DNA of 64,000 nucleotides from Exiguobacterium sp. s146. GTDB taxonomy: Bacteria > Bacillota > Bacilli > Exiguobacteriales > Exiguobacteriaceae. Made by a program: the position numbers and the translations under genes. Numbering within the stretch: position 1 is the stretch's first letter; each line of letters starts with the position of its first letter. Location: contig NZ_JACSMA010000001.1 of the NCBI RefSeq assembly GCF_018618415.1, forward strand, positions 868,001 through 932,000. The letters are read 5' to 3'. Under the pieces are notes generated by a model. The model saw only the letters and a program-made list of their open reading frames with translations. It made no database searches and was not told where the DNA came from. This document shows, in pieces, positions 1-64,000 of the stretch.

Positions 1-52
1 ACAGGCATTCGCGTCACTTGCTGATACAGCTAAATCAAAATTGAACGCGTAA
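1..52 (+). CDS. C-terminal end of a gene starting before the window, possibly small acid-soluble spore protein SspI
   Basis: The frame from base 2 reads QAFASLADTAKSKLNA and stops at TAA 50-52, directly before a strong terminator, so this is probably a true gene end. The composition fits the C-terminus of the SspI family, and in B. subtilis sspI lies beside ysgA and pheST, homologues of which follow here. Only 16 residues are visible, so the identity is a synteny-based guess. Confidence 0.4.
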   Translation, partial: QAFASLADTAKSKLNA

Positions 53-65
53 TCGTTCAATCGAC

Positions 66-99
66 AGCGCCGAGACCTTATCTCGGCGCTTTCTTTTTT
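66..99 (+). terminator. Rho-independent terminator after the partial gene
   Basis: AGCGCCGAGA (66-75) pairs with TCTCGGCGCT (81-90) around a 5-base loop and is followed by TTCTTTTTT. This is a perfect 10-bp stem. Confidence 0.9.
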
Positions 100-138
100 C
101 GGATAAATTCCTTAAACTTAAGATAAGGAGGACGGACT

Positions 139-393
139 ATGAATCCATCTGTCTTGGCCATCGTCGCATTGGCCCTCATCGTCTTGAACGTCTACACGTA
201 TGTGCAAGCGAAACGGTACACGCTCGGAGAAGGTGATTTCAACGTCTTATATGCTTATGCCGGCGGTGCGATCGGCGCGCTGTTCGGGCTCCATTTGACG
301 CGTAAAAAGGCGGTTCATGCCCCAAAAAGCGTTCAAATACAAGTATTGATTTTGGCAGTCGGCTGGTCTTTAATGATTTTAGTACTGCTTTGA
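139..393 (+). CDS. DUF1294 family small membrane protein (YsdA-like)
   Basis: An 84-residue hydrophobic protein of unknown function. It has an N-terminal membrane segment (about residues 5-22), a central Gly/Ala-rich hydrophobic stretch around GGAIGALFGLHLTRKK (about 42-57) and a hydrophobic C-terminus (about 68-84). The GGxxGALxGxxLxRKK signature is typical of DUF1294 proteins such as B. subtilis YsdA, which is likewise near the ysdC-type aminopeptidase. The start is supported by AAGGAGG just upstream. It precedes the dUTPase-like gene by only 23 bases, so the two are probably co-transcribed. Confidence 0.75.
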   Translation: MNPSVLAIVALALIVLNVYTYVQAKRYTLGEGDFNVLYAYAGGAIGALFGLHLTRKKAVHAPKSVQIQVLILAVGWSLMILVLL

Positions 394-416
394 ATGCAGA
401 ATAGGAGGAGCAACCG

Positions 417-899
417 GTGAAATGGACAACATTATTTGATCGGCAGCGTGAATTAGATGAGCGGATCAAAGAAGAACATCAACTATCCGGGAACCAATTT
501 GATGAGCGGCTGCTCGCTTTGCTCGTCGAACTTGGGGAACTCGCCAATGAGACCCGTAGTTTTAAATTTTGGTCAACGAAGGGCCCGTCGCCTCAAGACG
601 TGATCTTAGAAGAGTATGTCGACGGCATTCATTTCCTATTGTCGCTCGGTCTTGCCCTCGGGTATGAACGCGATTCGTTCCCGGCAGGTAGCTCGTATCT
701 TGATGCGACTGACGCTTTTTTGGACGTGTTCCGCAAAGTGACGAACTTTGGTTTGTCGAAAACGGAACCGATGTACGAGACGCTGATGGCGGCTTATCTC
801 GAACTGGGCTATACGCTCGGCATCAATGAAGAGTTGATGGTGATGGCGTATATGGCCAAAAATGAAAAGAACCATGAGCGACAAAATCAAGGTTATTAA
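417..899 (+). CDS. Dimeric dUTPase-like protein (dUTP diphosphatase family)
   Basis: A 160-residue soluble protein resembling the all-alpha dUTPase/MazG-type pyrophosphatases of Bacillota. The helix with LVELGELANETRSFKFW (about 36-52) and the later EEYVDGIHFLLSLG (about 66-79) carry the acidic ExxE and ExxD residues expected to bind Mg2+. The likely reaction is dUTP to dUMP plus pyrophosphate, limiting uracil in DNA and feeding thymidylate synthesis. The start is GTG at 417, seven bases after GGAGGAG. It sits between the DUF1294 and M42 peptidase genes in one apparent operon. Substrate choice is inferred from family only. Confidence 0.75.
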   Translation: MKWTTLFDRQRELDERIKEEHQLSGNQFDERLLALLVELGELANETRSFKFWSTKGPSPQDVILEEYVDGIHFLLSLGLALGYERDSFPAGSSYLDATDAFLDVFRKVTNFGLSKTEPMYETLMAAYLELGYTLGINEELMVMAYMAKNEKNHERQNQGY

Positions 900-922
900 T
901 CGAAACGAAGGAGCGATGTCCC

Positions 923-2002
923 ATGAACGAATCATTACATATGCTGAAACGCTTGACGGATGCCACGGGTGTCCCGGGAAATGAAGGAGAAGTCCGCTCA
1001 TTGATGCGTGAGTATTTAGAGCCTCACGTCGAATCATTCGAACAAGATGGCCTAGGCAGTCTGTTTGGACGGGTGACGGGCAAGGCGGACGGACCGCGTG
1101 TCATGATTGCCGGCCATATGGATGAAGTCGGCTTCATGGTGACTCGAATCGAAGAAGGTGGCTTCTTACGTTTCCAAGCGCTCGGTGGCTGGTGGAACCA
1201 AGTGTTGCTCGCGCAACGCATGGACGTCGTCACACGCTCAGGCGAAAAAATCCCTGGGGTCATTGGCGCGAAACCGCCGCACGTGCTTCCACTCGAGGCG
1301 CGCAAGAAACCAGTCGAGATTAAAGATATGTTCCTCGATATCGGCGCGACATCGAAAGATCAAGTCGCGGAGTGGGGCATTCGTCCGGGTGATACGGTCG
1401 TCCCGCACTGTGAGTTCACGGTTATGAAAAATGAAGACTTCTTGATGGCGAAAGCATGGGATAACCGAATCGGTTGTGCCATCGCCATCGAGGCGGCGAA
1501 ACGATTGAAAGACGACGAAGTTCCGGGTGTCGTCTTTACAGGAGCGACGGTCCAAGAAGAAGTCGGGTTGCGCGGTGCCGTCACGGCAGCCAACTTGGTC
1601 AAATCGGACGTCGCCATCGCCGTCGATACGGGGATTCCTGGAGATACACCAGGGATGACAGCGGCAGAAGGATTGTCGAAACTCGGGGAAGGCGTCCAAG
1701 TCATCTTCTTCGATGCGACGACCATCACGAACCCGCGTCTCATCGATTTAATCGTCGAAGTGGCGAAAGAGAACGACATCAAATACCAATTGGATTTGAC
1801 ACCGGGCGGTGGAACAGACGCAGGTCGCTTCCATTTGGCAGGAGTCGGGATGCCGGCCGTCGCGCTCACGGTACCGGTCCGTTATTTGCATACGAATGTC
1901 TCCATCATTCACAAAGCAGATTATGAAGCAGCCGTCGATTTGGTCGTAGCGCTCACGAAACGACTCGACCACGAAACGGTTCAATGGTTGAAAGAGGGAT
2001 AA
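923..2002 (+). CDS. M42 family metallopeptidase (glutamyl aminopeptidase, YsdC-like)
   Basis: A 359-residue cytosolic aminopeptidase of the M42 (TET/PepA-like) family, normally a large homo-oligomer with two metal ions. Visible motifs are AGHMDEVGFMV (about 54-64, metal His/Asp), WDNRIGC (about 179-185, bridging Asp), QEEVGLRGA (about 211-219, catalytic Glu pair), VDTGIP and GGGTDAG, then HTNVSIIH (C-terminal metal His). The length is normal. AAGGAG lies 8-9 bases before the ATG. The stop is two bases from the next ATG, so it is tightly linked to the methyltransferase gene. Peptide specificity cannot be read from sequence. Confidence 0.88.
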   Translation: MNESLHMLKRLTDATGVPGNEGEVRSLMREYLEPHVESFEQDGLGSLFGRVTGKADGPRVMIAGHMDEVGFMVTRIEEGGFLRFQALGGWWNQVLLAQRMDVVTRSGEKIPGVIGAKPPHVLPLEARKKPVEIKDMFLDIGATSKDQVAEWGIRPGDTVVPHCEFTVMKNEDFLMAKAWDNRIGCAIAIEAAKRLKDDEVPGVVFTGATVQEEVGLRGAVTAANLVKSDVAIAVDTGIPGDTPGMTAAEGLSKLGEGVQVIFFDATTITNPRLIDLIVEVAKENDIKYQLDLTPGGGTDAGRFHLAGVGMPAVALTVPVRYLHTNVSIIHKADYEAAVDLVVALTKRLDHETVQWLKEG

Positions 2003-2003
2003 T

Positions 2004-2750
2004 ATGACGAAAATCACGTCTACGAAAAGTGAGACGATTAAGCGCTTAAAGCGGTTAATGACGAAAAAAGGCAGACAAGAGTCCGGACAATTTTTGGTCG
2101 AAGGCGAGCATTTGGTCGACGAAGCCATCCGTGCCGGACGTCTCGTCCAGCTGATTATGGGGGAGTCGTATACCCCGAAAGGATCATGGCGCCTCGATGA
2201 GATGCCGGTCCTCGAGCTATCCGACCATGTGGCCGATTTGTTATCAGAGACGGAGAAAACGCAAGGTGTTTTCGCTGTCGTCAAGATGGCCCCGGTCGAA
2301 CGGAAAATGAAGCATGTGCTCGTCCTCGATCGCATCCAAGACCCGGGTAACCTCGGGACGATGATTCGGACGGCCGACGCGGCCGGCTTTGATACGGTCC
2401 TGCTCGGAAAAGGGACGGTCGACCCGTTCAATGCCAAAGTCGTACGAGCGACACAAGGCTCCTTGTTCCACGTCAACGTGAGCTCGGTCGATTTGCTTGA
2501 GACGTTGCCTGAGTTGAAGAGCGAAGGCTTCCAGATTTATGGTACGGCGCTCGCTAAAGCGACGTCGTACGAACAAGTCGATTTCAGTGACAAGGTCGCG
2601 CTCGTCATCGGCAACGAGGCACAAGGCGTGCATCACGACGTGCTCGATCTATGTGACACACGCGTTCATATCCCGGTACTCGGCGATGCTGAATCGTTGA
2701 ATGCAGCTGTCGCGGCCGGTATTCTCATGTATCGCATCGCATTACAATAA
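2004..2750 (+). CDS. TrmH/SpoU family RNA 2'-O-methyltransferase (YsgA-like)
   Basis: A 248-residue SPOUT methyltransferase. It has an N-terminal substrate-binding part (about 1-95) and the knotted SpoU domain: LDRIQDPGNLGTMIRTADAAGF (motif 1, about 108-129), VALVIGNEAQGV (motif 2, about 197-208) and IPVLGDAESLNAAVAAGILMYR (motif 3, about 224-245). It should transfer methyl from SAM to a ribose in rRNA or tRNA. The target nucleotide is not evident. The positional equivalent in B. subtilis is ysgA next to pheS. No terminator is seen before the pheST T-box leader. Confidence 0.85.
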   Translation: MTKITSTKSETIKRLKRLMTKKGRQESGQFLVEGEHLVDEAIRAGRLVQLIMGESYTPKGSWRLDEMPVLELSDHVADLLSETEKTQGVFAVVKMAPVERKMKHVLVLDRIQDPGNLGTMIRTADAAGFDTVLLGKGTVDPFNAKVVRATQGSLFHVNVSSVDLLETLPELKSEGFQIYGTALAKATSYEQVDFSDKVALVIGNEAQGVHHDVLDLCDTRVHIPVLGDAESLNAAVAAGILMYRIALQ

Positions 2751-2787
2751 CCTTGTCAGCACTGACGAATCGTGATAGGTTAATTAC

Positions 2788-3034
2788 ATCGAACAAAATA
2801 ACGAATAGACGTTGAAAGAGCATAGTACGCGAACTACCGAACGAGTACAGGGAGCATGGGCCGAGACTGCGAGCCGATGCCTTGGTCGGCGCTGAATTCA
2901 CTCTCGAGTCGTGTTGGAGACAACACCGGGGTAGCATCCCGATACCGATGCTCTCAAGTGGGCCGATTTCGGCCAAGTAGGGTGGTACCGCGATTATTCG
3001 TCCCTTCAGTCATCGACTGAAGGGACTTTTTTTT
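2788..3034 (+). promoter_or_regulatory. T-box riboswitch, phenylalanine-type, controlling pheST
   Basis: The leader contains the T-box consensus AGGGTGGTACCGCG (2979-2992) that pairs with the tRNA acceptor end. It ends in a terminator made of a 12-bp stem (3000-3011 with 3015-3026) and eight Ts. The stem I region carries GAA-TTC-A, so the specifier codon is TTC (2897-2899), matching phenylalanyl-tRNA synthetase downstream. Uncharged tRNA-Phe should favour the antiterminator and turn pheST on. Confidence 0.92.
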
Positions 3035-3052
3035 GTAGAGGAGGAAATAAGA

Positions 3053-4075
3053 ATGAAAGAACAGTTGGAACAATTACAACAAGAGGCGCTGCACGAGATT
3101 CAAGCGGCCGCATCGCAAAAAGAATTGAACGATGTCCGCATCAAATATTTAGGGAAAAAGGGACCGATGACCGAGGTGCTCCGCGGGATGGGGAAACTCA
3201 CTCCTGAAGAACGTCCTGCCGTCGGCGAACTCGTCAACACGGTCCGGACAACGATCCAGGACACGTTAGAGGCACGGATCGAGGAAGTGAAGGCGGTCGA
3301 ACTCGAAGCGAAACTTGCGGCGGAAACGATCGATGTCACGCTCCCGGGTCGGACGTCACTGCCAGGACATACGCATTTGCTCCAACAAATCGTCGACGAG
3401 ATGGAAGATCTGTTCGTCGGTCTCGGGTACACAATCGCCGAAGGTCCAGAAGTCGAGACGGATTTGTATAATTTCGAGATGCTCAACCTTCCGAAAGACC
3501 ATCCGGCCCGCGATATGCAGGATTCGTTCTATGTCACAGACGAAACGCTCCTCCGGACGCATACGTCGCCTGTTCAGGCGCGGACGATGCTCCAAGCAGA
3601 AGGGAAGCCGATTCGTATCATCTGCCCGGGCAAAGTGTACCGTCGCGACGAGGATGATGCGACACACTCGCATCAGTTCATGCAAATCGAAGGGCTCGTC
3701 ATCGATGAGCATATCTCGATGGCTGATTTGAAAGGGACGCTCGAGTCGTTCGTCAAGCAGCTGTTCGGTGAGACGCGTGAGATTCGTCTCCGTCCGAGCT
3801 TCTTCCCGTTCACCGAGCCGTCGGTCGAAGTCGATATCTCTTGTTTCAAGTGCGGCGGCAAAGGCTGCAACGTCTGTAAGAAGACCGGCTGGATTGAGAT
3901 TCTTGGTAGCGGGATGGTGCATCCACGTGTACTCGAGATGGCAGGCTATGATTCGACGAAGATGTCTGGTTTCGCATTCGGAATCGGTGTCGAACGGATG
4001 GCGATGTTAAAACATGGGGTGGACGATATCCGCCACTTCTATACAAACGACTTACGCTTCATCGAGCAATTCTAA
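3053..4075 (+). CDS. pheS: Phenylalanine--tRNA ligase alpha subunit
   Basis: A 340-residue catalytic subunit of the alpha2-beta2 synthetase that charges tRNA-Phe. The N-terminal coiled coil (about 1-85, with [18 protein letters not shown]) is followed by the class II aminoacyl-tRNA synthetase core. The core has motif 2 around [14 protein letters not shown] and motif 3 near the end, [17 protein letters not shown] (about 310-326). A small cysteine cluster, [16 protein letters not shown], is seen at about 265-280. The start follows GAGGAGG closely. It lies directly downstream of a Phe T-box and 12 bases before pheT. Confidence 0.97.
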
Positions 4076-4087
4076 GGGGGATCACAC

Positions 4088-6463
4088 ATGTTATTATCAA
4101 AAAAATGGTTGAATCAATATATTGATGTATCCGATTTGAGCGGAGAAACGCTCGGCGACTTAATCACGAAAAACGGGATTGAAGTCGAGAGCGTCGTCAG
4201 CCGGTCTGAAGGCTTGTCGGGACTCGTCGTCGGACACGTCCTCACGTGCGAGAAGCATCCGGAGGCCGACAAATTGAACGTGACGACGGTCGATATCGGT
4301 GCGGACAGCCCGGTCCAAATCGTCTGTGGCGCGCCGAACGTGGCCGCCGGTCAGCACGTCATCGTGGCGACCGTCGGCGCGCGTCTCCCGGGACTGAAGA
4401 TCAAGAAAGCGAAGCTGCGCGGCGTCGAGTCGCAAGGGATGATTTGCTCGCTCGAGGAACTCGGGTTCGAGAAGAAGCAGATTCGTGAAGATGAGCAGGA
4501 CGGCATTCACACGTTCCGCGAACCGGTCGAAGTCGGGGCTGACGTCATCCGCCTGTTAGACCTCGACGATGAAGTGATCGAGCTCGGTTTAACACCGAAC
4601 CGCTCGGACTGCTTGAGCCTTTACGGAATCATTCATGAAGTCGCGGCCATCCTCGAACGTCCATACACATTACCGGCTGCCGACGTGACGACAGATGTCG
4701 CGAACACGGTCAGCGTTCGTCTCGAGACGGACAACTGTCCGTATTACGCGACTCGCCGTGTCGACGGCGTCGTCATCGGTGACTCGCCGCAATGGTTGAA
4801 AAACATCTTGATTGCTGAAGGCGTCCGTCCGATCAACAACGTCGTCGACGTGACGAACTACGTCATGCTCGAGCTCGGTCAACCGCTTCATGCGTTCGAT
4901 ACGGCGAAACTCGGAACGACGATTGCTGTTCGTCAAGCACATGACGGGGAAGAAATCGTCACGCTTGATGACGTCACGCGCACGCTCGATGCCTCGATGA
5001 TGGTTATCACCGACGGCGAGAAGCCTGTCGCCATCGCCGGCGTCATGGGTGGAGCGAACACTGAAGTCGATGCGACGACGTCGAGCATCATCCTCGAGTC
5101 GGCCTACTTCGTACCGGCATCGGTCCGTAAGACGAGCCGTGTACTCGGCTTACGTTCAGATTCGAGTGCCCGCTTCGAAAAAGGGGTCGATCCGGAACGC
5201 CTGCAACTGGCGCTTGACCGTGCGGCTGAACTCATCGTCGAAGTGAGCGGTGGCACAATCAGTGACATCGTCGTGGCTGGGGACAAAGCCTCGGCGGCAC
5301 GGACGATTGACGTCTCGGTCGCTTATATCAACCATCGACTCGGAATGGAGCTCGAGCAAGCGACGATCGTCCGCATCTTGGAACGACTCGGTCTCGATGT
5401 GACCGGGGACGAGACGTTGACGGTCCATGTACCATCGCGTCGTCCTGACTTAGAGTTGCCGGCTGATATCACGGAAGAAGTGGCACGCCTCTACGGCTAT
5501 GACAGCCTTCCGTCGAGCCTTCCGGCGTCACACTCGAAAGGGTACCTCCCGAAAGAGAACGTGTTGCGTCGTCGCGTCCGTCGTATCCTACAAGGCGCAG
5601 GATTGTCGCAAGCCATCACGTACTCGCTCACGAGCGTCGAGAACGCCTCGCGCTTCAGTGGGGCCGACTTGGCACAAGTGAACTTGGCGATGCCGATGAG
5701 CGAAGAGCGTTCGGTGCTCCGGACATCGCTCATCCCAGGTCTGCTCGAGGCGGCACGTTATAATACGTCGCGTCAACAAGCGAACGTACGGTTGTATGAG
5801 ACAGGGCGTGTCTATGTCGAACAAGGCGAGACGTTGCCACGTGAAACGGAGCGGGTCGCCGGCGTATTGACGGGACTCTGGTACGATCATCGTTCACAAG
5901 GCACACGTGTCCCGGTCGACTATTTCGTCGCCAAAGGTGCCGTCGAGACGCTCTTGTCTGCGCTACGCATCGAAGCGACGTATGAGGCGGCCGTCATTGC
6001 GGATATGCACCCAGGTCGTACCGCAAACGTGCTCATCGATGGACGTGTCATCGGTTACGTCGGACAAGTCCACCCGGGCGTGTCCAAAGACGTGTACGGG
6101 TTGAAAGAAGTATACGTCTTCGAACTTGACTTGGACGTGTTGCAACAGACTGCCGAGCTCATCTATGAAGATGTGCCACGTTTCCCATCGATCACACGCG
6201 ACTTGGCGCTCGTGTTGAAACGGGATATCCCGGCCGGTCAAGTCGAAGCGACGATCAAACAGGCGGCTGGACCGCTCCTGATTGACCTCGCCTTGTTCGA
6301 TGTCTATATCGGGGAGAACGTAGGGGACGACGAGAAATCAATCGCCTTCTCGCTCAAATATCAAGATCCGACCCGCACGCTTCAAGATGAAGAAGTGACG
6401 GCGTCTTATGAAGCGATTCTCACTGCCGTGCAAACGGCGCACGGTGCGGAAGTTCGCGCATAA
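4088..6463 (+). CDS. pheT: Phenylalanine--tRNA ligase beta subunit
   Basis: A 791-residue beta subunit. It has an N-terminal EMAP/tRNA-binding OB fold (about 40-150), a B3/B4 editing domain (about 210-385, with LGQPLHAFDTAKLG and SDSSARFEKGVDPE), a B5 domain, a catalytic-like core, and a C-terminal ferredoxin-like anticodon-binding domain (about 700-791, with PSITRDLALVL). The length is close to that of Bacillus homologues. It is co-transcribed with pheS under the T-box and is followed by a strong bidirectional terminator. Confidence 0.97.
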   Translation: MLLSKKWLNQYIDVSDLSGETLGDLITKNGIEVESVVSRSEGLSGLVVGHVLTCEKHPEADKLNVTTVDIGADSPVQIVCGAPNVAAGQHVIVATVGARLPGLKIKKAKLRGVESQGMICSLEELGFEKKQIREDEQDGIHTFREPVEVGADVIRLLDLDDEVIELGLTPNRSDCLSLYGIIHEVAAILERPYTLPAADVTTDVANTVSVRLETDNCPYYATRRVDGVVIGDSPQWLKNILIAEGVRPINNVVDVTNYVMLELGQPLHAFDTAKLGTTIAVRQAHDGEEIVTLDDVTRTLDASMMVITDGEKPVAIAGVMGGANTEVDATTSSIILESAYFVPASVRKTSRVLGLRSDSSARFEKGVDPERLQLALDRAAELIVEVSGGTISDIVVAGDKASAARTIDVSVAYINHRLGMELEQATIVRILERLGLDVTGDETLTVHVPSRRPDLELPADITEEVARLYGYDSLPSSLPASHSKGYLPKENVLRRRVRRILQGAGLSQAITYSLTSVENASRFSGADLAQVNLAMPMSEERSVLRTSLIPGLLEAARYNTSRQQANVRLYETGRVYVEQGETLPRETERVAGVLTGLWYDHRSQGTRVPVDYFVAKGAVETLLSALRIEATYEAAVIADMHPGRTANVLIDGRVIGYVGQVHPGVSKDVYGLKEVYVFELDLDVLQQTAELIYEDVPRFPSITRDLALVLKRDIPAGQVEATIKQAAGPLLIDLALFDVYIGENVGDDEKSIAFSLKYQDPTRTLQDEEVTASYEAILTAVQTAHGAEVRA

Positions 6464-6466
6464 CTT

Positions 6467-6505
6467 AAAAAATGGTGTCCACACGAGGTGGGCACCATTT
6501 TTTAT
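6467..6505. terminator. Bidirectional terminator between pheT and the convergent transporter gene
   Basis: AAAAAATGGTG..CCAC (6467-6482) pairs with GTGG.CACCATTTTTT (6488-6503). An A run on one side and a T run on the other let it serve both converging genes. Confidence 0.88.
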
Positions 6506-7518
6506 TATTGAACTTCGAGTGCCAAGTCGCCGAACTTTGTCCAACCGACGAGGCATGTCACTTTATACAAGACGAGCGTGACGACGGCCGGAAGGACGAC
6601 TCCGGTCCCGACGAAGATGAGAAACGCGTCCATGCCTTGCGCGGCAAGGATGTTGAGCGGCGCAATCAATGAGTTGAGCCCGAGTCCCGCAATCTCATAA
6701 GGCACTTCGAGTGAGAAGACGAGTGTCGCGATCGGTGCGCTGATCATCGCTGCGATGAACGGCGGCATGAGAACACGAGGGTTTTTGACGACGTTCGGGA
6801 ACTGAACTTTCGGTGTGACGAAGAACGAGGCGACCAAACCGCCCGGATCTGTTTGACGATATGCCATGAGTGTGAAGCCGACGAACTGGGCCGTACATCC
6901 GATCAACGCGGCGGCACTGGCGACCGGGTCGAGTTGAAGTGCGATGGCGAGGGCAGCCGATGAAGCCGGCGACATGAGCATGACACTGAATACGAGCGCG
7001 ATGACGAGCGATGTCGCGATTGGCGACGTATTGACCGACGCGGTGATGCTAGCGCTAATCGAGTTGATAAGCGGTGTCGTGACGGCGGCTGCGCCGACGC
7101 CGACGATGCCGCCTCCGAGGACGGCTGTGACCGGGACGACCATCATATCGAATTTCGTCTTGCCGAGGACACGTTTACCTAACCATACCGCAGCCGCTGC
7201 TGCGATCAAGGCGCTGATTGGTTGACCCGGAACGAGGACGAGCCCGCTCTCGGTCGCTTGGAGCGCCGCACCACCGACGGTTGCCGCAATCATCGAGCTG
7301 AACAAAATGAGCGTGTTGCCGCCGAGCTGATAAGCGACACCGGCACCGAGAGCCGGGGCGAGCAATGATTTCGCGACTTGCCCGATCAAGACGAGTGTCT
7401 CGATGCCGGCCATCTTCCCAATCGTTTCAATCAAGAGTCCGACCCCGAGCGTGACGAGGACGGCGCTTGCCATTCCTGCTGATATTTTGATCATTCGATC
7501 CATTGCGTACTGTTTCAC
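6505..7518 (-). CDS. PTS EIIC-type (EIIC_2 family) membrane transporter
   Basis: A membrane protein of about 338 residues with eight or more hydrophobic segments and many small residues (for example GVAYQLGGNTLILFSSMIAA and PVTAVLGGGIVGVGAAAVTT). It resembles the stand-alone EIIC_2 family. No EIIA, EIIB or other PTS partner is nearby, so sugar phosphorylation is unproven and the substrate is unknown. Upstream on this strand are a short leader peptide and a terminator, so expression is probably attenuated. The start is ambiguous. AGAGGAG (7529-7535) lies 9-10 bases before GTG 7518, which I prefer. ATG codons at 7524 and 7527 are very close to the ribosome site, and an extension to 7623 would cross the terminator. 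Confidence 0.7.
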   Translation of the reverse strand: MKQYAMDRMIKISAGMASAVLVTLGVGLLIETIGKMAGIETLVLIGQVAKSLLAPALGAGVAYQLGGNTLILFSSMIAATVGGAALQATESGLVLVPGQPISALIAAAAAVWLGKRVLGKTKFDMMVVPVTAVLGGGIVGVGAAAVTTPLINSISASITASVNTSPIATSLVIALVFSVMLMSPASSAALAIALQLDPVASAAALIGCTAQFVGFTLMAYRQTDPGGLVASFFVTPKVQFPNVVKNPRVLMPPFIAAMISAPIATLVFSLEVPYEIAGLGLNSLIAPLNILAAQGMDAFLIFVGTGVVLPAVVTLVLYKVTCLVGWTKFGDLALEVQ

Positions 7519-7551
7519 TTCCATCATCTCCTCTATGTGTGTCAATCCAAT

Positions 7552-7577
7552 AAAAAAACCTATCCGGATGGGATAGG
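7552..7577 (-). terminator. Terminator (attenuator) between leader peptide and transporter gene
   Basis: On the minus strand CCTATCC (7577-7571) pairs with GGATAGG (7565-7559) and runs into seven Ts (7558-7552). It lies downstream of the leader peptide and upstream of the transporter ribosome site, the usual place of an attenuator. A second hairpin, GGCGC (7601-7597) with GCGCC (7580-7576), overlaps the left arm of the terminator by two bases and could compete with it. Confidence 0.7.
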
Positions 7578-7659
7578 CGCGTCGGTCATTCCATGAGCGC
7601 CTCGTCCGAAACCATCGAAACAAGGGCCCAAAAATTCGTCTCGGTCATCGAGTCGATTT

Positions 7660-7716
7660 TTAGTCCCTCAGTCGAATAATAATCAGTAGGCCGTGTTGCG
7701 CATGGGTTTTCATCAT
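7660..7716 (-). CDS. Candidate leader peptide of 18 residues, rich in Leu/Ile
   Basis: Reads MMKTHAQHGLLIIIRLRD then TAA. GGAGGAG (7729-7723) lies 6 bases before the first ATG. A run CTA-CTG-ATT-ATT-ATT gives two Leu and three Ile in a row, as in amino-acid attenuator peptides. A terminator follows about 80 bases later, just before the transporter gene. A weak promoter (AATCAA 7772-7777 and AGAGTA 7749-7754 as read on plus, 17-base gap) lies upstream. Translation and regulatory role are inference. Confidence 0.55.
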   Translation of the reverse strand: MMKTHAQHGLLIIIRLRD

Positions 7717-7815
7717 TGCCAGCTCCTCCGTTTGTTAAGATTTGTCTAAGAGTAACACGATGATTTTCAATAATCAATATTTTCTGAAAATTTATTTGAA
7801 AATATTTGGGAAGCG

Positions 7816-7862
7816 AACAAAAACAGAGGTGGCCACTTTTCAAATGAAAGCGTCACCTCTGT
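7816..7862 (-). terminator. Terminator of the alpha/beta hydrolase gene
   Basis: On the minus strand ACAGAGGTG (7862-7854) pairs with CACCTCTGT (7831-7823), with an inner CTTTCATTTGAAAAG stem, and is followed by TTTTGTT. Confidence 0.8.
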
Positions 7863-7874
7863 TGAATTGATGCG

Positions 7875-8687
7875 TTATGACGTGCTGGCTGCGAATGAGC
7901 CGACTTGTTGATCGATGAAGGCCATCGAGATCGAATTGAAGTGATCGGGCTGGTCGACATTGACGACGTGGCCCGAGTCCGAGACGACTTGGACGTGTGC
8001 CGTCGGTTGATGTTTGGCGGTCCGTTCGACGGCTTCAAGGAACATGTAGTCCTCGTCACCCATAATATAGAGAATCGGTACGTTCGTCTCGATTGACGAG
8101 AAATGACGAAGCAATGGATTCATATTCTCGGTCATCTTGAACCAACGAATGAACTCACGCTGACACAGGTTGGCCGCGTCGCGGACGAACATCATGCGTG
8201 ATTTCTTATGCCGTTTTTTCGGTAACAAAATCCACGCGAACAATTGATATAGCCACATGTATGGCACGAAGCTCTGCACGAGACTGCCGAGGCGAATCAA
8301 CAACGTCGAGCGGACGTTGAACTTGACGATGGCCCCGCCGAGTACGACCGAAGCGATTCGCTCCGGATGGTGCTCGAACATCGCTTGAATGACAATCGTC
8401 CCGAGTGATAAGCCGACCATGTGACCTTTTTCAATCTGTAAGTGGTCCATGACTTCGACGACATCTTCGACAACGACGTCGAGCGTATACGCGTTCAGCG
8501 GTTGATTCAACGACTGTTCTGCGTTGTAAGAGCCGCCGTGTCCACGTAAATCGAGCAGGAGCACGTTATATTTCTTTTTGAACGGCCGAATTTGACGATA
8601 CCAATGCGACAGACTTCCACCCGCGCCATGGATAAAGATGACCCAAGGGTGGTCGTCGCTTAATGTGTACGTTTTATAATGCAACAT
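7875..8687 (-). CDS. Alpha/beta fold hydrolase
   Basis: A 270-residue protein with the alpha/beta hydrolase layout. The oxyanion-hole motif is VIFIHGAGGSLSHW (about 16-29). The nucleophile elbow is GLSLG near residue 95 (serine in VGLSLGTIVIQAM). The catalytic Asp is probably in ILYIMGDEDYMF, and the His in SDSGHVVNVDQPDHF near the C-terminus. Substrate is unknown. An esterase or C-C hydrolase is possible. ATG 8687 is chosen because GGAGG sits 9 bases upstream. A longer form from 8735 lacks such a site. It is monocistronic, with its own terminator and an extended -10 promoter. Confidence 0.82.
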   Translation of the reverse strand: MLHYKTYTLSDDHPWVIFIHGAGGSLSHWYRQIRPFKKKYNVLLLDLRGHGGSYNAEQSLNQPLNAYTLDVVVEDVVEVMDHLQIEKGHMVGLSLGTIVIQAMFEHHPERIASVVLGGAIVKFNVRSTLLIRLGSLVQSFVPYMWLYQLFAWILLPKKRHKKSRMMFVRDAANLCQREFIRWFKMTENMNPLLRHFSSIETNVPILYIMGDEDYMFLEAVERTAKHQPTAHVQVVSDSGHVVNVDQPDHFNSISMAFIDQQVGSFAASTS

Positions 8688-8733
8688 GAACGCTATCCTC
8701 CAAAAATTTTTAAGTTCATTAAACCCTAAAAAC

Positions 8734-8742
8734 AATATACCA
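8734..8742 (-). promoter_or_regulatory. Candidate extended -10 promoter of the hydrolase gene
   Basis: On the minus strand the sequence is TGG-TATATT, a TGn extended -10 element about 50 bases before the hydrolase start. No good -35 is visible. Confidence 0.35.
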
Positions 8743-8759
8743 TATCTACAAATGTAGGA

Positions 8760-9680
8760 CTATCGTTTCAACTCGCTCAAGCGGATTGCTTTTTTCGTGT
8801 TGGCGAAGTGAACTTTCGCGACCTCGTTCAAGCGGGCTTGACCGTAACGAAGAATCAAATCGGCCGCGACTTGGTCGACTTTGGCGCCGGCACCTTTCGG
8901 TAACGTGACCCCGAGCGTCGCACTCAACTTGTCCATTTCTTTTAAGAACAAGGCGCGGGCGAGAATGGAGGCAGCGGCCACAGCGACATGCAGTCCTTCC
9001 GCTTTCGTCGAGAAATAGACATCATCTTTGACGACAGCTTTTTCAGAACGAAGATGGTTGTAGTAGACGTTCTTTTCAGCGAACTGATCGATTAAAATCG
9101 CGTCTGGTGTCGCATCGAGCTTCTGCAATAAGGCGGACAGAGCGGCGTTATGGGCGATGGCCGTCATTTTGCCTTGCGTCATCGTCCGTTGCATCTTATT
9201 ATACGCCGGATTATGAAGCGTCGCCTTCTGATAGGTGATGGTGACGTGCAAGTCTTTGGCGATGCGGACGATTTCTGTGTCCGACAACAGTTTGGAATCT
9301 TTGACCCCGAGTTCTTTGACGAGGGCGATTTTCTCTTTTGGCACGTAGGCGGCGACGACGACGAGCGGTCCGAAATAATCACCTTTTCCAACTTCGTCAC
9401 TCCCGATGACGGACCAGTCCGAAAAGCCTTCCGGTAGAACATTTTTCGGAACACTCGGTTCTTTTTTAATGCTCGTTCCCCATTTGGCGGCTTCCGTGTC
9501 GGCATCGCGTCCCTGGAACATGACTTTACCCGAATTGTAGACCGTAATCACACACTGAGGTGTTTTGGCACTGAATCGTGCGTGTGGCGGAGGCTTGACT
9601 GAATGGGCCCGATAACTCGCGATGAGTTCCTCCTGGGCGGCAACTGATAATTTGATGACTTGATTGCCCAATGTGAGCAC
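8760..9680 (-). CDS. rnhC: Ribonuclease HIII
   Basis: A protein of about 306 residues that cleaves the RNA strand of RNA-DNA hybrids. The N-terminal TBP-like substrate-binding domain is typical of HIII (about 1-85, with CVITVYNSGKVMFQGRD). It is followed by the RNase H fold with SVIGSDEVGKGDYFGPLVV (about 90-108, catalytic Asp-Glu), ELGVKDSKLL, ILIDQFAEKN and a late acidic site. In Bacillus rnhC also follows pheT. The start is GTG at 9680 or TTG at 9671. The ribosome site AAAGGAAG is better spaced for the TTG. Confidence 0.93.
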   Translation of the reverse strand: MLTLGNQVIKLSVAAQEELIASYRAHSVKPPPHARFSAKTPQCVITVYNSGKVMFQGRDADTEAAKWGTSIKKEPSVPKNVLPEGFSDWSVIGSDEVGKGDYFGPLVVVAAYVPKEKIALVKELGVKDSKLLSDTEIVRIAKDLHVTITYQKATLHNPAYNKMQRTMTQGKMTAIAHNAALSALLQKLDATPDAILIDQFAEKNVYYNHLRSEKAVVKDDVYFSTKAEGLHVAVAAASILARALFLKEMDKLSATLGVTLPKGAGAKVDQVAADLILRYGQARLNEVAKVHFANTKKAIRLSELKR

Positions 9681-9728
9681 TTCCTTTCTAACGCTAGCAA
9701 ATCAATCTTACATTTTTTTTAGATATTT

Positions 9729-9757
9729 TGAAACCAAAGTTTCGCTCTAAACGTATA
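9729..9757 (+). promoter_or_regulatory. Sigma-W-type (ECF) promoter of the floT operon
   Basis: TGAAAC (9729-9734), a 17-base spacer, then CGTATA (9752-9757). This matches the B. subtilis sigma-W pattern TGAAAC-N16/17-CGTA. The homologous yuaFGI operon is a known sigma-W target, and a near-identical element precedes the other flotillin operon in this window. Confidence 0.75.
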
Positions 9758-9794
9758 GACAAGTGAGTCAAGAAAGAAGCGAGGTGAGTCGGAG

Positions 9795-10196
9795 ATGTGG
9801 TGGCGCGATGACATGGATGAAGATGAGGCAGAATCTCTCTATAAACATATTCTCGAGCTTGAGGCTCGGATTGCAAAACTGATCGCCCATCAAGTCAGGG
9901 TGCGTCGCTTGCTCATGCAGGAATCGTCGGAAGCGGCGACCGAGCAAATCATTGCGTTACAAGCAGAAGTCGATCACTATTTGTCACTGCTGCGACAAGA
10001 ACGGACGGAGGCGGTCGATCGCTATAATCGCTTGCGTCTCGAGCAGACGTTAGGACGGGTCCGCCAGTCTGTCGGTCAACCGAGCCGACCGTTGGCAGAG
10101 TGGGACACGATTGAACAGGCGCTCGCGCTCGAAGTCGAACATTTGCGCCGCGTTCTTTCGTACGAACGACAGCGACGCGCCGAGGAGGAGTGGTAA
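9795..10196 (+). CDS. Hypothetical coiled-coil protein, first gene of the flotillin operon
   Basis: A 133-residue, highly charged protein without membrane segments or signal peptide. The sequence is almost all heptad-like helix (LYKHILELEARIAKLI at about 15-30, IIALQAEVDHYLSLLRQ at about 52-68, ALALEVEHLRRVLSYER at about 109-125), so it is probably a coiled coil. No family is recognised. GAGGTGA is well placed before the ATG. Its stop TAA shares a base with the ATG of the NfeD gene, and the sigma-W-type promoter lies just upstream. It is therefore likely an envelope-stress protein working with the flotillin (inference). B. subtilis yuaFG has no obvious equivalent. Confidence 0.7.
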   Translation: MWWRDDMDEDEAESLYKHILELEARIAKLIAHQVRVRRLLMQESSEAATEQIIALQAEVDHYLSLLRQERTEAVDRYNRLRLEQTLGRVRQSVGQPSRPLAEWDTIEQALALEVEHLRRVLSYERQRRAEEEW

Positions 10197-10717
10197 TGGA
10201 ATCGTTAGATCAGCTGTATTGGTGGGTACTCATCATCGCGGGTCTCGGGACATTCGTGTACATGATTTTTTCAGATGCGTTCGATGTATTTGATGGTTGG
10301 TTCAATCCCGCCGTCATCTTATCCTTTTTAGCGCTCGGTGCGGGCATCGGATTGATTTTAAACGCGCTTGCCCACGTGTCACCGATGATTGGGCTCGCCG
10401 TCGCCCTCGTCGGTTCATTCGCGCTCACGACGCTCCTGTACTTATTCATCCTCTTGCCGCTGTCGAACGCGGAAGAATCGATCGGAATGACCGATGAATC
10501 GCTCGTCGGACTTGTCGGGCGATTGACCGTCCCTGTTCCTGAAGGCGGATACGGTGAAGTACTCGTCGAGTCAGTCATCGGTTCGATTTTGAAGACGGCC
10601 CAAAGTGTAGACGGCAAGGCGATTCCAAGTGATCGCCGTGTCATCATCATCGAAGTCGAACGAAACATTGCGGTCGTCATGGAATATGACGAGCCGACAA
10701 TCCGAAAGGAGTTTTAA
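10196..10717 (+). CDS. NfeD-like membrane protein (YuaF-like)
   Basis: A 173-residue protein. It has three or so membrane segments (about 7-25, 35-58, 62-88) and a C-terminal soluble OB-like NfeD domain (about 95-170, with GLVGRLTVPVPEGGYGEVLV and VIIIEVERNIAVVMEYD). NfeD proteins pair with SPFH/flotillin proteins in membrane microdomains, and here floT starts three bases after the stop. The start at ATG 10196 is favoured by GAGGAGG 7 bases upstream. It corresponds to B. subtilis yuaF in position and architecture. Confidence 0.82.
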   Translation: MESLDQLYWWVLIIAGLGTFVYMIFSDAFDVFDGWFNPAVILSFLALGAGIGLILNALAHVSPMIGLAVALVGSFALTTLLYLFILLPLSNAEESIGMTDESLVGLVGRLTVPVPEGGYGEVLVESVIGSILKTAQSVDGKAIPSDRRVIIIEVERNIAVVMEYDEPTIRKEF

Positions 10718-10720
10718 TCT

Positions 10721-12235
10721 ATGAGCACAGCCATTTTAGCCAGTATTATCGTCGGGGTGATCTTACTTGCCTTGATTTTCGTCTTCGTCTTGAAGTATCG
10801 CACGGTCGGACCGGATGAGGCGTTGATTGTTACCGGAAGTTACTTAGGAAAAAAGAACGTCCATAGCGATGCGTCCGGCAACCGCGTCAAAATCATCCGT
10901 GGGGGCGGAACGTTCGTCTTGCCGGTGTTCCAGCAGGCAGAACCGCTCAGCCTACTCTCGAGCAAGCTCGAGGTGACGACGCCGGAAGTGTATACCGAGC
11001 AAGGTGTACCGGTCATGGCGGACGGGACAGCCATCATCAAAATCGGCGGCTCGATCAGTGAGATCGCCACGGCGGCCGAACAATTCCTCGGCAAACCAAA
11101 AATTGAACGCGAGAACGAGGCGAAGGAAGTGCTCGAAGGTCACCTCCGGTCGATTCTCGGTTCGATGACAGTCGAAGAGATTTATAAAAACCGCGACAAG
11201 TTCTCACAAGAAGTACAACGCGTCGCCTCACAAGATTTGGCCAAGATGGGCCTCGTCATCGTCTCGTTCACAATCAAAGATGTTCGTGACAAGAACGGCT
11301 ATCTCGAATCGCTCGGGAAACCGCGAATCGCTCAAGTGAAGCGCGATGCCGATATTGCCACGGCCGAAGCGGACAAAGAGACGCGCATCAAACAAGCGGA
11401 AGCGATGAAGGACGCGAAGAAAGCGGAACTCGAACGGGCTTCGGAAATCGCGGAAGCCGAGAAGGAGAACCAGCTTCGCATCGCGGCATATCGTCGTGAA
11501 CAAGACGTGGCCAAGGCCCGCGCCGACCAAGCGTACGAACTCGAAGAGGCCCGCGCCAAACAGGAAGTCACGGAGCAACAGATGCAGGTCCAAATCATCG
11601 AGCGTCAAAAGCAAATCGAGCTCGAAGAGAAAGAAATCATGCGTCGTGAGAAACAGTATGACTCAGAAGTGAAGAAGAAAGCCGATGCCGATCGTTACGC
11701 GATCGAACAGTCTGCCGAAGCCGACAAGGCTCGTCAAATCGCCTCAGCCGACGCCGAGAAGTACCGTATCGAAGCGGAAGCGAAAGCCGACGCCGAACGG
11801 GTCCGCCTCGCCGGTGTGGCCGAGGCCGATTCGGAACGAGCGAAAGGTGAAGCGGAAGCCGAGATTATCCGCTTGACGGGTCTCGCCGAAGCGGAAGCGA
11901 AACAAAAGATTGCCGAAGCGTTCGAGCAGTATGGTCAAGCCGCCATCCTCGACATGGTCGTCAAGATGCTTCCGGACTATGCGAAACAGATCGCGGCACC
12001 GCTTGGCAATATCGACAAGATTACGGTCGTCGATACGGGCAGCGGCAAAGACGGCGGAGCCGGAAAAGTCACGGGTTATGCCACTGACTTGATGGCGTCG
12101 CTACAACAGACGCTCAAAGCGTCGTCAGGAATCGATATGAAAGACTTACTCGACAACTTTGCTGGAAAAGGCAACGTTCAGCCTAGTGCGAGTCGCGAGT
12201 TGAGCGAATCGACGTTCGCTGCGACGGAAGAATAA
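10721..12235 (+). CDS. floT: Flotillin FloT (YuaG-like)
   Basis: A 504-residue scaffold protein of functional membrane microdomains. It has an N-terminal membrane hairpin/anchor (about 4-25) and an SPFH/PHB domain (about 30-200, with DEALIVTGSYLG and TVEEIYKNRDKFSQEVQ). A long helical region (about 205-395) follows, full of Ala-Glu-Ala-Asp repeats such as KADAERVRLAGVAEADSERA. The C-terminal oligomerisation part is MLPDYAKQIAAPLGNIDKITVVD. The length matches B. subtilis FloT (about 509). It is the last gene of the operon and is followed by a strong terminator. Confidence 0.92.
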   Translation: MSTAILASIIVGVILLALIFVFVLKYRTVGPDEALIVTGSYLGKKNVHSDASGNRVKIIRGGGTFVLPVFQQAEPLSLLSSKLEVTTPEVYTEQGVPVMADGTAIIKIGGSISEIATAAEQFLGKPKIERENEAKEVLEGHLRSILGSMTVEEIYKNRDKFSQEVQRVASQDLAKMGLVIVSFTIKDVRDKNGYLESLGKPRIAQVKRDADIATAEADKETRIKQAEAMKDAKKAELERASEIAEAEKENQLRIAAYRREQDVAKARADQAYELEEARAKQEVTEQQMQVQIIERQKQIELEEKEIMRREKQYDSEVKKKADADRYAIEQSAEADKARQIASADAEKYRIEAEAKADAERVRLAGVAEADSERAKGEAEAEIIRLTGLAEAEAKQKIAEAFEQYGQAAILDMVVKMLPDYAKQIAAPLGNIDKITVVDTGSGKDGGAGKVTGYATDLMASLQQTLKASSGIDMKDLLDNFAGKGNVQPSASRELSESTFAATEE

Positions 12236-12241
12236 GCAGGA

Positions 12242-12277
12242 AGCCACAGACACGTCATCGTCTGTGGCTTTTTGTTT
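12242..12277 (+). terminator. Terminator after floT
   Basis: AGCCACAGAC (12242-12251) pairs with GTCTGTGGCT (12260-12269), followed by TTTTGTTT. Confidence 0.92.
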
Positions 12278-12312
12278 CACGCTCATTCCCCTAAATTTGA
12301 AACGAAAGGCTT

Positions 12313-12338
12313 CAAACTCAATCGATTTCTGACGATAA
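12313..12338 (+). promoter_or_regulatory. Candidate sigma-D (motility/chemotaxis) promoter of the lipoprotein-chemoreceptor operon
   Basis: CAAA (12313-12316), a 14-base spacer, then GACGATAA (12331-12338), against the B. subtilis sigma-D pattern TAAA-N14-GCCGATAT (3/4 and 6/8 matches). It lies 39 bases before the gene pair, which includes a chemoreceptor, a typical sigma-D target. Confidence 0.45.
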
Positions 12339-12376
12339 GTGAGATGTCAGACCATTAGAGAGAGGAAGTAGCTATT

Positions 12377-13348
12377 ATGAAAAAATCACTCATCATCGGC
12401 TTGTTGGCCGCATGTGTGACTTGGTTGCCAGGTTGTCAGTCTGTGATTGACCAGCCCGAAGCAACTGTGGAAACCCGTCAATCGATGGGCGTCGTGCTAT
12501 CTGATGTTGGTCTTGGGGACCAATCGTTCAGCGACGCGGCGATGCGCGGCATGGGACAACTTCGTGAGACGGGGGAATGGTTCGTCGATTACCGCGAGCT
12601 TACAGAGACAGAGACGTATAAAGCCGGATTTGAACAGCTCGTCGCCGACGGACACGATGTCATCATCGGCCTTGGATTCGCGTGTCAGGAGGACTTGGAG
12701 ACGGTGGCGGCCGAATATCCGGAGCAACAATTCGCATTGATTGATGCCGTCTCGACGTTGCCGAACGTTATGTCCGTGACGTTCAAAGAGACGGAAGGTA
12801 GTGCGCTCGCCGGGGCAGTCGCGGGGCTCGAGACGGAATCGAACAAGATTGGGTTCATCGGCGGAGTCGATAACGAATTGATTAACAAGTTCGGGACCGG
12901 TTTCGAACTCGGAGCAAAAAGCGTCAACAACGACGTGACGATGCTCGTCGACTATGCGAACGATTTTGCCTCACCTGAACTCGGTCGCAAGTTGGCGGAG
13001 AAGCAAATCAAGGCCGGAGCGGACGTCTTATATGCGGCAGCTGGACTGACCGGGGTCGGTGTGTTGGAAACGGCTGAGCGGAACGGTGTGAAGGCGATCG
13101 GTGTCGACAGCGATCAATCGATGATCGCACCGGATGCGGTCATCACGTCGATGTTGAAACAAGTCGACTTGGCCATCGTCGAAATCGCGAATCGAATTGA
13201 GGACGAAGCGTTCAGTGCCCACGTCGAACTCGGGATGGATGAAGGCGGTGTCGGATTGGCCGCGCTTCGTCGCGTCCAATTTGATGAAGACGAGATGAAA
13301 CGGTTCGAAGCGTTTCAGAAACAGTTGATGGAGGGGACGCTGAAATGA
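12377..13348 (+). CDS. BMP-family substrate-binding lipoprotein
   Basis: A 323-residue lipoprotein. The signal peptide of about 19 residues ends in a lipobox LPGC, with the acylated cysteine at residue 20. The rest has the two-lobed periplasmic-binding fold of the Bmp/Med/PnrA family, which binds nucleosides in characterised members ([23 protein letters not shown] at about 37-59, [70 protein letters not shown]). No ABC permease or ATPase is adjacent. Instead its stop overlaps the start of a chemoreceptor gene by 4 bases, suggesting a sensing rather than an uptake role (inference). Confidence 0.85.
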
Positions 13349-14988
13349 GCTTACGGAAACGGTTTATCTTCTCTACCGTCTTCACGGTCTTGTTGATTGT
13401 GTTGATGATGAGTTATGTATTATCGACGCTCAACCGATTGCAGACGTACAATGAACAGTACGGCTCGCAAATGATCGAGCTGTCACAGCTCGAGACGTCG
13501 CTCTTGCAAGAACAGTCACTTTGGACATCGCTCGGAGAGCAGATGAGCCAATCGACAGTGACGCAACTCGAGCGCATCCGGGCGACGAACGGGGAAACGT
13601 TCGCGATGCTCGAACAAACATATTTGATTCCGGAATTTGCGACGCACCTGGAACGGGCGACGACGAAATATGAACGGATTGAAGCCGAAGTGGAGGCGGC
13701 CGAGGCCGCAGGGATTGCGGCCCGAATTCAAGCGGCCAAGCTTGAAGGCGTGTTGAACGATGTGAACACGCTCCTCTTGAAAAACGGAACGTTCTACGAG
13801 GCGCTACAGGCCGAAGCGGCGAGCGAGACGAAACGTCTGTTTCTCGTTTCGATTTTGTTGACCGCTTTCGTCATCGCGGCACTCAGTGTCTATAACTTCT
13901 TCTTCGCCCGCTCGATCACGCATCCGCTCGAGCGAAACGTTGAGGCGGCGGAAGCAATCGCGGCTGGCCGGTTGATTTCATTGCCGGATTCGACGCGACG
14001 TGACGAAATCGGACGTTTGGAACGGGCCATGCAAGAGATGACGTTGTCTCTACAGACGGTCATCGGGTCCATCCGTGTCACGTCGATGAAAGTGAACGAT
14101 ATGACGGAGACGGCGGCCGCCGAGAACGAGGCCGTGGTCAGCACGACGTCGAACATCACGAATGCGGTCGATGAGATGGCGAATGGGGCCCAGTCGATTG
14201 CGACCGAACTGCAAGAGACGCTCGAATCGGTCGGAATCATGGCGACCTCGTTCGAGACGAGTTTGAACCAGACGAAGCAGACGACCGAACAGACGACCGA
14301 GATGACCCGTGAGGTCGCGGCCGGCATCGAGACGCTGACGGATCAGGAGGCGATCCTAGAGCGTTCGAGCGCGCGCAACGCATCACTCGTCCATCGGATG
14401 GATGACTTCGCCCGAAAGACCGAAGAAATCGAGAAGATGGCGAAACTCGTGGAAGACGTCGCCGCCCAGACGAATCTGCTCGCCTTGAACGCCGCCATCG
14501 AAGCGGCACGCGCCGGAGAAGCCGGACGCGGGTTTGCGGTCGTCGCCAGCGAAGTGAAGAAGTTGGCGGAAGAAAGCAACGTGGCGACACGTTCAATTTT
14601 CGGCGTCGTGCAGACGATTCGCGATGAGGTCGTCCGCTTGACGGACATGGTCGAAGAATCGAGTCGTGAGCAGACGGCACAGCTTGAAGCGTTCGGATTG
14701 ACGAAGCAGGCGTTCAGTCGAATCCATGATCGGACCGATCACGTCGCCTCGTTCGTCGGGACAATCGAACGCGAGATGGTCGCATCGAGCACGGAAGTCA
14801 CGAACGTGTTGAAACGGGTCGAGGAAGTGAGCGGCGTGACCGAGGAACTCGCAGCCGGTAATGAAGAAGTCGCGGCCTCGATGAAAGAACAGCAAGCGAG
14901 CTTCGATCAAATTTTCGCCTTGATGCAAGAATTAGAAGGGCAGGCCGCAGCACTCGCGAGCCAAGTCCAACATTTTGAAGAGCACTGA
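13345..14988 (+). CDS. Methyl-accepting chemotaxis protein
   Basis: A 547-residue transmembrane chemoreceptor. Membrane segments lie at about 8-28 and 166-186 and enclose a helical extracellular sensor of about 135 residues. A HAMP domain (about 187-242, with [22 protein letters not shown]) precedes a long cytoplasmic coiled coil. The conserved CheA/CheW-binding tip is at about 373-400 ([37 protein letters not shown]). The external part looks like a four-helix bundle rather than a Cache domain, which fits sensing through a partner protein. The start overlaps the lipoprotein stop (ATGA), implying translational coupling. Confidence 0.92.
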
Positions 14989-15014
14989 GACAAGTTTCGG
15001 CTTGTCTCTTTTTT
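14987..15014 (+). terminator. Terminator after the chemoreceptor gene
   Basis: GAGACAAG (14987-14994) pairs with CTTGTCTC (15001-15008), followed by TTTTTT. Confidence 0.88.
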
Positions 15015-15143
15015 GTCGTCTCGAAACGGAAGAGACGCCCGCGCTTCTGTGTCAGGAGCGCGCCAGAACCGTCAAAGGCGGACCGGGCGCACCGATGCCC
15101 ATTTCCTCATACTAGAGGAGAGACTCACGCGAGGAGGAGACGT

Positions 15144-15713
15144 ATGGAAAAGTGGAGACGGTATGTCATCGTGCTGCTCGTCGGACTATTCATTGGGGTG
15201 GGCTACATGTTTTACTCGAAAGAACCGGAGACACCGATGGTCGAACAGTTCGTCGCGACACCCGAGCCGGAGGTCGAACCGAGTGTCCCGACCGAAATCG
15301 TCGTCTATGTGACCGGGGCGGTCGAGGCGCCCGATATGTATACGATGCCGCAAGGGGCCCGTGTCGGGGACGTGCTGTCTCTCGCCGTCTTGACGGCCGA
15401 GGCCGATCCCGAACAATTGAATTTGGCCCAATTGCTCGTCGATGGGACGAAAGTGAGCGTCCCGAAAAAGGGGGAGACGGTCGTTATGCCGGCCGCTGAA
15501 GAAGCGAACGGGGGGACGAACGGGGTCCATGTCAACAGTGCGACGAAAGACGAACTGATGACCGTACCGGGCATCGGTCCGGCCAAAGCCGAGGCGATTC
15601 TCAATCATTTGAAACAGCATGGGCCGTTCAAGTCGTATGAAGAGATTGGCAACGTCAAAGGGTTCGGGGAGAAGACGTTAGAAAGCATGGAAGGCTATCT
15701 GTTGGTTCCATGA
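15144..15713 (+). CDS. comEA: Competence protein ComEA (DNA receptor)
   Basis: A 189-residue membrane-anchored DNA-binding protein for natural transformation. One N-terminal membrane segment (about 7-24) and a Pro/Glu-rich linker precede an SLBB-like domain (about 50-110, with VVYVTGAVEAPDMYTMPQG). The C-terminal helix-hairpin-helix DNA-binding domain is at about 128-189 (VNSATKDELMTVPGIGPAKAEAI and GNVKGFGEKTLESM). It captures double-stranded DNA outside the membrane and hands it to ComEC. GAGGAGGAG precedes the ATG. comEC follows after one base, and the comEB gene usual in Bacillus is absent between them. Confidence 0.93.
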   Translation: MEKWRRYVIVLLVGLFIGVGYMFYSKEPETPMVEQFVATPEPEVEPSVPTEIVVYVTGAVEAPDMYTMPQGARVGDVLSLAVLTAEADPEQLNLAQLLVDGTKVSVPKKGETVVMPAAEEANGGTNGVHVNSATKDELMTVPGIGPAKAEAILNHLKQHGPFKSYEEIGNVKGFGEKTLESMEGYLLVP

Positions 15714-15714
15714 C

Positions 15715-17847
15715 ATGCCACTGTATCCGTTGTTGCCCATCAGTCTGTTGCTCGCCGGGATACACGGGGCGGTCGCCCTCTGCGTCCTGTTGTCCGTCGC
15801 CATCGCCTTCACTTGGCGTGGTCAATCCATGTATGCGCACGTCGGTGCTGCCTTGCTCGTCCTATTCGTGTTCGTACGTCCTGACGCCGCACCGTTGCCG
15901 GCGGACGGTCCTTATGCGTTCACCATCGAGAGCCGGCGGGACAATGGTCCGACGGCACGTCTATACGGACAAATCGATGGGACGGAAGGTGTGTTGACCG
16001 GTCGTGAACTCACGCTCGGTCGTCCGGGCGAGACGTGTCTCGTCACATTCACCGATACCCCGTTCGCCCCACTGCGCAATACGGGCGGATTCGACGAGGC
16101 GGCGTGGGCACACGGGGCCGGACTTGTGTTCAAAGGGAAGGACACCGCCATCGAGGCATGCGGTCCGAGTGATGGAATTGCTGGAGAGATGCTCCGTTGG
16201 AAGGAGCGACAGCTCGCGAGAATCGAGGCGACGTACCGACCGGATGTGGCGCTCTACATGGAGGCGTTATTGTTCGGGGAGAGCCGGTTGCTCGACGAGG
16301 ACACCTCGTTCTCTTACCGAGTGACCGGTCTGCTTCATCTGCTCGTCATCTCCGGGTCACACATCGCGCTACTCGTGCTCGGGCTGCGTTGGTTGACGAA
16401 ACCGTTACCGCTCCGACGCGAGACGAAGACGCTGTTGATACTCGTGGCGGTCACGTTGTTCGGATGGTTGACCGGATTTTCGCCGCCGGTGGCCCGGGCC
16501 GTGCTCGTCGCCGACGTCCTGCTCGGGCTGTCCTTGTTCGGCTATCGTGTCCGTGACCCGATTCGGCTGCTCAGTTGGTGCGCGGCGTTCTTGCTCGCCT
16601 TGCAGCCGTACTTGTTGTGGAATTTAGGGTTTCAGTTGACGGTCGCGATGACGTTGTTCTTGCTCGTGACCCGTTCGATTTGGACCGGGCCATTCGGACT
16701 GGCCGTATACGCCCAATGGTTCGGGCTCATCTTGTTATGGCCCGTCCAACCGATTATCTCGGTGCTGGCACCCGTGTATAACGTCGTCGGTGCGTTCTTG
16801 ATCTCCTGGGTCGTCATTCCGCTCGCCCTGGTCGCGTACATCGTGCCGACCGCTGAACCGCTCTTGCATCCGATTCTCGATGGCCTGAACGGGACGTTCG
16901 CCTTGCATCACGACTGGCAGCCGTGGCTCCCGCTGCATGAGTTTACGTTTTGGCACGCTCTTGCCTTGGCGATCGTCCTCTGGAGCGGATTGATGCTCCT
17001 CGAATGGAAACGATGGAGCGGTTGGGGGCTGGCCGTGCTCGGCTTAATGCTCATGCATGGCGGCCTTGAATGGATCGAGGAGCCACGCGTCACATTTTTG
17101 GATGTCGGGCAAGGCGATGCCATCGTCGTCGAGTATGGCGAGGTCACGGGCGTCATCGATGTCGGCGGGGTGTTTCAAGATCCGAAGGAGTCGAAGCGGT
17201 CCACGTATGACCCGGGGGCGGACGTCGTCGCCCCGTACATATGGAAACGGGGAGAGACACGTCTCGATTTTTTGTTGCTCACCCATGCCGATCATGATCA
17301 CGTCGGCGGACTGTCCGGATTGCTCTCGTCCGTCGACGTCGATGAGGTATGGTTGTCGGCGGAAGTGGCGGATTCAGCCAAACGAAATGCTTTGCTGGCC
17401 GAGCTGGCGGCCTATCAGGTTCCGGTCCGTCTCCTGAAGAGCGGGGACCGGCCGTACCCATGGATGTGGGTCGTCGCCCCGGGCGAGGCGGGCGAGGACG
17501 AGAATGCGAACTCGGTGTCGCTGTTCATGCAGGTCGGGATGCTCACATATTTATTGACTGGGGATTTGCCGGAGGAGCGGGAAGGAATGATTCCGACTGT
17601 TGATGTCGATGTGTTCAAACTCGGACATCATGGATCGAACACATCATCGAGTGAGGAGCTGTTGCACCGGATTGATCCGGAATGGGTCATCATCAGTGTC
17701 GGCCGGAACAATCGGTACGGACATCCGCATCTCGACACGTTACAACGTCTCGAAGGAAGGCGGGTATTGCGGACCGACGAGGACGGGATGGTCGTCTGTG
17801 AACGAAATCGGTGTCGTGGGATTGTGACGAAGGCGGTACCGCCATGA
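15715..17847 (+). CDS. comEC: DNA internalization channel ComEC/Rec2 family
   Basis: A 710-residue polytopic protein that forms the channel for single-stranded DNA uptake. The N-terminal hydrophobic helices and OB-like DUF4131 part (about 1-160) are followed by the competence membrane domain (about 200-450, with LLHLLVISGSHIALLVLGLRWL). A C-terminal metallo-beta-lactamase-like domain (about 460-705) carries TFLDVGQGDAIVVEYG, LLLTHADHDHVGG and KLGHHGSNTSSSEE. The intact HADHDH motif suggests an active nuclease domain (inference). The length is slightly below B. subtilis ComEC (776). Confidence 0.93.
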   Translation: MPLYPLLPISLLLAGIHGAVALCVLLSVAIAFTWRGQSMYAHVGAALLVLFVFVRPDAAPLPADGPYAFTIESRRDNGPTARLYGQIDGTEGVLTGRELTLGRPGETCLVTFTDTPFAPLRNTGGFDEAAWAHGAGLVFKGKDTAIEACGPSDGIAGEMLRWKERQLARIEATYRPDVALYMEALLFGESRLLDEDTSFSYRVTGLLHLLVISGSHIALLVLGLRWLTKPLPLRRETKTLLILVAVTLFGWLTGFSPPVARAVLVADVLLGLSLFGYRVRDPIRLLSWCAAFLLALQPYLLWNLGFQLTVAMTLFLLVTRSIWTGPFGLAVYAQWFGLILLWPVQPIISVLAPVYNVVGAFLISWVVIPLALVAYIVPTAEPLLHPILDGLNGTFALHHDWQPWLPLHEFTFWHALALAIVLWSGLMLLEWKRWSGWGLAVLGLMLMHGGLEWIEEPRVTFLDVGQGDAIVVEYGEVTGVIDVGGVFQDPKESKRSTYDPGADVVAPYIWKRGETRLDFLLLTHADHDHVGGLSGLLSSVDVDEVWLSAEVADSAKRNALLAELAAYQVPVRLLKSGDRPYPWMWVVAPGEAGEDENANSVSLFMQVGMLTYLLTGDLPEEREGMIPTVDVDVFKLGHHGSNTSSSEELLHRIDPEWVIISVGRNNRYGHPHLDTLQRLEGRRVLRTDEDGMVVCERNRCRGIVTKAVPP

Positions 17848-17864
17848 AAAAACTATGATAAACT

Positions 17865-17900
17865 AAAAAAGCGATTGCTCCCCCGGGGCAATCGCTTTCT
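17865..17900. terminator. Bidirectional terminator between comEC and yqzM
   Basis: AGCGATTGC (17870-17878) pairs with GCAATCGCT (17888-17896) around CCCC/GGGG. There is TTTCT on the plus side and TTTTTT on the minus side. Confidence 0.85.
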
Positions 17901-17907
17901 GACTGAC

Positions 17908-18072
17908 TTATAGGCTCAAGAACTTGATGAGGACACCGATCGCGAAGATGGTGAAGAAAAAGCCGAACGGGACGATGAAGCCGATTGCTGAATCGATGGC
18001 ATCGTTACGTTTGCACTGTACGTCGTTCTCGAACGGGTTTTCGCTTTGTGGGCGAACAGAGTTAATATGCAT
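17908..18072 (-). CDS. yqzM: YqzM family small membrane protein
   Basis: A 54-residue protein with the family core NDVQCKRNDAIDSAIGFIV followed by one membrane helix (about 33-53). B. subtilis YqzM (about 44 residues) shares this core and also lies between comEC and holA on the opposite strand. The start is ATG 18072, with AAGGAGG 8-9 bases upstream. A longer frame to 18192 has no support. Function is unknown. Confidence 0.85.
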   Translation of the reverse strand: MHINSVRPQSENPFENDVQCKRNDAIDSAIGFIVPFGFFFTIFAIGVLIKFLSL

Positions 18073-18153
18073 AGTGAGTCCCTCCTTGAAATGGTTCCGT
18101 CCTAAGTATAGCGAATCAGTGAAGGATAATCTATGTTTAGATAAGAATAAATT

Positions 18154-19173
18154 GTGAAAGTGGTGTGTGTTTTGAATGAACCGTGGCTGCATAACGGAAA
18201 GTTGTCGAACGTGTACGTCCTATTTGGGACAGAAAAATATTTGCTAGAGACGTGGGAGCGGGCCATCATCAAAGCGGCCAACCCATCCGGTGACCACTTT
18301 GATGTCATGCAGCTCGACTTGCACGAGACGTCACTCGACACGGCGCTCGATGAGGCGGAGACGGTCCCGTTCTTTAGCGAATATCGGACCGTCATCGTCA
18401 AACAGGCCCAGTTTTTGACGGGAGCCAAAGAGAAGCAAAAACAAAACGTCGAGCGGCTGACCGAATACGCGTTACAACCGGCGCCTTATTCCGTGCTCGT
18501 CTTTATCATCGAGGCAGAGAAGCTCGATGAACGGAAAAAGGTCGTCAAGCGCTTGAAAGAGCGGGCCATCGTGCTCGAGGCGAAAAAGCCGAGCCAGTCG
18601 GAGCTGATGCGCTACGTCAGCGACGAATTGAACCGACGCGGCCAAAAGATGGAGCGGGCGACCGTCGAGCGGCTGTTGTTCCTTTGTCAGGATGATTGGG
18701 GCAAACTCGTCCGCGAGCTCGAGAAGTTGCAACTGTACGCGAGTGAAGGGGCCGAGATTCCGATTGAGATCGTCAACGACCTCGTCCCGCGCACACTCGA
18801 AGACAACGTGTTCCAACTGTCCGAGTTTTTAGTGGCGCGGCGTGCGGATGCGGCGCTTCGGCTCGTTCGTGATTTAGAGAAGCAAGGTCAAGAGTTGATC
18901 GGTTTGTTGGCGCTTCTGGCGCGTCAATACCGGAATATGTATCTCGCCAAACAGTTGACGGAGAAGGGGTATGGCGAGAAGCAAATCGCCTCGAAAATCG
19001 GGGCGCATCCGTATACGGTGAAATTGGCCTCGCAAGCGAGCCGGAACTTCTCCGAGGCTCAACTCGGACGGGCGCTGACCTTGATTGCCGACGCGGATGA
19101 GGCGATGAAGACGGGACGGGGTGACAAGCAGATCGTGTTTGATACGCTCGTCTGCCAATTGACATTATTGTGA
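18154..19173 (+). CDS. holA: DNA polymerase III delta subunit
   Basis: A 339-residue clamp-loader subunit that opens the beta sliding clamp. The N-terminal AAA+-like domain has VYVLFGTEKYLLETWERAI and later VILVK-type strands without a working P-loop, as is normal for delta. The middle helical part (LLFLCQDDWGKLVRELEKLQLY) and the C-terminal collar domain (QELIGLLALLARQYRNMYLAKQL, GAHPYTVKLASQASRNFS) follow. The start is GTG 18154 or TTG 18172, and neither has a strong ribosome site. It is upstream of a GNAT gene by 9 bases, as part of the comE-holA-rpsT block. Confidence 0.92.
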   Translation: MKVVCVLNEPWLHNGKLSNVYVLFGTEKYLLETWERAIIKAANPSGDHFDVMQLDLHETSLDTALDEAETVPFFSEYRTVIVKQAQFLTGAKEKQKQNVERLTEYALQPAPYSVLVFIIEAEKLDERKKVVKRLKERAIVLEAKKPSQSELMRYVSDELNRRGQKMERATVERLLFLCQDDWGKLVRELEKLQLYASEGAEIPIEIVNDLVPRTLEDNVFQLSEFLVARRADAALRLVRDLEKQGQELIGLLALLARQYRNMYLAKQLTEKGYGEKQIASKIGAHPYTVKLASQASRNFSEAQLGRALTLIADADEAMKTGRGDKQIVFDTLVCQLTLL

Positions 19174-19182
19174 GGTGAGGAC

Positions 19183-19617
19183 ATGGGATTACAGGAAGTA
19201 GGGCTAGAAGCGATGATTCCGCTCCGCCATGAAGTGTTGCGGCCGGGGTTGCCGGTGGAGACGTGTTATTTTGACGGGGATGATGCGGAGACGACGCGTC
19301 ACTTTGCCTGGGTCGAAGATGGTCGTGTCGTGTCCATCGCGACCGTCATGCGGCAAAGCCGTGAGTTTGCGGGCGACCGCGTGCCATTTCAATTGCGCGG
19401 CATGGCGACCGCTCCCGATGTCGCTGGGAGGGGGATCGGGTCGGCCTTCTTGCAGGCGCTCCATCGCGAGCTCGATGCCGATTGGTGGTGCAACGCCCGA
19501 GCCGTCGCGGTCCGATTTTATGAACGGAACGGATTGAAGACGGTCGGTGACGCGTTTGACATCCCCGGAATCGGCTACCATTACGTCATGCGAACCCAAA
19601 AAACAGCCGGCTCCTAA
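19183..19617 (+). CDS. GNAT family N-acetyltransferase
   Basis: A 144-residue acetyltransferase. The acetyl-CoA-binding signature is RGMATAPDVAGRGIGSAFLQAL (about 67-88), and AVRFYERNGLKTVGDAFDIPGIGYHYVM (C-terminal) is the usual end of the fold. The substrate is unknown. It starts 9 bases after holA with a GAGGTGAGGA ribosome site and is probably co-transcribed. Its stop codon lies in the loop of the following terminator. Confidence 0.85.
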   Translation: MGLQEVGLEAMIPLRHEVLRPGLPVETCYFDGDDAETTRHFAWVEDGRVVSIATVMRQSREFAGDRVPFQLRGMATAPDVAGRGIGSAFLQALHRELDADWWCNARAVAVRFYERNGLKTVGDAFDIPGIGYHYVMRTQKTAGS

Positions 19618-19636
19618 TGGAGGCGGCTGTTTCGTT
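19602..19636. terminator. Bidirectional terminator between the GNAT gene and rpsT
   Basis: AACAGCCG.CTCC (19602-19614) pairs with GGAG.CGGCTGTT (19619-19632), flanked by an A run on one side and TTCGTTTT on the other. Confidence 0.82.
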
Positions 19637-19647
19637 TTAGTCTCTAA

Positions 19648-19908
19648 TTAGAGAGCTGCGATGCGAGCTGCAAGACGTGATTTGTCACGGCCAGCTTTGT
19701 TTTGGTGGATAAGACCTTTTGCTGCAGCTTTGTCGATTTTCTTCGTAGCGAGGACGAAAGCTTCTTGAGCAGCTTCTTTGTTTCCTTCGAGTACGAGAGC
19801 GTCAACACGTTTCACTGCTGTACGCATTGCTGCTTTCTCTTGCGAGTTTGCGACGCGACGCTTTTCAGAAGTTTTTGCACGTTTGATTGCTGATTTGATG
19901 TTTGCCAT
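19648..19908 (-). CDS. rpsT: 30S ribosomal protein S20
   Basis: An 86-residue basic protein with the family opening [18 protein letters not shown] and the C-terminal [20 protein letters not shown]. It binds 16S rRNA early in 30S assembly. It is monocistronic on the minus strand, with its own sigma-A promoter and a leader of about 70 bases. In B. subtilis the next genes are gpr and spoIIP, which are missing here. Confidence 0.97.
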
Positions 19909-19982
19909 TGTTTTGTCACCCCCTGAAACAAGAAAGTGTATGTTCTTATTACTTCAAGTAATCATTCAACAGAACAAGCACA

Positions 19983-20011
19983 ATTGTAGCAAACGCTTAT
20001 TCGAAAAGCAA
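19983..20011 (-). promoter_or_regulatory. Sigma-A promoter of rpsT
   Basis: On the minus strand the -35 TTGCTT (20011-20006), a 17-base spacer and the -10 TACAAT (19988-19983) are seen, 75 bases before the start codon. Confidence 0.7.
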
Positions 20012-20062
20012 CCACTTGATGATTATTCTGAAAACTATATGTGGTATTGTTGAAGTAGGTCG

Positions 20063-20091
20063 TACACATTAACTTAGGATTTTGATATAAT
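20063..20091 (+). promoter_or_regulatory. Sigma-A promoter of lepA
   Basis: A perfect -10 TATAAT (20086-20091) with an extended TGn (20083-20085) and a weak -35 TACACA (20063-20068) at 17 bases. Confidence 0.7.
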
Positions 20092-20128
20092 GACACGGTA
20101 TGCATGAGAAGGATAGGTGAACCCATAT

Positions 20129-21952
20129 ATGAACAAACAAGAATTAGAGAATCGTCAGAAGAAGATTCGGAACTTTTCCATCATCGCCCACATCGATCAT
20201 GGGAAGTCGACGCTCGCTGACCGGATTCTCGAGAGAACTGGTGCGCTCACGGCGCGTGAAATGAAAGAACAGACGCTCGACGCGATGGATCTCGAACGGG
20301 AACGTGGGATTACAATCAAGTTGAACGCCGTTAAATTGAACTATACCGCAAAAGACGGAGAAGAGTACATCCTTCACTTGATTGATACACCGGGACACGT
20401 CGACTTCACGTATGAAGTGTCTCGTTCGCTCGCAGCATGTGAAGGGGCTGTCCTCGTCGTCGATGCGGCACAAGGGATTGAGGCCCAGACGCTCGCGAAC
20501 GTTTATCTCGCGCTCGATAACGACTTGGAAATCATCCCGGTCATCAACAAAATTGATTTGCCGTCTGCGGATGTCGAACGCGTCCGTCAAGAGATTGAGG
20601 ACGTCATCGGTTTGGATGCGAGTGATGCCGTACCGGCTTCGGCCAAAGCGGGCATCGGGATTGAAGAGATTCTCGAACAAATCGTCGAACTCGTCCCCGC
20701 ACCGACGGGAGATCCGTCAGCGCCGCTTCAAGCGTTGATTTTCGACTCGTATTATGACGCCTATCGCGGTGTCGTCGCTTCGATTCGAATCGTCAACGGT
20801 TCGGTCAAAGTCGGAGACAAAGTACAAATGATGTCGACGGGTAAATCGTTCGAAGTCACGGACCTCGGCGTCTCGACACCAAAACCGTTATCGGTAAAAG
20901 AATTGAATGTCGGGGACGTTGGGACGCTCTCGGCATCGATTAAAACGGTCGGCGACGTTCGGGTCGGTGACACGATCACACTCGCTAAAAATCCGTCGAC
21001 GGAACAGCTCCCGGGTTACCGGAAGATGAACCCGATGGTCTACTGCGGTCTCTATCCGATTGACGCAGCGAAGTACAACGATTTGCGTGAAGCACTTGAA
21101 CGGCTTCAGTTGTCGGACGCGGCGCTCGAGTTCGAGCCGGAGACGTCACAGGCACTCGGCTTCGGATTCCGTAGCGGATTCCTCGGCATGCTTCACATGG
21201 AAATCATTCAAGAACGCATCGAGCGCGAGTTCGGCATCGATTTGATTACGACGGCACCGTCGGTTATCTATCACGTCACGACGACGGCGGGCGAGGTTGT
21301 TCACGTCGATAACCCGTCGAAGATGCCCGAGCAACAAAAAGTCGAATCGATTGAAGAGCCATACGTCAAGGCAGCCATCATGACTCCGAACGACTATGTC
21401 GGGGCCATCATGGAACTCTGTCAGAAGAAACGCGGCAGCTTCATCGATATGCAGTATATCGACACGACCCGCGTCAAAATCACGTATGACATCCCGCTCA
21501 GTGAGATCGTCTATGACTTCTTCGACCAGTTGAAGTCGAGCACGAAAGGCTATGCGTCGCTTGATTACGACTTGATCGGCTATCGTCCGTCGCGTCTCGT
21601 CAAGATGGATATCCTCCTCAACAACGAGCTCGTCGATGCCTTGAGCTTCATCGTACACCGTGATTTTGCCTACGAACGTGGGAAAGTCATCGTCGAGAAG
21701 CTGAAAGCACTCATTCCGCGCATGCAGTTTGAAGTGCCGATTCAAGCAGCGGTCGGAACGAAGATCGTGGCCCGTTCGACGATTAAAGCCCTCCGTAAGA
21801 ACGTCCTTGCCAAGTGTTACGGTGGTGACATCTCGCGGAAACGTAAATTGCTCGAGAAGCAAAAAGAAGGTAAAAAGCGCATGAAGATGGTTGGTTCCGT
21901 CGAAGTGCCGCAAGAAGCGTTCATGTCCGTCTTGTCGATGGACGAAGAATAA
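20129..21952 (+). CDS. lepA: Elongation factor 4 (LepA GTPase)
   Basis: A 607-residue translational GTPase related to EF-G that acts in ribosome assembly/initiation or back-translocation. The G domain has AHIDHGKST (P-loop, G1), switch [10 protein letters not shown] and NKIDLP (G4), with SAKAG as G5. Domain II, the EF-G-like domains III and V, and the LepA-specific C-terminal domain ([20 protein letters not shown]) follow. ATG 20129 is chosen because it gives the usual N-terminus. A GTG at 20117 would add four residues. It stands alone behind its own promoter and a terminator. Confidence 0.96.
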
Positions 21953-21957
21953 TCGTT

Positions 21958-21987
21958 CGCCCTTATCTCCGGATAAGGGCGATTTTT
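21958..21987 (+). terminator. Terminator after lepA
   Basis: CGCCCTTATC (21958-21967) pairs with GATAAGGGCG (21972-21981) and is followed by ATTTTTG. Confidence 0.88.
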
Positions 21988-22059
21988 GTCATTTGGCAGG
22001 ATTCGGTACGTCTGGTACGGAATAGTACGTACTTACAGATAAACAGAGGAGGAGTGGCG

Positions 22060-23130
22060 GTGATCTATAATTTTTCAGCCGGACCGGGTGTCTTACCGGA
22101 ACCGGTGTTACGTGAAGTGCAAGCCGAGTTTCTTTCCTATAAACAAGGGGTGTCCATCGTTGAGATGAGTCACCGTTCTGATGCGTTCGCCACGATTGTC
22201 GAGCAGCTCGAGGCGAGATTGCGGCGGTTGATGCAGATTCCTGACGACTATGCCGTCCTGTTTCTGCAAGGCGGGGCCACACTACAGTTTTCGATGGTGC
22301 CGATGAACCTGCGCGAGACCCGCCGCTTCGCCTATCTTGACAGCGGGGTTTGGTCGAAGAAGGCGATTGCCGATGCGAAACACTTCGGGGATGTCGTCGT
22401 CGTCGGCAGTTCGGCAGCGACCAAGTATCGTGAACTTCCTGCATGGCCGCAGACGATTTCCGACGTCGACTACCTTCATGTGACGTTGAACAACACGATT
22501 GAAGGGACGCGCTATACCGAGCTCCCGGACACGGATGTCCCGCTCGTCGCCGACGTCTCGTCAAACATTTTGGCGGAAGCGATTGACGTCAAACGCTATG
22601 GGCTGTTATATGCCGGTGCCCAAAAAAATATCGGACCGGCCGGATTAACGCTCGTCATCATCCGTCGCGAGTTGATTGTCGACCGTCAGTTGCCATCCTA
22701 TCTCGCATACAGTCAGCACGTCGATTCGCTGCTCAACACTCCGTCGACGTTTAGTCTATATGTCGCCGAGCGTGTGCTCGCCTGGGTCGAGGACGAAGGC
22801 GGGGTCGAGGCGATGGAACGCCGCAACGTCGAGAAGAGTAGTCTATTTTACGATGCGTTGGATGCGTCGCCCTTGTTTCATGCCGTCGTCTCGGGCACAG
22901 AGCGGTCGTTGACGAACATTCCGTTCACGACAGGGGACGCTGGGACGGATGAGGCGTTTCAACGATTCGCCGAGGCACATGGGTTAATCGAGCTCGGCGG
23001 TCATCGTTCGGTCGGAGGCCTGCGAGCCAGTCTATATAATGCGATGCCGCTCGAGGGCGTGAAACGTCTCATCGAAGTGATGCATGAGTTTGAACAGGAG
23101 GGACAAGATGTTTCATATAAAAACGTATAA
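22060..23130 (+). CDS. serC: Phosphoserine aminotransferase
   Basis: A PLP enzyme of about 356 residues that converts 3-phosphohydroxypyruvate plus glutamate to phosphoserine. It shows the family N-terminus IYNFSAGPGVLPEPVL, the cofactor-loop FLQGGATLQF, the PLP lysine in YAGAQKNIGPAGL and a C-terminal HRSVGGLRASLYNAM. The start is GTG at 22060 (RBS GAGGAGG) or GTG at 22054. Its 3' end overlaps the dehydrogenase gene by 23 bases, so the two are translationally linked. Confidence 0.94.
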   Translation: MIYNFSAGPGVLPEPVLREVQAEFLSYKQGVSIVEMSHRSDAFATIVEQLEARLRRLMQIPDDYAVLFLQGGATLQFSMVPMNLRETRRFAYLDSGVWSKKAIADAKHFGDVVVVGSSAATKYRELPAWPQTISDVDYLHVTLNNTIEGTRYTELPDTDVPLVADVSSNILAEAIDVKRYGLLYAGAQKNIGPAGLTLVIIRRELIVDRQLPSYLAYSQHVDSLLNTPSTFSLYVAERVLAWVEDEGGVEAMERRNVEKSSLFYDALDASPLFHAVVSGTERSLTNIPFTTGDAGTDEAFQRFAEAHGLIELGGHRSVGGLRASLYNAMPLEGVKRLIEVMHEFEQEGQDVSYKNV

Positions 23131-24271
23131 CCAAATCGCAGAAGACGGGTTACGGCGTTTCGAGCCGAGCGAGTATGCCGTCAATGACGCCGAGCAAGCC
23201 GACGCCTGGGTGATTCGAAGCCATGATGTCCATCAGGCGGACATCCCGCCTTACTTGCTCGCCATCGCCAGGGCCGGTGCCGGCGTGAACAATATCCCGC
23301 TCGACCGGTTGGCCCGTCAAGGGGTCGTCGTGTTCCATACGCCGGGCGCGAATGCGAACGCGGTCAAAGAGCTCGTCCTCGCCAGCATGCTGCTATCGGT
23401 CCGTCCGATTTTAGAAGGCGTGAACTGGGTCAACGATCACACGTTTGCCGATCAGACGTCGCTCGAAGAAGCGATGGAACAACAGAAACGGCGTTTCGTC
23501 GGGTCCGAACTACGGGGCAAACGAGTCGGCATCGTCGGTCTCGGTGCAATCGGGGCGTCGCTCGCGAACGATTTGCTCCACCTCGGCATCGATGTCATCG
23601 GATACGACCCGCACTTATCAGTCGACGGGGCCTGGAACATCTCGCAACAAGTGAAACGGGCGAAACAGTTGAGCGAGTTGCTCGCCGATGTCGACATCCT
23701 GACGATTCATATGCCGCTCACGGATGACACGCGCCACATGATTGATGCGACGTGGTTCAAACAGATGAAACCGGGCGTTACCGTTTTGAATTTCGCGCGG
23801 GGTGAACTCGTGAACGACGTCGATTTATTGGAAGCGCTCGATGACAACGTGGCGACCTACATCACCGACTTCCCGAAACAAGTGTTGCTCGGACATCCAC
23901 AAGTCGTCTCGTTCCCGCACCTCGGCGCCTCGACGCACGAGTCTGAGGTCAATTGCGCGATTCAAGCCGTCGATACGCTCAAACTGTATCTCGAGACCGG
24001 AAGTATCCGGAACTCGGCCAATTTCCCGAACACCGAACTCCCGTATGTCGGGAAACGGCGTTTGGCCGTGCTCCATTTGAACGTCCCGAACATGGTCGGT
24101 CAAATCGCCAGCCGGCTCGCTGAGAACGGCATCAATATCGACAACATGGTCAACCGGAGTCGTAACGACGTGGCCTATACGTTAATCGACATCGACAACC
24201 ATAAACATGAGACGCTATCTGTGCACGCCTTGTATGACATCGAGGGCGTCATGCGCGTCCGCGAATTTTAA
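23108..24271 (+). CDS. serA: D-3-phosphoglycerate dehydrogenase, short form with ACT domain
   Basis: A 387-residue NAD-dependent dehydrogenase for the first step of serine synthesis. The nucleotide-binding motif VGLGAIGASLAND lies in the Rossmann domain (about 140-160). Catalytic Arg and His are in NFARGELVND and FPHLGASTHESE. A C-terminal ACT-type domain (about 315-387, with LHLNVPNMVGQIASRLAENGIN) probably senses serine. It is shorter than B. subtilis SerA (525) because the intervening ASB domain is missing. The start at 23108 is set by GGAGGGA upstream, and it overlaps serC. Confidence 0.92.
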   Translation: MFHIKTYNQIAEDGLRRFEPSEYAVNDAEQADAWVIRSHDVHQADIPPYLLAIARAGAGVNNIPLDRLARQGVVVFHTPGANANAVKELVLASMLLSVRPILEGVNWVNDHTFADQTSLEEAMEQQKRRFVGSELRGKRVGIVGLGAIGASLANDLLHLGIDVIGYDPHLSVDGAWNISQQVKRAKQLSELLADVDILTIHMPLTDDTRHMIDATWFKQMKPGVTVLNFARGELVNDVDLLEALDDNVATYITDFPKQVLLGHPQVVSFPHLGASTHESEVNCAIQAVDTLKLYLETGSIRNSANFPNTELPYVGKRRLAVLHLNVPNMVGQIASRLAENGINIDNMVNRSRNDVAYTLIDIDNHKHETLSVHALYDIEGVMRVREF

Positions 24272-24283
24272 GGAGGAATGACC

Positions 24284-25468
24284 ATGGTCGTATTCAAACC
24301 GTTTGCCCCATACATGCCAACCCATCCCGAGAACGTCGCCGCCGACCCGTACGATATCGTCAGCGTCGAACAAGCACGTGAGGACGTCAAACAACGTCCC
24401 GACTCGTTCCTTACGGTCGATAAACCAGAAGTGTTCACGGCGGACATGCCGCTCGAGACGTGGGGGCAACGAGCCCGTCAGGAACTCGAACGGCTTTACG
24501 AGAGCGAGTTGACCGAGCGGACCCACGGGTTTTACGTGTATCGGCTCACCGATCAAGGGCGTGTCCAGACAGGTCTCGTCGCCACGTTCTCGGTGACCGA
24601 TTATGAGGCAGGTCGCATCAAGATTCATGAGCACACACGCGCTGTGAAAGAACGCGAACGCGTCGAGCACGTATCGGCGACGAAAGCGCACACCGGCCCA
24701 ATTTTGATGAGCCACGCGCCGGACGAAGGGTTGCGTCGCATCTTGGACGACGCGACGACAGGAGAGGCGTTGTTCGCTTTCACAGACCGTCAAGGTGTCG
24801 TCCATGAAGGCTATGCCGTGCCGTCCAAGCATCAAGCACGCGTCATCATGATCGGGGCCAGCATTCCGGCCATCTATATCGCCGACGGGCATCATCGGGC
24901 CAAAGCCGCAGCCGTCGTCGCCCGCAGCCCGATTCATGAAGGGGAAACGAGACAAGAGCGGGACCACTTCCTTGGCGTCTTGTTCCCGAGCGATGAGCTG
25001 ACGATTTTGCCGTATCACCGCATTTTGAATCAAGTGGCCCCGGAAGAAGTGATGACGCTGCTCGATGGTCTCGCTTTCTCCTATGACATTGAGTCGGTGG
25101 ATGAGTTGCACGTGCCGAATGAACGAGGCACGTTCGGATTGTCGTATCGCGGTGAACATCACGTGCTCAAAAAACGGCAGACGACGACGGTCCTAGACGT
25201 CGCGACGTTGCAGCGAGATGTGCTCGAACCGTATTTTCACGTCACAGAAGTTCGCACCGATCACCGAATCGATTTCATCGGCGGCAAGGATGCCCCAACA
25301 CGCCTCGCCAGCTTGGCTGAACGGGATGACGTCGTCGTGTTGACGTGTCATGCCACGGCGATGGACGAGCTGATGCGCGTTGCCGATGAGAACGGGCAAA
25401 TGCCGCCGAAATCGACGTGGTTTGAACCGAAATTGAAGAGCGGACTGTTCATTCATCGGTTCGATTGA
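24284..25468 (+). CDS. DUF1015 family protein in the serine cluster
   Basis: A 394-residue cytosolic protein of the DUF1015 family. It opens with FKPFAPYMPTHPENVAADPYD and has a conserved AIYIADGHHRAKAAAVVARS at about 195-214. The DGHHR stretch recalls the ParB/SerK-type active-site motif of free-serine kinases, but the family has no function I can confirm. It follows serA by 12 bases with AAGGAGG 8 bases before the ATG. No serB phosphatase is in the cluster, so a role in the last serine step or in phosphoserine metabolism is an inference from context. Confidence 0.8.
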   Translation: MVVFKPFAPYMPTHPENVAADPYDIVSVEQAREDVKQRPDSFLTVDKPEVFTADMPLETWGQRARQELERLYESELTERTHGFYVYRLTDQGRVQTGLVATFSVTDYEAGRIKIHEHTRAVKERERVEHVSATKAHTGPILMSHAPDEGLRRILDDATTGEALFAFTDRQGVVHEGYAVPSKHQARVIMIGASIPAIYIADGHHRAKAAAVVARSPIHEGETRQERDHFLGVLFPSDELTILPYHRILNQVAPEEVMTLLDGLAFSYDIESVDELHVPNERGTFGLSYRGEHHVLKKRQTTTVLDVATLQRDVLEPYFHVTEVRTDHRIDFIGGKDAPTRLASLAERDDVVVLTCHATAMDELMRVADENGQMPPKSTWFEPKLKSGLFIHRFD

Positions 25469-25533
25469 ACGTGCAGAGTGGCATCATGGCGTGAAAAGCG
25501 TTATAAATGGAAGAGAAGAAAGGGGTGGCCGCC

Positions 25534-26700
25534 ATGGCTAAAGCCGTATATCTTCACATTCCATTTTGTGAACATATTTGTTATTACTGCGATTTCAACA
25601 AGGTGTTCTTAAAGAACCAACCGGTTGATGACTATTTAGATGCACTTGAACGGGAAATGATCCTCTCGCTCGAACAATACCCGACCGATACGATCGAGAC
25701 GATCTTTATCGGCGGCGGGACACCGACGGCGCTCAATGAGGCGCAGATGAAACGCCTCATGGACATGGTCGCGCGTCATCTGCTCCCGCTCGCGTCCCCG
25801 AATCTGGAATACTCGGTCGAGGCGAACCCGAATTTCGTCAGTGCCGAGAAGCTCGACACGATGAAACAAGGCGGGGTCAACCGCGTCAGTTTCGGCGTCC
25901 AGACGTTCGATGACGGCGGACTCGAGCGCATCGGTCGTACGCACCGGGCCGATGACGTGTTTGCGACCGTGACGGAGGCCGCGAAGCGATTCGATAACAT
26001 CTCGATCGACTTAATGTTCGGATTGCCGGAACAGACGCTCGAGCAAATCGAGCGTGACCTCGACTTGGCGTTCCAACTCCCGATTCAACACGTGTCGTCC
26101 TATTCGTTGATTCTCGAGCCGCATACCGTGTTCGCGATTCAAGAGCGAAAAGGGAAGCTGCGCCTCCCGGGTGAGGATATCGAGGTCGCGATGTACTTGA
26201 AAGTGATGGAGACGCTCGAACGGCGTGGCTTGAAACAATATGAGATTTCAAACTATAGCCTCGAAGGACGGGAGAGCCGTCATAATCAAGTGTACTGGCG
26301 CAATGAAGAGTATTACGGCTTCGGCGCCGGCGCGCACAGTTACTTGAATGGGGAACGTCGGGCCAACATCGCCCCGATTCCGCACTATATCAAGGCGGAA
26401 GGCTTGCCGGTGCGCAATACGACGACGCTTGAGACGGTCGAGAAGATGGAAGAAGAGCTGTTCCTCGGACTCCGGATGCGTCAAGGCGTATCGTTTGCGA
26501 CGTTCGAGTCGAAGTACGGTGCATCGATGCGTTCGGTGTTCGGTCACGTCTTGACGGAGCTCGAGGCGAAGCGATTGATTGAGACGACGGACACCCACGT
26601 CCGCTTGACCGAGTCAGGACTCCCGCTCGCCAATGAGGCGTTCGCGGCCTTTATCGGTGAAGCGAAATGGAACGACTCGCAAGCGCAAGTATCTAACTGA
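25534..26700 (+). CDS. hemW: Radical SAM protein HemW (heme chaperone, coproporphyrinogen oxidase-like)
   Basis: A protein of about 388 residues. The radical-SAM motif CEHICYYC (Cys 12, 16, 19) binds the 4Fe-4S cluster. IFIGGGTPTALN is the SAM-contacting GGGTP motif. HNQVYWRNEEYYGFGAGAHSY contains the HNxxYW heme-binding motif that separates HemW from true HemN, and a C-terminal HemN-type domain follows. The start at 25534 puts cysteine 12 in its usual place. An upstream ATG at 25507 would add 9 residues. Its place before hrcA is as in B. subtilis. Confidence 0.92.
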   Translation: MAKAVYLHIPFCEHICYYCDFNKVFLKNQPVDDYLDALEREMILSLEQYPTDTIETIFIGGGTPTALNEAQMKRLMDMVARHLLPLASPNLEYSVEANPNFVSAEKLDTMKQGGVNRVSFGVQTFDDGGLERIGRTHRADDVFATVTEAAKRFDNISIDLMFGLPEQTLEQIERDLDLAFQLPIQHVSSYSLILEPHTVFAIQERKGKLRLPGEDIEVAMYLKVMETLERRGLKQYEISNYSLEGRESRHNQVYWRNEEYYGFGAGAHSYLNGERRANIAPIPHYIKAEGLPVRNTTTLETVEKMEEELFLGLRMRQGVSFATFESKYGASMRSVFGHVLTELEAKRLIETTDTHVRLTESGLPLANEAFAAFIGEAKWNDSQAQVSN

Positions 26701-26705
26701 ACAAC

Positions 26706-26740
26706 AAAAGGGCGAACCCAATGCGGGTTCGCCCTTGTTT
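26706..26740. terminator. Bidirectional terminator between hemW and the DUF1054 gene
   Basis: AAGGGCGAACCC (26708-26719) pairs perfectly with GGGTTCGCCCTT (26725-26736), with A and T runs outside. Confidence 0.9.
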
Positions 26741-26743
26741 CGG

Positions 26744-27349
26744 TTATAACACGAGGTCACGATAAATCGGCATGAGCCGGCTGAACGTATCCTCGACGAG
26801 CGCCAAGAAGGCGGCTTCGTTTTGGAGGATGGACGCGTCGGCCGGCAGTTGACGGCCGATCAAGAAGTCGGCTTTCTTCACGGTCGCGAAGCGTTCCATG
26901 ATCGTCTCAATCGATTCGGACGACGTGTCCTCGATTAAGAAGGCGTCCTTCTTCATATGGTCCCCGGCGATATGGAAGTCGGGGAAATCCGATTTGAGGT
27001 CGAGCGCCATGAGTCGGCGGCCGATCGCTTCCTTATTTGGCATCTCATAGATGAAAGCGAGCCAGACGAAGACGCGGTCATCGAATAAGCCGACTTGGAA
27101 ATGGGGATGTTTCTTATAGCCGCGCTTATCGTGGCAGATGGCCATCCATGTGTCTTTCGGCGGATTGACCGTCCGGCGGGCGTGTTTGGCGACATGCAGA
27201 TAGAGCGGAATGCCGACGTCGGCTTCGAGCTGGGGCCCGACCTCGTCATAAATCCGGTGGAATAGCGGTTGAATCTTGGAGCGGATCCCGGCCATGCGGG
27301 CGTCGAGTCCGTCCTGCGTGAATACGTCGAATTGTTGTGTTGTAAACAT
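26744..27349 (-). CDS. DUF1054 family protein (YktB-like)
   Basis: A 201-residue soluble protein of unknown function. It matches the YktB/DUF1054 family from the opening FTTQQFDVFTQDGLDARM, the central HVAKHARRTVNPPKDTWMAI (about 52-71) and KKHPHFQVGLFDDRVFVWLAFIYEMPNK. It is monocistronic and divergent from hrcA. Confidence 0.85.
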   Translation of the reverse strand: MFTTQQFDVFTQDGLDARMAGIRSKIQPLFHRIYDEVGPQLEADVGIPLYLHVAKHARRTVNPPKDTWMAICHDKRGYKKHPHFQVGLFDDRVFVWLAFIYEMPNKEAIGRRLMALDLKSDFPDFHIAGDHMKKDAFLIEDTSSESIETIMERFATVKKADFLIGRQLPADASILQNEAAFLALVEDTFSRLMPIYRDLVL

Positions 27350-27438
27350 CTAATCACCTCATGTCGTATCATACCGAATGTTGGGCAGACATGCATCATC
27401 CGACGCTCGAACGGCTTGGAAAAAATGAGCCAAATGAA

Positions 27439-27466
27439 TTGACAAATAAGGAGAACGTGATAATAT
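27439..27466 (+). promoter_or_regulatory. Sigma-A promoter of the hrcA-dnaK operon
   Basis: A perfect -35 TTGACA (27439-27444), a 16-base spacer and -10 TAATAT (27461-27466). It lies immediately upstream of the CIRCE operator. Confidence 0.85.
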
Positions 27467-27477
27467 TTGAAGTGTGA

Positions 27478-27504
27478 TTAGCACTCAGTAAATATGAGTG
27501 CTAA
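27478..27504 (+). promoter_or_regulatory. CIRCE operator (HrcA binding site)
   Basis: TTAGCACTC (27478-27486), nine bases, then GAGTGCTAA (27496-27504). This is a perfect match to the CIRCE inverted repeat. It sits just after the -10, where bound HrcA would block transcription and form the negative autoregulatory loop of class I heat-shock genes. Confidence 0.98.
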
Positions 27505-27540
27505 TAAAGCGAGGCCAATCCTTCAGAGAGGAGTGACGTT

Positions 27541-28563
27541 GTGCTGACAGAGAGACAATTGCTCATTTTACGAGCCATCATCGATGATTATATTCAGACG
27601 GCCCAACCGGTCGGGTCGCGGACGTTATCGAAACGGGATGACTTATCATTCAGTTCGGCGACGATTCGGAACGACATGGCCGATTTAGAAGACATGGGTT
27701 TGATTGAAAAACCGCATACGTCGGCCGGGCGCATCCCGTCCGAGGTCGGCTATCGGTATTATGTCGACCATCTCGTCGAGACGAAAATCATCGACGAGCG
27801 TGAGACGTATCGTCTCGGTGAACGACTGCGCGCTTCGGCCCAAGAGTCGGAAGTGCTCATCCGTCAAGCCGCTGACCTGCTCTCTGATTTGACCAACTAT
27901 ACGACGGTGGCACTCGGTCCGAACAGCCAGATGAATCGTCTGGCCCGAATCGATTTGATGCCGCTCGACGAACGGCGCGGCGTCGTCTTGATCGTGACCG
28001 ATCAAGGCCACGTCGAACATCGGACGGTCGTTTTCGACTCCCCGATGGCGCCTGATTTGGTCGAACAGACGATTCGTTTCTTGAACGATCGTCTCAAAGG
28101 AACTCCACTCGGTCAGCTGAAGTTCCGAATCGGGGAAGAAGTGGCCAAACTTCGACTCGCGCACCAGGAACAATTTGAGTTCATGATGCAACTCATTCAA
28201 TCGACCGTCGAAGTCCAGCATCCTGCTTCGCTATATCTAGGGGGGAAGAAGAACATCTTCAACCAACCCGAGTTTCAGACGCTCGACACGTTGCGTCCGT
28301 TCCTCGAATGGATCGATGAACAGGAACGGTTGACCGACTGGCTCGAATCGTTGCCAAACCGCGAAATTTATGTGAGCATTGGTAGCGAGAATGGCATCGT
28401 CGCGCTTCAAAATTGTAGCGTCATCACGTCGGACTATACGCTCGACGGGAAGACGTTCGGGACGATCGCGATGATTGGACCGACCCGGATGGACTATCGA
28501 CACGGTGTCCAAATGATGGGACAAATCATTGAGGCGTTACGGCGAACGAAATTAGAAGAGTGA
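27541..28563 (+). CDS. hrcA: Heat-inducible transcription repressor HrcA
   Basis: A 340-residue repressor of the chaperone operon. The N-terminal winged-helix domain has [26 protein letters not shown] and [31 protein letters not shown] (about 3-75). A GAF-like dimerisation domain follows. The start is GTG 27541, seven bases after GAGAGGAG. It is the first gene of the operon and is controlled by the CIRCE it binds. Confidence 0.96.
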
Positions 28564-28580
28564 TGGAAAGGAGCCTCATT

Positions 28581-29153
28581 ATGACAACTGACAAACAAAA
28601 CGGGCCTGAACCAGAAGAAGTGCTCGAAGAAAAAGATTTTGATCCGAAACAGACAGAGGCTGTCGAAGCAGAAGAGGTTTCAAATGTTGAGTTTGTGGAA
28701 GAAACTTCTGAAGGGACGGATTTGCAAAAAGAGATCGACGCACTCAAAGCGAGCGAGCTCCGCATCCGTGCGGACTTTGATAACTTCCGTCGTCGGACGA
28801 ACGAAGAGAACGCAAAACGCGTGAAGTTCGCGTCACAGACGGTCGTCGAAAAATTGATTCCGCTCATCGATAACTTCGAGCGCGCTCTCCAAGTCGAAGC
28901 GACTTCGGACGACGCCAAGCAGATTCAAGCGGGCGTCGATATGATTCACCGCCAGTTGCTCGACGTCTTGAACGGTGAGAACGTCGAAGTGATTGATGCG
29001 GTCGGCCAACCGTTCGACCCGAACTATCATCAAGCGGTCATGCAAGAGCCGAGCGATGAGTTCGAATCGGGCGTTGTGACGATGGAGCTTCAAAAAGGGT
29101 ACACAATGCACGGACGCGTCATTCGTCCGAGCATGGTAAAAGTCTCAGAATAA
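28581..29153 (+). CDS. grpE: Nucleotide exchange factor GrpE
   Basis: A 190-residue DnaK co-chaperone that releases ADP. The N-terminus is acidic and disordered, followed by a long coiled coil (about 45-95, with ASELRIRADFDNFRRRTNEE). The C-terminal beta domain is at about 130-190 (VEVIDAVGQPFDPNYHQAVMQ, GYTMHGRVIRPSMVKV). ATG 28581 is chosen because AAAGGAG lies 9 bases upstream. It is 17 bases after hrcA. Confidence 0.95.
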   Translation: MTTDKQNGPEPEEVLEEKDFDPKQTEAVEAEEVSNVEFVEETSEGTDLQKEIDALKASELRIRADFDNFRRRTNEENAKRVKFASQTVVEKLIPLIDNFERALQVEATSDDAKQIQAGVDMIHRQLLDVLNGENVEVIDAVGQPFDPNYHQAVMQEPSDEFESGVVTMELQKGYTMHGRVIRPSMVKVSE

Positions 29154-29179
29154 CATTACTTAATTAGATGGAGGAATAG

Positions 29180-31006
<1,827 letters not shown>

Positions 31007-31028
31007 GGCAACCAATAGAGAGGAGAGC

Positions 31029-31060
31029 GCCAAAGCAGGTTTCTGCTTTGGCTCTTTCCA
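31029..31060 (+). terminator. Hairpin between dnaK and dnaJ (weak terminator or processing site)
   Basis: GCCAAAGCAG (31029-31038) pairs perfectly with CTGCTTTGGC (31043-31052) around GTTT, followed only by TCTTTCC. The U tract is poor, so it may attenuate, or stabilise the dnaK mRNA, rather than fully terminate. Confidence 0.5.
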
Positions 31061-31115
31061 TGTTAAGGTAGATTCGGTAGAATTTTAGTTTAGACAGTGT
31101 AGAGGAGAGAGTAAC

Positions 31116-32225
31116 GTGGCGAAACGAGATTATTATGAAGTGCTTGGCCTGGATAAATCGGCCTCGGCGCAAGACATCAAACGTGCCTATCGCAAGCTGG
31201 CACGCCAATATCACCCTGACATCAACCAAGAGCCGGATGCGGCCGACAAGTTCAAAGAGCTCGGTGAAGCGTACGAAGTATTGTCAGACGAGCAGAAACG
31301 GGCCCAATACGACCGTTTCGGTTTTGAAGGGGCCAGCCAATTCGGCGGCGGTGGCGACTTCCAAGGCGGCTTCGGCGACATCTTCGACATGTTCTTCGGT
31401 GGCGGCGGTGGACGTCGTCAAGACCCGAACGCCCCACGACGCGGCGAAGACTATCAATACGTCGTCGATCTCGATTTCATGGAGAGCGTCACCGGGAAGA
31501 CGGAAATCATCGACCTGGAAATCGAAGTCGAATGTGACACGTGCATGGGCAGCGGCGCCAAGCCGGGAACGAAACCGGACACGTGTAGCCGTTGTGGCGG
31601 CAGCGGTGTCGAGACGGTCGAACAGAACACGATTCTCGGCCGGATGGTCAATCAGCGGACGTGTAGCCAATGTCACGGTAGCGGGAAGACGATTAAAGAA
31701 AAATGTGAGACGTGTCACGGTGCTGGCCATGTGAAGAAACAGAAGCAAGTCGAAGTCAAGATTCCAGCCGGGATTGACAACGGTCAACAGATCCGTCTCT
31801 CAGGCAAAGGCGGTCCAGGCTTTAACGGCGGTCCAGCCGGCGACTTATATATCGTCGTCCGGGTCCGGGCCCATGAGATCTTTGAGCGGGTCGACCAACA
31901 TATCACGATGGAGATGCCGGTCACGTTCGCCCAGGCCGCACTCGGTGCAGAACTCGAAGTGCCGACCGTGCACGGTAAAGTGAGTTTGAAAGTTCCTGCC
32001 GGCACGCAGACAGGTTCACGATTCCGCTTGCGCGGCAAAGGGATGCCGAGCGTCCGAGGTGGCGGCAATGGCGACCAATACGTCAATATCGTCATCATGA
32101 CGCCGACGAATATGACCGACCGTCAAAAAGAGTTGCTCCGTGAATTCGAAGAGATTAGCGGGGAAGCAGGCGTCGAAGAACAACACGGCCTGTTCCAAAA
32201 GATGAAGAAGTTTTTTAGCCAGTAA
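31116..32225 (+). CDS. dnaJ: Chaperone DnaJ (Hsp40)
   Basis: A 369-residue co-chaperone. The J domain (about 3-70) has the HPD motif in YHPDINQE. A Gly/Phe-rich stretch (about 75-105) follows. Four zinc-finger repeats are intact: [24 protein letters not shown] and CETCHGAG. C-terminal substrate-binding domains complete it. The start is GTG 31116 behind AGAGGAGAG. Confidence 0.97.
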
Positions 32226-32243
32226 AAGGAGCGTGTTCAAACA

Positions 32244-33182
32244 ATGAAATGGTCTGAGATTTGTGTCCACACGACACAGCAGGCAGTCGAAGCCGTATCG
32301 AATTTACTACATGAAGTGGGGGCACAAGGGGTCGTCATCGAGGACGTCGAAGATTACGACCAGATGATGGCCGAGGACCATTTCGGCGAGATTTGGGACG
32401 TGTCGGGCCGTGAATCGTATCCGACGTCCGGTGTCTATGTGAAAGCATACGTCCCGGCCTCGGGTGATTTCCAAGACACGCTCGCCGCGTTCAAAAAAGA
32501 AGTGGACGGCTTGCGTCATGTGCTCGATATCGGCACAGGGGACGTGACGGTCGTCGAAATGGACGAAGAGGACTGGGCCCATTCGTGGAAGCAGTACTAC
32601 AAGCCCGTCAAAATCTCGCAACATTTGACGATCGTCCCGCTTTGGGAAGATTACGAGCCACAACCGGAAGAGAACGTCATCTTGCTCGATCCGGGCATGG
32701 CATTCGGGACGGGCACGCATCCGACGACGATGCTCTGCATTCAAGCGATTGAGAACTATATCCAACCGGGTGACCGATTGATTGACGTCGGTACGGGGTC
32801 GGGCGTCCTTGCGATTGCCGCTGCGAAGCTCGGGGCCGAACGGGTCGAGGCACTCGATTTGGATGCGGTCGCCGTCGAATCGGCGCGTCAAAACGTCGAG
32901 ACGAACGGTGTCGGCAACATCATCGACGTGAAGACGGGTGACTTGTTGAAAGGGATGACGGGCGAGTACGACCTCGTCGTCGCCAATATTTTGGCCGATG
33001 TCATCATGTTGTTCATCGACGACGCATACGCGCGCGTTAAGCCAGGCGGCTACTTCATCACGTCGGGCATCATCGGACAGAAACGCGGCGAAGTGACGGA
33101 AGCGCTCAAGGCGTCTGGATTCGCGATTGAAGAGACACGGGTCATGGAAGACTGGGTCGCCATCATCGCGAAGAAAGGATGA
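32244..33182 (+). CDS. prmA: Ribosomal protein L11 methyltransferase
   Basis: A 312-residue SAM-dependent enzyme that trimethylates lysines and the N-terminus of L11. It has an N-terminal ferredoxin-like L11-recognition domain, then DPGMAFGTGTHPTTMLC (about 151-167) and the SAM motif LIDVGTGSGVLAIAAAKLGA (about 178-197), with LVVANILADV as the catalytic NxL loop. It is 18 bases after dnaJ, as in the B. subtilis dnaJ-yqeT-yqeU arrangement. Confidence 0.95.
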   Translation: MKWSEICVHTTQQAVEAVSNLLHEVGAQGVVIEDVEDYDQMMAEDHFGEIWDVSGRESYPTSGVYVKAYVPASGDFQDTLAAFKKEVDGLRHVLDIGTGDVTVVEMDEEDWAHSWKQYYKPVKISQHLTIVPLWEDYEPQPEENVILLDPGMAFGTGTHPTTMLCIQAIENYIQPGDRLIDVGTGSGVLAIAAAKLGAERVEALDLDAVAVESARQNVETNGVGNIIDVKTGDLLKGMTGEYDLVVANILADVIMLFIDDAYARVKPGGYFITSGIIGQKRGEVTEALKASGFAIEETRVMEDWVAIIAKKG

Positions 33183-33185
33183 GCC

Positions 33186-33932
33186 ATGCAACGTTACTTT
33201 TTACCGCGTGAATCGTTTGTCAATGACACGGCCAGGTTACCGGCCGATGTCGTTCATCATATCGGGACAGTGCTCCGGGAGACACCCGGTTATCGCTTGG
33301 TGCTTTTAGACGGTACCGGTCTCGAGTATGAGGCCGAGGTCGTGACGCTCGAGAAGAAGACGGGCACGGCACGAGTCCTCGAACGCCGTCAAGCGACGAC
33401 CGAACTTCCCGTCGATGTGACGCTCGCCTATGCGCTCCCGAAAGGCGATAAAGTCGAACTCGTCGCCCAAAAAGGGACCGAGCTTGGCATGCATCACTTT
33501 TGGGTGTTCGAGTCGAAGCGCTCGGTCGCCAAGTGGGACGCCAAAAAGGCACCGAAAAAAATCGAACGGCTCCAAAAAATCATGCAGGAAGCGGCCGAAC
33601 AGTCGTACCGTGCCGTCGTTCCGATGTGCCAATTCATCACACCTCGGGAATTGACCGACCGGATCGATGCATTCGATGCCGTCGTCATCGCCTATGAGGA
33701 AGAAGCGAAGCAAGGGGAGCAAGCAGCGTTTGCGAAGGTGCTGCGAGCAGTTCGACCTGGGGCGAAGCTACTGCTCATCGTCGGGCCCGAAGGCGGCTTT
33801 GACGAGGCTGAAGTGAACGAATGGACGGAACGCGGGGCACAGGCCTGTGCGTTCGGACCACGCATCTTACGTTCGGAGACGGCGCCGCTCTATGCGCTCG
33901 CGGCTGTCTCTTATGCACTCGAACTGAATTAA
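33186..33932 (+). CDS. rsmE: 16S rRNA (uracil(1498)-N(3))-methyltransferase
   Basis: A 248-residue SPOUT methyltransferase. It has an N-terminal PUA-like domain (MQRYFLPRESF, HHIGTVLRETPG) and a knotted C-terminal domain with LIVGPEGGFDEAEVNEW (about 198-214) and LGPRILR-like FGPRILRSETAPLYALAAVSY. It methylates U1498 of 16S rRNA. It starts 3 bases after prmA and ends at a strong terminator. The mtaB gene that usually follows is not here. Confidence 0.94.
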   Translation: MQRYFLPRESFVNDTARLPADVVHHIGTVLRETPGYRLVLLDGTGLEYEAEVVTLEKKTGTARVLERRQATTELPVDVTLAYALPKGDKVELVAQKGTELGMHHFWVFESKRSVAKWDAKKAPKKIERLQKIMQEAAEQSYRAVVPMCQFITPRELTDRIDAFDAVVIAYEEEAKQGEQAAFAKVLRAVRPGAKLLLIVGPEGGFDEAEVNEWTERGAQACAFGPRILRSETAPLYALAAVSYALELN

Positions 33933-33939
33933 CACATCA

Positions 33940-33972
33940 AACGGCTCTCGCGAATGCGGGAGCCGTTTTTTA
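33940..33972 (+). terminator. Terminator after rsmE
   Basis: AACGGCTC.CGC (33940-33951) pairs with GCG.GAGCCGTT (33956-33967), followed by TTTT. Confidence 0.88.
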
Positions 33973-33976
33973 TCAA

Positions 33977-34010
33977 GCAAAAACAGGCTCGCGATTTGGG
34001 CGCGAGCCTG
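33977..34010 (-). terminator. Terminator of the subtilisin-like protease gene
   Basis: On the minus strand CAGGCTCGCG (34010-34001) pairs with CGCGAGCCTG (33993-33984), followed by TTTTTGCTTG. It is separate from the rsmE terminator. Confidence 0.88.
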
Positions 34011-34019
34011 TCGGGTTCA

Positions 34020-37000
34020 TTATTTGACGAGTGTGATCGTCTTCGTCGTCACGTTGCCGGCGAGGTCAGTCGCCTCGAACGTGAACGTGTTCTCACCTGA
34101 CGTCACAGGAAGTGTGACCGTCTGTGTTTTCGCGAATGAACGCATCTCATACGGGGCTTTCAGCGCTTGGCTGAATTTCAAGTCACCGTTGACGACGAGT
34201 TTCACTTCGTCGAAGTTGTCTTTCACTGTCACAGCGACGTCGACCGACGTTTGTTTTTTACCGATCTTTTTCGGCAGTTTTCCAAGTTCGATGCTGGCTG
34301 GTGTCGTATCCACGAAAATCGCGCGTTGGAAGTTGGCGACGTTGCCTGCCGCATCCTCGGCGACGAAGCGTAACTTATGGACACCGTCCACAAACGTCCG
34401 CGTCGTGTTGAAGACGTGTTCTTTCTTCGCATCGTCCCATGTGAGCGACACGTCAACACCGTCGACTTGGAACGACTGAATCGCAGATGCGTCTTGAATC
34501 GTTCCAGCGACCGGGACGACCGATGTCGCGTATGGCGTCAAAGCGAGGGGGGCGTTCACGAATACGCCCGGCTTATCCGCGTCTGTCGAGTAAGCGACCG
34601 TCTTCGTCGTGCTGTTGCCGGCGTGGTCGACGACGCGAACGCTGACTTGATCGGCGTCGCTGACGCCTGTGAACGTGTAGGCCTTGCCGTCCGCTTGCTT
34701 GGCGACCGATTTTCCGTTCAAGAAATATTCGACCGAATGGATTCCGGAGAATTCATCCTTCGCTTGGACGGCCAAGCTTTCTCCTTGCCATTTCGTCGTG
34801 AACGTCGGGTCCGTGTAATCGACTTTGACTGGGAAGCGAAGTGTCTGGGCTTGTTTCTTCATGTAATCGATGCTTCCTTCGATTTCATAGAAGTACTTGC
34901 CGGCCGGTGCTGGCTTGCCGTTCAACTGGCCATCCCATGTGTAAGCGGCCGAGTAATAATATTGTTTGTTGGCACCGCCATCAAAGTAGTTTTTACGAAG
35001 TTCTTCGTCTTGGAACAACGTCCGGACGACATTACCGGCCTCGTCGACGATGCGATACTTGACGTCCTTGGCGTTACGGAGCAACGAGAACACCGGTACG
35101 GCAACATCTTTTGAGCCATCCTTGTCTGGTGAGAAGGCGATTGCGTCGGCAGAGACCGATTGGTCGAGGTTCGAACCGAGATAGTTCCCTGTTTGGTCGA
35201 CCATCCCTGATACTTCATAGAACGAGCCATCTTCATAGATTGAAGCATCGAAGATTGGTGCCTTGCCCCAGTCGCCTTCGAAACCGACGAACGGTACGAC
35301 GAGTGACGGATTGCCCTCAGCACCGTTGACGTCCGTCAAGCGGACGAATCCATCGACGAAGTAACCGTTCTCGAAGACGTCCTTCGCCGGTACGAGACCG
35401 TCGAGCGTTTTCGGATTGAGCACTTTCGCTTTCGAGACGTCGAGCGCAACTTTGAGCTCTACTTTCGCGTTCGGTTTGACTTTAACCGTACTGACTTTCT
35501 TCCCGTTGACCGTCACTTTTGCGTTCTCGAGCGCTTGTGCTTCCATCGCGTTCTGAACGAGTCCGGCCGTCTGCTCGATGGCGAGATCGGTCTGGAGTGA
35601 TGAGGACACGTTATACGACACGGCCTTGTCTGACAAGTTCTCGACGACGAGCGTGAACGTCGCTTTGCTGCGGTTCAATTCCTTGAGCGCGACTTTGGCT
35701 TCTTTCGTCTTCTTCTCATATGCGATCGCCGGTGTCGAGACGGCAGCATGCAATTGCATGAGACCGGCTCCACCGCGACGTGGCGTGTACGGAAGGTTTT
35801 GTTGCAACTGTTTGTTGAGCGGTCCGATGTCTGTGACAGCTTTCGACGTGTTGATGAGCAAGTTCTTCGCCATCGTGACGCGTGCCGTGCCTGTCAAATT
35901 GAAGTCGCGGTCGACACGCTCGAGGACGAGGGCGGCTCCGCCGGCCACGTGAGGTGCGGCCATCGAGGTCCCGCTCATCAAGCCGTATTGGTTGTCGTTC
36001 AACGTCGAGAAGATTTGTCCGCCCGGTGCTGAAATCTCTGGCTTAAAGTCAAGGTTTGGCGTCATACCCCATGACGTGAAGTTCGAGAGCTGACCGGCCG
36101 CGCCGTTGACAACGCTGAGGCGATCGCCGGCAAAGCCGATCGTCATCTGTTCACCAGCGAGGAGACGTTGTTGCAACGTGTTCCCGTCTTTGATGCTGAG
36201 CGAGGCCATCGGGATTTTTGGGTTCGCCAATGCCATGCTCACATAATCGCCGTGACCGACGGCTCCGCGGACGATGACGCCGGCCGCGCCGTTCGCTTCG
36301 GCTGTCTGTTGAATGTTTGAATAGAAGTAACTGCCATCGCGGACCGCGAGGACGATTTTCCCTTTGACGTCTTTGCCGACGTATTGGCTCGGTTGGCCGT
36401 CGCCGACGTAGACGAGGTCGTAGTTGCCTTGTGTGAAAGCGGGACCGTCTTGTTTTTTCCAACCGATTTTGTCTGTGGCGTCACCCGACTTGACCGAGAA
36501 CGCGTCCAATTGAATTTGATCGTTCTCGAGCGAAGCGACAGATGTCGACGCCGAGCTGACACTCGGGGCACCGACGACGCCTGTGTCCGGGTTATTGGCG
36601 TACGGCAGATCATACCCGTTGCCGAAGTAGGCCGAGTTTCCAGCCGAGATCGACATGAAGACACCGTTATCGACGGCGCGTTGGACGGCTTGTTGCTCCG
36701 GTGAGTCGGCATCGACGAATCCGGCCGTCGAGCCGAGACTCATGTTGATGACGTCCGCACCGAGTTTGATAGCATCATCGATGGCTTTGATGTAAATATC
36801 GCCATATGTCGAAGCGTAGTTCGGGTCGTTACTGAATACTTTGAGCCCGAGCACTTGTGCCTCAGGAGCGACACCTTTCAAGCCACCGGCCGCTTCATCC
36901 CCGTTGGCAGCGACCGTACCCGAGACGTGCATCCCGTGCATCGAGGCACCAGGTGAATCGTCACGGATATCATCGTTCTCATCATAATAGTTATAGGCGT

Positions 37001-37679
37001 ATGGGACTTTCTCGTTTATGTAAGCTCCAGGTAAACCGAACGTGCTGACGGCCGTCTCAACTTCTGTTTGAGACAATTCGGCCTTTGAGTCATCCGTGAG
37101 ACGGAAATCGCGGTGGTCGGCGTCGACACCCGTATCGATGACAGCGACGATCGTCCCTTCACCTGTGAACCCGTAATCACCCCACGTCTGCTGAGATTGG
37201 ACCATGCCGTTACTCGTGACCATATCCGGTTTCACTTCTGGACGTTCATATTCGTTGACGACGTGGACGCTTGCGACTTCAGGCAACGCTTCGACCTTTT
37301 TGACGTCGGTCGCTGTGAGCATCGTACTGAATCCGTTGAAGACGGTCGTAAACTCTTCGAGCGTCACGGCTTTGACGCCTTTTTTCGAGATCGCAGTTTT
37401 CGCTTTCTTCTGTTCGGCTTTGACGAGCTTTTGAGCACCGTCTTTCTCCGTTTTCGTCAACTCGTTAAATTTTTTACCTTTTTTCTTGGCTTGTTCGATG
37501 GCAGGGGCCCCGACGAGTTCGACGACGACGCGTAATTTTTCATGTTTGTCGGTCGAGCTCACGCTCTGTTTGACGGATGGCTTGGCTAGGACAGGTTCTG
37601 CGCCGAGGCCGAGTAGGCCGGGCGTCAACGCGAGGCAAGTCGCGAGGGAGACATTCAAATAAAATTTCGGTTGTGGCAA
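34020..37679 (-). CDS. Large secreted S8 family serine protease (Vpr/lactocepin-like)
   Basis: A secreted subtilase of about 1219 residues. The signal peptide ends near residue 32 (AEPVLA-KPS). An I9-type propeptide (about 45-150) is followed by the S8 domain, with the triad Asp182 (VIDTGVDADH), His248 (MHGMHVSGT) and Ser572 (MSGTSMAAPHVAGG). A PA domain is inserted at about 420-500 (GNYDLVYVGDG, NGAAGVIVRGAVGHGDYV). After about 620 come Fn3-like, FlgD-like (FLRD-type VVRTLFQDEEL, YTWDGQLNGKPAPAGKYFYEI) and two Ig-like repeats ending at residue 1219. No LPXTG sorting motif or S-layer domain is seen. The start is TTG 37679, placed 8 bases after GGAGG. It probably degrades extracellular protein for nutrition. 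Confidence 0.92.
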   Translation of the reverse strand: MPQPKFYLNVSLATCLALTPGLLGLGAEPVLAKPSVKQSVSSTDKHEKLRVVVELVGAPAIEQAKKKGKKFNELTKTEKDGAQKLVKAEQKKAKTAISKKGVKAVTLEEFTTVFNGFSTMLTATDVKKVEALPEVASVHVVNEYERPEVKPDMVTSNGMVQSQQTWGDYGFTGEGTIVAVIDTGVDADHRDFRLTDDSKAELSQTEVETAVSTFGLPGAYINEKVPYAYNYYDENDDIRDDSPGASMHGMHVSGTVAANGDEAAGGLKGVAPEAQVLGLKVFSNDPNYASTYGDIYIKAIDDAIKLGADVINMSLGSTAGFVDADSPEQQAVQRAVDNGVFMSISAGNSAYFGNGYDLPYANNPDTGVVGAPSVSSASTSVASLENDQIQLDAFSVKSGDATDKIGWKKQDGPAFTQGNYDLVYVGDGQPSQYVGKDVKGKIVLAVRDGSYFYSNIQQTAEANGAAGVIVRGAVGHGDYVSMALANPKIPMASLSIKDGNTLQQRLLAGEQMTIGFAGDRLSVVNGAAGQLSNFTSWGMTPNLDFKPEISAPGGQIFSTLNDNQYGLMSGTSMAAPHVAGGAALVLERVDRDFNLTGTARVTMAKNLLINTSKAVTDIGPLNKQLQQNLPYTPRRGGAGLMQLHAAVSTPAIAYEKKTKEAKVALKELNRSKATFTLVVENLSDKAVSYNVSSSLQTDLAIEQTAGLVQNAMEAQALENAKVTVNGKKVSTVKVKPNAKVELKVALDVSKAKVLNPKTLDGLVPAKDVFENGYFVDGFVRLTDVNGAEGNPSLVVPFVGFEGDWGKAPIFDASIYEDGSFYEVSGMVDQTGNYLGSNLDQSVSADAIAFSPDKDGSKDVAVPVFSLLRNAKDVKYRIVDEAGNVVRTLFQDEELRKNYFDGGANKQYYYSAAYTWDGQLNGKPAPAGKYFYEIEGSIDYMKKQAQTLRFPVKVDYTDPTFTTKWQGESLAVQAKDEFSGIHSVEYFLNGKSVAKQADGKAYTFTGVSDADQVSVRVVDHAGNSTTKTVAYSTDADKPGVFVNAPLALTPYATSVVPVAGTIQDASAIQSFQVDGVDVSLTWDDAKKEHVFNTTRTFVDGVHKLRFVAEDAAGNVANFQRAIFVDTTPASIELGKLPKKIGKKQTSVDVAVTVKDNFDEVKLVVNGDLKFSQALKAPYEMRSFAKTQTVTLPVTSGENTFTFEATDLAGNVTTKTITLVK

Positions 37680-37820
37680 TTTGGTATCCTCCAATCGTTT
37701 TTTGAAAAAATAAATCCATTTGTGGAAAATGATAGCGGATATCCAACCGAAATACTCCCTGTTTTTTAAACGATAGGGTAATGAATTTGAACAAATTAAA
37801 AGATTCTGACAATTACTTTG

Positions 37821-37855
37821 GACCTATACACGTCAACAGGTGGATAGGTCTTTTC
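37821..37855 (+). terminator. Terminator-like hairpin with no clear upstream gene
   Basis: GACCTAT (37821-37827) pairs with ATAGGTC (37844-37850), followed by TTTTCTC. The loop is long (16 bases), which weakens the call. Confidence 0.35.
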
Positions 37856-37943
37856 TCACTTCCTGACTTTTTGATCGGAATAAGAAAAAAATCGAGCTCT
37901 TTATGAACTATATGGGCAATTCACTTGAGATTTTGTCCAGAAG

Positions 37944-37974
37944 TTGATACAGTCTGTAGTAGATTAATCATATA
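37944..37974 (+). promoter_or_regulatory. Candidate promoter of the yrrT-luxS-mccAB operon
   Basis: TTGATA (37944-37949) and CATATA (37969-37974) with a long 19-base spacer, 43 bases before the first gene. Confidence 0.35.
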
Positions 37975-37976
37975 AA

Positions 37977-37999
37977 ACTTATCGATATAGTCGGAATAA
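37977..37999 (+). promoter_or_regulatory. Possible CymR operator
   Basis: The right half ATAGTCGGAATAA resembles the CymR half-site pattern ending in GGAATTA, directly downstream of the candidate -10. The left half fits poorly. CymR represses the homologous yrrT operon in B. subtilis when cysteine is plentiful. Confidence 0.3.
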
Positions 38000-38017
38000 A
38001 GATGATGGGGTGACAGC

Positions 38018-38662
38018 ATGGGATTACAATTCATGGACATTTTTAAAGAATGGGCGTCAGAATACGACACGACCGTGACCGGACATGACGAGCAATATCG
38101 TGAAGTGTTCGCCGGATACGAGACGATGCTCAATGAGGTCGTCGACCAATTAGAAGGCCGGGTCATGGAATTCGGGAGCGGGACAGGAAACTTGAGCGCG
38201 AAAATTTTGGAGCGCCACGAATTGATTTCGGTCGAGCCGTCTCCAGAAATGCGCGCCGTCGCGGCCGAAAAGTTACAAATCGATATCGTCGATGGTGATT
38301 TTCTCAACTATCCGACGGACAGGTCGGTCGATACGATCGTGTCGTCCTATGCGTTCCATCATTTGACGGATGACGAGAAACGGACGGCGATTCGGAGTTA
38401 CGTCGAACATCTCGACGCCCCGCGATTCGTCTTGCTCGATACGATGTTCGCCTCGCAATCGGCGAAACGGGACATCTTGGACTGGGCCGAAGCGAACGGC
38501 TATACCGATTTACTCGAAGATTTGAATCGAGAGTTTTATCCGTATACGCAAACGATTCAAGCGATGCTTGAAGCAAACGGCTACACGGTGACACTCACGC
38601 AAAAAAATAAATTCGTTTGGCTCGTCGTGGCCACAAAACAAACAGGAGGAACTCAATCATGA
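38018..38662 (+). CDS. yrrT: SAM-dependent methyltransferase YrrT
   Basis: A 214-residue class I methyltransferase. The SAM motif VMEFGSGTGNLSAKIL lies at about 49-64, an acidic motif II is in ISVEPSPEMRAVA, and SYAFHHLTDDEKRTAI follows. It matches YrrT, the first gene of the B. subtilis yrrT-mtnN-mccA-mccB operon for methionine-to-cysteine conversion. It probably generates S-adenosylhomocysteine, but the acceptor is unknown. Its last 4 bases overlap luxS. Confidence 0.85.
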   Translation: MGLQFMDIFKEWASEYDTTVTGHDEQYREVFAGYETMLNEVVDQLEGRVMEFGSGTGNLSAKILERHELISVEPSPEMRAVAAEKLQIDIVDGDFLNYPTDRSVDTIVSSYAFHHLTDDEKRTAIRSYVEHLDAPRFVLLDTMFASQSAKRDILDWAEANGYTDLLEDLNREFYPYTQTIQAMLEANGYTVTLTQKNKFVWLVVATKQTGGTQS

Positions 38663-39126
38663 AAAGTTATAAAGTCGAAAGCTTTAATTTGGACCATACA
38701 AAAGTACAAGCGCCTTACGTCCGGTTGGCCGGCGTGAAGAAGGGGACGGCGGACACGATTTATAAATATGACATCCGCTTCATTCAACCGAACGAAGGGC
38801 TCATGCCGATGCGCGCCGTCCATTCGCTCGAACATTTGATTGCCGAGAACAGCCGCAGCCACTCGAATCAAATCATCGACGTCTCGCCGATGGGTTGCCA
38901 GACAGGCTTCTATTGGACGATGTTGAACGATGGGGACTACGAAGCGATGCTCGACCTCGTCGAAAAGACACTCCGTGATGCGGCAAATGCGACGGAATTG
39001 CCGGCGCAAAACCCGATTCAATGCGGAAGTGCGAACCATCATGATTTCGAAGGCGCGAAGAAGCTTGCGGCTGATATGCTCGCCAAGCGTGACGAGTGGC
39101 ACATCATCTTCAAGGACGAAGCATAA
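38659..39126 (+). CDS. luxS: S-ribosylhomocysteine lyase LuxS
   Basis: A 155-residue metalloenzyme that splits S-ribosylhomocysteine into homocysteine and DPD, the precursor of autoinducer-2. The metal motif HSLEHLIAE (HxxEH) and the later CGSANHHD cysteine are intact. The start ATG 38659 follows GGAGGAA by 8 bases. In this operon it supplies homocysteine straight to MccA. In B. subtilis luxS lies elsewhere and mtnN occupies this place. Confidence 0.96.
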   Translation: MKSYKVESFNLDHTKVQAPYVRLAGVKKGTADTIYKYDIRFIQPNEGLMPMRAVHSLEHLIAENSRSHSNQIIDVSPMGCQTGFYWTMLNDGDYEAMLDLVEKTLRDAANATELPAQNPIQCGSANHHDFEGAKKLAADMLAKRDEWHIIFKDEA

Positions 39127-39127
39127 A

Positions 39128-40066
39128 ATGATTGTCCAAAGCGTCTATGACTTGATTGGGGAGACGCCTCTTCTCGAATTGCGGACGTTACCGGTGCCTC
39201 CAGGCGTCAAAGTATACGGCAAGCTCGAGATGATGAACCCTGGCGGAAGCGTCAAAGATCGGCTCGGTCTGCAATTGATTGAACGGGCGCTTGAACGTGG
39301 ACAACTCGAACGCGGGGCAACGGTCGTCGAACCGACGGCCGGGAATACCGGGATCGGGCTCGCGCTCGCCTGTCAACGTTACGGCATCAACTTGATGACG
39401 GTCACACCCGAAAAGTTCAGTCAAGAAAAGCAAGCACTCATGGCGCTCCTCGGGGCGACCGTCGTCAACACGCCGACTGAGCTCGGGATGAAAGGCGCCA
39501 TCGCGCGGGCGAAAGAGCTCGCCGAAGAACACGCCGCCTACGTGCCGGAACAGTTCTCGAATCCGGATAATCCGGATGCGTACGTCGACACGCTCGCGCT
39601 CGAACTTCAGGCAGACCTTCCGAACATCGACGTGTTCGTCGCCGGGGCCGGTTCAGGCGGCACGTTCACAGGTGTCGCCAGCAAGTTACGGCCGAACGGG
39701 ACGAAAACAATCGTCGTCGAGCCGGAAGGGTCGATTTTAAATGGCGGGGCTCCAGGACCGCACAAGACCGAAGGCATCGGTGTCGAGGCGTGGCCGGCGT
39801 TCTTGCCACGCGACCTCGTCGACGGGATTTATACGATTACGGACGAAGAAGCGTTCTATTACGTCGCCCATCTGGCCAAGCAAGAAGGTTTGCTCGTCGG
39901 TAGTTCATCTGGCGCGGCCATCGCGGCTTGCGTGAAAGAAGCGTCACACATGACCGAAGGGGTCATCGTGACGATTTTACCGGACAGCGTTGAACGTTAT
40001 TTAAGTCAAGGAATAGTCAAGGAGGCAGAATATGCGTACAAAAACAGCACTCATTCACGGCGGTAA
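39128..40066 (+). CDS. mccA: O-acetylserine-dependent cystathionine beta-synthase / cysteine synthase family
   Basis: A 312-residue PLP enzyme of the cysteine synthase fold. Lys43 in NPGGSVKDRLG binds PLP, PTAGNTGIGLALACQ is the substrate loop, and VFVAGAGSGGTFTG binds the phosphate. Operon position (yrrT, luxS before and mccB after) favours MccA, which joins homocysteine and O-acetylserine or serine to cystathionine. A plain CysK cannot be excluded by eye. The start at 39128 follows AAGGACG inside the end of luxS. Its 3' end overlaps mccB by 35 bases. Confidence 0.88.
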   Translation: MIVQSVYDLIGETPLLELRTLPVPPGVKVYGKLEMMNPGGSVKDRLGLQLIERALERGQLERGATVVEPTAGNTGIGLALACQRYGINLMTVTPEKFSQEKQALMALLGATVVNTPTELGMKGAIARAKELAEEHAAYVPEQFSNPDNPDAYVDTLALELQADLPNIDVFVAGAGSGGTFTGVASKLRPNGTKTIVVEPEGSILNGGAPGPHKTEGIGVEAWPAFLPRDLVDGIYTITDEEAFYYVAHLAKQEGLLVGSSSGAAIAACVKEASHMTEGVIVTILPDSVERYLSQGIVKEAEYAYKNSTHSRR

Positions 40067-41189
40067 GACGACGGACCCGTTGACGGGAGCCGTCACGCCA
40101 CCGATTTATCAGACGAGCACGTATAAGCAAGACGGCATCGGCAATCTCCGCGAAGGGTATGAATATTCGCGGACGGCCAACCCGACACGGACGGCACTTG
40201 AAACGCTAATCGCCGATATCGAGGGTGGTGCCCGCGGGTTCGCGTTCGGTTCTGGCATGGCAGCCATCTCGACCATTTTAATGCTACTGAAATCAGGGGA
40301 CCACGTCATCGTCGGTTCTGACGTATATGGGGGAACGTACCGTGTATTCAATCGAGTATTTCAATCACTTGGCCTGGAGGCATCTTTTGTCGATACGGCC
40401 GATACGCAAGCGGTCCGGGAAGCGCTCCAACCGAACACGAAAATGATTTACGTCGAGACACCGACGAACCCGCTGTTGAACGTGACCGACATGCGTCTTA
40501 TCCGCGCCATCGCCGACGAGGCGGACGTTCTGTTCGTCGTCGACAACACGTTCATGACACCATATTTCCAAAACCCGATCGAACTCGGGGCGGACTACGT
40601 GCTTCATAGCGCCACAAAATATTTGGGCGGTCATAGCGACGTCGTCGCCGGTCTCGTCGTCGCCCGCACGGAAGAGCTTGGGGAGCGCTTGGCGTTCTTG
40701 CAAAACTCCGTCGGCGCGGTGCTCGGGCCGCAAGACAGCTTCCTCGTCGTCCGCGGCATCAAGACGCTCGCGGTCCGCATGGAAGAGATTGAAGCGAACG
40801 CGCTCGCCCTCGTCGATTATTTGACGAAGCACGAGGCAGTGAGCCGTGTCCTGCATCCGAGCGTCGGTAGCGAGGAAGCGAAGCGGGTGCACTTGTCGCA
40901 GGCACGCGGCTTCGGTGGCATGATCGCCTTCGACGTCGGTTCAGCCGAGGCGGCCGAACTTGTCGTCGCGAAGACGAACTACTTCACGCTCGCCGAGAGT
41001 CTCGGCGCAGTCGAGAGCTTGATTAGCGTCCCGGCCCGGATGACGCACGCGTCCATCCCGGCCGAACGTCGTCTCGAACTCGGGATTACGGACGGACTCG
41101 TCCGCATCTCGGTCGGTCTCGAAGATGTCCAAGATTTGAAGGAAGATTTGGAGCAGGCGCTCGCGGCCGTGGCGACGATTCCAAACTAA
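40032..41189 (+). CDS. mccB: Cystathionine gamma-lyase / trans-sulfuration PLP enzyme
   Basis: A 385-residue Cys/Met metabolism PLP enzyme. The PLP lysine is at about 196 in LHSATKYLGGHSDVVAG. Other family signatures are YEYSRTANPTRTALE, FAFGSGMAAIS and SLGAVESLISVPARMTHASIP. In this operon it should cleave cystathionine to cysteine. Cystathionine gamma-synthase/MetB is the close alternative. The start has AAGGAGG within the mccA coding region. The gene ends at a strong terminator. Confidence 0.9.
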   Translation: MRTKTALIHGGKTTDPLTGAVTPPIYQTSTYKQDGIGNLREGYEYSRTANPTRTALETLIADIEGGARGFAFGSGMAAISTILMLLKSGDHVIVGSDVYGGTYRVFNRVFQSLGLEASFVDTADTQAVREALQPNTKMIYVETPTNPLLNVTDMRLIRAIADEADVLFVVDNTFMTPYFQNPIELGADYVLHSATKYLGGHSDVVAGLVVARTEELGERLAFLQNSVGAVLGPQDSFLVVRGIKTLAVRMEEIEANALALVDYLTKHEAVSRVLHPSVGSEEAKRVHLSQARGFGGMIAFDVGSAEAAELVVAKTNYFTLAESLGAVESLISVPARMTHASIPAERRLELGITDGLVRISVGLEDVQDLKEDLEQALAAVATIPN

Positions 41190-41205
41190 GCTGCATAATG
41201 ATTCG

Positions 41206-41232
41206 AGGTGCGCTCGCGAGCGCACCTTTTTT
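41206..41232 (+). terminator. Terminator of the yrrT-luxS-mccAB operon
   Basis: AGGTGCGCTC (41206-41215) pairs perfectly with GAGCGCACCT (41218-41227), followed by TTTTTT. Confidence 0.93.
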
Positions 41233-41258
41233 ATCGTGCCGAAAGCGAAAGAATTCGC

Positions 41259-41287
41259 TTGAATGTCCTAATCGCATCGACTACACT
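41259..41287 (+). promoter_or_regulatory. Candidate sigma-A promoter of rarD
   Basis: TTGAAT (41259-41264), a 17-base spacer, then TACACT (41282-41287), 25-30 bases before the gene. Confidence 0.5.
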
Positions 41288-41311
41288 GACGATAATTGAT
41301 TACGAGAGCGG

Positions 41312-42199
41312 GTGAACAGAGTGAACAAAGGCGTCATGCCGACGGTTGGGGCCTACGTCATGTGGGGCGTCCTACCGATTTATTGGAAGTTTTTGCAAGA
41401 AATACCGAGCGGTCAAATTTTGGCCCATCGCATCGTCTGGTCGTTCCTCTTCATCTTACTCGTCTTGAAATGGACGAAACAGTGGTCCGAGTTCAACTAT
41501 GCGCTCCGGCACCGGGCGACAAGGAACGCCTTCATGTTGAACGGCTTCATCGTCAGCGCCAACTGGTTCGTCTACATATGGGCGGTCAATCACGGCTATA
41601 TCATCGAAGCGTCACTCGGCTATTACATCAATCCGCTCGTGAGCATGGTGTTAAGTGTACTTGTTTTTCGGGAATCATTAAATCGAGTCCAGTGGCTGGC
41701 CGTGACCGTGGCGGCGATTGGCGTGCTCGTGTTGACGTTCGGTTATGGATCGTTCCCATGGATCGCATTCATCCTGGCCAGTACGTTCGGGTTTTACGGC
41801 ATGGTGAAGAAACGCCGTCCGCTTGCGTCGACGGTCAGTCTCGGTATCGAGACGCTCGCTGTCGTGCCGGTCGCGATTCTATTCTTGGGCTGGCAGACGT
41901 CACAGGGCGGACTGACGATGACGACCGAGCCGGTCATTTGGGTCGCCTTGGTCGGGACGGGCGTGATGACGGCGTTGCCGTTGCTGTTGTTCGGGTACGG
42001 GGCGCAACATATCCCGTTCACGCTCGTCGGGTTTCTTCAGTTCATCGCGCCGACGCTCAGTCTCGCGATTGGCGTCATCCTTTATAATGAACCGTTCACG
42101 GGCTATCACATCTTTGCGTTCACATGTATATGGATTGCCATTTTCTTCTTTACTTGGAACAGCTGGGTGCAGACACGGAAACGCCGTCAACTCGTCTAA
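41312..42199 (+). CDS. rarD: RarD-type EamA/DMT superfamily transporter
   Basis: A 295-residue permease with about ten membrane helices in two EamA halves. The family opening is GAYVMWGVLPIYWKFLQEIPSGQILAHRIVWSF, with later WFVYIWAVNHGYIIEASLGYYINPL. This is the RarD group (chloramphenicol-sensitivity protein of E. coli), and the substrate is unknown. The start is GTG 41312 or GTG 41321. Both have weak ribosome sites. Confidence 0.88.
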   Translation: MNRVNKGVMPTVGAYVMWGVLPIYWKFLQEIPSGQILAHRIVWSFLFILLVLKWTKQWSEFNYALRHRATRNAFMLNGFIVSANWFVYIWAVNHGYIIEASLGYYINPLVSMVLSVLVFRESLNRVQWLAVTVAAIGVLVLTFGYGSFPWIAFILASTFGFYGMVKKRRPLASTVSLGIETLAVVPVAILFLGWQTSQGGLTMTTEPVIWVALVGTGVMTALPLLLFGYGAQHIPFTLVGFLQFIAPTLSLAIGVILYNEPFTGYHIFAFTCIWIAIFFFTWNSWVQTRKRRQLV

Positions 42200-42229
42200 A
42201 TTGAAAGCTGTTACATTTCAGCAAAACAT

Positions 42230-42281
42230 GATAATATGTTAGATGTCAGACCTATATGTCAGACCGATATATCAGAGGAGG
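42230..42281 (+). repeat. Extended -10 and 13-bp tandem repeats before deoC
   Basis: A TGATAATAT extended -10 (42229-42237) is followed by three 13-base units. ATGTCAGACCTAT (42243-42255) and ATGTCAGACCGAT (42256-42268) differ at one base. ATATCAGAGGAGG (42269-42281) is partly conserved and contains the ribosome site. Confidence 0.6.
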
Positions 42282-42290
42282 AATTTTACG

Positions 42291-42956
42291 ATGGAATTAG
42301 CACGTTATATCGACCACACAGCCTTGAAAGCAGAAACAACGAAAGATCAAGTCACGAAACTTTGTGCCGAGGCGCTCGAATATAAATTCGCAAGCGTCTG
42401 TGTCAACCCGACATGGGTCAAGTACGCGGCGGAACAACTCAAATCAGATGACGACGTCAAAGTCTGCACGGTTATCGGCTTCCCACTCGGAGCCAACACG
42501 CCAGAAGTGAAAGCGTTCGAAACAAAAGACGCGATCGCCAACGGAGCGGATGAGATTGACATGGTCATCAACATCGGTGCCATGAAAGACGGCGACTTCG
42601 ACCTCGTCGAGCGTGACATCCGTGCTGTCGTTGAAGCGGCGAACGGGACGCTTGTCAAAGTCATCTTCGAGACATGCCTCCTTACTAAAGAAGAAATTAA
42701 AAAAGCGGCTGAGCTTTCAGTCAAAGCCGGCGCAGACTTCGTGAAAACGTCGACTGGCTTCTCGACAGGCGGCGCGACGGTAGAAGCCATCCGCCTCATG
42801 CGTGAGACGGTCGGACCGGATCTCGGCGTCAAAGCTTCAGGCGGCGTACGTGATTACGAAGGCGCACAAGCGATGATTGATGCCGGCGCGACGCGCATCG
42901 GCGCATCGGCTGGAATCGCCATCGTCACAGGCGGACGTTCAGACAGCGACTATTAA
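42291..42956 (+). CDS. deoC: Deoxyribose-phosphate aldolase
   Basis: A 221-residue class I aldolase that splits deoxyribose-5-phosphate into glyceraldehyde-3-phosphate and acetaldehyde during deoxynucleoside breakdown. Motifs are [10 protein letters not shown] near the start, [10 protein letters not shown], the Schiff-base lysine in [15 protein letters not shown] and the second lysine in [13 protein letters not shown] 42291 lies 9 bases after GAGGAGG. It is monocistronic here, with no other deo genes nearby. Unusual direct repeats sit just upstream. Confidence 0.96.
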
Positions 42957-42966
42957 TAACTAGTGG

Positions 42967-42995
42967 TTGACCGCACGACTTACTTTCACTATAAT
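42967..42995 (+). promoter_or_regulatory. Sigma-A promoter of rpsU
   Basis: -35 TTGACC (42967-42972), a 17-base spacer, then a perfect -10 TATAAT (42990-42995). A small ACGTGT-GAA-ACACGT hairpin follows in the leader (43004-43018). Confidence 0.88.
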
Positions 42996-43054
42996 ATGTT
43001 ATGACGTGTGAAACACGTTTCCTTAGTCGTGTAATTCGGAGGGAGGGAAAACTA

Positions 43055-43228
43055 GTGGAAACTCGTGTCCGTAAAAACGAATCGCTTGAAGACGCTCTTC
43101 GTCGTTTCAAACGCGGTGTTTCGAAAGATGGCACTCTTGCCGAAGTTCGCAAACGTCGTCACTACGAAAAGCCAAGCGTAAAACGTAAATTGAAATCAGA
43201 AGCTGCGCGTAAGCGTAAGAAATTCTAA
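43055..43228 (+). CDS. rpsU: 30S ribosomal protein S21
   Basis: A 57-residue basic protein with the family core [20 protein letters not shown] and the tail [10 protein letters not shown]. The start is GTG 43055, behind GGAGGGAGG. This gives the normal length, whereas an upstream ATG at 43001 would add 18 residues that do not fit. It is first in the rpsU-yqeY pair. Confidence 0.96.
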
Positions 43229-43261
43229 TTTCAGTTTCATTTGTAGAGAGGGTGTTAGCTC

Positions 43262-43711
43262 ATGAGTCTTCAAGAACGCTTGACGGACGACATGAAGCAA
43301 GCCATGCGCGCGAAACAGAAAGATCGTCTCACGACGATCCGGATGGTCAAAGCGTCGCTCCAAAATGAGGCCATCAAATTTGGTCGACAAGATCTAACTG
43401 AGGAAGAGGAACTCACGGTGCTCAACCGAGAGATGAAACAGCGCAGAGACTCCCTCCGAGAATTCGAAAGCGCTGGTCGTGAAGACCTTGCATCTAAAGT
43501 TGCTGACGAGATTGTCGTACTAGAGGCCTATATGCCTGAACAACTTTCTGAAGATGAAGTCACGGCAATCGTGAAAGCAGCTATTGCTCAAACGAATGCT
43601 ACAGGCCCGTCGGATATGGGTAAGGTGATGGGCGTCGTCATGCCTCAAGTTAAAGGCAAGGCAGACGGTGGTCTTGTGAACCGCATTGTCAAACAACAAT
43701 TGACGAATTAA
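43262..43711 (+). CDS. yqeY: GatB/YqeY domain protein
   Basis: A 149-residue protein of the YqeY family, related to the tRNA-binding tail of GatB. It shows [38 protein letters not shown] at the start and [22 protein letters not shown] at the end. It may assist tRNA-dependent amidation, but the free-standing role is not established. It is 33 bases after rpsU and ends at a terminator. Confidence 0.93.
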
Positions 43712-43717
43712 TGAGAG

Positions 43718-43761
43718 AGACAGAGATTTTTGGGTCAAACCAAAAGTTTCTGTCTTTTTTT
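43718..43761 (+). terminator. Terminator after yqeY
   Basis: AGACAGA (43718-43724) and TCTGTCT (43749-43755) enclose an inner TTTTGG/CCAAAA stem, followed by seven Ts. Confidence 0.82.
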
Positions 43762-43769
43762 GCGTATTC

Positions 43770-43798
43770 CGAAACCAAAAGCAAACTTGTTTCGTATA
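43770..43798 (+). promoter_or_regulatory. Sigma-W-type (ECF) promoter of the floA operon
   Basis: CGAAAC (43770-43775), a 17-base spacer, then CGTATA (43793-43798). It shares GAAACCAAA and the spacing with the element before floT (9729-9757). B. subtilis yqeZ-floA-yqfB is a known sigma-W operon. Confidence 0.72.
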
Positions 43799-43847
43799 CA
43801 CTAGAGATAAGAGGTAGCTTTGTAACTCGGAAGGGGGTAGCAATACG

Positions 43848-44360
43848 ATGACATTTGGTCTCGGAGTGATTCTGACGGTGTTTTTTGTCGGAATCGTCCT
43901 TCTAGGAATTGAAGTGTTCGTTGCCGGTTTTGGATTGTTCGGCGTGCTAGGGATTGGGGCGGTCGTCGCCAGTTTGATTATGGCGGGCGCCACGATTGGT
44001 CAACTATGGTTGTCACTCGGTTTAGCCACGGCCATCGTCGCCGGACTCGGATTTTGGGCCTATCGTCGCCTGCAGTCCAATCGTTCGCTCATGTATAAAG
44101 GGTTAATTTTGACCGATTCGACGTCGACCGACAAAGGGTATTTGTCCCACGATGACCGCAAACGGTTGCTCGGGAAAGTCGGGGTCACGTTGACGCCGCT
44201 TCGCCCGGCGGGTACCGCTGAAATTGACGGAGAACGGATTGATGTCGTGACAGAAGGTAGCTATCTCGATTCGCAAACTAAAATTCAGGTGTATAAAGTC
44301 GATTCAGGACGCGTCGTCGTCCGTAGCTTTATTGAGCCGAAGGAGGATGTAACAGAATGA
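43848..44360 (+). CDS. NfeD family membrane protein (short form)
   Basis: A 170-residue protein with an N-terminal membrane domain of three or so helices (about 2-76) and a C-terminal OB-like NfeD domain ([31 protein letters not shown], about 103-133). It lacks the ClpP-like protease part of B. subtilis YqeZ (about 437 residues), so it is the short NfeD class. It overlaps floA by 4 bases (ATGA). Confidence 0.85.
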
Positions 44361-45337
44361 CACCAGAACTATTGACTACGTTACTCATCTCAGGTGGAGG
44401 ATTGATCGCACTCGCCGTGTTCTTCACGTTCGTACCGGTCGGGCTGTGGATCAGCTCGTTCGCCGCTGGCGTCCACGTCTCGATCTTCACACTAATCGGG
44501 ATGCGACTCCGTCGCGTCGTCCCGTCGAAAATCGTCAACCCGCTCATCAAAGCAGTCAAAGCCGGCATCGGCTTGAACACGAACCAGCTCGAGAGTCACT
44601 TCTTGGCCGGCGGTAACGTCGACCGTGTCGTCAACGCCTTGATTGCGGCCCACCGTGCCGATATCGAACTCTCATTTGAACGTGCCGCCGCGATCGATCT
44701 CGCTGGCCGTAACGTGTTAGAGGCGGTCCAAATGTCCGTCAACCCGAAAGTTATCGAAACACCGTTCATTGCCGGTGTGGCCATGGACGGGATTGAAGTG
44801 AAGGCGAAAGCCCGCATCACGGTCCGCGCCAACATCGACCGTCTTGTCGGGGGTGCCGGGGAAGAGACGATTATCGCCCGTGTCGGTGAAGGGGTCGTCT
44901 CGACGATCGGTTCACAGCACAACCATAAACACGTCTTGGAGAACCCGGATATGATTTCACGTACCGTATTGACAAAAGGTCTTGATTCAGGGACCGCGTT
45001 TGAAATCCTATCGATCGATATCGCCGACATTGATATCGGTAAAAACATCGGGGCGGTCCTTCAGACCGACCAAGCCGAAGCAGATAAGAAAATCGCGCAA
45101 GCGAAAGCGGAAGAACGCCGCGCGATGGCGATTGCCCGTGAACAAGAGATGAAATCGTCTGTCGAAGAGATGCGCGCCAAAGTCGTCGCGGCCGAGGCGG
45201 AAGTTCCGCTCGCCATGGCCGATGCGCTTCGTCACGGCAAACTTGGGGTCATGGACTACGTCAACTACTTGAATGTTCAAGCAGATACGGAAATGCGCAA
45301 AGCGATCGGTCACCCAGTCGAATCTGACAAAGAGTGA
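44357..45337 (+). CDS. floA: Flotillin-like protein FloA
   Basis: A 326-residue membrane microdomain scaffold. An N-terminal membrane hairpin (about 5-45, with [24 protein letters not shown]) precedes the SPFH domain ([35 protein letters not shown]) and a helical EA-rich C-terminus. The length matches B. subtilis FloA (331). It is the second gene of a sigma-W-type operon, translationally coupled on both sides. Confidence 0.94.
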
Positions 45338-45777
45338 CCGGAATGGATGGATTATGGGTATTACTCCTCGCCGCCTTCGGAATCGCCTCGGCGGTCATGA
45401 AGCGGATGGAGAAATCATCATCTACTGGAGAACGGCCGCCGAGTACTGATTTGAAGCGGTATCTCGATACGGTCGGTGACATGATGAAGGAAGTCGAGGC
45501 GACGTTCGACGAGCCGCGCAACAATCAAGACAAGCCGGCTCCTCAGAAACTGCGCCGCCGTGTCGCCGCACCGGCCGAAACGACAGACCGACAGGCACCG
45601 CGTCGACGTGAAGAACTGCCGCACGTGAGTGCCCAGTTCGAACAGACGGTCAAGATTCCACCGATTACCGAGACGACCGAGTCGCGGCCACAACCGCGCA
45701 TGTCGATGAAGCAAGTTCGACAAGCGGTCGTGTGGAGTGAAATTTTGCAACCGCCGGTGTCGAAACGCCGTCGTTAA
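45334..45777 (+). CDS. Hypothetical protein in the yqfB position
   Basis: A 147-residue protein with one N-terminal membrane segment (about 4-22, [16 protein letters not shown]) and a long basic, Pro/Arg-rich, probably disordered cytoplasmic tail (about 25-147, ending VSKRRR). No domain is recognised. Position alone equates it with yqfB. It starts with GTG or a nearby ATG (45343) overlapping the floA stop, and ends at a terminator. It is probably a membrane-tethered partner of FloA (inference). Confidence 0.65.
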
Positions 45778-45781
45778 ACCT

Positions 45782-45815
45782 GAGGCAGTGACTCCGTGTC
45801 ACTGCCTCTTTTTGT
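45782..45815 (+). terminator. Terminator of the floA operon
   Basis: GAGGCAGTGAC (45783-45792) pairs with GTCACTGCCTC (45798-45808), followed by TTTTTG. Confidence 0.92.
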
Positions 45816-45905
45816 TGGAGGAATGAACGGTCTTTCTTTCACGAACGGCTTGATAGTGCTAAAGTAAAGAAGGAACAATCTACTGATGGGGAGGAGAAAC
45901 AACCA

Positions 45906-46868
45906 TTGATTATGACTGATAAAATTCCGTTCGTCATGGAACATGCGAACGAAGCGCAGGCGCTCCTCGGACCGAAGGACGAGGTCTTTCAAGCCATCGA
46001 GGCAGAACTCGCGGTCGCACTCACTCCTCGCGGAGAAGAATTGATCATTCAGGCCGATACGGCCGATACGCTCGAATTGACGAAGGCCGTCATCAAGACG
46101 TTGCAACAACTCGTAAAAAAAGGGGCTCGCTTGAACGAGAGCGATGCCATCAGTGTGATTCAACACATCAAGGTCGGCAAAGGCGACGAATTGCTCGAGC
46201 ATTATGAGCGGGTCGTCTTTACGACAAACAAAGGGAAACCGATTCGGGCGAAGACGGTCGGGCAGAGCCGCTACGTCCGGGCCATCGAAAAACGTGACCT
46301 CGTGTTCGGAATCGGACCGGCGGGGACCGGGAAGACATACTTGGCCGTCGTCTTGGCGGCACGGGCGTTGAAAGAAGGGCAAGTCAAACGGATCATTTTG
46401 ACGCGTCCGGCGGTCGAAGCGGGGGAGAACTTGGGCTTCTTGCCCGGGGACTTGAAAGAGAAAGTCGATCCGTACTTGCGTCCATTATACGACGCCCTGT
46501 TTGACGTCTATGGCGTCGAACAGACGAACCGGTTGCTCGAACGCGGCACAATCGAAGTCGCGCCGCTCGCCTACATGCGCGGTCGGACGCTTGAAGACGC
46601 GTTCGTCATTTTAGACGAGGCGCAGAACACGACGAAAGAACAGATGAAGATGTTTTTGACGCGACTCGGGTTCGGCTCAAAAATGGTCGTCACCGGTGAC
46701 TTGACGCAAGTCGATTTACCGAAAGGGAAGGCGTCTGGGCTTCAAGAAGCGCTTCACCTGCTCGAAGGGGTCGATGGGATTCACTTCGAACACTTCACGT
46801 CGTCCGACGTCGTTCGCCATCCGCTCGTCAAGAAAATCATTAACGCCTATAGCACCGAACTCACATAA
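45906..46868 (+). CDS. phoH: PhoH-like ATPase
   Basis: A protein of about 320 residues with the PhoH P-loop domain: FGIGPAGTGKTYLAVVLAARAL (Walker A, about 137-158), RPAVEAGENLGFLPGDL, and FVILDEAQNTTKEQMKMFLTR (Walker B, about 235-255). An N-terminal KH-like part precedes it. It is thought to act in RNA metabolism, and the neighbour ybeY supports that. The start is TTG 45906, 9 bases after GGAGGAG, or ATG 45912. The sporulation genes yqfC and yqfD that precede phoH in Bacillus are absent. Confidence 0.92.
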   Translation: MIMTDKIPFVMEHANEAQALLGPKDEVFQAIEAELAVALTPRGEELIIQADTADTLELTKAVIKTLQQLVKKGARLNESDAISVIQHIKVGKGDELLEHYERVVFTTNKGKPIRAKTVGQSRYVRAIEKRDLVFGIGPAGTGKTYLAVVLAARALKEGQVKRIILTRPAVEAGENLGFLPGDLKEKVDPYLRPLYDALFDVYGVEQTNRLLERGTIEVAPLAYMRGRTLEDAFVILDEAQNTTKEQMKMFLTRLGFGSKMVVTGDLTQVDLPKGKASGLQEALHLLEGVDGIHFEHFTSSDVVRHPLVKKIINAYSTELT

Positions 46869-46886
46869 CCAAAAGGGGGGGCACTG

Positions 46887-48968
46887 ATGCAGCAAGCACG
46901 TCATTGGACGGTCGCGACAATCTCCGTCCTCTTTTTTCTCATTCTAGGCGCGATTCTATACTTTACAGTGCGCCCATCCATCATTAGCGTCGAACCACTC
47001 GGCATTGCCGAGCAGGACATCCGCTCACCGGTCACGATTGAAGATCGGACAGCGACGGAGCGGTTGCGTCAAGAGGCGGTCAACAGCGTCGGCAGTCAGT
47101 TCTCGTTGCGGCGCGAATTCGCCGATCAACAAATCGCCAAAGTCGAGCAACTGTTCGCGGCGTTCGAAGAGACGGAAGCGGACACCGAGCTGTCGGACAT
47201 CAAAAATCGCTTGAACTCGACCGAAGTGAACGGATTCCTCGGTGACGATGAACTGAACCTTCTGCTCGAGGCGAGCGAGAACACGCGTCGTACGGTCGAA
47301 GACGTCACCGTGACCGCACTCCAAGAAGTGATGGAAAACCGCATCGAGACGAGCTCACAGTCGATCTCAGAAGCGAGAGAACGGGCCGAGACGCTCGTCG
47401 ACCAATCACCGCTCTCACTCGAGTTCCGGGCCATCGCCAATAGCCTGAGCGATCAATTGATCGTCCCGAACTACGTGTTCGACTCCGAAGCGACGCGCGA
47501 AAGGGAACAGCAGGCGGTCGATGCAGTCGAGCCGGTCATCATTCAAGAAGGCCAGCTACTCGTCAATCAAGGCGAGGTCGTGACGCGCGAAATCTATCGA
47601 AAGCTCGAATTGACAGGAGCCATCGATCCCAATCGTTCGTTCGCACCGTTATTCGGGTCATACTTACTGAGCGGACTGTTGACGTCCGGATTTCTCTTCA
47701 TGTTGATTCGGTCGAAAATTCAACAATTGTTACTCCGCCCTAAAATCTTGATTACCGTCTATGGCTTATTATTGTTACAGCTCGGCATCTTCTTTGGTGT
47801 CGGGTATATCGGCATCGAGTTTACGACGTATGCGTATGTGCTCGCACCGACGGCGTTCGTCGTCCTCTTGCTGCGCATCCTCGTCGATGAGCGGGTCGCG
47901 CTCGCCTCGGCTTTGATTACGATGATTGCCGGGTCGGTTGTGGCGAGTTTTGGGCAAAATACGAGCTTCATGACGGTCGTCTATTTCGCGACCGGAAGTT
48001 TCTTGGCCGTCTTCCTCGTCGAACCGAAAATTCAGCGCAAGCGACTATTCCTGTCCGGCGTGTTGCTCGGCATCATCAATATCATCATGGTGCTCGCACT
48101 GTTGTTCTTGCGTAACACGCAAGTGACGTGGGAGATGGTCGCGTACTTGTCCGGCTTCGCCATCACGAGCGCGTTGCTCTCCATCGTGCTCACGTTCGGC
48201 TTCTTGCCGTTCCTCGAACCGTGGTTTGGCGTGCTGTCGTCGGGTCGTCTCATCGAGCTGATGAGCCCGACGCATCCGCTCTTGCGCAAGTTGTTGATGG
48301 AGGCGCCAGGCACGTATCATCACAGCATGATGGTCGCCAATTTGGCTGAGTCGGCATGTGAGGCGATTGGCGCCGACGGTCTGCTCGCCCGGGTCGCCAG
48401 TTATTATCATGACCTTGGGAAGACCGAGCGCCCGCTCCATTTCATCGAGAATCAGCAGAACGGCGTCAACCCGCATGACCGGCTCACACCGGAGGAATCG
48501 GCCGACATCATCATGGCCCATCCGTATGACGGGGCCGACCTGTTGAGTCGGTATAAGTTGCCAAAAGAGATTATCGATATCGCCGAGCAACATCACGGCA
48601 CATCGCTCTTGAAGTTCTTTTATGTGAAAGCGAAAGAAACGCGTGACGTCAGTGAATCGCGGTTCCGTTATCCGGGACCGAAGCCGCAGACGCGCGAGGC
48701 GGCGGTCGTCATGATCGTCGATTCAATCGAGGCGGCGGTCCGGTCGCAGAAGCAACCGACGCCAGAACGGATTCGTCAGCTCGTCAGTTCGATCATTCGT
48801 GATAAGCTACAAGACGGACAATTCGAAGACTGCGAGTTGACGACGAAAGAAATATGGCGCGTCGGGGAAAGCGCGTGTGAGACGCTGACCGGCCTGTTCC
48901 ACGAACGGATCGAGTATCCAGAACTGAAGAAAGAAGGAGACTTACATGCAAATCATTTCGAACGATGA
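46887..48968 (+). CDS. pgpH: 7TM-HD family phosphohydrolase PgpH (c-di-AMP phosphodiesterase)
   Basis: A 693-residue membrane protein. One membrane helix (about 8-28) precedes a large external 7TMR-HDED domain (about 30-270), seven clustered helices (about 270-460), and a cytoplasmic HD domain. The HD domain has APGTYHHSMMVANLAESA, SYYHDLGKTERPLHFIENQ and EQHHGTSLLKFFY for metal binding. The family degrades c-di-AMP to pApA. It overlaps ybeY by 23 bases. Confidence 0.92.
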   Translation: MQQARHWTVATISVLFFLILGAILYFTVRPSIISVEPLGIAEQDIRSPVTIEDRTATERLRQEAVNSVGSQFSLRREFADQQIAKVEQLFAAFEETEADTELSDIKNRLNSTEVNGFLGDDELNLLLEASENTRRTVEDVTVTALQEVMENRIETSSQSISEARERAETLVDQSPLSLEFRAIANSLSDQLIVPNYVFDSEATREREQQAVDAVEPVIIQEGQLLVNQGEVVTREIYRKLELTGAIDPNRSFAPLFGSYLLSGLLTSGFLFMLIRSKIQQLLLRPKILITVYGLLLLQLGIFFGVGYIGIEFTTYAYVLAPTAFVVLLLRILVDERVALASALITMIAGSVVASFGQNTSFMTVVYFATGSFLAVFLVEPKIQRKRLFLSGVLLGIINIIMVLALLFLRNTQVTWEMVAYLSGFAITSALLSIVLTFGFLPFLEPWFGVLSSGRLIELMSPTHPLLRKLLMEAPGTYHHSMMVANLAESACEAIGADGLLARVASYYHDLGKTERPLHFIENQQNGVNPHDRLTPEESADIIMAHPYDGADLLSRYKLPKEIIDIAEQHHGTSLLKFFYVKAKETRDVSESRFRYPGPKPQTREAAVVMIVDSIEAAVRSQKQPTPERIRQLVSSIIRDKLQDGQFEDCELTTKEIWRVGESACETLTGLFHERIEYPELKKEGDLHANHFER

Positions 48969-49422
48969 GCACGGCTTATTGTCGGATGCTCAAATCGAGC
49001 TCGTTGAATCTATATTGGTCCATGCGGCGACAGAAGAAGACGTCGAAGAACCGAGTGAGCTATCGGTCACATTCTTGACGAATGATGAGATTCAAGCAAT
49101 CAACCGAGAATGGCGCGGTAAAGATACGGCAACCGACGTCATCAGCTTCGCCTTCGACGAGATGGGAGAAGACGAGATGGACTTCATGCTCGATGAAGAC
49201 GAGCCCCGTCTCCTCGGAGACCTTCTCATCTCGGTCGAGCGCTGCCGGGAACAGGCGGCCGATTATGGCCACTCGTTCGAACGGGAACTCGGATTCTTGG
49301 CGATTCACGGATTCCTCCACTTGCTCGGATATGACCATATGACGCCCGAGGAAGAAGCAGAGATGACGGCACGCCAAGAACAAGTGCTCGCTCACTTCGA
49401 GCTGAAACGAGGCGAAGTGTGA
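48946..49422 (+). CDS. ybeY: Endoribonuclease YbeY
   Basis: A 158-residue zinc enzyme needed for 16S rRNA 3'-end maturation and ribosome quality control. The motif [11 protein letters not shown] (about 124-134) supplies the three zinc histidines, and [18 protein letters not shown] is the conserved central part. AAGGAG precedes the ATG within the end of pgpH. The stop overlaps the dgkA start. Confidence 0.95.
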
Positions 49423-49769
49423 AACCGTTCTGGTTCGCCTTGCACGGGATCGTGCACGCGGTGCGGACCGAACGCAACATGCTGATTCATCTCGTATCGA
49501 GTCTGCTCGTCGTCGCGTTTGCCTGGTGGCTCCCGACGACGAAACTCGAGAACTTGATTCTGTTCGGCTGGGTCGTGCTCGTCATCGCGCTCGAATTGAT
49601 GAACACAGCGGTCGAACGCACGGTCGACCTCGTCACGAAAGACATCCACCCGCTCGCGAAACAAGCGAAAGATGTCGCGGCCGGGTCGGTCCTCGTCGCA
49701 GCAATCGGGGCCGCCATCACGGCATTATTCATTTTTGGCCCTTATATAATCGACAAATTCGTTATATGA
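49419..49769 (+). CDS. dgkA: Undecaprenol / diacylglycerol kinase family protein
   Basis: A 116-residue membrane kinase with three helices (about 23-40, 46-65, 92-115) and the catalytic motif [16 protein letters not shown] (about 58-73). In Bacillota this family phosphorylates undecaprenol for cell-wall lipid carrier recycling. The start is GTG, sharing bases with the ybeY stop. The cdd gene found between dgkA and era in B. subtilis is missing. Confidence 0.92.
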
Positions 49770-49804
49770 TTGAGCGTATTGGAAATTTAGAAAGCAGGTG
49801 CACT

Positions 49805-50713
49805 ATGTATCAAGAAGATTTTAAATCAGGTTTTGTGTCCATCATCGGTCGTCCGAACGTCGGGAAATCGACGTTCTTGAATCGGGTTATCGGACAAAAG
49901 ATTGCCATCATGTCAGACAAGCCTCAGACGACGCGCAACAAGGTCCAAGGTGTCTATACGGCGGATGATTCACAAATCATCTTTATCGACACGCCAGGGA
50001 TTCATAAGCCGAAACACCGTCTCGGCGATTTCATGATGAAAGTCGCGACGAACGCACTTCGTGAAGTCGACGCCATCCTCTTCATGGTCAACGTCACGGA
50101 ACCGCGCGGCGCCGGCGATGAGTTCATCATCGAGAAGTTGAAAGGGCTCGATACGCCGATTATTCTCGTCATGAACAAAATCGACTTGATTCATCCGGAC
50201 GAGATTCCGGCTGTCATCGAGCAGTATACGAACCAACTTGATTTCGCGGCGTACGTCCCGATTTCGGCACTTCAAGGCAACAACGTCGAACCGCTCCTCA
50301 AGGAAATCAAAAAGTTGCTCCCGGAAGGACCGATGTATTACCCGGCCGACCAAGTGACCGACCACCCGGAACGATTCATCATCTCGGAATTGATTCGTGA
50401 GAAAGTGCTCCATAAAACGCGAGATGAAGTGCCGCACTCCATCGCGGTCGCCATCGAATCGATCAAGAAACGGGAAAACTCGGAAATGATCGATGTCGAG
50501 GCCGTCATCATGGTCGAGCGTGATTCGCAAAAAGGAATCGTCATCGGTAAAAAAGGTGCGATGCTTCGCGAGATCGGGACAGAGGCGCGTCACGACATCG
50601 AGGCGCTCCTCGGGACGAAAGTCTATTTGAACCTATGGGTGAAAGTGCAAAAAGATTGGCGTAACAAGATGGGCCAACTCCGCGACCTCGGTTTCCGCGA
50701 CGACGAGTATTAA
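49805..50713 (+). CDS. era: GTPase Era
   Basis: A 302-residue GTPase for 30S maturation. The G domain has [14 protein letters not shown] (G1), [13 protein letters not shown] (G3) and VMNKIDLI (G4). A C-terminal KH RNA-binding domain (about 205-302, with [21 protein letters not shown]) follows. ATG 49805 gives the standard N-terminus. A longer in-frame reading from 49526 overlaps dgkA and is rejected. It is 3 bases before recO. Confidence 0.97.
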
Positions 50714-50716
50714 GCC

Positions 50717-51466
50717 ATGTTGCAAAAGGTCACGGGAATCGTTATTCGGACCGTCAATTACGGAGAGTCGAACAAAGTCGTCACCTTGTTCACCGAAGAA
50801 CTCGGAAAAGTTGCCGTCATGGCACGAGGGGCGAAGAAGCCGGGTAGCCGTCTGCATTCGTCGAGTCAGCCGTTCGTCGAGGCGGTGTATATCTTTCCGG
50901 CGAGTCGTGGCCTCGGCCAATTGAAATCGTCGGACGTGATCACGTCTTATCCTGAAATCCGAAAAGACGTCGAGCGCATGGCATACGCCATGTACTGGCT
51001 CGAACTCGTCGACCGGACGGTGGAGGACCGCGTCCCGAACCGCCCGCTCTATCGCATCTTGAACGACGCCTTACAGGCGCTCAACGCAGGCATGGACCCT
51101 GACGTGATCACGCATCACTTTGAACTGCGCATATTGCACTTGCTCGGGGTTGCACCGGTCTTGACCGGATGTATCCGGTGTAACGATGTGACCGACCCGA
51201 TGTACTTCTCGGTGACGGCCGGCGGTTTTCTTTGTGCCCGGCACCAAGAAGAAGGATCGATTCGCATGAGCGAGCGTTTGGCGAAGCTGATCTATTTGAT
51301 GAGCCGGCACGAGCTGTCCGAATTCAGTAACGTCCCGCTCACGAAAGAGACACGGATTCTGCTCAGACAGCTGTTTGATGCGTATATGGACTCCTATAGC
51401 GGGCTGCGGTTGAAGACGAAACGGGTCCTCGACCAAATGCAACGATTGTACTTGAACGATGATTGA
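50717..51466 (+). CDS. recO: DNA repair protein RecO
   Basis: A 249-residue recombination mediator that helps RecA load on SSB-coated DNA. It has an N-terminal OB fold (KVTGIVIRTVNYGESNKVVTLFTEELGKV), a helical middle, and a zinc site with CIRCND and FLCARH (about 153-178). It follows era by 3 bases. Its stop lies within the candidate -35 of the glyQ T-box promoter. Confidence 0.95.
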   Translation: MLQKVTGIVIRTVNYGESNKVVTLFTEELGKVAVMARGAKKPGSRLHSSSQPFVEAVYIFPASRGLGQLKSSDVITSYPEIRKDVERMAYAMYWLELVDRTVEDRVPNRPLYRILNDALQALNAGMDPDVITHHFELRILHLLGVAPVLTGCIRCNDVTDPMYFSVTAGGFLCARHQEEGSIRMSERLAKLIYLMSRHELSEFSNVPLTKETRILLRQLFDAYMDSYSGLRLKTKRVLDQMQRLYLNDD

Positions 51467-51494
51467 CTTTTTCGACAAGATTCGATACCATAAT
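51463..51494 (+). promoter_or_regulatory. Candidate sigma-A promoter of glyQS
   Basis: -35 TTGACT (51463-51468) with -10 TACCAT at 17 bases (51486-51491) or the overlapping CATAAT (51489-51494). It is just upstream of the T-box leader. Confidence 0.55.
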
Positions 51495-51504
51495 CTACGA
51501 TTAG

Positions 51505-51716
51505 ACAAATGAAATAGCGTGCGCAATGAAGGAAAACAAGTAGCTTTTATACCGTGGGTGCAGCGAGTTCGGGAAGGTGGAAGCCGAACGCCAGGTTGAA
51601 GTGAATGGCAATTCCGGAGCGCCCACAATCCAAAGAGTGGCCTCATCTCGAGGCAAGTAGGGTGGAACCGCGGGTAATCCCGTCCCTATGTGCATGGCAC
51701 ATAGGGGCGTTTTTTG
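51505..51716 (+). promoter_or_regulatory. T-box riboswitch, glycine-type, controlling glyQS
   Basis: The T-box consensus AGGGTGGAACCGCGGG (51659-51674) is followed by a terminator, with 51681-51693 paired to 51697-51709 and TTTTTT after. In stem I, AGTGAAT-GGC-A gives a probable GGC glycine specifier (51607-51609), matching the glycyl-tRNA synthetase genes downstream. Confidence 0.9.
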
Positions 51717-51745
51717 TCGTTTCAATACTTTTGGAGGTGTCACAT

Positions 51746-52648
51746 ATGAAGCACATGACCGTGCAAGAAATTATTTTGACGTTGCAAAACTTCTGGGCGT
51801 CGAAAGGCTGTTTGACGATGCAAGCGTATGACGTGGAGAAAGGGGCCGGCACGATGAACCCGATGACGTTCCTACGGAGTCTCGGACCCGAGCCGTGGAA
51901 CGTTTGCTACACAGAGCCATCACGTCGTCCGGCAGATGGTCGGTACGGAGAAAACCCGAACCGCCTGTATCAGCACCACCAATTCCAAGTCATCATGAAG
52001 CCGTCGCCAAGCAACATCCAAGAGCTTTACTTAGAGAGCTTAGAGTTGATTGGCATCAACCCGCTCGAGCACGACATCCGTTTCGTCGAGGATAACTGGG
52101 AAAACCCGACGTTCGGTGCGGCCGGACTCGGTTGGGAAGTCTGGTTGAACGGGATGGAGATCACCCAGTTCACGTATTTCCAACAAGTCGGTGGAATCGA
52201 GTGTGACCCGATCGCCGTCGAGATCACGTACGGTCTCGAACGTCTCGCGTCATACATCCAAGAAGTCGAGAGCGTGTTCGACCTCGTCTGGACAGACGGA
52301 TTCAAGTATGGCGATATCTTCTATCAGCCGGAATTCGAACATTCAAAATATACGTTCGAGCTCTCGGACGTCGACATGTTGTTCACGTTGTTCGACACGT
52401 ATGAAAAAGAAGCGAAGCGTGCCTTGGACGAAAACCTCGTCTTCCCGGCTTACGACTATATCCTTAAATGTTCGCATACGTTCAACCTTCTCGATGCGAA
52501 AGGCGCCATCTCGGTGACAGAACGGACCGGTTTCATTCAACGCGTCCGTAACATGTCTCGTGCATGTGCCGCCAAATTTATCGAAGAGCGGGAACGCCTC
52601 GGTTTCCCACTTTTGAACCAACAGAAAGCAGGTGCCCTTGATGCGTGA
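51746..52648 (+). CDS. glyQ: Glycine--tRNA ligase alpha subunit
   Basis: A 300-residue catalytic subunit of the alpha2-beta2 glycyl-tRNA synthetase. It shows the family core [56 protein letters not shown] and [17 protein letters not shown] 51746 follows GGAGGTGTC and sits just behind the Gly T-box. It overlaps glyS by 8 bases. Confidence 0.97.
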
Positions 52649-54695
52649 CCTTTTATTAGAAATCGGACTTGAAGAATTGCCAGCCCAATACGTCCTTCGT
52701 TCAGAGAAACAATTGGCGGAACGCGTCACGAACTTCTTGACGGAAGCCCGTGTCCAATTCGGTGCGATCACCGTTTATTCGACACCGCGCCGCCTCGCCG
52801 TTCTCGTCAAGGACGTGGAAGAGAACCAACAAGATTTGACGGAGACGCTTCGCGGACCGGCGAAGAAAATCGCCCAAGACGCTGAAGGGAACTGGTCGAA
52901 AGCAGCCGCTGGTTTTGCCCGTGGCCGCGGTCTGTCGGTCGACGACTTGTATTTCGCTGAAGAGAAGGGTGTCGAGTACGTTTTCGCCGACCGTCATGAA
53001 TCAGGTCAACCGACGAGCACGTTGCTCCCGGCACTCGAAGACGTCGTCCGTGGCATGACGTTCCCGAAAAACATGAAGTGGGGCACGAGCAGCCTGCGCT
53101 ACATGCGTCCGATTCGTTGGCTCGTCGCCTTATTCGGTGCCGAACAAATCGATTTCGAAATCGAAGGCGTGAAGACGGGGAACGTGACACGTGGTCACCG
53201 TTTCTTGAGCAAGGGTGACGTCGTCATCCCAGAACCGGCCGCTTACGCCGAGACGCTTGAACGCGAGTTCATCGTCGCTTCGTACGAGGACCGGAAAGGA
53301 CGCATCGAACGTCAAATCGAGGAATTGGCTTCAGAACAGGGCTGGACCGTCCCGCTTGACGCGTCGTTGCTCGAAGAAGTGACGAACCTCGTCGAGTGGC
53401 CGACTGCACTGTTCGGTGAATTCGATGTCCGTTATCTCGAACTTCCGGAAGAGGTCTTGATTACGACGATGAAAGAACATCAACGCTATTTCCCGGTCTA
53501 TATCGGTGAAACGCTTCAAAACTATTTCGTGACCGTCCGTAACGGGAATGCCGAACACCTTCAAAACGTTGCCAGAGGGAACGAAAAGGTCATCCGGGCC
53601 CGTCTTGCTGATGCCGTCTTCTTCTATGAGGAAGACCAAAAGACGAAGATTGACGAGCAACTCGTCCGTCTCGACCGCATCGTCTTCCATGAAAAATTGG
53701 GCACGACGGGAGACAAGGTCCGTCGCGTCGAACAGCTCGCAGGAACGCTTGCACCATTGTTCCAGGCGGATGCGGCCAAAGTGGCTCGTGCCGGTGCCAT
53801 CCATAAGTTCGACCTCGTCAGCCAAATGGTGTACGAGTTCACAGAACTCCAAGGGGTGATGGGCGAGAAATATGCGCTTCAACAAGGTGAGGACAAGGAA
53901 GTGGCCGCGGCAATCCGTGAGCACTACATGCCGCGCTTTGCTGGGGATGACTCGCCGGCGACGCCGACGGGTGCCGTACTTGCCCTTGCCGATAAACTGG
54001 ATTCGATTGCCGCCTTCTTCGGAATCGGCATGATCCCGAGCGGTTCACAAGACCCGTTCGCGCTCCGTCGCCAAGCCCAAGGGGTCGTTCAAATTTTGGC
54101 AGATTGGAAGATTGCCTTGCCACTCGACAAATTACTTTCACAAGTTGTCGATTCGCAACTTCAGGCAGGACTTTACGATGCCGATAAAGAACAAGTCAAG
54201 GCGCAACTCGAGGACTTCTTCATGCTTCGCTTGAAGTATCGTCTGCAAGAGCGACACGTCCGTTACGATGTCATTGACGCCGTCTTGACGACTGGCCTTG
54301 CAATCGACCGACTCGATGCGAGAGCGGATGCGGTTCAAGCCATGCTCACGAGCGAGGCGAAAACGCTCATCGAACAATTGACACGCGTCGTCAACATCGC
54401 CAAAAAAGGCGAGGCAGGGGACGTCGATTCATCATTGTTTGAAAATACGGAGGAGAAAGATCTCCACGCTGCCATCGAAGCGACGTTACCGGAGACGGAA
54501 CGCGCGGTCGAGGTGGGCGACTATCATCAGGCAATCGCATCATTGCGCGCTCTAGAACATCCGATTAGCGCTTATTTTGAAAATACAATGGTCATGAGCG
54601 ATGTCGAGGCGATTCGTGAGAACCGTCTGCGCGAGATGAAGCGACTCGCTGCGACGATCGAGCGTGTCGCCGATTTTAGCGCGCTCGTACTCTGA
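52641..54695 (+). CDS. glyS: Glycine--tRNA ligase beta subunit
   Basis: A 684-residue beta subunit involved in tRNA binding. The N-terminal [17 protein letters not shown], the core [46 protein letters not shown], an HD-like stretch and a C-terminal DALR-type anticodon-binding domain (to residue 684) are visible. The start ATG 52641 has AGGTG upstream inside glyQ. Confidence 0.97.
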
Positions 54696-54716
54696 CCAAA
54701 CTTGAGGGGGTTGGCT

Positions 54717-55346
54717 ATGCAGCTGAATGAACGCCAACAGAAGATCGTTGAAATCGTAAGGGTCAACGGACCAATCACGGGAGAGCAGATCGCCCAAGAA
54801 TTATCGCTCACCCGGGCCACGCTCCGACCGGACCTTGCCATCTTGACGATGACTGGAATACTAGAAGCTCGACCGCGTGTCGGCTACACGTTCGTCGGCA
54901 AACGAAACTCATCTTTGCTTCGAGAAAAACTCGACTCGCTGACGGTCGGCGACTTTATGTCGTCGGCGAAAGTCGTCAGTAACGAGATGACGGTGTATGA
55001 CGCTGTCGTGACGTTGTTCTTAGAAGACGTCGGCTCGCTGTTCGTCGTCGGGAAAGACAATGAGCTCGTCGGCGTCCTATCACGTAAAGATTTGCTCCGG
55101 GCCGCCATCGGCAATCAAGATCTCGATCAATTGCCGGTCAACGTCATCATGACCCGGATGCCGAACATCACGGTGTGTGAGAAGAGTGAGACGTTGATTC
55201 GGGCCGGAATGAAGTTGATTGAGAAACAAATCGATGCCATGCCGGTCGTTGAAGAGAAGGATGGCAAGCTGATCGTGCTCGGTCGCATGACGAAGACGAA
55301 CATGACGAAAGTATTGATCGCGCTCGCTAACGATGAGTCGTTCTGA
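54717..55346 (+). CDS. ccpN: CcpN-like transcription repressor (HTH plus CBS domains)
   Basis: A 209-residue regulator. The N-terminal winged HTH is at about 5-60 (RQQKIVEIVRVNGPITGEQIAQ, LTRATLRPDLAILTMTGILEARPRVGY). Two CBS domains follow (about 78-135, 145-205), which bind adenine nucleotides in the family. In B. subtilis CcpN represses the gluconeogenic genes gapB and pckA on glycolytic carbon, and its activity is tuned by YqfL, encoded next door here too. The start ATG 54717 follows GAGGGGG. Confidence 0.9.
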   Translation: MQLNERQQKIVEIVRVNGPITGEQIAQELSLTRATLRPDLAILTMTGILEARPRVGYTFVGKRNSSLLREKLDSLTVGDFMSSAKVVSNEMTVYDAVVTLFLEDVGSLFVVGKDNELVGVLSRKDLLRAAIGNQDLDQLPVNVIMTRMPNITVCEKSETLIRAGMKLIEKQIDAMPVVEEKDGKLIVLGRMTKTNMTKVLIALANDESF

Positions 55347-55359
55347 GGAGGAATCTGGT

Positions 55360-56181
55360 TTGACACTGACACAAAAACAACTCGTATTTGTCGTGAGCGA
55401 CTCGGTCGGCGAGACGTGTGAACTCGTCGTCCGGGCCGCGAGCATCCAATTCCATGAGAATGCGATTGAGACGCTCCGCATCCCGTTCGTCGAAGATGAA
55501 CAGACGATTCAGGATGTCGTGACACAAGCGCGTGCCCAAGGAGCGGTCATCGCCTTCACGTTGGTCAATGAAGAACATCGGTCGCTGCTCGTCCGTCTCG
55601 GACATGAGTACGGTGTCAAGACGGTCGATTTGTTAGGGGACTTGCTCGATGTGCTCGCAGGCCAACTCGGCGAGAGTCCGCGCGAAAAACCGGGACTCAT
55701 CTATCGGTTGGATGAGGATTACTTCCGTAAAATCGAAGCGATGGAGTTCGCGGTCAAATACGATGACGGACGTGATCCACGCGGGTTGAAAAAGGCGGAT
55801 ATCGTCCTCGTCGGCGTCTCTCGGACGTCGAAGACGCCGCTCTCGCAGTATTTGGCACTGAAGCGCTATAAGGTCGCGAACGTCCCGCTCGTGCCAGAGT
55901 CACGCCCGCCGGAAGAACTGTTTGAACTGCCGCCGGACAAGTGTGTTGGCTTGATCATCTCACCTGACAAATTGATCTCGATTCGGATGGAACGGTTGAA
56001 GTCGCTCGGCCTAAAACCCGAGGCCGACTACGCCCAACTTGAACGAATTAACCGAGAGCTCGAATATGCCCGTGGGATTTACGAGCGAATCGGTTGTGAG
56101 GTCATCGATGTGACGAACAAGGCTGTCGAAGAGACGGCCGGCATCATTTTGCGGATGCTCGATCAATCAAAAGAGGATTGA
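55360..56181 (+). CDS. yqfL: Pyruvate phosphate dikinase regulatory-type kinase/phosphorylase (YqfL)
   Basis: A 273-residue DUF299 protein. The N-terminal FVVSDSVGETCELVVRAA and the P-loop-like GVSRTSKTPLSQYLA (about 156-170) mark the bifunctional ADP-dependent kinase and Pi-dependent phosphorylase family that controls pyruvate phosphate dikinase or PEP synthase. Pairing with ccpN suggests the B. subtilis YqfL role as a CcpN modulator. The start is TTG 55360, 8 bases after GAGGAGG. It lies 14 bases after the ccpN stop. Confidence 0.88.
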   Translation: MTLTQKQLVFVVSDSVGETCELVVRAASIQFHENAIETLRIPFVEDEQTIQDVVTQARAQGAVIAFTLVNEEHRSLLVRLGHEYGVKTVDLLGDLLDVLAGQLGESPREKPGLIYRLDEDYFRKIEAMEFAVKYDDGRDPRGLKKADIVLVGVSRTSKTPLSQYLALKRYKVANVPLVPESRPPEELFELPPDKCVGLIISPDKLISIRMERLKSLGLKPEADYAQLERINRELEYARGIYERIGCEVIDVTNKAVEETAGIILRMLDQSKED

Positions 56182-56191
56182 GCACTCGGAT

Positions 56192-56220
56192 TAGTAATCG
56201 ACTGGTGATAACGGTATAAT
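56192..56220 (+). promoter_or_regulatory. Promoter of the dnaG-sigA operon
   Basis: A perfect -10 TATAAT (56215-56220) with a weak -35 TAGTAA (56192-56197) at 17 bases. Confidence 0.65.
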
Positions 56221-56239
56221 AGAGTACTGACATGACATT

Positions 56240-56268
56240 GAAACGGAACGTGGTGAACGTTCCGTTTC
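56240..56268 (+). promoter_or_regulatory. Perfect 12-bp hairpin in the dnaG-sigA leader
   Basis: GAAACGGAACGT (56240-56251) pairs with ACGTTCCGTTTC (56257-56268) around a GGTGA loop, 30 bases before the dnaG start. It has no U tract, so it is not a standard terminator. It may be an mRNA-stability, processing or protein-binding element. Confidence 0.55.
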
Positions 56269-56297
56269 GTTGCGAGTTTGGATAGGGAGTGGTCAAG

Positions 56298-58109
56298 TTG
56301 CCGCGGATACCGGATGAAGTCATTGCGGAAGTAAAACAAGCCACAGATATCGTTGATTTAATCAGTGAACGCGTTGAGTTGAAGAAGCAAGGACATCGCC
56401 TCGTCGGGCTTTGTCCGTTCCACTCGGAGAACAGCCCATCGTTTTCCGTGTCCCCCGAGAAAGGGATGTATCACTGTTTCGGGTGCGGCGCCGGTGGAAA
56501 CGTGTTCACGTTCGTCATGGAGACGGAAGGACTATCGTTTCCCGAGACGATTGAACGTCTCGCGACGCGGGCGAATATCGCCATCGAGGGCGGCGTGTCG
56601 GGCGATGAAGAGTTGTCGCGTGACCAAGTCCTCCGCAAACAGATGCGCGATGCCCATCGGGTCGTGGCCGACTTATATCATGAAGTGTTGATGAAGACCG
56701 AGGCGGGCGAAGTCGGATTGACGTACTTGCAACAGCGCGGTTTAGAGGAATCGACGATCGGGCAGTATAAAATTGGTTACGCGCCCGACCATCGCCGGTT
56801 CACCGTGGATTCATTAGAGCGGAGAGGTTTCGACCTCGAGGTCATGGTAGAAGCGGGATTGATTTCTAAGTCGAGGTCCGGTGAATATTTCGACCGGTTC
56901 GAAGGCAGAGTCGTCTTTCCGATTGCGGATCGAGACGGCACCATCGTCGGATTTAGCGGACGGGCGATCGATGAGCGACAGCCAAAGTACGTCAATACGG
57001 CGGATACACCGTTATTCAACAAGAGTGAACTCTTATTCGGGTTCTCCCAGGCCCGGGCCACGATGCGCAAACAAAAACGTGTCTTGCTCGTCGAAGGAAA
57101 CGTCGACGTCCTGCAAGTCGCACAAGCCGGGACGAAAGAAGTCGTCGCCTCGCTCGGGACGGCGTTCTCGTCCCAACATGCTCGCGCCTTGGCCCGCATG
57201 GTCGAAGAAGTCATCATCTGTTACGACGGCGATACGGCCGGGCAAGAAGCGACGATGAAAGTCGTCCGCCTGCTCGAAAGTTTTCCGCTCGACGTGCAAG
57301 TGTTGATGCTACCTGAAAAGACCGACCCGGACGACTACATTCGGACGAACGGGGCGGAACAATGGCGTAAATTGGTCGAATCGGAACGGTTGTCCGTTCT
57401 CGATTTCATGAACCGCACGCTCCGGCGTGGGAAAAACATGAATCGAGAAGGAGAACGGATTCGGTTTATTGAATCTATGCTTGTGGAAATCAGTAAAACG
57501 GATAATTCGATTCGTCGCGACCTGTATGTGAAGAAACTGGCCGACGAATTTGAGATCCCGGTCGACACGCTCTTGTCGCGCATGCCGAAGGCGGCCTCGA
57601 AAGAAGCCGCACCGCAGCCTATACGCGAACCGGAGCCGGTCCGCCGGCGTTCGTCTAAAGCGAACGAACCACGCTACGTCAAGGCGGAGAAGTTATTGCT
57701 GCGCGCGATGTTGAGCGGACCGGAGCGGGTTCGTTTCGTCCGGGACCGTCTCGGCCTGGCCTACCAGGACGAGGTACATCGTATGTTGGCGACGGCACTG
57801 TATGAAATCGTCTCCGAAGACATGACGCATGAAGAGTTCGAACAAGTCGCACCGCCATTCATGGAACGGTATTGCGACCAACGTCCGGACTACGCGAATC
57901 GTTATGCCGAGGTTCGACTCATGGCCGCACCGGATGAACTGACCGAAGAGGTTTTAGATGAATACATTAAGGTCATAAACAGTTATGAGGAACAGCGTCA
58001 AATCGAACGGGCGAAAAGGGAAATCGGACAAGATGCCGAAAGTATAGTAGACCAGGCATCCAAGTTACAAGAATTGATTACCCGGAGTCGTCGTCTTCGT
58101 GAACGATGA
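56298..58109 (+). CDS. dnaG: DNA primase
   Basis: A 603-residue primase that makes RNA primers at the replication fork. The N-terminal zinc site is CPFHSENSPSF..CFGCGAGG (Cys/His/Cys/Cys, about 37-65). The TOPRIM core has VLLVEGNVDVLQVAQAGTKEVVASLGTA (Glu) and ICYDGDTAGQEA (DxD). A C-terminal helicase-binding domain (about 455-603) follows. The start is TTG 56298, 8 bases after AGGGAG. GTG 56289 is less likely. It is 35 bases before sigA in the macromolecular-synthesis operon. Confidence 0.96.
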   Translation: MPRIPDEVIAEVKQATDIVDLISERVELKKQGHRLVGLCPFHSENSPSFSVSPEKGMYHCFGCGAGGNVFTFVMETEGLSFPETIERLATRANIAIEGGVSGDEELSRDQVLRKQMRDAHRVVADLYHEVLMKTEAGEVGLTYLQQRGLEESTIGQYKIGYAPDHRRFTVDSLERRGFDLEVMVEAGLISKSRSGEYFDRFEGRVVFPIADRDGTIVGFSGRAIDERQPKYVNTADTPLFNKSELLFGFSQARATMRKQKRVLLVEGNVDVLQVAQAGTKEVVASLGTAFSSQHARALARMVEEVIICYDGDTAGQEATMKVVRLLESFPLDVQVLMLPEKTDPDDYIRTNGAEQWRKLVESERLSVLDFMNRTLRRGKNMNREGERIRFIESMLVEISKTDNSIRRDLYVKKLADEFEIPVDTLLSRMPKAASKEAAPQPIREPEPVRRRSSKANEPRYVKAEKLLLRAMLSGPERVRFVRDRLGLAYQDEVHRMLATALYEIVSEDMTHEEFEQVAPPFMERYCDQRPDYANRYAEVRLMAAPDELTEEVLDEYIKVINSYEEQRQIERAKREIGQDAESIVDQASKLQELITRSRRLRER

Positions 58110-58144
58110 ACGTGGAGGAAGTTTGGAAGGAGTTGAACTGCTAG

Positions 58145-59239
58145 ATGGCAGAGAAGAAAAAAGAGGATTTATTTAACGCCATAGAGGAACTTGAGAAATT
58201 AGGGAAGAAAAAAGGCGTCGTATCGATGCAGGAGATTCAAGACCGTCTCAGCCATTTCGAGGTGGATTCAGACTTTATCGATAACTTCATCGAAGATTTA
58301 GAAGGTAAAGATATCCGCGTCACAGAAGATGCGGCCGATGCCGAAGAGACACCATCGAAAAAAGAGGACGAAGAGGTCGATTTGAACGACTTGTCCGTCC
58401 CGCCAGGCATTAAAATCAATGACCCGGTCCGCATGTACTTGAAAGAAATCGGACGCGTCGATTTGCTCAGCGCGAAAGACGAGACCGAACTCGCGAAGCG
58501 GATTGAACAAGGTGACGAAGAGGCGAAGAAGCGCCTTGCCGAAGCCAACCTCCGTCTCGTCGTCTCAATCGCGAAACGCTATGTCGGACGTGGCATGCTC
58601 TTCCTCGACTTGATTCAAGAAGGGAACATGGGCCTCATTAAAGCCGTCGAGAAGTTCGACTATATGAAAGGGTTCAAGTTCTCGACATACGCGACATGGT
58701 GGATCCGTCAAGCGATCACCCGCGCCATCGCCGACCAAGCCCGGACAATCCGGATTCCGGTCCACATGGTCGAGACGATCAATAAATTGATTCGTGTCCA
58801 ACGTCAGTTGTTGCAAGACCTCGGTCGTGAACCGTCACCTGAAGAGATTGCCAAAGAGATGGAACTCACACCTGAGAAGGTGCGTGAAATCTTGAAAATC
58901 GCTCAAGAGCCGGTCTCGCTCGAGACGCCAATCGGTGAAGAGGACGATTCACACCTCGGTGATTTCATTGAAGACCAAGATGCGATGGCACCGCAAGATG
59001 CGGCCGCGTATGAATTGCTTAAAGAACAACTTGAAGATGTGCTCGACACGCTCACGGACCGTGAAGAGAACGTTCTCCGTCTCCGTTTCGGTCTCGATGA
59101 CGGTCGCACGCGTACGCTTGAAGAAGTCGGGAAAGTGTTTGGCGTCACCCGTGAGCGGATTCGTCAAATCGAGGCGAAGGCACTTCGCAAACTTCGTCAC
59201 CCGAGCCGTTCGAAACGCTTGAAAGACTTCCTCGATTAA
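58145..59239 (+). CDS. sigA: RNA polymerase sigma factor SigA (RpoD)
   Basis: A 364-residue housekeeping sigma factor. It has region 1.1 at the N-terminus, region 1.2 ([16 protein letters not shown]) and regions 2.1-2.4 ([39 protein letters not shown]). Region 3, and region 4.2 HTH ([20 protein letters not shown]) that reads the -35, complete it. The length is close to B. subtilis SigA (371). It is last in the operon before a long terminator. Confidence 0.98.
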
Positions 59240-59274
59240 TCGTGTTTTTGAATAAAATGTGAAGTTTTAGAAGA

Positions 59275-59318
59275 AAGGAAGGAAAATGAGTGATTTTCCT
59301 TCCTTCTTTATTATTTTT
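59275..59318 (+). terminator. Terminator after sigA
   Basis: AAGGAAGGAAAAT (59275-59287) pairs perfectly with ATTTTCCTTCCTT (59293-59305) and is followed by CTTTATTATTTTTT. Confidence 0.9.
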
Positions 59319-59371
59319 TGAGTAAAATAGTGATGGGTAGAAATTTGGAATGAACATGAGGGGGAAATGCA

Positions 59372-59710
59372 ATGCGTAATCCATTGTTACCGTTTGCAGC
59401 GATTGCGATCGTCGCAATCATTGCCATGGTCTCATTATCGTATTTCGGCGTCAACCAAGCACAACAAGCTGCTGAAGGTCCGTCGGTCACTGAGATGAAC
59501 CCGGAAGACTTGTACGCGGCTAAAGGCTGCACAGGTTGCCACGGTGGAAATCTTGAAGGCGGCGTCGGTCCAGCCTTGACGGGTGTCGGCGAACGTTTGT
59601 CAGCAGAAGAGATCACGAACATCATCGTCAACGGTAAAGGTGCGATGCCAGCTGGCCTCGCGACTGCCGAAGAGGCGGACGTGCTCGCAACTTGGTTGCT
59701 CGAACAATAA
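59372..59710 (+). CDS. cccA: Membrane-anchored cytochrome c550
   Basis: A 112-residue monoheme c-type cytochrome. An uncleaved N-terminal membrane anchor (about 5-26) precedes a heme-binding CTGCH (Cys53, Cys56, His57) and the axial methionine 92 in AMPAGL. It carries electrons outside the membrane to a terminal oxidase. Its place after sigA matches B. subtilis cccA. Confidence 0.92.
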   Translation: MRNPLLPFAAIAIVAIIAMVSLSYFGVNQAQQAAEGPSVTEMNPEDLYAAKGCTGCHGGNLEGGVGPALTGVGERLSAEEITNIIVNGKGAMPAGLATAEEADVLATWLLEQ

Positions 59711-59716
59711 GAGGGA

Positions 59717-59745
59717 AACGTACTCCTAGCGGGGTACGTTTTTTA
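59717..59745 (+). terminator. Terminator after cccA
   Basis: AACGTACTCC (59717-59726) pairs with GGGGTACGTT (59731-59740), followed by TTTTATT. Confidence 0.88.
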
Positions 59746-59807
59746 TTGTCGTCAGTATCAATATTCGTTACCCTAATAGTGAAGAAGTAGAAAAAGGAGT
59801 TGTCCCT

Positions 59808-60524
59808 ATGCAAGAACAAGTGACGTTAGACCGACGATTGAAGCAAGTCGTCGATTTCATCCCGAAAGGCAGCGTGGTGGCCGACATCGGATCGGATCAC
59901 GCCTATGTGCCGTGCTATCTCGTGCAACAAGGTATTGTCGATCGAGCCATCGCCGGCGAAGTGAACCGGGGACCGATGGAGGCGGCCAAAGCGCAAGTCG
60001 CGTTGATTGGCGCAACGGAACAGATTGATGTCCGGCTCGGTGACGGGCTCGCCGTGCTCGAAGCAGATGAGGCGACCTGCATCTCCATCTGTGGGATGGG
60101 CGGAAGTTTGATTCGGTCGATTTTAGAAAGCGGTCGTGACAAGTTAGGTGCCGTCGAACGGCTCGTCTTGCAGCCGAACGTGGATGGACAACACGTCCGC
60201 GAGTGGTTGCTCGACGCCGGCTTCGTCTTAATCGCCGAGTCGATTGTCGAAGAGAACGATAAAGTATATGAGATTCTCGTCGGTGAACGTGGGACGGAGA
60301 CGCGCTATCATTCGGATGAAACGGAACGGGCGTGGCAGCTCATGTTCGGTCCATACCTGCTCGAGACGCGTCCCGAGGCGTTCAAGCTGAAGTGGGGACG
60401 CGAAGCGGACAAGCTCGATTACGTGCTCGGTCAAATGGCCGAAGGGGCACAGACCGAGGCGCTCATCCGGAAACAGGAGGAGTTCAAGACGCTGCGTGAC
60501 AAAATGAGAGAGGTGAGCAACTAA
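59808..60524 (+). CDS. trmK: tRNA (adenine(22)-N(1))-methyltransferase
   Basis: A 238-residue class I methyltransferase. The SAM motif VVADIGSDHAYVPCYLV lies at about 23-39, CISICGMGGSLIRSIL at about 90-105, and a helical C-terminal coiled coil ends the protein. TrmK methylates A22 in tRNA. AAAGGAG precedes the ATG. The stop TAA shares a base with the next ATG. Confidence 0.94.
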   Translation: MQEQVTLDRRLKQVVDFIPKGSVVADIGSDHAYVPCYLVQQGIVDRAIAGEVNRGPMEAAKAQVALIGATEQIDVRLGDGLAVLEADEATCISICGMGGSLIRSILESGRDKLGAVERLVLQPNVDGQHVREWLLDAGFVLIAESIVEENDKVYEILVGERGTETRYHSDETERAWQLMFGPYLLETRPEAFKLKWGREADKLDYVLGQMAEGAQTEALIRKQEEFKTLRDKMREVSN

Positions 60525-61636
60525 TGGCGAACGGAAACCATGTCATCCAATTGTTTGACGAGTTTGCGCCGAAACATCTTGCCGTCGAGGGCGATAAAAT
60601 CGGTCTTCAAATCGGTACATTGAATAAACCGGTACGTCGGGTCATGGTGACGCTCGATGTGCTCGAATCGGTCGTCGATGAGGCGATTGAACGGGACGTC
60701 GACTTGATTATCGCTCATCATCCACCGATTTTCAGTGCGCTCGAACAAGTGAACGACCGCAGTGCCGCAGGGCGCATCGTCATGAAATGTATTCAGCATG
60801 AGATCGCCGTCTATGTGGCCCATACGAACTTGGACGTCTGTCAGGGTGGCGTCAACGATTGGATGAGCGAGGCGCTCGGATTGGTCGAGCCGAAAGTACT
60901 GATTCCGACGTATGAAGAACCGGTGTATAAACTGTCCGTGTTCGTCCCGACGACGCACCGAAAAGTCGTATCAGAGGCGCTCGGTCGGGCCGGCGCAGGA
61001 CAGATTGGTGACTATGCGGATTGTCAGTTCACTGTCGCCGGCGAAGGCCAGTTCACGCCGCTCGAAGGATCCGACCCGTACCTCGGTCGTCACGGGAAAA
61101 CGGAGCACGTCGAGGAAGTGAAGATTGAAACGGTCGTCACGGAGAGCCGGAAGAAGCGCGTGCTCAAGGCGATGATAGAGGCACACCCTTACGAAGAGGT
61201 CGCCTACGACTTGGTTCGGGATGAGATTGACGGGCCCGTCTATGGGCTTGGGCGTATCGGTCGTCTTTCGACCCCGCTCACGCTCGCCGATTTCGCCGAG
61301 CACGTGAAGGCGAGTTTCGGCGTCGAGGCGGTCCGTGTCATCGGCGATTCGAATCGAATGATTGAGAAAGTGGCCGTCCTCGGTGGTGATGGCAATAAGT
61401 ATGTATCGGCCGCCCATTTCAAAGGCGCGGACGCGTACGTGACGGGCGACTTGTATTTCCATGTGGCCCACGACGCGATGGCACTCGGCCTTTCGGTCGT
61501 CGACCCCGGTCATCATGTCGAGAGCGTCATGAAGCAAGGCGTCGTCGAGGTCATGCGTCAAAAAGGAGAACGCGCGAAGCTCGATGTCGAATTCTTTGTA
61601 TCCGAAGCCGATACGAATCCGTTTCGTTTTTATTGA
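60524..61636 (+). CDS. Nif3-like dinuclear metal center protein (YqfO)
   Basis: A 370-residue Nif3/DUF34 family protein that forms hexameric rings with two-metal sites. The N-terminal half has VDLIIAHHPPIF (metal His pair, about 62-73) and AHTNLDVCQGGVNDWM. A PII/CutA-like insert (about 130-235) is typical of Bacillota members. The C-terminal half has YVTGDLYFHVAHDA and VVDPGHHVESVM. The catalytic role is not established. Coupling with trmK is conserved. Confidence 0.92.
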   Translation: MANGNHVIQLFDEFAPKHLAVEGDKIGLQIGTLNKPVRRVMVTLDVLESVVDEAIERDVDLIIAHHPPIFSALEQVNDRSAAGRIVMKCIQHEIAVYVAHTNLDVCQGGVNDWMSEALGLVEPKVLIPTYEEPVYKLSVFVPTTHRKVVSEALGRAGAGQIGDYADCQFTVAGEGQFTPLEGSDPYLGRHGKTEHVEEVKIETVVTESRKKRVLKAMIEAHPYEEVAYDLVRDEIDGPVYGLGRIGRLSTPLTLADFAEHVKASFGVEAVRVIGDSNRMIEKVAVLGGDGNKYVSAAHFKGADAYVTGDLYFHVAHDAMALGLSVVDPGHHVESVMKQGVVEVMRQKGERAKLDVEFFVSEADTNPFRFY

Positions 61637-61641
61637 TTAGT

Positions 61642-61676
61642 AAAAAAACGCCGTTCTCCTAGGAGAGCGGCGTTTC
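61642..61676. terminator. Bidirectional terminator between yqfO and ispH
   Basis: AACGCCG.TCTCC (61647-61660) pairs with GGAGA.CGGCGTT (61662-61674). A long A run on the plus side gives the minus-strand gene a strong T tract. Confidence 0.85.
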
Positions 61677-61680
61677 GACG

Positions 61681-62634
61681 TCATTTGCGGAGCGCCTTCA
61701 CTTTCGGGAGGATGCTACGAAGTTCAAGATAAGGCGTCTTGTCATGTGTGCTCAAATCGAGCGGGTCGTACTGGCTCAAGAAGTCGATCACTTTTTTCGT
61801 GATCGGCGTCGGGGTCGACGCGCCCGACGTGACGGCGACGGTCTCGACACCATCGAGCCAAGCGAGGTCAAGCTCGCTCAAGTCACCGATGCGATAGGCG
61901 TTCGTGCCGGCAATCTCTTTCGAGACTTGGGCCAGACGGTTCGAGTTGTTCGATTTCGGGTCGCCGACGACGATTAACAGTTCGCAATCGCCAGCTTGTT
62001 CGGCGACTGCTTCTTGACGCACTTGCGTTGCATTACAAATCTCGTTATGCACTTCGACGTGCGGATAGCGTGCTTGAATCATTTCAATTAAGGCCGAGAC
62101 GTCCCATTGGCTCATCGTCGTCTGGTTCGTGACGAGGATTTTCGTCTCGTAGAGATGGGCCGGCAATGCCTCGAAATCTCGTTCATATTGTATGAGGTGG
62201 ACTTTGCCCGGGGCGACGCCCATGGCACCTTCTGGTTCCGGGTGTCCATGTTTCCCGATATAGATGACCTCATAACCGACGGCCGTCTTTTCACGAATCA
62301 AATCGTGCGTGACCAAAACGTCCGGGCACGAGGCGTCGACAATCGTCAATCCTTTCTCGATGGCACGTTTCCGCACGAGCGGCGAGATGCCGTGAGCGGT
62401 AAAGACGACCGTTCCGCGGTCGATGGTCTCGAGTGCTTTCATGCGATCTTCGCCGTCGACCGTCTTGACGCCGAGGTCCTCGAACGCTTGGGTGACATGT
62501 CGGTTATGGACGATCATGCCGAGTATATGGATGGGACGCGGTAAATCTGGGTTGGCCACAGCTTCGTTGGCGAGCTTCATGGCATCGACGACGCCGTAGC
62601 AATATCCGCGTGGACTGATTTTTTTAACTTTCAT
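61681..62634 (-). CDS. ispH: 4-hydroxy-3-methylbut-2-enyl diphosphate reductase
   Basis: A 317-residue 4Fe-4S enzyme for the last step of the MEP isoprenoid pathway, making IPP and DMAPP. The three cluster cysteines are Cys12 ([12 protein letters not shown]), Cys103 (DASCPDV) and Cys200 (NEICNATQ). HNRHV, TAHGISP and TSGASTPTP are the other active-site motifs. In B. subtilis ispH (yqfP) also neighbours yqfO. It is monocistronic and divergent from the histidine kinase. Confidence 0.96.
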
Positions 62635-62720
62635 TTTGTAAGGAACGCTCCTTTCGCGATGCTTTCATACGTATTAGTCTAACATTGTTTCGAAAATACG
62701 AAAAGAATTGCGTGTATTCA

Positions 62721-62729
62721 TGCTATAAT
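62721..62729 (+). promoter_or_regulatory. Extended -10 promoter of the histidine kinase gene
   Basis: TGC-TATAAT (62721-62729), a perfect -10 with TGn extension, 25 bases before the start codon. The -35 region is poor. Confidence 0.6.
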
Positions 62730-62754
62730 CTTAAGGTTAGAAAGGAGGGACACC

Positions 62755-64000
62755 GTGGAACGCTTAAGAACATTGCTTGAAGTTCGAAAATCGTACTTCT
62801 TTCAGATTACATTTATTATCTTCATTATACTAGGACTTGTCATCTCTTCACTAGCGTTCTCTGCCGATCGTGTGACGGTGTCCCGGGCGGAAGAGCTAGC
62901 GAAAGAACAATTTGATTATGCGATTGACGGGAGTATCGAGAACTTGGAGACGCGACTCGGTAAACTGTATGAAGATTTGGTTTATCTCGGCGCCTACGTC
63001 GGAAACGAGACGTACATCGAAGAACGGATTCGTACCGGTTATTTGAATCAGCGCACGAGCTTCACTTCCATCTTTTATTACGATTTACAGGGCGACGCCT
63101 TTACCTGGTATTCGCAGCGTCAAGTGCCGGCCACGACGTTGAAGGCCGATGCGAAGTTCAAAGAAGTGCTCAACGGTGGGGGCAACGACTTGTTCATGAG
63201 CGAACCGATTTCTATCTCTGGAGACGTCGGGACGTTCTTATACGTACCGGTACTAGAGGATAACCGGTTGGTCGGAATGTTCGGTGGCAGCATCAGCGTG
63301 CTCAATTCCGATTTATATCGACGGATGCTCGAATCGGCGAACGACGATATGATTCTTTACTTGTTGAACGAGCGGGGCGAAGTGTTATCGACCTCATTCA
63401 ATCTCGTCACGGACGCGGAACGGCGTCTGTCCCGTTCGATTATCGAGGCGACGGACGACTATGCGGTGCGGACGGTGTTCAGCACCGAGGATGACGTCAT
63501 CATGTATGAACCGGACGCACGCGTCACCGGCTGGAGCGTCCTCGCCAAACATAGTACCGATTCCGTGTATGAGGCGGTCTATGCGACGCGTTGGCAATAT
63601 TTGATGATTACGCTCGTCACGTTCTTTTTAAGTATCATGGTCGGACTGCTCTTATCGAAGACGTTGACGAGTCCGCTCCTCGAGCTCGTGCAAAACATCA
63701 AGAAGCAGCAGTCGCTCGAACCGATTCAACTGGAACGGACCGGCTCCAAAGAAGTCGAGACGTTGCTTGATACGTACAACGACTATTCCCGCCGCATGGA
63801 GACGGCGCGGCGCGAACAGCTCAGCCAGCAACAACTGTTGCTCCAGCAAGAGAAGCTCGCCTCGCTCGGACAGCTGGCGGCCGGAATCGCTCATGAAATC
63901 CGGAACCCGCTCACACCGGTTCAAATCACGTTACAGATGGTGAAAGAAGGCCATAGTAGTCAAGAAATGCTCGACCTCGCCCTGTCGGAGCTCGACCGGG
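62755..64000 (+). CDS. Sensor histidine kinase, N-terminal part (runs off the window)
   Basis: 415 residues are visible from GTG 62755, which follows AAAGGAGGGA. A membrane helix (about 15-36) precedes an external sensor of about 240 residues that looks Cache-like (FTSIFYYDLQGDAFTWYS, GTFLYVPVLEDNRLVGMFGGSISVL). A second helix (about 281-303), a HAMP-like linker and a HisKA domain follow, with the phosphoacceptor His380 in GIAHEIRNPLTPVQ. The ATPase domain and any response regulator lie beyond base 64000. The signal is unknown. The proline-containing H-box resembles B. subtilis KinA/KinB-type kinases. Confidence 0.88.
   Translation, partial: MERLRTLLEVRKSYFFQITFIIFIILGLVISSLAFSADRVTVSRAEELAKEQFDYAIDGSIENLETRLGKLYEDLVYLGAYVGNETYIEERIRTGYLNQRTSFTSIFYYDLQGDAFTWYSQRQVPATTLKADAKFKEVLNGGGNDLFMSEPISISGDVGTFLYVPVLEDNRLVGMFGGSISVLNSDLYRRMLESANDDMILYLLNERGEVLSTSFNLVTDAERRLSRSIIEATDDYAVRTVFSTEDDVIMYEPDARVTGWSVLAKHSTDSVYEAVYATRWQYLMITLVTFFLSIMVGLLLSKTLTSPLLELVQNIKKQQSLEPIQLERTGSKEVETLLDTYNDYSRRMETARREQLSQQQLLLQQEKLASLGQLAAGIAHEIRNPLTPVQITLQMVKEGHSSQEMLDLALSELDR

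Follow-up and report, generated by a model that had tools for sequence, protein, structure and literature searches.

Architecture of the locus

On the minus strand of the window, i.e., the whole stretch of 64,000 nucleotides of Exiguobacterium sp. s146 DNA that was analyzed, an alpha/beta hydrolase gene is followed by a promoter-like stretch, a ribosome site, a short leader frame, a series of hairpins, an intrinsic terminator, and the gene of a stand-alone EIIC_2 membrane protein (Table 1). Judging from the sequence, GTG 7518 is the likely start of the EIIC_2 gene, since relatives begin at the same Lys; the downstream neighbor is convergent and, by reading of its sequence, putatively encodes PheT. 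The first-pass annotation of this DNA had described an 18-codon frame with a strong ribosome site, the run CTA-CTG-ATT-ATT-ATT, an alternative GGCGC/GCGCC hairpin, a proper terminator, and a ribosome site ahead of a membrane transporter without PTS partners. The frame with its GGAGGAG site, the codon run, and the terminator (CCTATCC/GGATAGG followed by seven T) were all recovered as described; the transporter ribosome site is likewise present, although it lies, as does the start codon, just outside the interval assigned to the element. The alternative hairpin exists as a possible pairing of GAGGCGC (from 7603) with GCGCCT (7580-7575) and touches the terminator, but instead of a simple choice between two hairpins we found four mutually exclusive pairings (segments 1:2, 2:3, and 3:4, and the terminator), of which GGCGC/GCGCC is one. 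The CodY-like box and the exact switching segments are additions to that earlier observation.

Table 1 Features of the leader and the EIIC_2 gene, with positions counted from the first letter of the window
Feature	Position	Strand	Basis or remark
CodY-like operator AATTTTCAGAAAATA, 1 mismatch to AATTTTCWGAAAATT	7778-7792	minus	motif scan
Probable promoter: -35 TTGATT (7777-7772), 17-nt spacer, -10 TACTCT (7754-7749)	7749-7777	minus	read from sequence
Leader ribosome site GGAGGAG	7723-7729	minus	read from sequence
Leader ORF MMKTHAQHGLLIIIRLRD and stop, 18 codons (ATG 7716 to TAA 7660)	7660-7716	minus	read from sequence
Regulatory codons CTA CTG ATT ATT ATT	7675-7689	minus	read from sequence, near leader end
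RNA segment 1, AGGGACUAAAAA	7657-7668	minus	pairs with segment 2
RNA segment 2, UUUUUGGGCCCUU	7622-7634	minus	partner is segment 1 or segment 3
RNA segment 3, GAGGCGCUC	7595-7603	minus	partner is segment 2 (one bulged C) or segment 4
RNA segment 4, GCGCCU	7575-7580	minus	3:4 is the antiterminator
Intrinsic terminator CCUAUCC-loop-GGAUAGG and U tract (seven T)	7552-7577	minus	sequence and consensus scan
Transporter ribosome site GAGGAG	7528-7533	minus	read from sequence
Stand-alone EIIC_2 membrane protein (PF13303), 337 aa, GTG start	6505-7518	minus	ORF list and Pfam

At the level of sequence, the locus has the short ORF, the ribosome site, and the cognate codon run near the end of the frame that characterize an attenuator. 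The leader ORF has a second ATG at 7713, and segment 1 overlaps its last two codons and the stop, while the last CCU of segment 4 is the beginning of the terminator 5' arm. Among the Leu codons of the window ORFs, CTA makes up 3.2% and CTG 9.8%, and the 43 window ORFs that reach 200 aa or more (17,500 codons) contain no run of five Leu/Ile residues. The consensus scan for terminators is weak evidence on its own, because it returned 5 terminator-like sites in the region against 2.2 expected. A second short frame (MTETNFWALVSMVSDEALME and stop; 7648-7586, minus strand) between the leader stop and the terminator was treated as chance, because its ATG is ATA in the close relative L005. An Rfam search of the window at gathering score gave no match, so the leader is neither a T-box (RF00230) nor rli60 (RF02414) by that score.

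The -35 element adjoins the CodY-like box, which is the sole site with at most two mismatches in the 64 kb (mean of 0.1 at two mismatches and 0 below in ten shuffles). The probable promoter, which scored below the cut-off of the consensus scan, is similar in relatives, and a CodY-like box with one to three mismatches occurs in all 44 distinct upstream stretches tested. The string AATTTTCWGAAAATT co-occurs with CodY in the published literature by text search. Both sequence-level marks of a CodY regulon member are present, namely an operator-like box at the promoter and a codY gene in the genome, and CodY would be expected to bind at the box before the leader.

Conservation in the Exiguobacteriaceae and copies before brnQ

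An orthologue of the EIIC_2 gene was found in 35 of 38 genomes of the family, and all 35 carry the leader (a plain DNA search detected it in 34, and inspection of the locus in G024 added the 35th); the three leaderless genomes (G003, G010, and G014) are also without the orthologue. The 33 distinct leader cores, 31 before EIIC_2 and two before brnQ, were aligned. The first-pass annotation had staked its reading on conservation of the frame, and indeed both the short frame and the Leu/Ile codons within it are kept in 33/33 distinct cores and recur in other Bacilli. In the EIIC_2 leaders, the C-terminus is kept ([LRQ]LII[IL]..RD and stop, with LLIII, [RQ]LIIL, or LLIIL), while the N-terminus varies in length and letters. 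Each of the 31 listed leaders has a ribosome site and an in-frame start ahead of its Leu/Ile run, and segment 1 lies at a constant distance from the Leu/Ile codons in the aligned cores. The terminator stem letters are invariant in the 33 distinct cores, as the extraction pattern demanded. The synonymous-site evidence is thin, because the third positions of CTG ATT ATT hardly vary.

Model R1, built from the 33 cores, recovers their 37 genome places by construction, and in the 38 genomes it matched 47 places: 35 before EIIC_2, 11 before brnQ, and one chance terminator behind a permease-like gene (G007:C1:298051). New to R1 were only this chance match and nine divergent brnQ leaders. Two EIIC_2 paralogues (35% and 26% identity) have no leader by R1, and Rfam detected no T-box upstream of paralogues, with 20 of the 39 fetched stretches searched, including six of eight paralogue upstreams. 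One distant paralogue (G031:C1:109447-110421) contains a single in-frame TGA.

A copy of the leader lies ahead of brnQ in 11 of 19 sister-genus genomes, and the product of brnQ in G026 had matches to PF05525 and to livcs (TIGR00796). The nine brnQ leaders outside the R1 training set scored 44.9-54.6 bits and read RLIVI (Leu-Ile-Val-Ile), with a Val codon added; their 3:4 pairing is GGCGUC/GACGCC, compared to GGCGCC/GGCGCC or GGCGC/GCGCC in EIIC_2 leaders. R1 had no match at the g1 brnQ genes, and the leader is absent from seven g2 brnQ upstream regions. By eye, the g1 brnQ promoters (L087-L092) show a CodY-like TTGTCAGAAAATTTAGT stretch, though without the leader.

Related leaders in other Bacilli

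A scan of genome contigs gave 80 PF13303 loci, 64 of them outside Exiguobacterium, with like leaders at 19 of these 64 (15 by pattern and 4 by eye). The leaders found by eye (L149, L153, L155, and L168) are partly degenerate; reading by eye covered 45 of the 64 upstream stretches, and scripts scanned all 64. The leaders share the series GGACUGAAAC, GUUUGAGUCC, GGCGCUCAAAC, and GCGCCCAUCC, followed by a terminator, and in most of them a short ORF containing an Ile/Leu run comes before the series. In L165 and L181 the pattern script gave neither segment 1 nor an ORF, and the ORFs were taken from a separate scan. While the letters of these leaders differ from those of the Exiguobacterium leaders, they can form the same pairings, and the bulged C in 2:3 is present as well. 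A script requiring a terminator and a short ORF selected 5/64 loci and 0/1280 shuffles. No such leader was found at the other 45 of the 64 loci.

In one Virgibacillus locus (L191), a T-box occupies the place of the leader before the PF13303 orthologue. It was found by motif, and its score of 61.2 bits (E 8.3e-13 over 731 bases) falls short of the gathering score, 93; the T-box search at gathering score covered 60 of the 64 loci, i.e., without L157, L158, L161, and L163. We read its specifier as CUC (Leu) from the sequence, by a rule calibrated on two T-boxes (UGG) before an anthranilate-synthase-like gene, which was named from reading of the protein. Other elements were noted near PF13303 genes. 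By eye, in L129, L144, L150, L159, L188, and other Bacillaceae, a cre-like TGAAAGCG[CT]TTTTA lies roughly 130-300 nt upstream of the gene, with a TTCTGAAT- or TGTCAGAAT-like stretch after it, whether or not the attenuator is present, which suggests, from sequence likeness, both CcpA and CodY input to these loci. L142, L144, and L156 have a selenocysteine tRNA gene (RF01852) immediately after PF13303 (about 4089-4206, minus strand), and in Shouchella L184, L185, and L192 a TPP riboswitch (about 2707-2842, minus strand) lies just upstream on the opposite strand.

Alignment A3 comprises 18 of the 19 non-Exiguobacterium PF13303 leaders (L149 omitted), and covariance model R2 was built solely from it. 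R2 detects the window leader at 59.7 bits. A scan of 398 Bacilli genomes at E ≤ 1e-4 gave 34 places, i.e., 31 PF13303 (29 Exiguobacteriaceae EIIC_2 and two other PF13303 genes), two brnQ, and one ilvD, and none elsewhere; at this cut-off, with stricter filters, the model failed to detect six of the 35 leaders before EIIC_2 and all nine divergent ones before brnQ. The match in G158 is not independent of A3 because it lies on the same contig as L155, whereas those in G374, G310, and the Exiguobacteriaceae are. Further, R2 was run at E ≤ 0.01 on 81 genomes of the ilvD-bearing family and had matches in 20, all 20 before ilvD. These ilvD leaders encode I/L-rich peptides and are named rli60 in Rfam. 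Conversely, RF02414 had no match over its 60-bit cut-off in the 38 Exiguobacteriaceae genomes; its best score was 27.1 bits, overlapping the G009 leader. The location of rli60 is before ilvD, while the window leader stands before EIIC_2 and, in relatives, before brnQ. As both score and target differ, the leader is a variant and not a member of RF02414.

Pairing changes and the predicted switch

In alignment A3, 96.7% of the cells of 2:3 are paired against a shuffled mean of 93.4% (0/500 shuffles as high), and 92.0% against 89.2% for 1:2 (0/500); each pairing has two pairs with two-sided change (as many in 69/500 and 86/500 shuffles, respectively). The corresponding values in A1 are 98.5% against 97.2% for 2:3 (0/500), with one two-sided pair in four sequences (pair count reached in 261/500 shuffles, cell count in 0/500), and 99.7% against 99.3% for 1:2 (8/500), with one two-sided pair in one sequence (9/500). 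In segments 2:3, four relatives have A-U in place of G-C on both sides at alignment columns 75/109, and letters of segment 2 co-change with their partners (A1 columns 37, 75, and 109). Compensatory changes in both hairpins had been proposed as a check from the outset: some pairs do change on both sides and stay paired, but the number of such pairs is above the shuffles in only one of the four counts, and all covariation counts are inflated by the relatedness of the sequences. Sliding the pairings by 1-3 columns left far fewer paired cells, except for 1:2 in A1 at +1 (84.5%). A1 says little on 3:4 and the terminator, because both are nearly invariant there.

An exclusive choice between terminator and antiterminator that is switched by ribosome position is, as far as folding predictions go, also present. 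For 33 leaders cut ahead of the terminator 3' arm, 3:4 beats 2:3 in 33/33 when the RNA is free from segment 1 on (P(3:4) 0.97). With the RNA free only from +3, +6, +9, +12, +15, or +18, 3:4 wins in 22, 4, 1, 1, 3, and 15 of the 33, respectively, so that 2:3 is preferred in 29-32 leaders from +6 to +15 and the outcome is split at +18, the position expected for the stop codon in the A site. The edge of the ribosome lies roughly 12 nt downstream of the first A-site base, and the call for each stalled codon depends on that value: a stall on CTG or on the first two ATT codons is predicted to turn the gene on, the third ATT to give a mixed outcome, the following codons to turn it off, and the stop codon to give a split one.

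Under a strict criterion (pairing of the terminator 5' arm >0.9 when segment 1 is free and <0.3 when it is masked), the flip occurred in 3/500 dinucleotide shuffles of the window core and in 15/33 real leaders. Among the divergent leaders, the flip is predicted in 18/30 (11/19 non-Exiguobacterium PF13303 and 7/11 brnQ), where L149 and L168, whose segments were misplaced in the fold, are uninformative and counted as not flipping. By a 3:4-specific measure it is predicted in 20/20 ilvD leaders (L222 and L224-L242); when pairing of the 5' arm with anything upstream was measured in nine of these, it rose on masking in L227 and L230. With the full terminator present, the equilibrium fold favors the terminator even with segment 1 free (mean 0.92), and the antiterminator would therefore have to act kinetically. 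In the untranslated leader, with an assumed start site, 3:4 is favored over 2:3 in 32/33, with a mean P(3:4) of only 0.52.

The EIIC_2 protein

The window protein matches Pfam PF13303 at 4.1e-86 and had no NCBIfam match. Its AlphaFold model (pLDDT 84) aligned best in VIA-align with bcMalT (6bvg; Z 18.0, rmsd 3.5, 307 aligned residues) and then PtsG (Z 17.6); the PTS EIIC structures range from Z 18.0 to 9.1 over 244-308 residues, and the next rows score 6.2. The best Foldseek E value was only 3.1e-3, and a PDB sequence search returned nothing up to E 1. By profile match and fold, the window protein belongs to the glucose-superfamily PTS EIIC proteins (PF13303). Sugar EIICs typically have a G[IVFLAM]TE-like stretch and a His. 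The window protein has no His, G[IVFLAM]TE is matched by 0/47 relatives, and, as first annotated, no EIIA/EIIB-like partner lies among the immediate neighbors. The missing His and motif would fit a transporter other than a PTS sugar permease.

Existing annotations call PF13303 proteins sugar PTS components or toxin regulators. Literature searches returned nothing on PTS_EIIC_2, on Exiguobacterium attenuation with a leader peptide, or on a T-box with leucine and PfoR. Judged by title only, many of the listed papers on PfoR with BCAA or CodY seem to concern pyruvate:ferredoxin oxidoreductase, and a few (Clostridium perfringens, group A Streptococcus) may concern something else. In the available part of PMC13227979, S. 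aureus pfoR (SAUSA300_0310) is listed under decreased fitness.

Proposed mechanism and alternative explanations

The computations reported here show the anatomy of the leader, its conservation, its pairing changes, the predicted flip, and the related leaders that precede brnQ and ilvD. With a probability of about 0.87, we read the leader as a ribosome-mediated transcription attenuator that reads Leu/Ile supply and controls the orphan EIIC_2 (PF13303) transporter, stacked on CodY repression. The ilv/leu-type, translation-coupled attenuation proposed in the first-pass annotation thereby gains support from conservation, two-sided changes, brnQ copies, and the retrieval of ilvD leaders. With ample charged tRNA, the ribosome would pass the Leu/Ile codons and cover segment 1; segment 2 would then be free to pair with segment 3, leaving segment 4 for the terminator, and transcription would stop. 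With Leu or Ile short, the ribosome would stall on the CTG/ATT codons, which precede segment 1 by 12-18 nt, so that 1:2 and then 3:4 could form; 3:4 would tie up the terminator 5' arm and the EIIC_2 gene would be transcribed. CodY repression would be layered on this attenuation.

The leader could instead be an arrest peptide responding to some free small molecule, in the manner of TnaC with Trp and of leaders carrying a +X+ motif such as RLR with macrolides. Such a peptide would account for the invariant C-terminal RD and stop in the leaders listed and for the RLR or RRR before the last residue in 16/16 same-genus leaders. However, RD and stop can be accounted for by segment 1 (AGGGACUGA), which pairs with segment 2, the leaders of the sister genus have LCMRD, LCTRD, LYTRD, or similar letters and lack the motif, with G024 (KKR) the one exception, the ilvD-leader peptides share the I/L run but not the RLR/RRR motif, and one PF13303 orthologue has a Leu-type T-box instead, which together make a codon-independent sensor highly improbable. 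Equally, one could regard the short frame as incidental to a protein- or ligand-binding, riboswitch-like RNA, given that DNA letters, including third codon positions, are strongly kept around CTGATTATT and segments 1-5 and that the antiterminator is predicted to be favored in untranslated RNA. Against this stand the ribosome site and in-frame start that persist despite the changing N-terminus, the swapping of residues among Leu/Ile/Val (LLIII, RLIIL, LLIIL, RLIVI) with the stop position kept, and the ilvD relatives, which are attenuators by experiment in the available parts of PMC5864092 and PMC5794164; we give this explanation very little weight.

A further alternative accepts the BCAA attenuator and touches the last step only: EIIC_2 may be a starvation-induced transporter of a non-BCAA substrate, e.g., a sugar, or may serve export. 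We consider this a serious possibility at somewhat less than even odds. It would sit well with the glucose-superfamily EIIC fold, and less well with the absence of EIIA/EIIB-like neighbors, of His, and of G[IVFLAM]TE, with the orthologue behind a Leu-type T-box, and with the observation that, among the 34 places of R2, the control element is common only to brnQ and ilvD besides PF13303 genes. The attenuator reading is compatible with either substrate, and we infer that the EIIC_2 transporter handles BCAA or a related compound; the early hint of an amino-acid-linked substrate is in this sense strengthened. More tentatively, PF13303 (EIIC_2/PfoR-like) proteins might be PTS-independent transporters of BCAA or related compounds that form one ancient Bacilli regulon with brnQ and ilv-leu, in which attenuator or Leu T-box leaders and CodY sites report Leu/Ile supply, a generalization about which we are rather more doubtful than confident. 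The attenuator, the one Leu-type T-box, and the CodY boxes nonetheless tie this transporter family to BCAA control, and the presence of attenuator relatives before known BCAA genes makes the role of the poorly understood PF13303 family testable.

Relation to known attenuators

The leader would work like Rli60/ilvD attenuation and is a variant with transport genes as new targets; what is new are these targets, i.e., the orphan EIIC_2 transporter and brnQ. This suggests that Rli60/ilvD-type attenuation, known for biosynthesis in Listeria and Staphylococcus, also operates over transport genes in several genera of the Bacilli. As far as described in the available part of PMC5864092, Rli60, the Listeria ilv-leu leader, is a BCAA attenuator proven by reporter and mutants and shares with the window CodY, a short leader with BCAA codons, competing hairpins, and a terminator; it governs ilvD biosynthesis, whereas the window leader would govern a transporter. 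Start-codon and ribosome-site mutants of Rli60 lower the ilvD transcript, i.e., super-attenuate, in the same excerpts, whereas the window fold predicts the opposite, and the antiterminator as drawn there consists of Rli60 segments 2 and 3 and the terminator of 3 and 4. The ilvD/ilvB motifs listed in the accessible text of PMC8632094 are from Veillonella and Leptospira, and the present leader does not appear in that text.

T-box leaders (RF00230) also mediate amino-acid-dependent antitermination, whereas the sensor in the window would be a translated leader. In the enterobacterial ilv/leu attenuators, a stall at regulatory codons decides between antiterminator and terminator, and these systems share with the window the regulatory-codon run and the choice of fold by the stall. 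In the window, however, the stall would leave segment 1 free to pair with segment 2, and the antiterminator would be 3:4, while in the classical arrangement it blocks 1:2 and 2:3 is the antiterminator. The switch of 1:2, 2:3, 3:4, and terminator, with some covariation, can be compared against published antiterminator models. According to the available part of PMC5794164, the S. aureus ilvD leader counterpart responds to Leu and resembles the window in its 26-aa leader with an Ile/Leu run, CodY repression of the same promoter, and a terminator before the gene, while its target is biosynthesis instead of a transporter. Its antiterminator, as given in those portions, is formed by GAAUGG pairing with the U tail and does not disrupt the terminator stem, whereas that of the window would tie up the 5' arm. 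The 1:2/2:3/3:4 switch that fits the 20 ilvD leaders likewise differs from the S. aureus antiterminator published there.
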